A stretch of DNA of 33,236 nucleotides from Anaerolineales bacterium (GTDB taxonomy: Bacteria; Chloroflexota; Anaerolineae; Anaerolineales; Villigracilaceae): NCBI GenBank assembly GCA_020060235.1, contig JAGVAO010000041.1, positions 1 to 33,236 of the forward strand. Reading direction: 5' to 3'. Within the stretch, counting starts at the first letter, position 1, and each line of letters begins with the position of its first letter. Below are positions 1 through 33,236 of this stretch, in pieces. The position numbers were made by a program, and so were the translations under genes. Under the pieces are notes generated by a model. It was not told where the DNA came from. It ran no database searches and worked only from the letters and a program-made list of their open reading frames with translations.

Positions 1-68
1 ATATGAGTATCGAAGAACTCCTGGCCGAATCCCGCCGCCGGGTATCGGAGCCGGAAGAACCGGTTTGA
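1..68 (+). CDS. C-terminal end of an unidentified protein (partial)
   Basis: An open frame enters from the left edge and ends at the TGA at 66-68. The visible residues (from base 3) are MSIEELLAESRRRVSEPEEP followed by V and stop. This is a charged, probably helical tail, too short to assign to a family. The Met at base 3 may be internal or a real start; nothing upstream is visible. The gene converges on pyrB, whose stop lies only 15 bp away, and no terminator is seen between them. That these 22 codons are really coding is an inference from the open frame and the tight convergent spacing. Confidence 0.4.
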   Translation, partial: MSIEELLAESRRRVSEPEEPV

Positions 69-83
69 CAGCTGCCGGGCAAA

Positions 84-1067
84 TCAGGCCTTGCCAAGTA
101 CCATTGCCAGCAGGGCCATGCGCACGTAGAGACCATATTCCATCTGGCGGAAGTAGGCGGCGCGCGGGTCGTCGTCGAAATCCGGGCTGATTTCGCCAAC
201 GCGCGGCAGGGGGTGCATGACAATCATTTCCTGTTTGGCGGCTTTCATGATTTCGGGGTCGATGACATACGCGCCCTTGACCTTCTCATAATCCTCGGGG
301 TTCTCAAATCGCTCTTTTTGGACGCGGGTGACATACAGCACGTCGGTTTCGGGCAGTACCTCGGTCAGGGTGCTGTATTCGGCCTGCGGGATGCCTTTGG
401 CGGCGACTTCGTCCATCACCTCGCGGGGCATACGCAGGATGTCGGGGGAAACATAGTTAATTTTGACGTTGTAGAGCGACAGGAGCCGCGCCAGCGAGTG
501 TACGGTGCGGCCATACTTCAGGTCGCCGAGCATGGTCACGGTCATGCCGTCGATTTCTCCCGCGCCCAATTCTTCAAAAATGGTAAAGGCATCCAGCAGG
601 GCCTGGGTCGGATGTTCGCCAACCCCGTCGCCGGCGTTGATGACCGGTTTGCGGGCGGCTTTGGCGGCGATGGCGGCGGAACCGGTCTCAGGGTGGCGCA
701 GGACGATGACATCGGCGTAGCACTCAAGGGTGCGGACGGTATCCGACAGGCTTTCCCCTTTCGAGACCGAGGAGTATTTCACCTCGTTAATCGGGATGAC
801 GCTGCCGCCCAGGCGTTCCATCGCGGCGGTGAAAGACGACGAGGTGCGGGTGGACGGTTCGTAGAACAGGTTGGCGAGGATTTTGCCCTTGAGCAGGTCA
901 AACGTCCCGACGCGCTCGACCATCCCGCGCATTTCGTGGGCGACGCCGAAGACGTAGTCCAGGTCGGGGCGGGCAAATTGTTTTACCGAGATAATATCTT
1001 TGCCATACCAGGGGGCATGGGTGTTATCGCCGAAGGGCAGGTAGGGGGATAATGGGTCAGTTGGCAT
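84..1067 (-). CDS. pyrB: Aspartate carbamoyltransferase catalytic chain
   Basis: Catalyses carbamoyl phosphate + L-aspartate to N-carbamoyl-aspartate, the committed step of pyrimidine synthesis, in the cytosol. The 327-aa length is usual for the catalytic chain. Visible family motifs are the carbamoyl-phosphate loop STRTSSSF near residue 73 (the last Arg of the more common STRTR is Ser here), HPTQALLD near residue 150 and the C-terminal HPLPRVGEI. The ATG at 1067 is preceded by AAGGAG with good spacing. No regulatory chain gene (pyrI) is next to it. The gene is transcribed divergently from pheST, and its 5' leader carries a short translated peptide and an intrinsic terminator, so expression is probably set by attenuation. 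Identification is secure from sequence motifs. Confidence 0.96.
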
Positions 1068-1085
1068 GTTTTTGTCTCCTTGTTA

Positions 1086-1119
1086 TAAAAACTTCCGAAG
1101 CCTTGATGACTTCGGAAGT
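1086..1119 (-). terminator. Intrinsic terminator (attenuator) in the pyrB leader
   Basis: On the minus strand a perfect 10-bp stem (arms 1110-1119 and 1091-1100, ACTTCCGAAG / CTTCGGAAGT, 9-nt loop) is followed directly by a short T run. It lies between the stop codon of the leader peptide and the pyrB Shine-Dalgarno, so it can only act as a conditional terminator for pyrB. The upstream arm starts about 11 nt after the leader stop codon, inside the footprint of a ribosome paused or terminating there. The first arm can also fold on itself (GACTT/AAGTC), a weak alternative. Confidence 0.8.
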
Positions 1120-1130
1120 CGAATGCTAAA

Positions 1131-1181
1131 TTATCGCACGAGGGTGCGTACCAGGTGAACAGGACGAAAAAGGTATTTCAC
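1131..1181 (-). CDS. Putative pyrB leader peptide, 16 aa
   Basis: A GTG-initiated reading frame encodes MKYLFRPVHLVRTLVR and ends in TAA. An AGGAG Shine-Dalgarno sits 6 nt before the GTG, and a perfect TATAAT box lies about 22 nt upstream of the start, so the frame is the first thing translated on the pyrB transcript. It is followed by the intrinsic terminator and then pyrB. The layout (promoter, short 5' UTR, leader peptide, terminator whose first arm would be covered by a ribosome at the leader stop) is that of translation-coupled attenuation, as established for the enterobacterial pyrBI leader. The frame contains a T5 run that could act as the UTP-sensitive pause. It also holds four Arg codons, so arginine sensing is an alternative. 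The peptide does not resemble the E. coli PyrL sequence I remember. Confidence 0.65.
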   Translation of the reverse strand: MKYLFRPVHLVRTLVR

Positions 1182-1203
1182 GGTTTGCTCCTTGGCTGGG
1201 CCG

Positions 1204-1232
1204 ATTATACCCCACCTTGACATTCCCTAGAA
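1204..1232 (-). promoter_or_regulatory. Promoter of the pyrB leader
   Basis: A consensus TATAAT lies at 1204-1209 (minus strand). A poor -35 (TTCTAG) at 17-bp spacing lies at 1227-1232. Predicted start is near 1197, about 15 nt before the leader-peptide GTG. It interlocks with the divergent pheS promoter: the pheS -35 box (1217-1222) falls in the spacer of this promoter. Confidence 0.65.
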
Positions 1233-1244
1233 TTTGGCGATAAT
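1217..1244 (+). promoter_or_regulatory. Promoter of the pheST T-box leader
   Basis: A perfect TTGACA at 1217-1222 is followed after 16 bp by GATAAT (5 of 6 matches) at 1239-1244. Predicted start is near 1251, just before the T-box leader. It overlaps the pyrB promoter on the other strand. Confidence 0.75.
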
Positions 1245-1250
1245 TACCCC

Positions 1251-1546
1251 CAACAGGCGAGCCTTTCCAACGGCACTGACCGGGGAAAGTAGTTTGGCAG
1301 AAGTTGACAGAGAAGCGCGGTCATTTGGCTGAAATCTGCGCCCAACCCCAACCAAACGAAGTTCCCCCGCGAGCCGCTCCGGTGAACGTAGGGCAAATTG
1401 CCAATTTGCCCACTGGTAGTCGTAGCCGTTTCCCCACGTTACAGGGGCAGCCGATGTTGGTCGGCGTAAAGTGACTGCTTTGGCAGTAATTTGGGTGGTA
1501 CCGCGAGACATTCCCCTCTCGTCCCAATCTGGGCGGGAGGATTTTT
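1251..1546 (+). promoter_or_regulatory. T-box riboswitch (Phe) for pheST
   Basis: This is a tRNA-sensing leader that reads through its terminator when uncharged tRNA-Phe is bound. The T-box core TGGGTGGTACCGCG is at 1492-1505. The terminator stem pairs 1515-1524 with 1531-1540 and is followed by T5 (1542-1546). The competing antiterminator can pair TTGGG (1491-1495) with CCCAA (1523-1527). Stem I can be read: CGGGG (1281-1285) pairs with CCCCG (1365-1369) and GTTTGG (1292-1297) with CCAAAC (1352-1357). Between them is an internal loop with AGTA (1288-1291) on one side and GAA-G-TTC on the other. This puts a Phe codon UUC (1362-1364) in the specifier position, which fits the downstream genes. 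A Stem III-like hairpin ACTGC/GCAGT lies just before the T-box. Confidence 0.93.
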
Positions 1547-1557
1547 GTTGAATATGC

Positions 1558-1586
1558 GTAAGGGCGACCCGGCGGGTCACCCCTAC
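1558..1586. repeat. Palindromic repeat between T-box and pheS
   Basis: A 29-bp imperfect palindrome: GTAAGGGCGACCC pairs with GGGTCACCCCTAC with two wobble positions. It sits between the T-box terminator and the pheS Shine-Dalgarno. It has the same plan (GTAGGGCG... with GGGT/ACCC centre) as the element inside pheT at 3605-3627, so it is probably one member of a dispersed family. It is transcribed in the pheST leader and may simply be a tolerated insertion. Confidence 0.7.
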
Positions 1587-1604
1587 AAAACAAACGGAGG
1601 CACT

Positions 1605-2666
1605 ATGCTCGAAAAACTGGCACAAATCGAAAAAGAAGCCCTCGAATCGCTGGCGGCGGTCGAGGACGAGGCGGCGCTTGAGTCCTGGCGTGTTGCCAAC
1701 ATCGGTCGTTCTTCGCCGGTCATGAACGTCTTTAGCCAGATGGGCGGGCTGTCGAAAGAGGAACGTCCGCTGGTCGGACAGCGCGCCAACCAGGTCAAGG
1801 TGGCGATTGAAGCCGCTTTTGCCGAGAAGGCCGCAGCCATCAAGGATGCCGCCCTGCAAAAATCGCTGACCGGCGAAAAACTGGATGTCACCCTGCCCGG
1901 ACGCGCCTTCCACCACGGACGCCTGCATCCGGCTACCCAGAACCTGCGCCGCGTACTCGCTATCCTGGCCGAGATGGGCTTCCAGGTTTACACCTCGCGC
2001 GATGTCGAGAGCGACGAGTACAACTTCCAGTTGCTCAACATTCCGCCCCATCATCCGGCCCGCGAAATGCAGGACACTTTCTACATCGACACCAGCGCAA
2101 CCGACGAGGCTGAAAAACAGGTGCTGCGGACGCACACCTCCCCCGGTCAAATCCGCGCCATGCGCCAGTTCTCGGCTGAGAATCCTGACAACCCGCCACC
2201 CATCCGCATCGCCCTGCCTGGCATGTGCTACCGCTTCGAGCAGATTACTGCCCGCTCTGAAGTGCAGTTTTACCAGGTGGAGGGCCTGGTCGTCGGCGAG
2301 AACATCACCCTGGGCGACCTGAAAGGGACGCTCTCCGAGTTTGCCCGGCGCATGTTTGGGCGCCAGGCCAAAACCCGTTTCCGCGCCGACCACTTCCCAT
2401 TCACCGAACCGAGCGCCGAGATGGACGTGGAATGCTTCGTCTGCGGCGGCTCTGGCTGCCCGGTCTGCAAGAAATCGGGCTGGCTTGAGATTCTCGGCTG
2501 CGGCATGGTGCATCCAACCGTGTTGCAAAACGGTGGCTACGACCCAGCTCGCTATTCCGGCTTTGCCTTTGGCATGGGCCCGGAACGCCAACTGATGTTG
2601 CGCCACAAGATTAACGACATCCGTTACATCTGGGGCAACGATATTCGTTTCCTGGAACAATTCTAA
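1605..2666 (+). CDS. pheS: Phenylalanine--tRNA ligase alpha subunit
   Basis: Catalytic alpha chain of the (alpha-beta)2 phenylalanyl-tRNA synthetase, a class II enzyme in the cytosol; 353 aa. It has an N-terminal coiled-coil-like arm (about residues 1-90) and then the class II core, with HPA at residues 106-108, QDTFYID in motif 2 and FGMGPERQLMLRH near the C-terminus in motif 3. Four cysteines (C277, C280, C285, C288; CxxC-x4-CxxC) make a possible zinc knuckle before GWLEILGCGMVHP, a variant known from other bacterial PheS. The ATG at 1605 is chosen because CGGAGG sits 5 nt upstream and because the in-frame extension to about 1491 runs back through the T-box terminator. pheT starts 13 bp downstream. 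Confidence 0.96.
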   Translation: MLEKLAQIEKEALESLAAVEDEAALESWRVANIGRSSPVMNVFSQMGGLSKEERPLVGQRANQVKVAIEAAFAEKAAAIKDAALQKSLTGEKLDVTLPGRAFHHGRLHPATQNLRRVLAILAEMGFQVYTSRDVESDEYNFQLLNIPPHHPAREMQDTFYIDTSATDEAEKQVLRTHTSPGQIRAMRQFSAENPDNPPPIRIALPGMCYRFEQITARSEVQFYQVEGLVVGENITLGDLKGTLSEFARRMFGRQAKTRFRADHFPFTEPSAEMDVECFVCGGSGCPVCKKSGWLEILGCGMVHPTVLQNGGYDPARYSGFAFGMGPERQLMLRHKINDIRYIWGNDIRFLEQF

Positions 2667-2679
2667 TAAGGAGGCCGGA

Positions 2680-5223
2680 ATGAAACTACCCCTTTCCTGG
2701 CTGCAAGATTTCGTCCACCTATCCGACCTCGAGGCTGTTGACATCGCCCGCCTGCTGACGATGGCCGGCATGGAGGTCGAAGACATCCAGATTGCCGGGC
2801 TGCCAATGCCCAGCCGTGACGACCACGGATTCAAAGTTTCGGGCATCACCTGGGACAAAGAAAAAATCGTCGTGGCCGAAATCAGCGCGGTCAACCCCCA
2901 CCCCAACGCCGACCGGCTGACGCTATGCGAACTGTTCGATGGGCAGGTCAACCACACCGTCCTGACCGGCGCGCCCAACCTTTTCCCCTTTAAGGGCCTG
3001 GGCAAACTTGAAAAGCCGATTAAAGTCGCCTACGCCAAAGAAGGCGCGCAGATTTATGACGGTCACGCCGACGGCCTGGTGCTGACCACCCTCAAGCGCG
3101 CCAAGATTCGCGGCGTCGAATCCTACTCGATGGTCTGCTCGGAGAAGGAACTTGGCATCAGCGAAGAGCATGAAGGCGTCATCTTCCTCGACGAGGATGC
3201 CCCCACCGGAATGCCGCTGGCCGATTACATGGGCGACGCTGTGCTGGAGGTCAAAATCAACCCCAACATGGCGCGCAACGCCAACGTACTTGGCATCGCC
3301 CGCGAATTGGCTGCGCTGACCGGACGCGAATTGAGAAAACCGACCATGGACGATGGACAATGGACGGATGACACGGTCAACGGTCTATCGTCGCTGGTAA
3401 AAATTGAGATTGCCAACCCCGAACTTAATCCCCGGTTCACGCTTGGTTTGATTCGGGATGTCGAAATCAAGCCCAGCCCCTACTGGGTGCAGCGCCGCCT
3501 GCGCGCCGCCGGGATGCGCCCCATCAGCAACATCGTCGATGCGACCAATTACACCATGCTCGAAATCGGCGAGCCGCTGCACGCTTTTGACTATGATGTT
3601 CTCGTAGGGCGGGTTGCTAACCCGTCCGGATCGGTTGTCATCAGCACCCGTACCGCCCAACCCGGCGAAAAACTGACCACCCTTGACAACGTCGAGAGAA
3701 CGCTGACCGAGTCCAACGTCCTGGTCTGTGATTCGGCTGGCCCCATCTCGCTGGCCGGGGTGATGGGCGGCGCCGAGACGGAAGTCAGCGACAAGACCGT
3801 CAACATCCTGCTCGAAGCCGCGGCCTGGAACTTCATCAACATCCGACGCACCGCCAACCAGCACAACTTGCCCTCCGAAGCCTCCTTCCGTTTCTCGCGC
3901 GGCGTGCATCCCGATGTGGCCCTGGATGGCCTGAAGCGCTGTTTATATTGGATGAGCCAGTGGAGCGGCGGAAAAATCGCCCCCGGCATTGTCGATAACT
4001 ACCCCCTGCCGCCCAAAACGCCAGTCGTCGAAATCACAGCCAAAGACATCAAACGCGCCCTGGGCGTCGAAATCCCGCTCGAAAAAGCCCAAGAATTACT
4101 CGAACGGCTTGAATTTGCCTGCCAAATTACCAATCACCAATTACAAGTTACCCCGCCTCCCTTCCGCATGGACATCGGCGAAGGCATCATTGGCAAAGCC
4201 GACGTGATGGAAGAAATCGCGCGTCTGTATGGCTACGACAACATTCCCGAAACGCTGATGGCTGACCCGCTGCCGCCCCAGCGCGGCAACCCCGGCCTCG
4301 AAGCCGAAAACCGCCTGCGCGACCTGCTGGCAGCCCTCGGTTTGCAGGAAATCATCACCCACCGCATGACCGCCCCCGAAATCGAAAACCGCCTGCTGCC
4401 GCCGAATAGCGAAGTGTCGAATATCGAATACGTTAAACTTGCCAACGCCATTGCCCCCGAAAAGCGCGTCCTGCGCCGCAGTCTGCTCAGTTCGGTGCTG
4501 AACGTCGTCGAGCGCAACGCCCGCTTGCGCGAAAGCCTGGCCATGTTCGAAATCGGTTCGGTCTACATTCCTAATCCCGGCCAACTCCCTGATGAACCGC
4601 GCCGCCTGTCGATTGCCATCACCGGACGCCGCTACGAAAGCGCCTGGGATACCAAAGTCGGCGTCAAGGTGGATTTCTACGACCTGAAAGGCATCCTCGA
4701 AGCCCTGATGGACGCCCTGCACCTCGATGTGACCTATACCCCGGCGGAACACCCCTCCTTCCACCCCGGAAAATGCGCCGCCGTTGTTTTGAACGGTTCT
4801 TCCCTTGGCGTGTTCGGCGAATTGCACCCGCTGGTGCAGGAAAACTACGACTTCGTCTCGCCCGTCCTGGCCGCCGAATTCGACCTGGAAGCGGTCCTGG
4901 CCGCCGTCCCACCCGGTTACCCCATCCGCCCGGTCAGCGAATTTCCGCCCGTGCTGGAAGATATCGCCGTCATTGTCGATGAAGTCCTGCCCGCCGACCG
5001 GGTCGAGGCGCTCATCAAACAAACCGGCGGCAAGATGCTCGAAAGCGTCCATCTCTTCGACGTTTTCCGCAGCGAGCAAATCGGCGCGGGCAAAAAGAGC
5101 CTGGCATATGCCCTGACCTACCGCTCCTACGAAGGGACATTGACCGACAAAGACGCTGCCGGAATCCGCAGCCGGATTATCAAGCGGCTCGAAAACGAAT
5201 TGGGCGCGAAACTGCGAAGTTAG
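2680..5223 (+). CDS. pheT: Phenylalanine--tRNA ligase beta subunit
   Basis: Beta chain of phenylalanyl-tRNA synthetase, 847 aa, with the usual domain order. First come an N-terminal piece and an EMAP-like tRNA-binding domain (PHPNADRLTLCEL, residues about 75-90), then B3/B4 editing (240-430, with SEASFRFSRGVHPD), B5 (435-510) and the catalytic-like core. The C-terminal anticodon-binding domain carries FPPVLEDIAVIVDE near residue 750. AAGGAGG lies 5 nt before the ATG. The protein is slightly long because four segments match intergenic-type repeats: 7-bp tracts at residues 222-238, 482-491 and 577-585, and a palindrome-encoded insert GRVANPSG near residue 310. All keep the frame and lie at domain borders or loops. 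It is co-transcribed with pheS and ends in a shared convergent terminator. Confidence 0.96.
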   Translation: MKLPLSWLQDFVHLSDLEAVDIARLLTMAGMEVEDIQIAGLPMPSRDDHGFKVSGITWDKEKIVVAEISAVNPHPNADRLTLCELFDGQVNHTVLTGAPNLFPFKGLGKLEKPIKVAYAKEGAQIYDGHADGLVLTTLKRAKIRGVESYSMVCSEKELGISEEHEGVIFLDEDAPTGMPLADYMGDAVLEVKINPNMARNANVLGIARELAALTGRELRKPTMDDGQWTDDTVNGLSSLVKIEIANPELNPRFTLGLIRDVEIKPSPYWVQRRLRAAGMRPISNIVDATNYTMLEIGEPLHAFDYDVLVGRVANPSGSVVISTRTAQPGEKLTTLDNVERTLTESNVLVCDSAGPISLAGVMGGAETEVSDKTVNILLEAAAWNFINIRRTANQHNLPSEASFRFSRGVHPDVALDGLKRCLYWMSQWSGGKIAPGIVDNYPLPPKTPVVEITAKDIKRALGVEIPLEKAQELLERLEFACQITNHQLQVTPPPFRMDIGEGIIGKADVMEEIARLYGYDNIPETLMADPLPPQRGNPGLEAENRLRDLLAALGLQEIITHRMTAPEIENRLLPPNSEVSNIEYVKLANAIAPEKRVLRRSLLSSVLNVVERNARLRESLAMFEIGSVYIPNPGQLPDEPRRLSIAITGRRYESAWDTKVGVKVDFYDLKGILEALMDALHLDVTYTPAEHPSFHPGKCAAVVLNGSSLGVFGELHPLVQENYDFVSPVLAAEFDLEAVLAAVPPGYPIRPVSEFPPVLEDIAVIVDEVLPADRVEALIKQTGGKMLESVHLFDVFRSEQIGAGKKSLAYALTYRSYEGTLTDKDAAGIRSRIIKRLENELGAKLRS
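3344..3392 (+). repeat. Heptad repeat tract inside pheT (linker before B3)
   Basis: Seven successive 7-bp units in register (CCATGGA, CGATGGA, CAATGGA, CGGATGA, CACGGTC, AACGGTC, TATCGTC) encode residues 222-238 of PheT. The segment joins the tRNA-binding region to the B3/B4 editing domain, where length variation is likely tolerated. Confidence 0.75.
3605..3627 (+). repeat. In-frame palindromic element inside pheT
   Basis: A hairpin of 9 pairs (3607-3615 with 3619-3627, one G-T pair, 3-nt loop) reads through as GRVANPSG between YDVLV and SVVISTRTAQPGEK. Related PheT proteins go almost directly from the DYD strand to the VVR/VIS strand here, so these residues look like an insertion. The sequence resembles the intergenic palindrome at 1558-1586. 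Confidence 0.65.
4124..4151 (+). repeat. Heptad repeat tract inside pheT (B5 region)
   Basis: Four 7-bp units (AAATTAC, CAATCAC, CAATTAC, AAGTTAC) encode QITNHQLQVTPP around residues 482-493. The ATTACCAATCACC pattern is typical of intergenic heptad arrays and is AT-richer than the flanking codons. Confidence 0.65.
4409..4436 (+). repeat. Short heptad tract inside pheT (core region)
   Basis: Units GCGAAGT, GTCGAAT, ATCGAAT and a degenerate ACGTTAA encode SEVSNIEYVK around residues 577-586. It is short, so chance cannot be excluded, but it matches the pattern of the other tracts in this gene. Confidence 0.45.
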
Positions 5224-5236
5224 CGCCGCGCAAAGG

Positions 5237-5273
5237 AAAAGCGCATCCTGGCTTTTGGTCAGGATGCGCTTTT
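5237..5273. terminator. Bidirectional terminator between pheT and the GT4 gene
   Basis: A perfect 14-bp stem (5237-5250 with 5260-5273, 9-nt loop) has T-rich flanks on both strands. It ends pheST (stop 5223) and the minus-strand operon. The last codons and the stop codon (5259-5261) of the glycosyltransferase lie within the hairpin. Confidence 0.9.
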
Positions 5274-6317
5274 TTGTTTGGAAATCTCCGAAAGAAAAGA
5301 GCGGATTTCCCCGGCTGTGTGCTCCCAATTTGGGAAGAGCCGGTAATTTGCCAGTGCATTACTCGACAGTTCTTCGAGCATAGAGCGGTCTTTCGCAAGT
5401 TTTTGCAGCAGAACGGCCAGCATTTTATGGTCGCCTGGCTCGATGAGATAACCGTTTTTATCTTCCTCGATAATCTCCCCGGCGGCCCCGGCGGTTGTGC
5501 CGATGGCGGGCAGGCCAAACCCCATGCCTTCGAGGTAGACAATCCCAAACCCCTCGTAACTGGACGGCACGACCAGCAGGTGTGCAGCCCTGAGTCTTTC
5601 GACCAGCGGGGCGTTGTCGAGCGCGCCGTGAAAGTGAACGGACGCCGATAAGCCGGACGCCTTTTCGCGCATGGCGGCGGCATAGGCTGGGTTGCTGGTC
5701 AGTGAGCCGACGATGTCCAGTGACCAGTGTTCAGTATTCAGAATCGACAGCGCGTCGAGCAGGGTGTGTAATCCTTTGCGCTCGATGACATTGCCGAGGA
5801 AAAGAATCTTCAGCGGGCTAGCCTGGGCGCGGGTTTTTATCTCTTCCGTCGTCACCTGAATTCCAAACCGGTCGGTTGGCGGGTAGGCGACCATCGAGGG
5901 CTTTTGAATATCGATGGCCGAAGAAACCACGCTCTTCGTTGTCCTCGAGTTGAAGATGAAGCCGTCCACGCTTTTCAGGTAGCGTTTTTCAATAACCCGA
6001 TAAAACCAGTTTTGCCATTTTGGGCGCAGTTCAGAACAGCGCAGGTGATGGACGAGGCTGACGACAGGATAGGGCTTTTTGAGGTTGGCCCACAGCAGGG
6101 ACGGGTGATTCAACTCGTCCTGGATGAGCACATCCAGACCCGGCGGTAGGCGAAAGGTGAGATTATCCGTCAAATGGGCGGCGTAATTGCGCCAGGGCAG
6201 GCTGATGATTTCGACTGTATCGCCCTGTTTACGCAAATACTCGACCAACATGCGGTCGTACAGGTAGCCGCCGCTGAGGCTGTCGAGCGAACCGTAAATA
6301 AGCAGGCCAATCTTCAT
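5259..6317 (-). CDS. Glycosyltransferase family 4 (GT-B fold)
   Basis: 352-aa nucleotide-sugar-dependent glycosyltransferase with no signal peptide, so cytosolic or peripheral at the membrane. The start MKIGLLIYGSLDSLSGGYLY is the first Rossmann strand with the Gly-rich acceptor loop. The donor half shows LKILFLGNVIERKGLHTLL (about residues 168-186) and the family signature VPSSYEGFGIVYLEGMGFG with E..GF....E (about 250-270). The acceptor is not predictable from sequence. Its start codon overlaps the stop of the QueD-like gene by 4 bp (ATGA), so the two are translationally coupled and probably work in one pathway. It is last in a minus-strand operon. Residues 191-200 (ILNTEHWSLD) are encoded by a heptad repeat tract. 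Confidence 0.88.
   Translation of the reverse strand: MKIGLLIYGSLDSLSGGYLYDRMLVEYLRKQGDTVEIISLPWRNYAAHLTDNLTFRLPPGLDVLIQDELNHPSLLWANLKKPYPVVSLVHHLRCSELRPKWQNWFYRVIEKRYLKSVDGFIFNSRTTKSVVSSAIDIQKPSMVAYPPTDRFGIQVTTEEIKTRAQASPLKILFLGNVIERKGLHTLLDALSILNTEHWSLDIVGSLTSNPAYAAAMREKASGLSASVHFHGALDNAPLVERLRAAHLLVVPSSYEGFGIVYLEGMGFGLPAIGTTAGAAGEIIEEDKNGYLIEPGDHKMLAVLLQKLAKDRSMLEELSSNALANYRLFPNWEHTAGEIRSFLSEISKQKSAS
5718..5745 (-). repeat. CAGTNNN heptad tract inside the GT4 gene
   Basis: Read on the plus strand, four units (CAGTGAC, CAGTGTT, CAGTATT, CAGAATC) lie inside the glycosyltransferase coding region. They encode residues 191-200, just before the LDIVG strand. The same units occur in the E2 gene and in the thrS leader. 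Confidence 0.65.
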
Positions 6318-6715
6318 TTATTGGTTTCGTGATTTGGCGATTTTGTGATTGAGTAAGAGACCCAGGCAATTTCATTTTCCCACAGCCGAACCGTAAGGCC
6401 TGTGATATTGGGCGCGTGGATTTTGGCTTTCAGTTGTTCGGCGACGATGCGCGCAAAATGCTCGATGGACGGATTCAGCCCCGCGAACTCCGGCAGGTCA
6501 TTGAGCATTTGCTCGCTGTAATAGGCGACTGTTTCGTCGAGGTGTTTTTCGACTTCGACAATATCGACGAGATACCCGTGCTGGTCGAGGCTTTCTCCGC
6601 TGAGTTGTAGTTCCAGCACATAATGGTGCGAGTTGGGGAAGTTTTCTGCCCCCCAATCGCCGCCGATGAGATAGTGACGGGCAATAAAATCGCGTTTGAC
6701 GGCAAGGGTGTACAT
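6314..6715 (-). CDS. QueD-like / 6-pyruvoyl-tetrahydropterin synthase family protein
   Basis: 133 aa of the T-fold family that converts 7,8-dihydroneopterin triphosphate to 6-carboxy- or 6-pyruvoyl-pterins. Family features are FIARHYL (Zn ligand H14), a HYVLELQL strand, the GYLVDIVEVEKHLDE strand-helix, PSIEHFAR (residues 82-89, the PTSE-type motif) and a C-terminal Glu in ENEIAWVSY. By my alignment the HxH zinc pair reads N28-S-H30 and the catalytic Cys position is E24; the protein contains no Cys at all. It may therefore be a divergent enzyme with a different outcome. The last dozen residues are encoded by a short tandem repeat. It is coupled to the GT4 gene by a 4-bp overlap. No queC, queE or queF is nearby, arguing against a queuosine role. 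Confidence 0.8.
   Translation of the reverse strand: MYTLAVKRDFIARHYLIGGDWGAENFPNSHHYVLELQLSGESLDQHGYLVDIVEVEKHLDETVAYYSEQMLNDLPEFAGLNPSIEHFARIVAEQLKAKIHAPNITGLTVRLWENEIAWVSYSITKSPNHETNK
6328..6351 (-). repeat. Short tandem repeat at the 3' end of the QueD-like gene
   Basis: On the plus strand GATT recurs every 8 bp (6331, 6339, 6347) in GTGATTTG / GCGATTTT / GTGATTGA-like units. The tract encodes the C-terminal extension SITKSPNHETNK of the QueD-like protein. Confidence 0.45.
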
Positions 6716-6799
6716 GAAGTGCTCCAGTTGTCGGGTTTCAAGTGTTCGTGCAAGCCCTGAGCGGCGTGAAACAAAGTCGAAGGGCGGTTAGGGTTGGGG

Positions 6800-6820
6800 A
6801 GTATCAGGTATCAAGTGTCG
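6800..6820 (-). repeat. Heptad tract across the comB-like stop codon
   Basis: Three 7-bp units on the plus strand (AGTATCA, GGTATCA, AGTGTCG) span the end of the comB-like gene. They supply its last codons (LDT and stop) and the first bases of the following gap. Confidence 0.45.
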
Positions 6821-7496
6821 GGCGCAGGGCGCGCATAACGGGCCGTCCGTTTTCGCGCTGGATGGGCATGGCAAAGTCGCAGGCGTCGAGGCGCGTGCAA
6901 TAGTCGATGTCGCTGGAGAATCCGGGGATTTTCAAGGCATCCAACTGTGCCTCGCGGGATTTGTGAACACGCTCAAGATAGTGTTGCGGGTCAGGGTTTG
7001 TTCCGCCCAGGCAGGCGGCGATGTATTCGGCGCAAGATAAATCTTCATCGCCAAAGCCTCGCCCGGTGATGACAAAGGTCACTTGCGGAGGGGAAAGTTT
7101 TTGAATGGCGCGCACTGTTGCCCCGGCAACGGCAAAACTAGCCGCAAACAATTGTTCCGCATTGACGCAGCGCACTACACCCTGCGTGCCTGCCCCGGTG
7201 CGCTGGATAAGATGCTTGCCGCGCAAATCCTGCTGGACAATTTCAGTAGGCGAGTTGCCAAAGTCGAAACCGGCAGGCGGCAGGCCGCCGACCTCGCCGA
7301 TTGCCAGCGAGCCGGGCATGGCGGCTTTCAGCGCCAGGGCCTCCTCTACCCCGCTGACCAGGGTAATGCTTTCCGCCCCCGCCTGGAAGGCATAGGCCGC
7401 ATTGGAGAAGGCGCGGATGACATCGATGACCACCACCAACCCGCTTGCGGTGTGGCAGGTATCGTTGCCAAGATATTCGAACTTTATCAACTGCAT
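6804..7496 (-). CDS. ComB-like 2-phosphosulfolactate phosphatase family protein
   Basis: 230 aa of the ComB family, Mg-dependent phosphatases whose founding member removes phosphate from 2-phosphosulfolactate in coenzyme M synthesis. Visible motifs are VVVIDVIRAFS (residues 21-31), GEVGGLPPAGFDFGNSPTE (67-85) and RTGAGTQG (99-106), all conserved in the family. No comA or comC is nearby, so the substrate in this organism is unknown; many bacterial homologues are orphans like this. Its start overlaps the end of the antiporter gene by 10 bp, indicating coupled translation. Its 3' end falls in a small heptad tract, and an 87-bp gap separates it from the QueD-like gene. Confidence 0.82.
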   Translation of the reverse strand: MQLIKFEYLGNDTCHTASGLVVVIDVIRAFSNAAYAFQAGAESITLVSGVEEALALKAAMPGSLAIGEVGGLPPAGFDFGNSPTEIVQQDLRGKHLIQRTGAGTQGVVRCVNAEQLFAASFAVAGATVRAIQKLSPPQVTFVITGRGFGDEDLSCAEYIAACLGGTNPDPQHYLERVHKSREAQLDALKIPGFSSDIDYCTRLDACDFAMPIQRENGRPVMRALRPTLDT

Positions 7497-8944
7497 ACAC
7501 TTACCTGCGCCTGAACCCTGTCAAAACTCTCTTTATCCGATAAAACAATCAACGTATCGCCCGCCAGCAGGGTTGTGCCGCCGTTTGGGACGAAAAACTC
7601 ATTTTCCCGCGCAATCAGGATGACCAGCAACTTCTCTGGCAGGGCCAATTCTACAATTGTTTTGCCCGAGCAGGTCGAGTTGTCAGGAATATGGATTTCC
7701 TGCAACTCATCGGTAAAACCGCGCATGGGGTTAAGTTCAATCGGGTAAACCGGCTTTTTGGGGCTAAATTCGTCCACGCCGAGCCAGCGCGCCACTTGCG
7801 GAATGCTTGCTCCCTGCACCAGGGCCGAGGTCAACACGACAAAGAAAACGATATTGAAGATTTGCTCGGCATGAGATACGCCCGCAATCAGCGGAAAAGT
7901 CGCCAGGATAATTGGCACTGCGCCGCGCAGCCCAACCCACGAGATAAAAGTCTTCTCGCGTAGATTAAATTTCATAAATGCCAGGCTGATAAAGACCCCC
8001 AGTGGACGCGCCAGGAAAACCAGCACAGCCGCCATCAGAAAGCCTGAACCCATCACCGGCACAATTTTAGAGGGGAAAACCAGCAGTCCCAACGTAATGA
8101 ACATGCCAATCTGCATCAGCCAGGCCAGGCCGTCGTGAAAACCAATCAGGCTGCGGCGATGGATAAAATCGAGATGCCGGGCCGTAATCCCGGCAATATA
8201 AACCGCCAAAAAGCCGTTGCCTCCCAAAATCGAGGTTGCGCCATAGGTTACAAAGACTGCCGAAAGCGTCAGCACCGGGTACAAGCCGTCGAAGCCGAGG
8301 TGCAGGTGATTGGCCAGCCAGGATAACAGCCAGCCGAAAAACAGCCCCAGAGCCGCTCCCACCACCACCTGAACCACCAGCGAAACGGCCAGCGACTCAG
8401 GGGCGAAGCCCTTAACTGTCAGCCAGGTTGTCAGCCCGATAGTCAGGAAGACCGCCATCGGGTCGTTCGAACCGGATTCGAGTTCCAGCAGCGGGCGCAG
8501 GTTGCCTTTCAGTCCCAAACTTTTAGAGCGTAAAATCGAAAAAACCGCCGCCGCATCGGTCGAGGAGACAATTGCGCCGAGCAGCAACCCTTCCAGCAAC
8601 GAGAAACCGAGCAGGTATGAAGCCGCCAGCCCCACGCCCAACGCCGTCAGGAAGACGCCCAGCGAAGCCAGCACAACCCCCGGCAGCAGCACCGGGCGGA
8701 TGTCGCGCCAGTTGGTATCCAGCCCGCCCGCGAACAAAATCAGGTTAAGGGCCACGATGCCAATCCATTGGGTGAGCGCCGGGTCGTTAAACTCGATACC
8801 GCCGGGGCCTTCAGACCCAGCCAGCATACCGAGCGCGAGAAAAAAGAGCAGCGCCGGAACACCAAAGCGGTCTGAAATCTTGCTGGACAACACGCTCGCC
8901 AGCAAAACCCCGGCTACACCCACCAGAATCCATTCAAATTGCAT
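7487..8944 (-). CDS. K+/H+ (Na+/H+) antiporter, CPA1 family with TrkA-C domain
   Basis: 485-aa inner-membrane cation/proton exchanger of the NhaP2 type. About twelve hydrophobic segments fill residues 1-395. SSTDAAAVFSILRS (127-140) and ESGSNDPMAVFL (156-167, with the N160-D161 pair) are the transport signatures. A cytosolic RCK-C (TrkA-C) domain follows at about 405-485, with SGKTIVELALPEKLLVILI and a GDTLIVLS ending, which normally senses ligand or redox state. The ATG at 8944 is preferred over an in-frame one at 8986 because GGGAG lies before it and the first TM segment starts at once. The dehydrogenase gene ends 47 bp upstream, and comB-like overlaps the 3' end. Likely role is K+ or pH homeostasis; substrate preference is not certain. 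Confidence 0.9.
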   Translation of the reverse strand: MQFEWILVGVAGVLLASVLSSKISDRFGVPALLFFLALGMLAGSEGPGGIEFNDPALTQWIGIVALNLILFAGGLDTNWRDIRPVLLPGVVLASLGVFLTALGVGLAASYLLGFSLLEGLLLGAIVSSTDAAAVFSILRSKSLGLKGNLRPLLELESGSNDPMAVFLTIGLTTWLTVKGFAPESLAVSLVVQVVVGAALGLFFGWLLSWLANHLHLGFDGLYPVLTLSAVFVTYGATSILGGNGFLAVYIAGITARHLDFIHRRSLIGFHDGLAWLMQIGMFITLGLLVFPSKIVPVMGSGFLMAAVLVFLARPLGVFISLAFMKFNLREKTFISWVGLRGAVPIILATFPLIAGVSHAEQIFNIVFFVVLTSALVQGASIPQVARWLGVDEFSPKKPVYPIELNPMRGFTDELQEIHIPDNSTCSGKTIVELALPEKLLVILIARENEFFVPNGGTTLLAGDTLIVLSDKESFDRVQAQVSVCS

Positions 8945-8991
8945 TACATTTCTCCCGGTCATCCAGCCCGCCTGGGCAGGCCGCAAAATAT

Positions 8992-9999
8992 CTAAACATA
9001 GTCAAACAACACCTGTATCGCATCTTGCGGATTTTGGTCGAGCATCTGGTAAATTTCGGGCGCTTTGTGGATGTCCACCCGTTGCGTGACCCATTTTTCA
9101 GGCCGGATTCTGGCGAGGGCCTGCCACGCCACCCCAAACCGTCGGGCCTTGTCCCACCGTCCGCTGAGTTCGGGACGAATGGCGCTGACCTGGCTGGGAA
9201 CGATTTGGACGCGGCTGCGGTGAAATGCGCCGCCCAGGTCGAGCGAGGCGCGTTTTTCGCCATACCACGAGCCGACGACGATTCTGCCGCTGAAGCGAGT
9301 CAGCGCAATGGCCTCGTCCAGCGCGGCGGGTGAGCCGGAGATTTCGAGCGCGAAATCGGCTTTTTCGCCGCCGAGGGCTTGCTGCGCCTGTACGCCAAAA
9401 CCCGGCGCGGATGGGTCGAGGCTGGCGTTTGCCCCGGCTTTGAGCGATTCTTCGCGGCGGCGGGGGAAGTTATCGACCGTGACCAGGCTTTCGAGCGGGA
9501 ATTCGGCCAGCAGCGAAGTCGCCAACAGCCCGACAATGCCCTGTCCGAAAACCAGTCCGCGCTCACCGAGCAGGGGAACGATGTCCTGCGCCAGCCCAAC
9601 GGCGGTTTCCATGTTGGGCACGAAGGCGGCAGTTTCAGCGGAAATTCCTTCGGGGAGAAGGATAAGTTCGGAAGGATGAAGGATGAAATGGGATGCGTGC
9701 GGCTGGAAGGCGAAAACCATCTTGCCCAGCAAATCTAGGTTGACCGATTTTCCTGTTTCCAGCACCTGCCCCACGCAGGCGTAGCCGTAAGCGGTCGGGT
9801 AGGAGATGTCGCTGCTGAACGGGTCGTGACTGTCGCGCAGTTTCGGGCACTGGCCGCGATACACCAGCATTTCGGTTCCAGGGCTGACGGCAGAGACGAT
9901 GGTTTTCACGAGCACATCCTGCGCGCTGAGGGGCGGCAGGTCGCGTTCGACAATCTCGACGCGGTAGGGGGCGGTGAAGGTCAGGGTTTGGGTTTTCAT
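8992..9999 (-). CDS. Zinc-type medium-chain dehydrogenase/reductase
   Basis: 335-aa MDR-superfamily oxidoreductase. The N-terminal GroES-like half has VSAVSPGTEMLVYRGQ (residues about 36-51) and GYACVGQVLETG. The nucleotide-binding half has VFGQGIVGLLATSLL (about 148-162), followed by VTVDNFPRRRE and SGRIVVGSWYG. The usual Cys and Glu zinc ligands of true alcohol dehydrogenases are not obvious (SPGTE replaces the CGTD type), like the BchC-related branch, so zinc binding is doubtful. Substrate is unknown. It sits between the flippase-like gene and the antiporter, all on the minus strand. I recall similar dehydrogenases near QueD-like and GT4 genes in other bacteria, which suggests, without proving, a shared pathway. 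Residues 103-109 come from a small repeat tract. Confidence 0.82.
   Translation of the reverse strand: MKTQTLTFTAPYRVEIVERDLPPLSAQDVLVKTIVSAVSPGTEMLVYRGQCPKLRDSHDPFSSDISYPTAYGYACVGQVLETGKSVNLDLLGKMVFAFQPHASHFILHPSELILLPEGISAETAAFVPNMETAVGLAQDIVPLLGERGLVFGQGIVGLLATSLLAEFPLESLVTVDNFPRRREESLKAGANASLDPSAPGFGVQAQQALGGEKADFALEISGSPAALDEAIALTRFSGRIVVGSWYGEKRASLDLGGAFHRSRVQIVPSQVSAIRPELSGRWDKARRFGVAWQALARIRPEKWVTQRVDIHKAPEIYQMLDQNPQDAIQVLFDYV
9671..9691 (-). repeat. GAAGGAT heptad tract inside the dehydrogenase gene
   Basis: Units GAAGGAT, GAAGGAT, GAAATGG on the plus strand encode HFILHPSE (about residues 103-110) on the minus strand, in a surface loop between two conserved segments. Two perfect copies only, so modest support. 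Confidence 0.4.
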
Positions 10000-10010
10000 T
10001 TTCTTCGTGG

Positions 10011-10029
10011 CGCGATTTGTTAAATCGCG
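10011..10029. repeat. CGCGATTT palindrome upstream of the dehydrogenase
   Basis: A perfect inverted repeat CGCGATTT-gtt-AAATCGCG lies 11 bp upstream of the dehydrogenase start. It could be an operator, but it also looks like a short dispersed palindrome. No Shine-Dalgarno or -10 box is evident beside it. Confidence 0.5.
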
Positions 10030-10088
10030 TTTTCAGGGCGTACAGCCGCCTTTTGCGAAGCATCCCCGAAGGGGGCGGGCGGTTTCTT

Positions 10089-10104
10089 GCAGGCTGAAGC
10101 CTGC
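10089..10104. repeat. GCAGGCT/AGCCTGC palindrome after the flippase-like gene
   Basis: GCAGGCT-ga-AGCCTGC, followed by GGTAC, lies just downstream of the minus-strand flippase gene (stop 10109). It is a compact hairpin of a type that recurs in many bacterial intergenic regions. It lacks a T run on the minus strand, so it is not called a terminator. Confidence 0.5.
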
Positions 10105-10108
10105 GGTA

Positions 10109-11113
10109 CTACTTTTTTATTGCCGCTATCAACAACCCCAGCCCGCCGATGAGTATATCGCGCCCGCGCATGAGCAGGGACAGGCTGATTCCGAGGGCGG
10201 CGGGCAGGCCGAAGGCCGTCGCGGCGAAGACCTGACTGGCCTCCAGCGCGCCCAGCCCGGCGGGCAGGGGAGCCAGGAAGGACAGGCGCACTACCGTCAG
10301 CGCGGCCAGGGTTTGGGATAGCGACAGGTCGGCAGCCAGGAAGGTCAGCATCCACTGGTATTCGAGCACCATCAACGCCCAGGAGAGCAGGGAAACGCCA
10401 GTCGCGGCCAGCATCGCCCCGAAACGGCGGCGGGTGAAGAGCGCGGCCAGGTGTTCGCTGACAATGACCAGGCGCAGGAAGGTTTCGATGGCTGGGAATT
10501 GCCTGCGGTTTGCCAGGGTTTTGTAAATCGGCCGTATCAGCGCCGAGAGCGGATGCCTGCGCTGGTAGAGCAGGCTGATGTGCAGGAGCGGCCAGAGCAG
10601 GAGTAACGCCAGGGGCGCGGCGACCCAGGCCGGGGGTGCGAAGCCGCCCAGCATCCCCGATTGGGCTACGGCAAAAAGGCCGAGGGCCAGGAAAAGGAAG
10701 TTGGCGAGAAATTCCAGCAGTTTATCCATCACCACTGCGGCGGTTGCGCGGGCGGCGGTTAATCCGTAGGCGTTTTTTAGGTACAAAATCTGGAGCGGTT
10801 CGCCGCCGACCTGGGGGCCGGGGGTGAAGTAACTCATGCCGAAGGCGGCCAGGCGGTAGGCGACCAGCGGCAGGAAGGGCACGCGGCGGGCGTCGGCGTG
10901 GACGATGAGCCACCAGCGGGCGGTGATGAGCACAAAAATGACGGCGTTGAGCGCCAGCAAGGCGAGCAGTTGCCAGGCTTGTAATAGTTGGAGCGATTCC
11001 CAAATTTCACCCAGCGGGGCGTTGCGCAGCGCCCAGTAGAGCAGGGCGGCCAGCAGCGCCAGCCAGAACAGGCGGACGGGGGTGATGCGTTTGGGGCCGG
11101 CTGTGTGGCTCAT
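10109..11113 (-). CDS. Flippase-like membrane protein (lysylphosphatidylglycerol synthase TM family)
   Basis: 334 aa with about eight hydrophobic segments, resembling the LPG_synthase_TM / UPF0104 family of integral membrane proteins thought to move lipids or lipid-linked products. Family-like features are GEPLQILYLKNAYGLTAARA with VMDKLLEF (about residues 105-140), and the C-terminal LAPLPAGLGALEASQVF-type segment. The start at 11113 (MSHTAGPK) is chosen because a TACAAT -10 box ends 6 nt before it, giving a leaderless message. An ATG at 11155 would add 14 residues but has no ribosome site and lies upstream of that promoter. It is the first gene of the six-gene minus-strand run ending in the GT4 gene. 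Function is inferred from the fold only. Confidence 0.8.
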   Translation of the reverse strand: MSHTAGPKRITPVRLFWLALLAALLYWALRNAPLGEIWESLQLLQAWQLLALLALNAVIFVLITARWWLIVHADARRVPFLPLVAYRLAAFGMSYFTPGPQVGGEPLQILYLKNAYGLTAARATAAVVMDKLLEFLANFLFLALGLFAVAQSGMLGGFAPPAWVAAPLALLLLWPLLHISLLYQRRHPLSALIRPIYKTLANRRQFPAIETFLRLVIVSEHLAALFTRRRFGAMLAATGVSLLSWALMVLEYQWMLTFLAADLSLSQTLAALTVVRLSFLAPLPAGLGALEASQVFAATAFGLPAALGISLSLLMRGRDILIGGLGLLIAAIKK

Positions 11114-11119
11114 GAAAGT

Positions 11120-11143
11120 ATTGTACGCGAAGAGACCCCCATG
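11120..11143 (-). promoter_or_regulatory. Promoter for leaderless flippase-like gene
   Basis: TACAAT at 11120-11125 lies 6 nt upstream of the ATG at 11113. A partial -35 (TTTGCA, 4 of 6) lies 16 bp further up, near 11142-11147. Transcription would start at or next to the A of the ATG. Confidence 0.5.
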
Positions 11144-11201
11144 CAAAAGACTCATTTGGGCGATTTTTCATCAATCTTGCCCGACCTGGCCCGATTTGTT
11201 G

Positions 11202-11207
11202 TAGAAT
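11202..11207 (+). promoter_or_regulatory. -10 element of the E2 gene
   Basis: TAGAAT (5 of 6 matches) about 33 nt before the ATG of the acyltransferase gene, allowing a short 5' UTR with AAAAAGGAGAG as ribosome site. No good -35 is seen; TTGCCC at 11177-11182 gives a 19-bp spacing. Confidence 0.45.
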
Positions 11208-11239
11208 CCAGACATCAGAGACATAAAAAGGAGAGATTC

Positions 11240-12505
11240 ATGCCGACAAAAGTGTTCGTCCCGCGTTTGGGTGAGGGGGTCGAGGAGGTGACCATCACCA
11301 AATGGCTAAAGGCAGCAGGCGACTCGGTTAATGAGATGGAGGCGCTGCTGGAAGTGAACACAGACAAGGTCGATACCGAAATCCCGGCCCCGGCTTCGGG
11401 GGTGTTGCTGCAAATCCTGCTCAAGGAAGGTGTCGAAGCCAAAGTTGGCGATGTGCTGGCGATTATTGGGGAGGCGGGGGAGTCAGTATCCAGTGAGCAG
11501 TATCCAGTATCCAGTGACCAGTTGGCAGAGGTTAGTGAGCAGTTGCCAGCAGCCAGTGGCATGGCGGCAAAGCCCCTTGATGAGTCTTCAACTCTTAATA
11601 AATCTTCAACACCGAAAGATTTGGGCTTTATCTCGCCTGTCGTTGCCCGAATTGCCGCTGAAAAAGGGATTGACCTTTCGCGGGTCAGGGGGACAGGCCT
11701 GAACGGGCGCATCACCAAGAATGATGTCCTTCAGTTTTTAGGGAGTAGACAATCAGAGAGCAGTGACCTCCCGACATCCCAACCGAAGCCTTCAACCTTC
11801 AACCTTCAACCTTCAACCGATTTCCTCCCCCACACCGCCATCCGTCGCGCCATTGCAAAGCACATGGTCGAGTCGAAACAGACCTCGCCGCATGTGCTGA
11901 CCGTCATGGAAGCGGATTTGTCGCGCGTCATCGCCCACCGCGCCGCCAACAAGGATACGTTTGCCCGCGACGGAGTCAACCTGACCTTTACGGCTTACTT
12001 CATGCAGGCCATCGTCGCCGGGCTGAAAGCCTACCCGGTGGCAAATTCATCCTGGAGCGATGACGGCATCGTTCTGCACAAAGCCATCAACCTTGGCATG
12101 GCAACCTCGCTCGGTGAAGACGGACTGATTGTCCCGGTCATTAAAAACGCCGACGCCCTGTCCCTGCTTGGCATGGCCCGCGCCGTCAACGACCTGGCGG
12201 GCCGCGCCCGCGCCCGCAAACTGCAACCGGACGAGGTCAAGGGCGGCACGTTCACCATCACCAATCACGGAATCAGCGGCTCGCTGTTCGCTTTCCCGGT
12301 CATCAACCAGCCGCAATGCGGCATCCTCGGCATCGGCGCGATGCAGAAGCGGGTCGTGGTCGTGACCGACGACCTGGGCCGCGATACGATTGCCATCCGC
12401 CCGATGGTCTATCTCTCCTTCGTCTTTGACCATCGCATCCTCGACGGCGCTTCAGCGGATTGGTTCCTGGCGAAGGTCAAGGAGACCCTCGAAAACTGGA
12501 CCTGA
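11240..12505 (+). CDS. Dihydrolipoamide acyltransferase (E2 of a 2-oxo acid dehydrogenase)
   Basis: 421-aa E2 protein, core of a 2-oxo acid dehydrogenase complex, moving acyl groups from lipoyl-Lys to CoA. Order: one lipoyl domain (residues 3-78, lipoyl Lys K43 in NTDKVDTE), linker (80-125), peripheral subunit-binding domain (127-168, SPVVARIAAEKGIDLSRVRG), second linker (169-196), then the catalytic domain (197-421) with DHRILDG (His398, Asp402 region). AAGGAGAG sits before the ATG; an upstream extension of the frame lacks a start signal and runs against the divergent promoter. Both linkers are built from tandem 7-bp repeats. No E1 or E3 gene is adjacent, so the partner complex (pyruvate or branched-chain) cannot be told. 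The next gene follows after 2 bp. Confidence 0.93.
   Translation: MPTKVFVPRLGEGVEEVTITKWLKAAGDSVNEMEALLEVNTDKVDTEIPAPASGVLLQILLKEGVEAKVGDVLAIIGEAGESVSSEQYPVSSDQLAEVSEQLPAASGMAAKPLDESSTLNKSSTPKDLGFISPVVARIAAEKGIDLSRVRGTGLNGRITKNDVLQFLGSRQSESSDLPTSQPKPSTFNLQPSTDFLPHTAIRRAIAKHMVESKQTSPHVLTVMEADLSRVIAHRAANKDTFARDGVNLTFTAYFMQAIVAGLKAYPVANSSWSDDGIVLHKAINLGMATSLGEDGLIVPVIKNADALSLLGMARAVNDLAGRARARKLQPDEVKGGTFTITNHGISGSLFAFPVINQPQCGILGIGAMQKRVVVVTDDLGRDTIAIRPMVYLSFVFDHRILDGASADWFLAKVKETLENWT
11484..11560 (+). repeat. Eleven-unit CAGTNNN heptad array in the E2 linker
   Basis: Eleven consecutive 7-bp units, nearly all starting CAG (CAGTATC, CAGTGAG, CAGTATC, CAGTATC, CAGTGAC, CAGTTGG and so on), fill exactly 77 bp. 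They encode residues 82-107, the flexible linker after the lipoyl domain. The same units occur between genes at 32535-32576 and 32693-32727. Confidence 0.88.
11789..11816 (+). repeat. Four perfect CCTTCAA copies in the second E2 linker
   Basis: CCTTCAA is repeated four times without change (28 bp) and encodes most of PSTFNLQPST (residues 184-193), between the subunit-binding and catalytic domains. Perfect copies suggest recent expansion or active turnover. Confidence 0.88.
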
Positions 12506-12507
12506 CC

Positions 12508-13071
12508 TTGCACCTGCTCCTAATCAAGCACTCCCTGCCTGAAATCGTCGAAAATGTCCCGGCGCACGACTGGCATCTTTCGGACGAGGGCCGCCGCCGC
12601 TGCGGTTTGCTGGCAAACCTGGTCGCCCGCTACCAGCCGGATATCGTCATTACCAGCCTGGAGCCGAAAGCGCAGGAAACTGGCCAATTGCTGGCCGAAT
12701 TGCTGCAAATCCCTGTCGCCACTGCCGCAGATTTGCACGAGCATGAACGCCACAACACCCCTTTCTTAAGCCCGGAGATGTTCAAGGCAAGTGTCAGCGC
12801 CTTTTTTGAAAATCCCGACCAACGGGTGATGGGCGAAGAAAGCGCCGACGAAGCCCATGCCCGTTTCGCGAATGCTGTTCGGGGCGTGGTCAGCGCGCAT
12901 CTGCACCAAAATATCGCCATCGTGGCCCACGGAACAGTGATTTCACTGTTTGCCGCGCCTTTGGTAGGCATAAACCCATACTTGCTCTGGGAGCAATTGG
13001 GCCTGCCCTCCGTAGTCGTGCTATTCCTGCCCGACTATCAATTTGTCAGCATGGAAAATATCACCCTATGA
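12508..13071 (+). CDS. Histidine phosphatase superfamily protein with divergent RHG motif
   Basis: 187 aa, phosphoglycerate-mutase-like fold. The N-terminal LLLIKHSLPE takes the place of the usual LVRHGET, so the catalytic His (H8) is kept but R becomes K and G becomes S. Other family pieces are ITSLEPKAQETGQLL (normally SSPLxRAxQTA), an acidic stretch EESADEAHARF and the second His in IVAHGTVISLFA. Substrate is unknown. The start is taken as TTG at 12508, 2 bp after the E2 stop, because the family strand begins there; CTG at 12502 is the alternative, and the Shine-Dalgarno (AAGGAG near 12479) is rather far. It overlaps the methyltransferase by 4 bp, so E2, phosphatase and methyltransferase form one operon. 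Confidence 0.75.
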   Translation: MHLLLIKHSLPEIVENVPAHDWHLSDEGRRRCGLLANLVARYQPDIVITSLEPKAQETGQLLAELLQIPVATAADLHEHERHNTPFLSPEMFKASVSAFFENPDQRVMGEESADEAHARFANAVRGVVSAHLHQNIAIVAHGTVISLFAAPLVGINPYLLWEQLGLPSVVVLFLPDYQFVSMENITL

Positions 13072-13673
13072 CGGACTTTGACCAACGTGCCAAAGATTGG
13101 GACAACGACCCCAAAAAAGTGGAGCGTGCCCGCGTGGTGGCGGATGCCATCCGCGCCGCGCTGCCCAAGCGCCCCGGACAAACCGGCCTCGAAGTCGGCT
13201 GCGGCACGGGCTTGCTCAGTTTCGCCCTGCAAAACGATTTCATCCACATCACCCTGGCGGATACGTCCGAAGGAATGCTGGAGGTGCTGGCCGCCAAAAT
13301 AGCGGATGCCGGGCTGGGGCATTTCAGCCCCATTCGGCTGGACCTGGCGCGCGACCCGCTGCCTGCCTCCCGTTTCGACGCCGCCTACTCGCTGATGACG
13401 CTGCACCACATCCCCGATACTGACGCCTTCCTGCGCCGCTCCGGCGAAATCCTTAATCCCGGCGGCCTGCTCTTCATCGCCGACCTCGACGCCGAAGACG
13501 GAACCTTCCACACCGATGGCACCATCGATGTGCATTTGGGCTTTGAGCGCGGCGACTTACAAAGGCGGGCCGAAGCGGCGGGTTTCCATGATGTCAGTTT
13601 TTCAACCGTTTACGTCATCCGCAAAAACGGGCGTGAATACCCCATCTTTTTGCTTGTGGCGCGGAAAAACTGA
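13068..13673 (+). CDS. Class I SAM-dependent methyltransferase
   Basis: 201-aa small-molecule-type methyltransferase. Motif I is LEVGCGTGLL (residues 41-50), followed by an acidic strand end ITLADTSEGML. DAAYSLMTLHHIPD is the motif IV/post-IV region and LNPGGLLFIADLDAEDG the motif VI region. The N-terminal NDPKKVERARVVADAI helix is typical of UbiE-like relatives. The substrate cannot be told. The ATG overlaps the phosphatase stop (ATGA), implying coupled translation. The gene ends 75 bp before the next start. Confidence 0.88.
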   Translation: MTDFDQRAKDWDNDPKKVERARVVADAIRAALPKRPGQTGLEVGCGTGLLSFALQNDFIHITLADTSEGMLEVLAAKIADAGLGHFSPIRLDLARDPLPASRFDAAYSLMTLHHIPDTDAFLRRSGEILNPGGLLFIADLDAEDGTFHTDGTIDVHLGFERGDLQRRAEAAGFHDVSFSTVYVIRKNGREYPIFLLVARKN

Positions 13674-13698
13674 ACACTCGTTCATAGAACAAAAATTC

Positions 13699-13707
13699 TG
13701 ATAAAAT
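13699..13707 (+). promoter_or_regulatory. Extended -10 promoter of the dienelactone hydrolase gene
   Basis: TGATAAAAT (TG-N-TAAAAT, an extended -10) lies about 40 nt before the ATG at 13749, in the only gap before this gene. No clear -35 is seen. Confidence 0.45.
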
Positions 13708-13748
13708 ATGGGGGAATTATCAATGTGCTGCGTTTGAAAGGAGCAACG

Positions 13749-14408
13749 ATGGATATCCAGATTCAAGTCAACGACCAGCCAGTCAAGGCTTACCTTGCCA
13801 TCCCCGCCAGCGGAAAAGGCCCCGGCGTGCTCGTCCTGCATGCCTGGTGGGGTTTGAATTCTTTTTTCAAGCAGCTCTGCGACCGCCTGGCCGAACAGGG
13901 GTTTGTCGCCCTGGCCCCCGACCTGTATCACGGCCCGACCGCCAGCAGCGTTGACGAGGCCCAGTCCCTGGTTGACAACGCCGATTGGGACAGGGTCGCA
14001 GTCACCGTCATGGCCGCCAAAGACTTCCTGCTGGCGCACCCGGCCCAAAGCGCGGAACGCCTGGGCGTGATGGGCTTTTCGATGGGCGCCTACTGGACGT
14101 TGGCCGCCGCGACCAGCGTCCCGGCGCAGTTCGCCGCCGCAGTCGTCTTTTACGGTGTCGGCGAGGGCGATTGGAGCAAGATGCAGGCCAAATTCCTGGG
14201 CCATTTCAGCGACGTGGACGAGTGGGAACCGCTCGAAAACATCGAAGCCATGCAAAAAGACATGCTTGCCTCCGGTGCGGATGCGACCTTCCACATGTAT
14301 CCCGGCCTGCCCCACTGGTTTTTTGAAACCGACCGCCCCGAATACGACCCCGCCGCCGCAGAACTGGCCTGGGCGCGGACGGTTGATTTTTTCAAGGAGA
14401 ATTTGTAG
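13749..14408 (+). CDS. Dienelactone hydrolase family alpha/beta hydrolase
   Basis: 219-aa single-domain hydrolase. LVLHAWWGLN (residues 28-37) is the oxyanion strand typical of dienelactone hydrolases, APDLY follows, and the nucleophile elbow is GFSMG with Ser111. Classical dienelactone hydrolases use Cys here (GxCxG), so this is a Ser variant and its substrate probably differs. The catalytic His is likely H189 in YPGLPHWF. The start at ATG 13749 follows AAAGGAG with good spacing; an upstream in-frame start at 13725 lacks one. The gene appears to have its own promoter and is soluble (no signal peptide). Natural substrate unknown. Confidence 0.88.
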   Translation: MDIQIQVNDQPVKAYLAIPASGKGPGVLVLHAWWGLNSFFKQLCDRLAEQGFVALAPDLYHGPTASSVDEAQSLVDNADWDRVAVTVMAAKDFLLAHPAQSAERLGVMGFSMGAYWTLAAATSVPAQFAAAVVFYGVGEGDWSKMQAKFLGHFSDVDEWEPLENIEAMQKDMLASGADATFHMYPGLPHWFFETDRPEYDPAAAELAWARTVDFFKENL

Positions 14409-14491
14409 TAAAAACGCTTTTTCGCCTGTTGGTTTGACCCGGTTAATACTTGTTAGTTCGCTCTTAGCACAATAATTAGTCTAAAAAAATC

Positions 14492-15472
14492 ATGAAATGT
14501 ATCTACTGTTTAAACGATAAACCGATTGACGCTTTCATTAAAGCGGAGCATGTAATGCCGCAGTCTTTTGGCTTGTTTCAAAATAATTTCACACTAAATG
14601 GTATAGTTTGCGATGACTGTAATCAGTATTTCGGAGATAATTTAGAGTTAGATTTGGGGCGCGACACATTTGAAGGCATTTCTCGATACGAGCATGGAAC
14701 ACGAAATCCAAAGGATTTCAAATCTTTGGGCCCAAGGAGCCGCATTCGGCTGAAAATAGCTGAAGGTGTACTTAAAGGCACTTTCTCTTATTTGGCATAT
14801 TCCCAAGAACTTAATTTGGTAACTCCAAGACCCCTACCGCAAGTTGGTTTTCTAAACAAAAAATCATTGGATTACTCCTACTTCTTGTTGGATGAAATTC
14901 CAGACAAGCCAGAATTAGAAAATATGGGATTGGATTGTGATAAAAATGTTCGGGCATTTGGCGATAGTTTTGAAGCAATAGAGAACGCACTCGCAAGTAA
15001 AGGAATATATCCGGATTTTCAAAAAGAGATTCCTCTGCCTGACAAAAAGTTAGAAAAATTATTGGTGGAGTTTGATGTGAATGTAGACAGTATTATTCGT
15101 CGTGCCATCGCCAAAATTGCATTCAATTATCTGGCTTATTGGCAAGGCGCTGACTTTGTTCTACAAGATGTATTCAATCCAGTACGCTGTTATATTCGAA
15201 ATGGTAAACAGACAAACACGCCCTTTGTGGTAGTTCGCAAAGAAGGCATATTGGCGGATGAGAAATATCAAGATTTTAGAAGGCTGATTCATATCGTTAC
15301 AGTAAATTGGGCGCAGAACGGTTTTTCGATTATTTCGCAAGTCTCACTTTTTAATTATTTGTCGTACACGGTCCAATTAGCAAAGAATTTTCCAAGTGAA
15401 AAACCTGATATCACAAAAGGTCATTTTTTTAACTTGGGCGACTATAAAATTTATGAACTGGTGGCGAGGTAA
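14492..15472 (+). CDS. HNH endonuclease-like protein (AT-rich, probably acquired)
   Basis: 326 aa. The N-terminal region reads CIYC (C3, C6), AEHVMPQSFG (E19, H20, P23), then LNGIVCDDCNQYFGD (C40, C43, N44). This is the layout of an HNH nuclease with two CxxC zinc pairs (beta-beta-alpha metal fold). The rest (70-326) has no domain I recognise. The gene is strikingly AT-rich, with codons such as AAA, TTT and TTA that the neighbours avoid, and it has no Shine-Dalgarno (AAAAAAATC before the ATG). This points to horizontal acquisition. It stands alone with no methylase or other defence gene beside it. A defence or mobile-element role is possible but unproven; HNH proteins of this size also occur as solitary genes in genomic islands. 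Confidence 0.75.
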   Translation: MKCIYCLNDKPIDAFIKAEHVMPQSFGLFQNNFTLNGIVCDDCNQYFGDNLELDLGRDTFEGISRYEHGTRNPKDFKSLGPRSRIRLKIAEGVLKGTFSYLAYSQELNLVTPRPLPQVGFLNKKSLDYSYFLLDEIPDKPELENMGLDCDKNVRAFGDSFEAIENALASKGIYPDFQKEIPLPDKKLEKLLVEFDVNVDSIIRRAIAKIAFNYLAYWQGADFVLQDVFNPVRCYIRNGKQTNTPFVVVRKEGILADEKYQDFRRLIHIVTVNWAQNGFSIISQVSLFNYLSYTVQLAKNFPSEKPDITKGHFFNLGDYKIYELVAR

Positions 15473-15527
15473 AACGCAAAATTTTACTCTTTGCTATCAT
15501 AAACAAGCCAACATCGTTCGCACCGGA

Positions 15528-15614
15528 CAAGGGCGGGATTTGCCCACACATGAAGGGATTCACCCCCGAAAACCGGCTCGCCTTTTGGTATTTTCCTGCC
15601 AAGTCTCGCCCTTG
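15528..15614. repeat. Palindromic element between HNH gene and cupin
   Basis: CAAGGGCGGGATT (15528-15540) and its inverted copy (15602-15614, 11 of 13 matching) bracket an 87-bp GC-rich segment. It lies in the 229-bp gap between the AT-rich HNH gene and the cupin, which otherwise shows no gene. Its composition matches the host rather than the HNH gene. Possible mini-transposon-like repeat or boundary. Confidence 0.4.
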
Positions 15615-15701
15615 TAGCTCAAACTGTGAGCCGCCCGAAACACCGCGTATCCATCCATATTTCGCAATACTGTTCTTTAGCGATAGGAAAGGCGACGGCT
15701 T

Positions 15702-16076
15702 ATGGCCCAACCAATTATTGCCCGAAACGATGGCATCAACGCCATTGCGGCTGCCGGAAACACATTCCAAATTCATGAGTGGACCGGCAGCGGCCCCGGA
15801 TATTTGCATGTGCATTATGCAGACGATGAAGCATGGCACATCCTCGAGGGGACGCTAACCTTTCGCTTTAGCGATGGGTTGTTTGAAGCGCCGGCTGGCA
15901 CAACGGTATTTGTCCCGGCCGGTGTGCCGCACGATTACTTTGAAGCCAGCGGCGCTGCGCGATACCTCATCATCCTGACGCCCCGCCTTCATCTACTCAT
16001 CCAAGAGCTGCAAAAGGCTCCGCTGGCAAGCCACGCTGCAATCATGCGTCAATTCGAGTCGGCAATCGTGGAATAG
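15702..16076 (+). CDS. Small cupin-domain protein
   Basis: 124-aa single-domain cupin. Motif 1 is seen as YLHVHYADDEAWHILEG (about residues 34-50), with two His and the Glu of the G(X)5HXH(X)3,4E(X)6G pattern in relaxed form (the second ligand His is spaced further). Motif 2 is PAGVPHDYF (about 72-80) with its His. Cupins of this size may bind metal and act as isomerases, dioxygenases or sensors; nothing in the sequence or context decides between these. A weak ribosome site (AGGAAAGG) precedes the ATG. The gene stands alone, followed by a 108-bp palindromic repeat. Confidence 0.8.
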   Translation: MAQPIIARNDGINAIAAAGNTFQIHEWTGSGPGYLHVHYADDEAWHILEGTLTFRFSDGLFEAPAGTTVFVPAGVPHDYFEASGAARYLIILTPRLHLLIQELQKAPLASHAAIMRQFESAIVE

Positions 16077-16083
16077 GCCGCAG

Positions 16084-16191
16084 TTGTCATTTCGAGCTGC
16101 GTAGCAGCGACAGCGTACCCGTAGGATAGAAATCTTGCCCATGTATAGGAGATTTCTCAGTCGCCCCAAAGCGGCTCCTTCGAAATGACAA
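16084..16191. repeat. CATTTCGA-type palindromic element, copy 1
   Basis: A 108-bp element bounded by perfect 12-bp inverted ends, TTGTCATTTCGA and TCGAAATGACAA. It includes the internal AGAAATCTT and GATTTCTCAGTCGC blocks shared with the copies at 20742 and 25016. It lies between the convergent cupin and gyrA genes, where it may also end transcription. Size and ends resemble a non-autonomous mini-transposon. Confidence 0.82.
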
Positions 16192-16209
16192 TCGATAAAT
16201 GAATAGTCA

Positions 16210-19065
16210 CTACTTTTTAGATGTCGTTTTCCCCGCCGGTTTTTTGGCTGCCGGGGTTTTCGCGGCTGGCGTTTTTGGCGCGGGAGTCTTTTTGGCCGGG
16301 GTTTTCGGGGCCGGGGTCTTGCCAGCGGGCGTTTTTGGGGCCGGAGTCTTGGGCGCGGGCTTGCCCCGTGCCGGTGTGCTGGCGGCGGTTTTCTTGGCCG
16401 CGGCAGGCGTTTTGCTGCTCGTGGACGTTTTCGCCGCCGGTTTGCCCGTCGCAGCGGATGCTTTTTTCGGTGTGGTTGTCTTTGCCGCCGGTTTTTTGGC
16501 CGGGGCGGCTTTGGCGGTTGGTTTCTTTGCCACAGTCTTTTTCTCCTTGACCGGGGCCAGCAGGCTCAACTGGCGCGGCTGGCCGTCGTCGGGCGCGTTG
16601 TCGCTGGTCAGGGCTTCGCTCTTCGCGCCGGTGAAGCGTCCGACCCACCAGGCCGATGTCAGGCCGAGGACAGAGTCGCCGGGCTTGACCTCGACCACCA
16701 CATCGCCGCGCGTGGCGGCGCGCTTTTTCAGCCCGGCCTCGTCGAGGCGCGAGGATTTGGCCGCCGCCTTGAGCAGGTGGATGGTGACCATGCTGTTGGG
16801 CTTGCCGGTGGCAATGCCAGCCAGTTTGACGCCCAGCGGCAAATCCCAGGCGATGACGCCGCGTCCGTAGCGTCCCTGCGATGGGAAGTCTTTGATGGCA
16901 ACCCGTTTGGCGCGGCCATCCGAACCAAGCAGGAAGACCTCCGCCGCGTCTGTTTTGCCGTTGATAACTTCCGCGCCGACCACTTCGTCGCCAACCCCCA
17001 ACTTAATCGCATTGACGCCCGCCGCAATCAGGCCCATCGGGCGGACTTCGTCTTCGTCGAAGCGGATGGCCATGCCCAGGGCGGTCGCCAGCAGGATTTC
17101 GCGCTTGCCGTCGGTCAGGGCGACCCAGCCAAGGGCGTCGCCGTCGTTGACCTTGCACAGCCAGAAGGTCTGCGAGGAGGGGCCGGGCAGTTCGCCGACC
17201 GCCGATTTTTTGACCATGCCGCCGCGCGTGGTGGTAAAAACGCAGGTTTCTTCGGGCAGCGCCGATTTTTGGGCAGGCAGGGCAAAGGCGTAGACCGGTT
17301 TCTCGTCGGCTTTGAGCGGGCAAACCTTGTTAAACGGCGTGGGGCTTTCGGGCAGGGTGTGAACAGCCAGGGCGGCGGATTTGCCGTTCGCAGCCGCGAG
17401 GTAAAGCGTATCGTGGGTCGAGCTCCGCACGAGGAAGGCCGGGGCGTCGACTCCGCTCAGGCGCGGGGATTTGTCCTCGGATGTGCGCGAAAGCATCCCG
17501 TTTTTGTCCATCCAGACCCAGACGTTTTCCTGGGGAAGCAGGTCGCTGGAGGTCAGCAGGGCTTTCATTTCCTTGCCGCCTGCCAGGCTGACGATTTGGG
17601 TGCGGCGCTTGTCGGCGTAGGCGGCCTTGATTTTGAGCATTTCTTCGGCGGCCAGGGCGCGCATTTTGGCGGGTGATTTGAGCAGGCTTTCGAGTTCCTT
17701 GATGAGCGCCAACACTTCTTTGTATTCGGTTTCGATTTTCTTGCGTTCGAGCGCGGCCAGGCGGCGCAGTTGCATTTCGAGAATGGCGTTGGCCTGCAAT
17801 TCGCTCAGTTTGTAACGCTTCATCAGGCGTTCGCGGGCGGTTTCGACATCCGGCGATTTTTTTATCAGGTCGATGATTTCATCGAGATTTTTCAGCGCGA
17901 CGAGGTAGCCTTCGAGGATGTGGGCGCGGGCTTTGGCTTTTTCGAGGTCGTACTCGGCCCGCCGCCTGATGACCGTTAAACGGTGTTCGATATACACCCG
18001 CAGGGCCTGTTTGAGCGACAACATGCGCGGTTCACCGTCTACCAGGGCCAGCAGGATGATGCTGAAGGTCGACTGCATGGGGGTGCGCTTGTACAGGTCG
18101 CGCAGGATGGCCTCGGGGTCGGCGTTCTTGGTCAGTTCGATGACGATGCGCATGCCCTGGCGGTCCGATTCGTCGCGCAGGTCGGAAATGCCTTCGAGTT
18201 GGCCGTCGCGGGCCAGTTCGGCGATGCGCTCGATGAGGCTCGATTTGTTGGTCTGGTAAGGCAGTTCGGTGACGATGATGCGGCTCTTGCCGCGTTCCAT
18301 TTCCTCGAGGTGGGCGCGGGCCTGCACGGTGACTTTGCCGCGCCCCGTTCCATAGGCCGTTTCGATGCCCTGGTCGCCGTGCGATTCGATGATGACACCG
18401 CCGGTGGGAAAGTCTGGCCCTTTGACGAAACGCATCAATTGCGAGACATCGATATCGTCCAGTTTTTCCCAGTGTTGCAGCATGTAGACCAGCGCGTCGC
18501 TGACCTCGCCCAGGTTGTGGGGTGGGATGCTGGTGGCCATGCCGACGGCAATGCCGGTTGCGCCGTTGACCAGCAGGTTGGGGATGGCCGCCGGGAGCAC
18601 GGTTGGTTCGGTCAGGGTGTCGTCAAAGTTGGCGGCGAAATCGACCGTGTTTTTGTTGATGTCGAGCAGGATGTCGAGCGCGGCGTGCGAGAGCCGGGCT
18701 TCGGTATAACGCATGGCCGCGGGCGGGTCGCCGTCAATCGAGCCAAAGTTGCCCTGACCATCGACCAGCAGGGTGCGCATCGAGAAGTCCTGCGCCAGGC
18801 GCGCCATGGCGTCGTAAACGGCCGAGTCGCCGTGCGGATGGTATTTACCCAGCACTTCGCCGACGATACGGGCCGATTTTTTGTAGCTGCTGTCGGCGCG
18901 CAGGCCCATGTCGTACATGGCGTACAGGATGCGGCGCTGGACGGGTTTCAGCCCGTCGCGGGCGTCCGGCAGGGCGCGTGAGACGATGACGCTCATGGCG
19001 TAATCGAGGTACGACTGCTGCATTTCGTGGTCGATGTCTATTTTACGAACAAGGCCGAGTTCCAT
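16210..19065 (-). CDS. gyrA: DNA gyrase subunit A with H1-like basic tail
   Basis: 951-aa type IIA topoisomerase A subunit, which cuts and rejoins DNA. The winged-helix/tower part starts [12 protein letters not shown], with the catalytic Tyr120 in AAMRYTE. The quinolone-pocket residues S81 and D85 ([11 protein letters not shown]) are of the sensitive type. The C-terminal beta-pinwheel occupies about residues 500-835; a degenerate GyrA-box-like SQGRYGRGV is present rather than the canonical QRRGGKG, so topoisomerase IV (ParC) is a possible alternative. Residues 839-951 are a low-complexity tail of Lys, Ala, Pro and Thr, with many [13 protein letters not shown] units, like histone H1 or HU tails. 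AAGGATTA precedes the ATG. No gyrB is adjacent, and the gene is monocistronic. Confidence 0.93.
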
Positions 19066-19083
19066 AAAAAATAATCCTTGTGG

Positions 19084-19199
19084 CTCTGCGGAATGGTTTT
19101 TCGTGCGTTACACAGAGAGCGCAGAGATGGCACGGAGTGTCACAGAGTTTTTCGATTTTCTCTGTGAAATCTCTGTGAGGCTCTGTGGAATGGTTTTGG
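19084..19199. repeat. CTCTGTG repeat region upstream of gyrA
   Basis: The 292-bp gap between gyrA and the CPBP gene holds CTCTGTG/CACAGAG motifs in both orientations (19110-19185). It also has a direct repeat CTCTGCGGAATGGTTTT (19084-19100) and CTCTGTGGAATGGTTTT (19181-19197). No gene is seen. It may hold the gyrA promoter, but no clear -10/-35 pair stands out. Confidence 0.6.
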
Positions 19200-19345
19200 T
19201 TTCACAGTAAATGCAGATTTTATCTCTGCGCAATTTGTGGATGATTCCTGTTCCGAGAATAAAATACGAAATCTGCAAATTTGTTCTATCGCGCCTATCT
19301 TATGTTGAAAGACTCAAAGCGTCAAGTGCGAGGCGCGAAAAGCCG

Positions 19346-19351
19346 TATACT
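19346..19351 (+). promoter_or_regulatory. -10 element for a leaderless CPBP gene
   Basis: TATACT lies six bases before the ATG at 19358, so transcription would begin at or beside the start codon. No Shine-Dalgarno is present. This matches the arrangement at 11113 and 32052. Confidence 0.5.
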
Positions 19352-19357
19352 ATACAC

Positions 19358-19993
19358 ATGCGCACAACCCTTAACAATACCCTGCTGTTTACCGCAATTT
19401 TCTTTGCCCTGACCGCGCTCGGACATTCCAACCAGGCTTATATTTCCATCATGGCCCTGATGGGGCTGGGCTTCCCCCTGTTTTTTGCCTGGCAAACGGG
19501 TTCGTGGGCCGAGATGGGGTTTACGCGCCACAACGCCATTCCCGCCCTGGGCTGGGGACTGGCCGCCGGGCTGCTCAGCGCGCTGGCGGGGCTGTGGGCC
19601 GTGAACCGCTGGACTTTGACCGACAACTGGGGCATGGAATTGCTCGTTGGCCTGCCCATCTGGGCGCTGCTGGCGGTGCCCTTTCAGGAATTTTTCTTCC
19701 GCGCCTACCTGCAAACCCGGCTCGCGCTCCTGCTCGGAAAAACAACCGGCCTGCTCCTCACGGTGATTATTTTCACGCTCTGGCATTCCCTGCTGCCCAT
19801 CTTCGGGCCGGGCAGCGGCTCGACCTTCCCGATGAACACCTGGCAAGGCCTGGCCGGGACGCTCCTCGCCGCCATTGCCTATAGCGCTATTTTCCAGCGC
19901 ACCGGCAGTATCCTGGCCCCCTGGTTGGCGCATACCATCGCCGGGATAGTCTTCATCCTGGTCGGGGCGGCCAGCATGATTCCGCCCAACTAA
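19358..19993 (+). CDS. CPBP-family intramembrane protein (variant active site)
   Basis: 211 aa with about seven hydrophobic segments, of the CPBP (CAAX protease and bacteriocin-processing) family. Motif 1 reads PFQEFFFRAYLQ: the usual EExxxR is Q110-E111-x3-R115, so the first catalytic-type Glu is Gln. Motif 2 FxxxH is F139-TLW-H143, and a later His (H192 in APWLAHTIAG) fits motif 3. The change may reduce or abolish protease activity, or E111 may suffice. The start is set at ATG 19358 because a -10 box lies just upstream; the frame is open to 19211 but the extra sequence does not look membrane-bound. It converges with the next gene, overlapping by 4 bp. Role unknown. Confidence 0.8.
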   Translation: MRTTLNNTLLFTAIFFALTALGHSNQAYISIMALMGLGFPLFFAWQTGSWAEMGFTRHNAIPALGWGLAAGLLSALAGLWAVNRWTLTDNWGMELLVGLPIWALLAVPFQEFFFRAYLQTRLALLLGKTTGLLLTVIIFTLWHSLLPIFGPGSGSTFPMNTWQGLAGTLLAAIAYSAIFQRTGSILAPWLAHTIAGIVFILVGAASMIPPN

Positions 19994-20598
19994 CGCGCCA
20001 TCAGCCCTTCCAGCCTGGCTTTGACCCCCGGCCACTCGCTGTCGATGATGCTGTAATAAACCGAATCACGCCTGCGCCCATCCGCGAGCAGCATGTGGTT
20101 GCGCAAAACGCCCTCGCGCTGCGCCCCAATCCGCTCGATGCCGCGCAGCGAACGCTCGTTCAGCGCATCGGCCTTGAACTGTACGCGGATGCAGCCCAGC
20201 GTCTCGAAGGCGTGACAGAGCAGCAGGTACTTCGTCTCTGTATTGACCCCGGTGCGCTGGAACGCCGTCCCGTACCACGTTCCGCCGATTTCCAGGCCGC
20301 GATGCGCCGGGCGGATGTCGAGATAGCGCGTCGCCCCGGCCACGCGTCCGCTCGGTTTGTGGATGACGGCAAAGGGCAGGTCGGCGCCTCCGCTCTGGCG
20401 GTGCAGGATGTCCCGCACCCAGGCCTCCATCGCCCCCGGCAGGCTAAGATTACCGTAGAGCATATACTGCCAAAGGGCGGAATCGCTCCCAGCCTCGGCC
20501 AGCCCCTCGCTATGGACGAGTCCCAGCGGCTCGAGACGCACCAGGCGTCCATCCAGCGTCACCGGGGAAATTTGAAATTCGGTTTCGTTGTTTTGCAT
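19990..20598 (-). CDS. GNAT N-acetyltransferase, RimJ/RimL type
   Basis: 202-aa acyl-CoA-dependent acetyltransferase. It shows GRLVRLEPLGLVHSEGL at the start and FAVIHKPSGRVAGATRYLDI (strand beta4). GLEIGGTWYGTAFQRTGVNTETKYLLLCHAFE is the pyrophosphate-binding helix region of RimJ/L relatives, and GCIRVQFKADALNERSLRGIERIGAQREGVLRNHM the motif B region. The substrate may be a protein N-terminus, an antibiotic or a small amine; sequence alone does not say. Its stop overlaps the CPBP stop on the other strand by 3-4 bp, with no terminator between, so the messages overlap. No strong ribosome site is visible before the ATG. Confidence 0.87.
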   Translation of the reverse strand: MQNNETEFQISPVTLDGRLVRLEPLGLVHSEGLAEAGSDSALWQYMLYGNLSLPGAMEAWVRDILHRQSGGADLPFAVIHKPSGRVAGATRYLDIRPAHRGLEIGGTWYGTAFQRTGVNTETKYLLLCHAFETLGCIRVQFKADALNERSLRGIERIGAQREGVLRNHMLLADGRRRDSVYYSIIDSEWPGVKARLEGLMAR

Positions 20599-20681
20599 CT
20601 CGCACCGCCAATCGAATCAGGTTAATGAGGACATTTGCAAAATTGTATCCGCAATCGGCCACTCTGGCGTACAATAAACCC

Positions 20682-20735
20682 ATGCAATCAAACTTGTTTA
20701 ACCACCCCACCCTCGACGTTTTTCTGGTGGTATAG
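20682..20735 (+). pseudogene. 17-codon leaderless-type ORF cut off before a palindromic element
   Basis: A TACAAT box ends 7 nt before an ATG that opens MQSNLFNHPTLDVFLVV and then stops at 20733-20735. The CATTTCGA element begins 7 bp later. The promoter spacing matches other leaderless genes in the window. It may be the start of a gene truncated by the repeat, or a small ORF in its own right. No family can be named. Confidence 0.3.
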
Positions 20736-20741
20736 GATTAT

Positions 20742-20825
20742 GTCATTTCGAAGGAGCCGCTTTGCGGCGACTGAGAAATCTTTTCTACTGTGTTAAGATT
20801 TCTCGCCAAAGAGCGGCTCGAAATC
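20742..20825. repeat. CATTTCGA-type palindromic element, copy 2
   Basis: Opens with GTCATTTCGAAGGAGCCGC and closes with GAGCGGCTCGAAATCAC. An inner perfect hairpin pairs GAGAAATCTT (20773-20782) with AAGATTTCTC (20795-20804). It occupies most of the 244-bp gap before the rRNA methylase gene, whose ATG lies 17 bp beyond it. Confidence 0.8.
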
Positions 20826-20842
20826 ACAAACCAAATAAAAAC

Positions 20843-21610
20843 ATGATTACTTCCTCCCAAAACCCCAAACTCAAACTTGTCCGCGCCCTGGCGGGCCGCC
20901 CCAAGGAACGCCGCGAGGCGGGCGCATTCCTGGCCGAAGGCGCGCGCCTGGTCGAGGAAGCCCTGGCTGCGGGCTGGCCCATCCGCTTTGCGCTCTACGC
21001 CCAGGGACTTTCCGACCGTTCGGCGCAAACAGTGGAAGCCCTGGCCCGCGCCGGGGTCGAAGTGGAGTCGGTCGAATCTGCCCTGTTCCACTCGGTCAGC
21101 GAGACCGAACACAGCCAGGGCGTGCTGGCCGTGCTGGAACTCTCCAGCGTCCCCGCGCCTCCCAGGCCGACTTTTACCCTGCTCCTCGACCAAATCCGCG
21201 ACCCCGGCAACCTGGGCACGCTCCTGCGCAGCGCCCAGGCAGCGGGAGTCGAGTCGGCCCTCATCCCGCCGGAGACGACCGACCCGTTTGCGCCCAAGGT
21301 GGTGCGGGCCGGCATGGGGGCGCACTTCCGCCTGCCCATCGAACGCCTGGGCTGGGATGAAATCCGCGCCCGGTTGGGGAAAACTCCTGTATACTTGGCT
21401 GAGACCGAGGACGCTGCCTCGTGCTGGGACGTGGACTTCAAACCGTCCCTGGCGCTCATCGTCGGCAGCGAGGCCGAAGGGGCCAGCCCCGAAGCCCGCC
21501 AGCTTGCCAGCCAGAATGTGATTGTCCCCATGCCCGGCGGGATGGAATCGTTGAATGCGGCAGTCGCCGGGTCGGTGCTGATGTTCGAGGTCGTGCGGCA
21601 GCGAAGTTAA
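20843..21610 (+). CDS. TrmH/SpoU family RNA 2'-O-ribose methyltransferase
   Basis: 255-aa knotted (SPOUT) methyltransferase that moves methyl from SAM to a ribose 2'-OH of 23S rRNA or tRNA. An N-terminal substrate-binding domain (about residues 5-98, with AFLAEGARLVEEAL) precedes the catalytic knot. Motif 1 is DQIRDPGNLGTLLRSA (residues 116-131). Motif 2 is LIVGSEAEGAS and motif 3 PMPGGMESLNAAVAGSVLMFE. The exact target base cannot be told. The ATG at 20843 is chosen since the frame upstream lies inside the palindromic element; there is no strong ribosome site (AAATAAAAAC). The DUF711 gene follows after 24 bp and is probably co-transcribed. Confidence 0.92.
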   Translation: MITSSQNPKLKLVRALAGRPKERREAGAFLAEGARLVEEALAAGWPIRFALYAQGLSDRSAQTVEALARAGVEVESVESALFHSVSETEHSQGVLAVLELSSVPAPPRPTFTLLLDQIRDPGNLGTLLRSAQAAGVESALIPPETTDPFAPKVVRAGMGAHFRLPIERLGWDEIRARLGKTPVYLAETEDAASCWDVDFKPSLALIVGSEAEGASPEARQLASQNVIVPMPGGMESLNAAVAGSVLMFEVVRQRS

Positions 21611-21634
21611 TTTTTGTTACCCCGGAGCACTCTT

Positions 21635-22852
21635 ATGAAAATCCGTTCGATCACCTATTTCTTCAATCCCGGCTGGCCCATCAGCGAGGAAAAAATGCAC
21701 GAGGCCGGGCGCTTCCTGTCCGAGGCCAAAAAGGCTTATGAAAACGAAGGCTACGAGGTGCAGACCACCCGCATCGCCAGCGTGCCCTTCTCGGTCATTC
21801 TCGACGATGCCCTGATTGGCCTGACCATGCGCATGGCGCAGAAACTTACGGCGGCCATCAAGACCCATGGAATCGACTATGCCGCCCTCGGCCCGGCCAC
21901 GCCGGAGGTCTTCGAGAGTTACGAACTGATTCCCGATGCGCTCATGCTTTCGGAAAATGTCTTTTTTGCCGGGGAGATTGCCACCGCCCAAAAGGGGATT
22001 TCGCTGCCCGCCATCCGGGCCTGCTCCGAGGTTATCCTGCGCAACCGCGACCTGAAACCGGACGGTTTCGCCAACCTGCGATTCACGGCGATTGCCAACG
22101 TCCCGGCGGGCGGGCCGTTCTTCCCGGCGGCCTACCACGAAGGCGAGGGGACATCCTTCGCGCTGGCGCTCGAATCGGCGGATTTGGCGGTTGAAGCCTT
22201 CGAGAACGCCAAAGGCCTGGAGGAAGCCCGCAAAAACCTGGCGGCCTCGATAACCTCGCACGCTGCCAGGCTGGCAAACGCCGCCAATGTGCTCAAATAC
22301 CAGTTTTCGATTAAATTCGGCGGCATGGATTTCTCGCTGGCGCCTTTCCCCGAAGAATCGCGCTCACTCGGCGCGGCTTTCGAGCGCCTGGGCGTTCCGC
22401 GGGTCGGGATGCACGGCTCGCTGGCGGCGGCAGCTTTCATCACCGAAGCCATGGACAGGGCCGAATACCAGCGCGCTGGGTTCAACGGCCTGATGATGCC
22501 GGCCCTCGAAGACGCCACCTTTGCCAAACGTGCCGCCGAGGGCATCCTGACGGTCAAAGACCTGCTGATGTACTCGGCGGTCTGCGGCACGGGGCTGGAT
22601 ACCGTTCCGCTGCCCGGCGACGTGACCGCCGAGCAGATTTCGGCCCTGCTGCTGGATATCGCCGCCCTGTCGCTGCGCCTGAACAAACCCCTGACCGCGC
22701 GCCTGATGCCGATTCCCGGCAAAAAGGCTGGTGACGAGGTCAAATTCGACTTCGACTACTTTGCCCCCAGTCGTGTCCTGGCCCTTGAAAGTGAAGGCCT
22801 GGGCGGATTGTTTGCATCAGATGAGACTTTTAATTTGAAGGCACGGGGATAA
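21635..22852 (+). CDS. DUF711 / UPF0210 family protein
   Basis: 405-aa protein of the DUF711 family, related to glycyl-radical (PFL-like) fold proteins but without proven activity. Recognisable features are MKIRSITYFFNPGWP at the start, GPATPEVFESYELIPDAL, FTAIANVPAGGPFFPAAYHEG (about residues 145-165) and KFGGMDFSLAPFPEESRSLG (about 228-247). Further on are FNGLMMPALED and YSAVCGTGLDTVPLPGD. No glycyl-radical motif is seen. A GGAG ribosome site lies 8 nt before the ATG at 21635. It follows the SpoU methylase by 24 bp and ends in a strong bidirectional terminator. Function unknown. Confidence 0.87.
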   Translation: MKIRSITYFFNPGWPISEEKMHEAGRFLSEAKKAYENEGYEVQTTRIASVPFSVILDDALIGLTMRMAQKLTAAIKTHGIDYAALGPATPEVFESYELIPDALMLSENVFFAGEIATAQKGISLPAIRACSEVILRNRDLKPDGFANLRFTAIANVPAGGPFFPAAYHEGEGTSFALALESADLAVEAFENAKGLEEARKNLAASITSHAARLANAANVLKYQFSIKFGGMDFSLAPFPEESRSLGAAFERLGVPRVGMHGSLAAAAFITEAMDRAEYQRAGFNGLMMPALEDATFAKRAAEGILTVKDLLMYSAVCGTGLDTVPLPGDVTAEQISALLLDIAALSLRLNKPLTARLMPIPGKKAGDEVKFDFDYFAPSRVLALESEGLGGLFASDETFNLKARG

Positions 22853-22869
22853 TCCCAGCATAAGTTACA

Positions 22870-22912
22870 GTAAAAAATGGTGAGCGATGTTGTTTCGCTC
22901 ACCATTTTTTAC
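22870..22912. terminator. Strong bidirectional terminator
   Basis: A perfect 18-bp stem (22870-22887 with 22895-22912, 7-nt loop) carries six A on one flank and six T on the other inside the stem. It sits between the DUF711 stop (22852) and the regulator stop (22913) and serves both strands. Confidence 0.92.
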
Positions 22913-23488
22913 TTATACCCGCCAGTACTCGCCTCCGCCGCCTTCGCGCTCCAGCAGTTTGCTGCCGACCAGTTCTCGACGCAGGGAGGCCGTGTCCGCG
23001 TGGAAACGTGCCAGAATGTCGTTGACTGCCTTCTCCGGGTAGCGGACGCCCGGCTCGAAGGACTGGACAACATAGCGGAGGACAGCATCCAGCTTCTTGC
23101 GCTGCGCGGGAATCGTCTTCAGCCGCCCGTCCGGCGTCGAATAGTCCGCCAGCACTTTTCGGTCGTAGGCGTCCAAATCCACATCCTCGATGGAAGCAGC
23201 TGCCTGTTCAGACGAAAAAATCCGTTTGGTTGTCGCTTCGAGGGCCTGCTCATTGAGATGGTAGACGCTGTAATAGCCCTCGGCCCTGGCAGAAACCAGC
23301 CCGGCTTTCGAGAGTTTTGAGAGGTGGTGTGATACGGTCGAGGCTTTCAGGTCGAGCATGGCGGCCAGTTCTTCGACGCTGTATGGCTGTTGAGCCAGCA
23401 GTCCGATGATTTTCAGGCGGTTGGAATCGGCAAGGGCTTTGAATATGGATACCAGTTCAGGATTTTCTGCCATTTTTGATTTGCTCAT
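22913..23488 (-). CDS. ArsR-type HTH regulator with C-terminal DUF2087 domain (paralog A)
   Basis: 191-aa transcription factor. The N-terminal winged helix covers about residues 12-85, with ALADSNRLKIIGLLAQ and the recognition region LDLKASTVSHHLSKLSKAGLV. The C-terminal DUF2087 domain (about 118-191) reads DGRLKTIPAQRKKLDAVLRY, YPEKAVNDILARFHADTASLRRELV and GEYWR. No metal-binding Cys pair is seen in the winged helix, so it is not a classical metal sensor. DUF2087 has no fixed function known to me. Its ATG overlaps the GNAT stop (4 bp), and a paralog sits at the head of the same operon (24278-24865). Autoregulation is likely, as in most ArsR operons. Confidence 0.87.
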   Translation of the reverse strand: MSKSKMAENPELVSIFKALADSNRLKIIGLLAQQPYSVEELAAMLDLKASTVSHHLSKLSKAGLVSARAEGYYSVYHLNEQALEATTKRIFSSEQAAASIEDVDLDAYDRKVLADYSTPDGRLKTIPAQRKKLDAVLRYVVQSFEPGVRYPEKAVNDILARFHADTASLRRELVGSKLLEREGGGGEYWRV

Positions 23489-24261
23489 GCTGGCCGATAA
23501 TACCAGGACGTATAGTTTTCAACGGAACGATAGCCCAGTTTTTCTGCCAGGTCACAAGATTCCCGGTTGGCGGCGTCCCAGTTGGGTCGTAGTCCGCGTT
23601 GCAGGCTGGCAAGCAGCAAACGGGCCGCCAGCGTAGTTGCCACTCCTTGGCGGCGATAAGGCTCATCGACGAAGATGCTGACTTCAATCCCCTGGCTGCA
23701 TACCAGTGAGGCGTATGCCAGCCCCATCAGTTTTTCACCGTCCAGCATGGCAAAGCCTGGAGCGCGTGCTGCAAAATCGGCAGCCGAATCGAAGTCGGAC
23801 AGGTCGAAAGGGCTATCAGGCAGGTTGGTGAGGTGGGATGCCAGTTTTTCATCGATTGGTTGGATTGCATCGCGATGTTTTGATTGCGCCAATAGTCTGT
23901 TCAGGTGTTCATCGGATAATTCTGCGCTTGAGAAGCTGTGCCTGCTAAACGGGGTCAGGCGCTCGCCGAAAACGGATTGGATGGTTTCCAGCCAGCCGGG
24001 CGCAGACGGCATCAGCAGGGCGTAGGGCGGGAATTCTGCTGCCAGCCCTTGGGCTGAAACTCCGCTGGCATCCCCGGCAAAATACCAGAATGGGCCAATC
24101 ACCAGCGCATAAATACTGGGATTCTCCAGCGTGTCTACCAACACCTTGCCGTGTTGGCCTTCAACCATGCTGGGGATGGCCATATCCACCTGTTTGAGCG
24201 CTCGAAACACCTCCGCTAGCTTCAATCGGTTGGCTTTCGTCAGTTCAAGCTCAGGGTACAT
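23485..24261 (-). CDS. GNAT acetyltransferase
   Basis: 258-aa protein with a unique N-terminal half. The C-terminal half is GNAT-like: GFAMLDGEKLMGLAYASLVCSQ (strand pair), then EVSIFVDEPYRRQGVATTLAARLLLASL with the acetyl-CoA loop RRQGVAT, and WDAANRESCDLAEKLGYRSVENY near the end. It resembles the GNAT_acetyltran group, whose substrates are unknown. The ATG at 24261 is supported by AAGGAG seven nt upstream; the frame is open further up but overlaps the preceding gene. It lies between two ArsR/DUF2087 regulators in a three-gene operon (16-bp gap before it, 4-bp overlap after), so it is probably their regulated partner. Confidence 0.87.
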   Translation of the reverse strand: MYPELELTKANRLKLAEVFRALKQVDMAIPSMVEGQHGKVLVDTLENPSIYALVIGPFWYFAGDASGVSAQGLAAEFPPYALLMPSAPGWLETIQSVFGERLTPFSRHSFSSAELSDEHLNRLLAQSKHRDAIQPIDEKLASHLTNLPDSPFDLSDFDSAADFAARAPGFAMLDGEKLMGLAYASLVCSQGIEVSIFVDEPYRRQGVATTLAARLLLASLQRGLRPNWDAANRESCDLAEKLGYRSVENYTSWYYRPA

Positions 24262-24277
24262 TCTAAACTCCTTTTTT

Positions 24278-24865
24278 CTAGCTCGTTGGGCTGGTTGGCT
24301 CTGCGGGCCTCCAGTACTGCGAACCGTCGCTTTTGCGCTCCAGCATGCCGGCATCAATCAGGTCGCGGCGCAGGCCGGCAACGTCTTCGTGGTAACGGCG
24401 CAGGATGGTATTGACCTCCCTTTCGGTGTAGATGACGCCGGTGCTGAAGAATTGCAGCAGGTAGTCGAGAATGACCTGCAACTTGGGAGCCTGGTTGATG
24501 GGGATTTCGCGGATGCTGCCGTCGGCGTTGAGATAAGCCTTAAGAACCTTGCGCGATTTCTCGTCGAGGTCGGGCGATGGCTCAAAGGTCTTTTTTTGGC
24601 CTTCGAACTGCCTGCGGGCCAGGTTTTCGAGGCTGTCTTCGGCCAGTTCGTAGAGCGCCTCTTGTTTGCTGGCCGAGGGTTGGGCGTGCACCGCGCCGAT
24701 GTGTTCGAGATACGCGAGGTGGTTCATCGCATCCCGAAAGGGGATGTCGAGCGCCTCGGCAACCTGCTTGATGTTGGCGGGGGCCTTGGTCAACACGCCT
24801 ATCACGCGCAAGCGGTCGGCATGGCCGAGGGCTTTGACAAATTCGAGCATTTGATTTTGTTCCAT
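24278..24865 (-). CDS. ArsR-type HTH regulator with C-terminal DUF2087 domain (paralog B)
   Basis: 195 aa, the same build as the gene at 22913-23488. The winged helix covers about residues 5-75 (ALGHADRLRVIGVLTKAPAN, then IPFRDAMNHLAYLEHIGAV). A linker and a DUF2087 domain follow (about 113-188: DGSIREIPINQAPKLQVILDYL, REVNTILRRYHEDVAGLRRDLI, GSQYWRP). It is first in the operon, behind a good promoter. The recognition helices of the two paralogs differ (STVSHHL versus DAMNHLA), so they may bind different operators or act as a pair. A weak ribosome site (GCAGGTT) precedes the ATG. Confidence 0.87.
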   Translation of the reverse strand: MEQNQMLEFVKALGHADRLRVIGVLTKAPANIKQVAEALDIPFRDAMNHLAYLEHIGAVHAQPSASKQEALYELAEDSLENLARRQFEGQKKTFEPSPDLDEKSRKVLKAYLNADGSIREIPINQAPKLQVILDYLLQFFSTGVIYTEREVNTILRRYHEDVAGLRRDLIDAGMLERKSDGSQYWRPAEPTSPTS

Positions 24866-24909
24866 AACTAACCTGCTTTCGTCTAACTAATTCGATGTTT
24901 ATCAAATTG

Positions 24910-24937
24910 ATTTTATGCGATTCGGATAATTTGTCAA
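24910..24937 (-). promoter_or_regulatory. Promoter of the ArsR-DUF2087/GNAT operon
   Basis: On the minus strand a perfect TTGACA (24932-24937), a 16-bp spacer and TAAAAT (24910-24915, 5 of 6). Start of transcription is predicted near 24903, about 38 nt before the ATG. AT-rich half-palindromes around it (TGATAAACATCGAATTAG) could be operators but are not clear enough to call. Confidence 0.75.
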
Positions 24938-25015
24938 GAGGAATCACCGGATTTACCAGGAATCAAAACCGGAAACATAATCACCCGGCCATTTTGTCGA
25001 GTCGCTCAACAACGT

Positions 25016-25098
25016 TGTCATTTTGACCAAAGGGAGAAATCCTGCTCATGGGATGAAAAGATTTCTCAGTCGCTGGAGAACGCTCCTTCGAAATGACA
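25016..25098. repeat. CATTTCGA-type palindromic element, copy 3
   Basis: An 83-bp element with ends TGTCATTTTGA and TCGAAATGACA, inner GGGAGAAATCCT and AGATTTCTCAGTCGC blocks. It lies in the gap between the regulator operon and ilvE. The rest of this 394-bp gap (24866-25259) holds the two promoters and no gene that I can support. Confidence 0.8.
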
Positions 25099-25222
25099 GA
25101 TGTGGTTGAATTATTCCCCGGAAATACAGAAAAACATTTGCCCCAATTTGGGCAATTCGTGTCCAGCCTCTAAAAGCCCTGCTAATTTGACGGAGATTGC
25201 CCGATTTGAGAACAAGGGTGGG

Positions 25223-25228
25223 TATAAT
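25223..25228 (+). promoter_or_regulatory. -10 element of ilvE
   Basis: A perfect TATAAT 31 nt before the ilvE ATG; a matching -35 at normal spacing is not visible. The 5' UTR would be about 25 nt, with CGAGGTG as ribosome site. Confidence 0.5.
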
Positions 25229-25259
25229 GTCAGTAAGACTCCCAAACCCGAGGTGAATC

Positions 25260-26174
25260 ATGAATACAGCCCATGCTTATTTTGAGGGGAAGATTGTCCC
25301 GATGGACGAGGCCAAAATCTCGATTGCCAGTCACGCCCTGAACTATGGCACGGCTGCTTTTGGCGGACTGCGCGGTTATTGGAACGAGAAACAGGAAAAA
25401 CTGTTCGTTTTTCGTCCCCTTGACCACTACCGGCGCCTGCTTAATTCTTCCAAAATGTTGTGCATGGAACTGCCCCATACCCCCGAAAGCCTGACGCAGA
25501 TTACCATCGACCTGCTCAAGGCCGACAACTGGCGGCAGGATGTCTACATTCGCCCCCTGGTTTACAAGGCCGACGCAGGCATTGGCGTGCGCCTGCACGA
25601 CCTGCGCGACGAGGTCAGCATTTTCGCGCTGCCCTTTGGCGCTTACGGCAAAAACGAAGACGGCGCGCATGTCACCGTTTCCTCCTGGCGGCGCATCGAT
25701 GATAACGTCATCCCGGCGCGCGGCAAAATCAGCGGCGCGTATGCCAACTCGGCCCTCATCAAGACCGACGCGATTCGCTCCGGGTTCGACGAAGCCCTGG
25801 TGCTCGATAACAACGGCCACATCTCCGAAGGCACGGCCATGAATGTCTTCATCGTGCGCGACGGCGTCCTCGTCACCCCGCCCGTCACCGATAACATCCT
25901 TGAGGGCATCACCCGCCGCACCGTGCTGGAACTGGCCCGTGAAGAACTCGGCATCCCGGTTGTCGAACGTTCCATCGACCGTACCGAAGCCTACATCTGC
26001 GACGAAATGTTCCTGACCGGCACCGCCGCCCAGGTCACGGTCGTCACAAAAGTCGATCACCGCTCCGTTGGCAGCGGACAGCCCGGCGAAATCACGCTTA
26101 AACTGCGCCAACTCTTCGACGATGTTGTGCATGGCAAAGTCGAAAAATACGCCCGCTGGAACGTTGCAGTTTGA
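25260..26174 (+). CDS. ilvE: Branched-chain amino acid aminotransferase
   Basis: 304-aa fold-type IV PLP enzyme, last step of Ile, Leu and Val synthesis (amino group from glutamate). Visible features are YFEGKIVPMDEAKISIASHALNYGT at the start, the PLP Lys K156 in ARGKISGAYANS, and DEALVLDNNGHISEGTAMNVFIVRDG (PLP phosphate and Glu region). TDNILEGITRRTVLELA follows, and then a TGTAAQVT loop that binds phosphate. Length and motifs fit IlvE; a D-amino acid transaminase or ADC lyase is much less likely. It has its own promoter, and no other ilv or leu gene is near. Its stop codon lies in the first arm of a palindromic element shared with the convergent SDR gene. Confidence 0.94.
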   Translation: MNTAHAYFEGKIVPMDEAKISIASHALNYGTAAFGGLRGYWNEKQEKLFVFRPLDHYRRLLNSSKMLCMELPHTPESLTQITIDLLKADNWRQDVYIRPLVYKADAGIGVRLHDLRDEVSIFALPFGAYGKNEDGAHVTVSSWRRIDDNVIPARGKISGAYANSALIKTDAIRSGFDEALVLDNNGHISEGTAMNVFIVRDGVLVTPPVTDNILEGITRRTVLELAREELGIPVVERSIDRTEAYICDEMFLTGTAAQVTVVTKVDHRSVGSGQPGEITLKLRQLFDDVVHGKVEKYARWNVAV

Positions 26175-26262
26175 CCCCTTCCTTTCCCTATCTCCTCCCC
26201 CAAAATCCGTTCTTTGGAATTTGGGGGACCTGTGCCACGAAGTGGTAGCTCGGGAGGGGTCA
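26172..26262. repeat. Cloverleaf-like palindromic element between ilvE and SDR gene
   Basis: Outer arms TGACCCCT (26172-26179) and AGGGGTCA (26255-26262) enclose two hairpins. The larger pairs TCCCCCAAAATCC with GGAATTTGGGGGA (one mismatch); the smaller pairs TGCCAC with GTGGTA. The stop codons of ilvE (TGA) and of the SDR gene (TGA on the minus strand) are the two ends of the outer stem. It may end both transcripts. A related element with the hairpins in reverse order lies at 32900-32975. Confidence 0.75.
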
Positions 26263-27036
26263 CTGCGCCGTGTTGCCCCCATCCGCCAGCAGCAAATGCC
26301 CGGTCACAAAAGACGAATCGTCCGAAGCCAGGAAGAGCACCGCGCGCGCAATCTCCTCCGGCAACCCAAAGCGCCCCATCGGAATATATGAAGCCGATTC
26401 GCGCATGGCCTGCTCCAGCGTCACCGGGTCTGAGTCTTCAAAGTAACCCTTTTCCAGCCAGCGCTCCACAAACGTATCGCCGGGGCAAACCGCATTCACC
26501 CGAATCTTCTCAAGGGCATGGTCGAGCGCCATGCTCTTGGTCATTAAAGCCACCGCGCCCTTGCTGGTCGCATATGGCAGCGCGCCTTTGCCGCCCACCA
26601 CTGCCCAGTCTGAAGCGTTGTTGACAATCGACCCGCCGCCCGCTGCCCGCATGTGCGGGATAACCAGGCGGCACATGCGCCAGACCGCGGTCACATTCAG
26701 CGCCATCGTCTGCGCCCAATCCTCCTCGCTGGTCGTTTCGGCGGTTCCCCTGGTGACAATTCCCGCGTTATTAAAAAGGATATGGATTTGTCCAAACTCC
26801 CCCAGCCCTGCCTCGACCACACGGGCGCAGTCCTCAGCTCGGGTATGGTCGGCTTCGACGAACAGGGCGCGGACTCCCCTGCGCCTGCATTCCGCTTCGA
26901 GGCTTTCACCCAATTCCCGGCGGCGCCCCGTCAACACCAGACCCGCGCCTTCGTCCGCAAAAAGGAGCGCGGTTGCTCGCCCGATTCCGCTGGTCGCCCC
27001 GGTAATGATTGCCATTTTACCGCTTAATCTTCCCAT
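26260..27036 (-). CDS. Short-chain dehydrogenase/reductase (SDR)
   Basis: 258-aa classical SDR, NAD(P)H-dependent. The cofactor loop is TGATSGIG (residues 12-19), NNAG is at 89-92, and the catalytic set is N114, S142 (NNASDW), Y155 and K159 (YATSK). VNAVCPGDTFVERW and the closing FVTGHLLLADGGNT are typical. TGRRRE after beta2 (Arg-rich) hints at NADP use, though this is weak. The substrate is unknown. The ATG at 27036 has AGGAG before it; longer versions of the frame overlap the upstream pxpB. The gene follows the pxpB-like gene by 10 bp, so they form an operon. Confidence 0.92.
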   Translation of the reverse strand: MGRLSGKMAIITGATSGIGRATALLFADEGAGLVLTGRRRELGESLEAECRRRGVRALFVEADHTRAEDCARVVEAGLGEFGQIHILFNNAGIVTRGTAETTSEEDWAQTMALNVTAVWRMCRLVIPHMRAAGGGSIVNNASDWAVVGGKGALPYATSKGAVALMTKSMALDHALEKIRVNAVCPGDTFVERWLEKGYFEDSDPVTLEQAMRESASYIPMGRFGLPEEIARAVLFLASDDSSFVTGHLLLADGGNTAQ

Positions 27037-27046
27037 CGACTCCTCG

Positions 27047-27673
27047 CTATCCCGCCACAAAGCGCACAATATCGCCCGGCGCGAAAAGGAAAGGCTGCTC
27101 ACGATTCGGGTCATATAACTTCAAATCGGTGCGCCCTATCAACCGCCAGCCGCCGGGGCTGTCCTGCGGATAAATCCCCGTCTGCCCGCCCGCAATCGCC
27201 ACCGACCCCGCCGGGACGTGGGTGCGCGGCGTTTCGAGGCGGGGCACATGCAAGGCTTCGGGCAGCCTGCCCAGGTACGGAAAGCCTGGCATAAATCCCA
27301 TCATAAAGACCAAATACTCGTTTTCGCTGTGCAGGCGAATGACCTCGTCCACGCTCAGGCGGCAGTGCTGCGCGACAAAAGGCAGGTCTGGCCCGTCATA
27401 AATCACTGGCACCTCGACCCGGCGCGGCGGATGAGGGCTGGCCTGCCCTTCAACGTTCAGGTGGGCTGCCAGCCATTCCGTTACTTCGGCGTGGGTGCGT
27501 GTGAGCGGGTCGTAGTGTACCGTCAGGCTGGCGTAACCGGGGACGGTTTCCATCACGCCTTCGAGCGGGTTTTGCGCCAGTCGTGCCGCCAGGGCATGAA
27601 CCCTGCGGTTGGTTTCAAGGTCAATCGTTTCGCCAAGCGTAACCAGGATGGAAGAATCGGTAAGCGCAAACAT
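27047..27673 (-). CDS. 5-oxoprolinase subunit B / KipI family protein (orphan)
   Basis: 208 aa of the PxpB/KipI family (allophanate hydrolase subunit 1-like). Motifs are MGFMPGFPYLGRLPE (about residues 125-139), VPAGSVAIAGGQTGIYPQDSPGGW (about 154-177) and IGRT. PxpB normally works with PxpA and PxpC to hydrolyse 5-oxoproline, but neither is beside it; instead an SDR gene follows. It may therefore have lost its partners, find them elsewhere, or act like KipI on a kinase. The ATG at 27673 has no Shine-Dalgarno (ATAAAAAATG), and its promoter region is shared with the divergent GT-C gene. Confidence 0.87.
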   Translation of the reverse strand: MFALTDSSILVTLGETIDLETNRRVHALAARLAQNPLEGVMETVPGYASLTVHYDPLTRTHAEVTEWLAAHLNVEGQASPHPPRRVEVPVIYDGPDLPFVAQHCRLSVDEVIRLHSENEYLVFMMGFMPGFPYLGRLPEALHVPRLETPRTHVPAGSVAIAGGQTGIYPQDSPGGWRLIGRTDLKLYDPNREQPFLFAPGDIVRFVAG

Positions 27674-27683
27674 TTTTTATGGT

Positions 27684-27692
27684 TGGTATAAT
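27684..27692 (+). promoter_or_regulatory. Extended -10 promoter of the GT-C gene
   Basis: TGGTATAAT (TG-N-TATAAT) lies 23 nt before the ATG at 27716, giving a 5' UTR of about 17 nt. The opposite strand (ATTATACC) may serve the divergent pxpB-like gene, whose start is only 42 bp away. Confidence 0.6.
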
Positions 27693-27715
27693 TTTGCCTG
27701 ATTGGACAAGCTGCA

Positions 27716-29605
27716 ATGTTAAACCGTACTGTTTGGTTCAAAGACAAGGCTCGTTTCCTCGCCGCAGCCCTTTTGGTGCTGGGGCTGTTGGTTTATGCCT
27801 GCTTGTCCTTTTATTATGCCCATCATATGACCGTTATCTTTGACGAAGGTTCCTATTTGCTGAAAGGAAAATGGTTTCTTGAGGGTACATACCGTCCGTT
27901 TCAGGAATATGGGCCTGTCACCAACAAGCTTCCTTTTGCCTTTTGGGTGCCGGGCCTTTCGCAGGTTCTTTTTGGCGAAGGCATTCGTTCTGGCCGCTAT
28001 TTCAGCATTTTTCAAAGTCTATTGATTTTAGCCGCTTTGTGGCTGTCTGCAAGACGGTTTTCCGCCTCGCCCTGGGTTGGCGTGGCGCTGGTCTGGGCCT
28101 GTGTCCTCAACCAAAACTGGATTATGTATTACGCCCGCTCGATGAGCCAGGTGACAACAGCCATGTTCGTGGCCTGGAGTCTGTATTTCCTTTTGGGCAG
28201 GGAGCGAAAAAACTGGGAAGTTATTACCGGGTTTATTCTCGCTGTTTGCGTTGTCCTGACCCGCCAAAACATGATTCCCTTTCTGGCCCTGGCATTTCTT
28301 TATATCTTCTGGGAACACGGCTGGAAGAAGGGCGGTCTGGCCGTCCTGGCTGGCGGTTTGGCATTTCTTTTAGTCCATGTTGCTTACTGGCCCAATATTT
28401 ATTATACGATTTGGCATTCAACCTTGCCGGGTTTCATCACCAGGGCGTTGATTGTCCTGGGCTTGCTCGAAATACTCCCCCGCATGGATGGAACTCCCGC
28501 ATTTCAACCGCAACATACGCCCCTGGCGGTTGTACGGGAGATGTTTGGCGGAATTCGCTATTCCTTGCTGCCGGTTTGGTTTATGCTGGCCGGTTTCCTG
28601 GCCTATCCATTTCGACGTTTTTTTGCGCACCCGCGCTTCAAGCCCTTTGTTTTCCTGTTGTTGTCTTACCTGACGATGATTTTGCTACACACCTGGGCGA
28701 TTGTTTCGTGGGACACGATTTTGTACAGTTTCCCCGGTTATTTCGCTTTTTTCAACCCGATTGGTCTCTTGTTACTGCCTTTTCTCTATGAATCTCTGCC
28801 GCAAAATATCTCGAAATTACGAGGCCTGCTGATTGGCCTGCTGGTTTTGATTCTTTCTGCCGGCATTGGCTTGCACCACTACCGCCCTCTTTCGACTTTC
28901 CTGCTCAACCTGCCGGTGCCGCGCATGCGCGAATTGCGCTTCGAGGCGGGGAATGTTGAATTGTGGCGGGTCATTACGAACCGGTTTGGGCTTGGGTATT
29001 TCGAGCAGGAACCCTGGGTCACATCGCTGGCCGGGCTGCTGGTTGGGCTGTCGATTCTCCTGGCCGCTTTGATGGCCTGGTTTTTCCTGGGAAAGAAAAA
29101 AACATCTTACGCCTTTACCCTGCTGGTTTTGTTCGGCCTGCTGGCTTTTGCCCTGTCGCCGACGACTGTTCTTTCAGGGCGCGGCGCGGTTTTTTTGTGC
29201 GAAACCGATACCATCCAAACCTATGAGCAGGTTGGTGAATCGCTGCGGGCAGTTATCCCTGACGGTTCGCTGGTGTATTGGGGCGCGCATACCCGGCCTT
29301 CGGTCGCCATCCTGCTTGATTTGCCGGGAGTCAGGACTTTCCCTTCCCAACTGAACGGCGATTATTATTTCCGCAAGGGAGGTTCGACAGACCTTGCCTT
29401 GTCCTTGAATTACTGGAACGAGGAACTGGCTGAGCGCTGGTTGTTCGAGGCGGACTATCTTTTGCTGAATGACAAGGAGTTTGCCCCCTGGGCGGACTTT
29501 GTTTACGAGACGCATACCGAACGGTTCGAATATCTCACAACGACCCAGCCTTTGTATGCCTGTGACAACCAATCTGTATTGCGCGTTTTCAGGGTCGTCA
29601 AATAG
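27716..29605 (+). CDS. GT-C-type membrane glycosyltransferase (PMT/ArnT-like)
   Basis: 629-aa multi-pass membrane protein with about 11-13 hydrophobic segments. The first TM segment (residues 14-34) is followed by FDEGSYLLKGKWFLEG (42-57), where D43-E44 is the usual acidic pair of the first outer loop in GT-C enzymes. EYGPVTNKLPFAFW is the next conserved block. The last about 120 residues are a soluble outer domain with TDTIQTYEQVGESLRAVIPD. GT-C enzymes take sugar from a polyprenyl-phosphate and glycosylate proteins, lipids or polymers on the outer face; which one here is unknown. It has its own promoter, is alone on its strand and converges with the rRNA methylase gene. The base composition matches its neighbours. 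Confidence 0.83.
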   Translation: MLNRTVWFKDKARFLAAALLVLGLLVYACLSFYYAHHMTVIFDEGSYLLKGKWFLEGTYRPFQEYGPVTNKLPFAFWVPGLSQVLFGEGIRSGRYFSIFQSLLILAALWLSARRFSASPWVGVALVWACVLNQNWIMYYARSMSQVTTAMFVAWSLYFLLGRERKNWEVITGFILAVCVVLTRQNMIPFLALAFLYIFWEHGWKKGGLAVLAGGLAFLLVHVAYWPNIYYTIWHSTLPGFITRALIVLGLLEILPRMDGTPAFQPQHTPLAVVREMFGGIRYSLLPVWFMLAGFLAYPFRRFFAHPRFKPFVFLLLSYLTMILLHTWAIVSWDTILYSFPGYFAFFNPIGLLLLPFLYESLPQNISKLRGLLIGLLVLILSAGIGLHHYRPLSTFLLNLPVPRMRELRFEAGNVELWRVITNRFGLGYFEQEPWVTSLAGLLVGLSILLAALMAWFFLGKKKTSYAFTLLVLFGLLAFALSPTTVLSGRGAVFLCETDTIQTYEQVGESLRAVIPDGSLVYWGAHTRPSVAILLDLPGVRTFPSQLNGDYYFRKGGSTDLALSLNYWNEELAERWLFEADYLLLNDKEFAPWADFVYETHTERFEYLTTTQPLYACDNQSVLRVFRVVK

Positions 29606-29614
29606 GGCGGTTGG

Positions 29615-30862
29615 TTAACTCTCAAAAATGCTGATGCTCTCGATGTGGTAGGTCTGCGGGAACAGGTCGAAGGGTGTGACCTGTTTCAGTTTGTAACCCC
29701 CGGCAAGCAGGCGGGCGGCGTCACGCGCCAGGGTGGACGGGTCACACGAAACGTAGGCGATGGTTTCAGGCTTTTTGGCAATCAGGGCGTCGATGACCGC
29801 CCTGTCCAGCCCGGCGCGAGGCGGGTCGAGGATGACGATGTCGGCGTAGTCTTTGAGTTGCGGCAGCGCGTCTTCGGCGGGGGCTTCGTACAGTTCGACG
29901 TTGTCGAATTCGTCGAGGTTGACACCGAAGTCTTCACACGAGGAGGGGGCGGCCTCGATGCCGATAACTTTCTTGACGCGCGGGGCGAAGAAGGCGCTGA
30001 ACAGGCCGACGCCACAGTACACGTCCAGAATTGTGGATGTTGGCGAGATGGGCAGGGTTTCGAGCAGGTGTTCGACCATTTTGGCGGCCATCGGGGTGTT
30101 GACCTGGAAGAAGGACGCCGCCGAGACTTTGAAGGGCCGCCCAAGCACTTCGATGACGATGTAATCGTCCCCGGCGAGGATGACAGGGTCGTCTTCGACC
30201 AGGTGGACGACGGAAATATCGCTTTCGAGTTCCATTTCGGGCGCTTCGGGCGTGTCCGATTCGAGGATGAGCATTAAATCGTCCCCGGCGCGCAGCGAGA
30301 TGCGATTGAGGGGCGCACCCGGCTCAAAGTCGAGAGTCGGCCAGAGGGCGTTGAGGGCGACTTCGGGCAGGTGACATTCCGTAATCGGCAGCAGGTTGAG
30401 GGGGGCTGCGTCGTGCCGCGCGGAGTCGGTTTGGGCGGCGACAAAGGCCAGGTTCGCGTTTTCATCCAGATGAAATTGGATGTGGTTGCGGTAGTTCCAT
30501 TCATCCGGCGAGGGGACGATTTCGCGCACGGGCGGGTTGGCGATTTTTCCGATGCGGGCCAGTTGGTCGCTCAGGATGTCGGTTTTGACGCGCAGTTGGG
30601 CCGGGTAGGGCAGGTGTTGCAGGTGGCAACCGCCGCAGGCTGTGAAGTGTGGGCATTTGGGGGCAATGCGCTCGGGGGAGGCTTTGATGACTTCGAGCAA
30701 TTCGGCGCGGGCGAAGTTTTTGCGCTCTTCGACGATGCGGGCGCGCACGATTTCGCCGGGCAAGGCAAAAGGGACGAAGACGGCGCGGCCGTCGTGGCGG
30801 CCGATGGCTTCGCCGCCATAAGCGAGAGTAGTCAGGCTGAGTTGGACGGTTTTTTGGGTCAT
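29615..30862 (-). CDS. TrmA/RlmD-family RNA (uracil-5-)-methyltransferase with [4Fe-4S] site
   Basis: 415-aa SAM enzyme that makes 5-methyluridine in 23S rRNA or tRNA. It has an N-terminal TRAM domain (residues 3-58), then iron-sulfur cysteines C70, C76, C79 and C163, spaced as in E. coli RlmD. Next come QVNTPMAAKMVEHLL, the SAM loop LDVYCGVGLFSAF, ILDPPRAGLDR and the catalytic Cys in VSCDPSTLARDA. Which uridine it modifies (RlmD, RlmCD or tRNA) cannot be told. The ATG at 30862 is preceded by AAAGGGAC; a longer frame would run back through the 30875-30959 palindrome. It may be co-transcribed with the 48-aa membrane protein and sortase upstream, if that hairpin lets the polymerase pass. Confidence 0.92.
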   Translation of the reverse strand: MTQKTVQLSLTTLAYGGEAIGRHDGRAVFVPFALPGEIVRARIVEERKNFARAELLEVIKASPERIAPKCPHFTACGGCHLQHLPYPAQLRVKTDILSDQLARIGKIANPPVREIVPSPDEWNYRNHIQFHLDENANLAFVAAQTDSARHDAAPLNLLPITECHLPEVALNALWPTLDFEPGAPLNRISLRAGDDLMLILESDTPEAPEMELESDISVVHLVEDDPVILAGDDYIVIEVLGRPFKVSAASFFQVNTPMAAKMVEHLLETLPISPTSTILDVYCGVGLFSAFFAPRVKKVIGIEAAPSSCEDFGVNLDEFDNVELYEAPAEDALPQLKDYADIVILDPPRAGLDRAVIDALIAKKPETIAYVSCDPSTLARDAARLLAGGYKLKQVTPFDLFPQTYHIESISIFES

Positions 30863-30874
30863 ATTGTCCCTTTT

Positions 30875-30959
30875 AACGCCAAGACGCCAGGTTTTCACAA
30901 GTGTGCGCCAAGTTTTTTGTTTTTCTTGGCGTTCTTGGTGCTCCTGGCGTCTTGGTGTT
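30875..30959. repeat. CTTGGCGT palindromic repeat
   Basis: Ends AACGCCAAGACGCCAGG (30875-30891) and CCTGGCGTCTTGGTGTT (30943-30959) pair at 16 of 17 positions. Inside, GCGCCAAG and CTTGGCGT form a second hairpin with a T-rich loop. It lies between the 48-aa gene and the rlmD-like gene and could act as a terminator or processing site. Confidence 0.75.
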
Positions 30960-30980
30960 GATTTTTTGGGGTTGCCCGGT

Positions 30981-31127
30981 TTAGCGCAGGATGAACGAGA
31001 GCGCAATCAGGATGACGAAGAACGTCCCGGCCAGGATGCCGATGCGTTTCAAGTCTTTTTTGACCGGGCCGTAATCGGGATTGAATTCGGTTGCGGCAGT
31101 GCTCTTGAAAGTGGTTTTCTTTGCCAT
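30981..31127 (-). CDS. Small single-pass membrane protein (48 aa)
   Basis: The frame opens MAKKTTFKSTAATEFNPDY, continues with a basic stretch (VKKDLKRIG) and ends with one hydrophobic helix (about residues 30-47) that finishes FILR. AGGAG lies eight nt before the ATG, and the sortase gene ends 10 bp upstream, so it is very likely real and co-translated. I recall similar short proteins in Chloroflexota but know no function. A role with the sortase (for instance in cell-surface assembly) is a guess from position alone. The predicted topology is N-terminus inside by the positive-inside rule. Confidence 0.75.
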   Translation of the reverse strand: MAKKTTFKSTAATEFNPDYGPVKKDLKRIGILAGTFFVILIALSFILR

Positions 31128-31137
31128 AAACTTGCTC

Positions 31138-32052
31138 CTAGGGGGTTTGTAACGCAGCAGAGACGACAATTCGCTGGTTATCTATCAGGTAAGGGTAACA
31201 TGAGATGAGCGTTACCGTCGGGTTGGGGGTCGGGGCCATGACCTCGACGCGGGTCGGCTCGACAACCTGTGTGCCGGTGATGACGTAAGTGTACTGGCGC
31301 TGGTTGGTGTAGACGATGACGACATCGCCGGGCTGGAGGCGGTCGAGGTCGCGGAAGATTTCACCGAAAATGTCGTTGTGCGCCGACAGGACCAGGTTGC
31401 CGTTCTCACCCGGGTTTGGGGTGCCGATATGTTGGCCGACACCTTTCTTGAGTTGTTCCCAGCCATCTCCCTGGACGATGGGGGCGTCGACCCCGATGGA
31501 TGGGATTTGGATGCGGATGGCCTGGGCCGGGCTGGCGGTCGGGACGGGGATGTTGGCGATGGTCTGGACGAGCGGGCGCAGGTGTTCAGGGATTTCGGCG
31601 TCGTTGGGCTGCGCGCCGCCTTCGGCATTCGGCGGGGTGTGACCGGACGGCAGAACGACGGCGGTAATCAGCGCGGTTGGCTCAGGGCTTGGCTGCTGCA
31701 TGGAGGAGGCCACTTCCTCGTTGAGGGTGCGCATCATGGTGAAAAAAGCCAGACCGATGCCAACCAGGCCGAGAACGGCCAGGACTTCGACCGAGAGCAG
31801 CAGCCTGTCCATCCAGACCCGGCGCGGGCTTTTGACAACCGCCTGGGGCTGCGAGTCGCCTTCGGGGGTTTCGACCACCCGGCCAGGGTCGAGGAGGTCG
31901 TTCTCGGCTTCCTCACGGGTTTCGACAGCCAGGGAAATCACCCGTCCGGTGCGCTTGAAGTGTTCAAGACGGTCGTGGCGGGTGACGCGGCGCTTGTCAA
32001 GTAATAATCGGCGCAGTTCTTCTACCGATAAATCTTCAGGCCGTTTTTCCAT
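31138..32052 (-). CDS. Sortase family transpeptidase (class D/E-like)
   Basis: 304 aa. A cytosolic charged N-terminus (1-78) precedes one TM helix (about 84-107) and a Pro/Thr/Ser-rich stalk (118-175). The sortase domain (178-304) has H225 (LSAHND), C285 (TLISCYPYL) and R294 (NQRIVV), a complete His-Cys-Arg triad. The TLxxC signature reads TLISC and the His block AHNDIFG. Sortases join a sorted surface protein to an amino group; in a monoderm-like Chloroflexota cell this may link proteins to an unknown surface polymer. No LPxTG-type substrate is coded in the window. A TATAAT box lies 8 nt before the ATG and no ribosome site is present, so it may be leaderless. It leads the run with the 48-aa gene and the rlmD-like gene. 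Confidence 0.9.
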   Translation of the reverse strand: MEKRPEDLSVEELRRLLLDKRRVTRHDRLEHFKRTGRVISLAVETREEAENDLLDPGRVVETPEGDSQPQAVVKSPRRVWMDRLLLSVEVLAVLGLVGIGLAFFTMMRTLNEEVASSMQQPSPEPTALITAVVLPSGHTPPNAEGGAQPNDAEIPEHLRPLVQTIANIPVPTASPAQAIRIQIPSIGVDAPIVQGDGWEQLKKGVGQHIGTPNPGENGNLVLSAHNDIFGEIFRDLDRLQPGDVVIVYTNQRQYTYVITGTQVVEPTRVEVMAPTPNPTVTLISCYPYLIDNQRIVVSAALQTP

Positions 32053-32060
32053 AGCAAAAG

Positions 32061-32066
32061 ATTATA
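32061..32066 (-). promoter_or_regulatory. -10 element of the sortase gene (leaderless type)
   Basis: A perfect TATAAT on the minus strand ends 8 nt before the ATG at 32052. The message would start within one or two bases of the ATG. No -35 is clear. Confidence 0.55.
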
Positions 32067-32099
32067 CCCCAAGGGGCTTGGTTTTTTCGATTGTCGGGT

Positions 32100-32105
32100 T
32101 ATAAT
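32100..32105 (+). promoter_or_regulatory. -10 element of the 64-aa protein gene
   Basis: A perfect TATAAT at 32100-32105, 66 nt before the ATG at 32172, divergent from the sortase promoter. The 5' UTR of roughly 60 nt ends with a strong AGGAGG; nothing else is recognised in it. Confidence 0.5.
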
Positions 32106-32171
32106 AGAAATAATGTTCCGCGTGGGCTGGATAGCCCTGTCTGCGGAGTTCAATTTCCGAAGGAGGAAACC

Positions 32172-32366
32172 ATGGCTTTTAGTTTTAAAAATTCCAAAGG
32201 TGTAACGTACTTCCTGCACTCCAAGGCCACCCTGCTCAAGAGTGGCAAAACCCAGACCCTGTACTTCTTCTCGAAAGAGCAGAAGGCTGGCACCCTGGAT
32301 GCTGTTCCCGCTGGCTACCAGGTCGCTGAGACCGCCAATGGCCTGCCGGTTCTGAAGAAAGCGTAA
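32172..32366 (+). CDS. Small conserved-type protein of unknown function (64 aa)
   Basis: It opens MAFSFKNSKGVTYFLHSK, has TQTLYFFSKEQKAGTLDAVP in the middle and closes GLPVLKKA. It is rich in Lys and aromatics, looks soluble (no signal or TM segment) and reads like a compact beta-rich fold with a basic C-terminus. AGGAGG lies 6 nt before the ATG, a -10 box lies upstream and a clean terminator follows, so it is a well-formed single-gene unit. I recall near-identical small proteins in other Chloroflexota but no function for them. Its strong ribosome site suggests good expression. Confidence 0.8.
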   Translation: MAFSFKNSKGVTYFLHSKATLLKSGKTQTLYFFSKEQKAGTLDAVPAGYQVAETANGLPVLKKA

Positions 32367-32383
32367 GGCTTATTTGTAAGGTA

Positions 32384-32412
32384 AAAGAGCCGGTTCTTGA
32401 AACCGGCTCTTT
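32384..32412 (+). terminator. Terminator after the 64-aa protein gene
   Basis: A perfect 12-bp stem (32384-32395 with 32401-32412, 5-nt loop) followed by a modest T-rich stretch. It lies between the small gene and the tRNA promoter. Confidence 0.82.
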
Positions 32413-32414
32413 CC

Positions 32415-32443
32415 TTGTATTTTTATGTTACCCTTGTTATAAT
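32415..32443 (+). promoter_or_regulatory. Promoter of tRNA-Val
   Basis: TTGTAT (32415-32420), a 17-bp spacer and a perfect TATAAT (32438-32443). The tRNA starts 13 bp after the -10 box, the usual spacing for a short leader. Confidence 0.65.
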
Positions 32444-32456
32444 ATCGCCCTGCTAC

Positions 32457-32530
32457 GGGCGGGTAGCTCAGTTGGTTAGAGCATTGCGTTGACATCGCAA
32501 AGGTCGTAGGTTCGAGTCCTATTCCGCCCA
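32457..32530 (+). tRNA. tRNA-Val (anticodon GAC)
   Basis: A 74-nt cloverleaf. The acceptor stem is GGGCGGG with TCCGCCC (one G-T) and discriminator A at 32530. The D-arm holds GCTCAGTTGGTTAGAGC, and the anticodon stem TTGCG/CGCAA surrounds loop TTGACAT with GAC at 32491-32493. The T-arm is GTAGGTTCGAGTCCTAT. CCA is not encoded and must be added. It reads the Val codons GUC and GUU. Confidence 0.97.
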
Positions 32531-32534
32531 CTTT

Positions 32535-32576
32535 CAATGACCAGTATCCAGTGGTCAGTAAACAGTATTCAGTTTG
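32535..32576 (+). repeat. CAGTNNN heptad array between tRNA-Val and thrS leader
   Basis: Six 7-bp units (CAATGAC, CAGTATC, CAGTGGT, CAGTAAA, CAGTATT, CAGTTTG) start 4 bp after the tRNA. These are the intergenic version of the units found inside the E2 and GT4 genes. Confidence 0.85.
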
Positions 32577-32891
32577 AAATGCGAAGACCGGGACGAGTAG
32601 ACGGGTTTCCGCTGACAGGGAGGGCAAGGCCATAGATTGAGAGCCTGCCCCAGCCAGAACCGCCGAAAACCACCCGTGAGCATGGAGCGGAACAGTTTTC
32701 AGTGGGCAGTTACCAGTGTTCAGTGAAAACCAAGTAAGCGAAACGGTTGGCCCCGTTATCGGCTTAAGAGATACCCTGAGTGAATGGTCTCGGTATGGGC
32801 TACGCCCTACGCGACCAACGGCTTGGGTAAATCGGGTGGAACCGCGTGAAGCGTAATTTGCTCTCGCCCCGTGTGGGTGAGAGTTTTTTTT
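32577..32891 (+). promoter_or_regulatory. T-box riboswitch (Thr) for thrS
   Basis: The core GGGTGGAACCGCG is at 32834-32846. The terminator pairs 32861-32869 with 32875-32883 and is followed by eight T. In stem I, AGTA (32596-32599) faces GAA-A-ACC (32665-32671), the same GAA-N-codon layout as in the pheST leader. This makes ACC (32669-32671) the likely Thr specifier; CGGG (32589-32592) pairs with CCCG (32673-32676). A five-unit CAGTNNN array (32693-32727) sits between stem I and the antiterminator region. Its ends pair (GTTTTCA with TGAAAAC), so it may form an extra helix. The 5' limit is approximate. Confidence 0.88.
32693..32727 (+). repeat. CAGTNNN heptad array inside the thrS T-box leader
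   Basis: Units CAGTTTT, CAGTGGG, CAGTTAC, CAGTGTT, CAGTGAA lie in the leader RNA between the specifier stem and the T-box core. Flanking GTTTTCA (32695-32701) and TGAAAAC (32724-32730) can pair across the array. Confidence 0.8.
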
Positions 32892-32899
32892 ATTTATTG

Positions 32900-32975
32900 C
32901 CCCCTCCGGCGCATTCGCGCCACCTCCTCCAAATTCGACAGGGTTTCGTCGAATTTGGAGGAGACAGGGTGGGGG
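32900..32975. repeat. Cloverleaf-like palindromic element before thrS
   Basis: Outer arms CCCCCTCC (32900-32907) and GGTGGGGG (32968-32975) enclose two hairpins: GGCGC/GCGCC (32908-32921) and a perfect 16-bp stem (32924-32939 with 32948-32963). It lies after the T-box terminator and ends 5 bp before the thrS ribosome site AGGAGG (32981-32986). Its CCTCCTCC stretch could pair with that site. It is related to the element at 26172-26262, in reverse order. Confidence 0.75.
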
Positions 32976-32991
32976 TCAAAAGGAGGCACAA

Positions 32992-33236
32992 ATGTCTGAA
33001 CGTTATGAAGAGTCACAACTGTATAAAATCCGTCACTCAGCCGCGCATGTCATGGCGCAGGCTGTGCTTGAGTTCTACCCGGAGGCCAAATACACCATCG
33101 GCCCGCCGGTCGAAAACGGCTTTTACTATGACTTTGAACTTCCCGCGCCGATTACCCAGGAAGACCTGGAAAAAATCGAAAAGCGCATGCGCCAGATTGT
33201 TTCAGGCGGGCACGTTTTCGAGAAAAAAGTCTTGTC
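32992..33236 (+). CDS. thrS: Threonine--tRNA ligase (N-terminal part, runs off the window)
   Basis: 81 codons of threonyl-tRNA synthetase are visible. The protein begins directly with [20 protein letters not shown], the editing (tRNA-SAD) domain with its HxxxH zinc/editing motif (HSAAH), followed by [18 protein letters not shown]. The TGS domain that starts most bacterial ThrS (about 60 residues) is missing. The ATG at 32992 has AGGAGG five nt upstream and there is no room for the domain before it, since the leader RNA ends just upstream. Such short forms are known in some lineages. The catalytic and anticodon-binding domains lie beyond the edge. Confidence 0.95.

Follow-up and report, generated by a model that had tools for sequence, protein, structure and literature searches.

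A putative pyrBI-type attenuator in front of pyrB in an Anaerolineales bacterium and similar leaders before pyrimidine genes of its family

The pyrB gene of an Anaerolineales bacterium is probably controlled by a ribosome-relieved, UTP-sensitive attenuator of the pyrBI type, and translation-coupled attenuation of some kind at this gene is very likely, as judged from sequence. Enterobacteria provide the textbook case of UTP-sensing attenuation that needs no regulatory protein. The element described here lies in a stretch of 33,236 nt (the window), which forms contig C117 in an assembly (G000) of 4.0 Mb and 279 contigs. According to the mechanism we propose, RNA polymerase would start approximately 7 nt past a TATAAT element and a ribosome would load on a short leader frame. 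With plentiful UTP, the polymerase would outrun the ribosome, a terminator hairpin would fold and transcription would stop before pyrB. When UTP is short, the polymerase would pause on U-rich sequence in the leader and the ribosome would catch up; positioned at the leader stop codon, at the foot of the hairpin, it would cover the first arm, and the polymerase would continue into pyrB. The sequence of the leader peptide itself would be immaterial.

The leader and terminator in front of pyrB

All parts of the element are encoded on the minus strand, upstream of pyrB (84-1067, ATG at 1067). This open reading frame encodes an aspartate carbamoyltransferase of 327 aa and was identified by profile search (TIGR00670, 369.5 bits against a cut-off of 236.95). 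The leader promoter has a TATAAT -10 element at 1204-1209, and TATAAT is also present in the congener G002 (L152/L239). The putative ribosome site of the leader, AAGGAG at 1188-1193, lies 6 nt 5' of a GTG start codon (1181-1179), which opens a frame of 16 codons (1131-1181) encoding VKYLFRPVHLVRTLVR, its first residue being read as Met, and ending with TAA at 1133-1131. A T5 run in leader codons 4-5 (1167-1171) is the candidate UTP-sensitive pause site. The foot of the hairpin is located 10-11 nt 3' of the leader stop codon. The intrinsic terminator, which would be the attenuator, extends over 1087-1120, with the stem followed by TTTTT (1091-1087). Its arms ACTTCCGAAG and CTTCGGAAGT pair perfectly over 10 bp; with G-U pairs included, the predicted fold has 13 bp (1120-1108 with 1102-1090), and 1 of 200 dinucleotide shuffles was at least as stable (z -3.07). 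The energy calculated for the hairpin is -18.0 kcal/mol. The pyrB ribosome site, again AAGGAG, follows at 1076-1081. TATAAT, ribosome site, 16-codon GTG frame, stop codon, terminator and pyrB ribosome site had been described in an initial annotation of this DNA, and all of them were recovered on the minus strand.

Between the leader promoter and pyrB stands an intrinsic terminator at which transcription is predicted to end. The distance between the stem and the pyrB ATG is 23 nt and leaves little space for a separate promoter; transcription of pyrB probably passes through the hairpin. The T-run contains TATAAC (1087-1082, 5/6), which has no -35 element and would place the transcription start within the ribosome site of pyrB. 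For the leader promoter no recognisable -35 element was found either, with TTCTAG at 17 nt spacing, and a generic promoter and terminator scan of the window listed neither this promoter nor the hairpin. On the minus strand the scan returned a weaker promoter-like site within the leader (TTCACC-18-GATAAT, 1159-1130, 9/12); two promoter-like sites were seen in the stretch, against 2.2 expected by chance. Seven terminators were obtained on both strands of the window, and the layout of promoter, frame and stop at the hairpin was present only at the one before pyrB. In 30 Markov-resampled windows that served as a control, none of 30 terminators combined an exact TATAAT with a ribosome site and a frame of this kind.

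The blocking of the hairpin by a ribosome at the stop codon is a step that would fit the window leader well. The UTP-sensitive pause is the weakest link of the mechanism at this leader, and is suggested by one U5 run and by a sister switch in the same genome (see below). The leader contains 27% U (1198-1121) compared to 20.6% T on the minus strand as a whole, and the U5 run is located approximately 46 nt 5' of the hairpin and not adjacent to it, which counts against a pyrBI-type reading.

On the opposite strand, a T-box (RF00230, 104.3 bits, 1267-1529, plus strand) precedes pheS (Pfam) and is divergent from the pyrB leader. The promoter in front of this T-box/pheS unit (TTGACA-16-GATAAT, 1217-1244, plus strand, 11/12 in the promoter scan) and the pyrB leader promoter lie nearly back to back. 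Apart from this T-box and one tRNA, the window gave no Rfam match at gathering score, and no match to the leader was obtained in a plasmid collection.

Leaders before pyrimidine genes of the family

The 80 named relatives of pyrB share 81-93% identity and are titled Anaerolineales, Anaerolineae, Chloroflexi and the like; nearly all of them are MAGs. This bears out the placement in Chloroflexota, which had initially been guessed. Among the matches listed, the congener G002 was the only one with a full-length relative of the leader (77% identity, query positions 19-146 of 151). Its leader VKYLFRHIHLVQAVMR has 16 codons, a GTG start, TATAAT and the same hairpin, with 13 nt between stop codon and hairpin. 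The frames of G002 and the window are 73% identical at the nucleotide level, with 4/2/7 differences at the three codon positions and with 5 synonymous and 6 non-synonymous codon changes, which amounts to a weak coding signal with a peptide free to vary. In G002 the genes of an alpha/beta hydrolase and of an EamA-type protein (both by Pfam) stand between the element and pyrB, which lies about 2.2 kb further on, whereas pyrB directly follows the element in the window. A T-box adjoins the G002 element as well (L239, 2504-2789).

In the congener G001, the corresponding frame has only 7 codons (VSNKFEP) and ends 14 nt before the hairpin, which counts against the peptide under the refuting condition set in the initial annotation and also against the pyrBI-type reading. 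The leaders of G001 and G002 are only mildly U-rich (0.27 in the last 30 nt). A leader of another kind stands before uraA in the congeners G003 and G004. The initial annotation had suggested an alignment of the regions upstream of pyrB in relatives as a check of the leader frame. In such a comparison the layout proved to be conserved; the peptide was not, as is evident from the short frame of G001 and the other leader of G003 and G004.

To cover the family, 146 regions upstream of pyrB were read, some of which are short at contig ends; L049 (the same place as L001) and L002 and L003 (other carbamoyltransferases) were dropped from the counts. Other units of leader and terminator were detected within approximately 150 nt of pyrB, with unrelated peptides such as MLFVFVPVPIP (L011), MKFVQVSIP (L012), MTSPFRLTKPKEPTVRLDFRISPKHCP (L020), MTFSLSYLNPFQKHAILCPF (L048), MPFSLLLFYQLQKRVLYPF (L056) and MAYTSFHKTDLAKNDFYSSFYRFH (L027). 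The layout was present at 27 of 128 terminators in the named loci. Twenty-five of the 27 share the strand of pyrB and 24 of these lie upstream of it, and it was through this concentration that a family-wide set was found. For 60 genomes, upstream regions of up to 9 kb were fetched (shorter for L282, L285, L286, L293 and L297). Here 35 of the 100 terminators that share the strand of pyrB had the full layout, versus 2 of 47 on the other strand, at least one of the 35 (L257) being the end of an ordinary gene. Frames of the LQFWQKAC... type (L055, L060, L173, L192, L257) were rejected as leaders, since they are ordinary gene ends caught by the layout rule.

Leaders were collected irrespective of the frame, the criteria being the type of hairpin, the -10 box and the first start codon. 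This resulted in 53 leaders, 50 of them in 48 of the 60 pyrB-upstream regions and three at uraA loci. No leader was found in 12 of the 60 regions, which counts against the pyrBI-type reading. Figures given below for 60 leaders include seven picked by eye (the window, L011, L012, L020, L048, L056 and L080). Five genes were sought downstream of the 50 leaders, and the nearest was pyrC in 28 cases, uraA in 11, a small HPYEEP protein in six, pyrB in three and an alpha/beta hydrolase in two. The distance from leader to gene is 690-710 nt in three cases and at most 300 nt in the rest, and other frames may intervene. The uraA permease was assigned as Xan_ur_permease by Pfam; as an NCS2/uracil permease it scored 227 bits, which is under the NCBIfam cut-offs. 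The dihydroorotase (pyrC) matched TIGR00857 just under the cut-off (271.1 versus 279.05), and the HPYEEP protein had no profile match in NCBIfam or Pfam. In 51 of the 53 leaders the start codon is located 7-11 nt after the -10 element, and these leaders are therefore predicted to be leaderless or nearly so. Rfam searches on 15 and seven relative loci, the 15 mostly chosen for another motif, gave no family for the leaders; at the seven leader loci only a T-box and one miRNA-type match far below the gathering score were obtained. At L289 and L293 (G021 and G100), two switches are found in tandem in the same pyrimidine cluster, one before uraA and one before pyrC.

A covariance model of 21 leaders (R1), which is blind to the genes, matched in 93 of the 152 family genomes and in 20 of 26 genera; the lack of a match in the other 59 genomes counts against the pyrBI-type reading. 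Searches in the class and the phylum were run with stricter filters, by which weak matches are lost. Of 396 genomes sampled from the class 21 had matches, including three that do not belong to the family; of 400 sampled from the phylum 19 had matches, all within the class and all but one within the family. The three matches outside the family precede pyrC-pyrB, pyrC and pyrB, and for two of the three the E-value is close to the limit. Of 44 R1 places examined as loci, 43 are followed on the same strand by pyrC (27), uraA (15) or pyrB (1), at a distance of at most 300 nt in 42 and approximately 650 nt in one (L336). L335 and L315, loci that begin near a contig start, were counted with the uraA and pyrC just downstream. 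The sole place without a pyrimidine gene (L330) is cut by a contig end, and when the 14 training sequences of R1 were excluded, 29 of 30 places had one of the three genes downstream.

The genome of the window itself harbors a second switch, which is of the R1 type and precedes uraA-pyrC. Its leader is MSTQCRCPWEPSRKNFTGMSVFVFQKRESRF, and GTGTTTTTGTTTTTC precedes its hairpin. R1 did not match the leader of pyrB in the window, G000 being listed only at C127; the window element is thus tied to the large set by layout, genome and gene function and not by sequence. Control had initially been discussed for a lone pyrB. A switch before pyrB is indeed present, but this description is too narrow, as units with uraA and pyrC occur across the family. 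The pyrC match in the genome of the window (G000:C127:6615-7706, L303) contains one in-frame TGA, yet an open frame of 371 aa is listed; the TGA could be a match-end effect or a sequence error.

Frame, composition and alternative explanations

In all 53 leaders, frame 0, which is set by the start codon, ran without a complete stop codon to within 16 nt of the hairpin, while frames 1 and 2 were open in 21 and 28. After dropping leaders at least 70% alike, frame 0 was open in 40 of 40 and frames 1 and 2 in 17 and 19, and 5000 shuffles gave a mean of 17.6 (sd 3.0) and a maximum of 29 of 40. A frame that would bring a translating ribosome to the hairpin was found in the window and in each of the 53 sampled leaders. 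Stop codons start from 17 nt 5' of the hairpin to far past it (60 leaders). In 18 leader pairs of equal length from these 60, which are not independent and two of which are identical rows, third codon positions hold 190 of 439 differences. The stop near the hairpin, the open frame across the set and the pyrimidine gene context support the logic of a leader-frame attenuator, as initially put forward.

The U fraction is 0.50 in the last 15 nt ahead of the hairpin and 0.36 in the preceding 15 nt, against a background of 0.236. A U-rich candidate pause region is clear in the set and weak in the window leader (27%, one U5). Wobble positions of the leaders differ from those of the pyrC and uraA clusters, with GTT:GTC at 45:9 versus 292:464, ATT:ATC at 43:17 versus 389:631 and TTT:TTC at 95:74 versus 296:493. 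U-rich blocks together with U-biased wobble codons argue for selection on nucleotides and not on one amino acid.

The signal that is read by a translation-coupled attenuator could also be general translation capacity instead of UTP: good initiation would block the hairpin and pyrB would be made, while poor initiation would lead to a stop. The good ribosome site of the window leader, its stop codon 10-11 nt from the hairpin and its only mild U-richness would fit this. A ribosome at such a stop is able to block a hairpin; in E. coli, when the distance between a stop codon and a terminator was reduced from 28 to 5 bp, termination fell from approximately 90% to less than 10% (PMC4824070). We nevertheless regard this explanation as unlikely, because the tie to pyrimidine genes at 43 of 44 places and the U-richness of the set, which lies at the nucleotide level and includes U-biased wobble positions, point to a pyrimidine signal.

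A DNA search with the whole element, in which up to five candidates per genome were scored and counts are lower bounds, gave matches in at least 119 of the 152 family genomes. Among the matches listed, all but G000 and G002 fall within query positions 100-150, which correspond to the hairpin and T-run. The hairpin sequence that recurs across the family looks like a reused terminator. Within the genome of the window, the strict hairpin pattern occurs once. Covariation of the hairpin (alignment A2) was not above shuffles, because the stem is nearly invariant. The CTTCCGAAG/CTTCGGAAG terminator is repeated in the family and at some places gives a match on either strand, and hairpins of the CTGACAGG type recur before pyrB in family genomes; both look like reused terminator modules. 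The recurrence of the window hairpin would suit an explanation in which it is an ordinary reused terminator and the frame is a product of chance or a relic, with pyrB expressed by leaky readthrough or from the promoter-like site at 1159-1130. So would the very short frame of G001, the missing -35 element and the 9/12 score of the site within the leader. This explanation appears improbable: the 16-codon frame is kept in G002 with differences of 4/2/7, the frame statistics of the set and the resampling control (0/30) speak against a chance layout, and the inner promoter-like site is not above chance expectation.

Phe, Ser and Arg are all enriched in the leaders, Phe most strongly (0.132 versus 0.043). 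Arg reaches 0.089 compared to 0.046 in pyrC and uraA; being approximately twofold enriched, and present in 49 of the 53 sampled leaders, it is not wholly neutral evidence. The initial annotation had counted four Arg codons in the window leader and had named arginine or carbamoyl-phosphate balance as an alternative signal, in which case stalling at regulatory codons would switch between terminator and antiterminator. Only three of the 16 codons encode Arg (codons 6, 12 and 16), no run of one codon is present in the window peptide, and Arg12 is replaced by Gln in G002. The leaders L048 (MTFSLSYLNPFQKHAILCPF) and L080 have no Arg and L056 has one, and the enrichment of Phe accompanies a general gain of U-rich codons. 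Pairing with the first arm of the terminator did not exceed that of shuffles in any of 60 leaders (z averaging +0.6 and never below -2), so that a trp-type antiterminator is not supported; the absence of an antiterminator structure corresponds to the pyrBI type. In addition, amino-acid attenuators keep more than 20 bp between stop codon and terminator, according to PMC4824070, while the distance here is 10-11 nt. An arginine signal is thus not supported and is very improbable.

PyrR-dependent pyr attenuation in Bacillus acts by premature termination upstream of pyr genes, and premature termination before pyr genes is likewise predicted here. The PyrR profile NF003549 (E <= 1e-25) scored in none of the 152 family genomes (88 of which are >=90% complete and <=5% contaminated) and in 6 of 14 control genomes. 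Seven of the eight phosphoribosyltransferase matches of G000 were typed, and none was PyrR over the cut-off. In the window, no Rfam match to a PyrR binding-site RNA was obtained at gathering score. With this one profile and 0 of 152 genomes, nothing indicates PyrR-based control. Control of the leader by PyrR or a riboswitch, which only the gene context would favour, is the least credible explanation, given the family without a PyrR profile match and the window and seven leader loci without a matching Rfam family, in which it differs from Bacillus.

Known attenuators and other elements near pyrB

The switch would work like the known pyrBI attenuation, and the likeness to enterobacterial pyrL is claimed for the mechanism only and not for descent. 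Shared features are a leader frame reaching an intrinsic terminator, a pyrimidine gene downstream and, in the set, a leader that may require U. For pyrL of E. coli, according to PMC10135430, abundant UTP leads to termination, while scarce UTP leads to pausing and the coupled ribosome prevents the hairpin. The leader of pyrL contains 49% U according to this source, unlike the 27% of the window leader. Furthermore, the pyrBI terminator is situated inside its own leader gene (PMC4824070), whereas the window leader ends 10-11 nt before the hairpin. The phylum is a different one, 51 of the 53 leaders of the set are predicted to be leaderless or nearly so, and the genes controlled here would be uraA, pyrC and pyrB.

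Leaderless leader peptides are known from Corynebacterium: ilvL of Corynebacterium glutamicum has its start codon approximately 1 nt from the transcription start, as described in PMC11857589. The uraA/pyrC-type leaders, predicted to be leaderless, resemble it in this respect. In contrast to ilvL, neither regulatory amino-acid codons nor competing hairpins were found here, and the leader of the window itself, with its ribosome site, does not belong to the leaderless type.

On a wider scale, we propose a PyrR-independent pyrimidine regulon of the Anaerolineae, an idea to which we give roughly even chances. RNA polymerase would be the UTP sensor, and leader peptides of free sequence, mostly leaderless, would be the signal carriers. 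The regulon would have originated independently of enterobacterial pyrBI and would extend through the family and into three or more further families of the class, with units of uraA, pyrC and pyrB. The window would contain the rarer version, with a ribosome site, on pyrB, and its genome would have the leaderless version on uraA-pyrC as well. If this is true, the same logic operates throughout a family of another phylum in which PyrR gave no match, which would mean that UTP-sensing attenuation evolves repeatedly, and in a large group of mostly uncultured bacteria regulation would be assigned to the pyrimidine genes. The approximately fifty diverged natural leaders would allow pause, frame and hairpin spacing to be compared, and their mostly leaderless starts would offer a test of how RNA polymerase is coupled to ribosome loading at the extreme 5' end. 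A description of pyrimidine attenuation in Chloroflexota was not found in the papers searched, which does not establish its absence from print; the main texts of PMC2965389 and PMC3766115 do not contain the term pyrB.

Another conserved element, GTGATTAAACGGGA-N~22-GTCCCGAT, was observed at most 260 nt upstream of pyrB in relatives (e.g. L077 at 570-607, L075 and L109) and was not found in the window. The pattern occurred in 18 of the 146 pyrB upstream regions, compared to none when reversed and two when reverse-complemented, and three matches were obtained on both strands of 509 kb of other upstream DNA. In its 8-bp stem three cells were changed on both sides, which 34 of 500 shuffles reach, and its covariation score was reached by 2 of 500 shuffles, the rows having been chosen for the pattern. 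It is possible that it represents an RNA element of pyrB. Finally, matches to the cspA thermoregulator RF01766 were observed beside pyrB in two Anaerolineales/Anaerolineae MAGs, one at L011 (2670-3038, 75.4 bits), below the cut-off of 78, and one above it at L012 (2570-2969, 79.1 bits).
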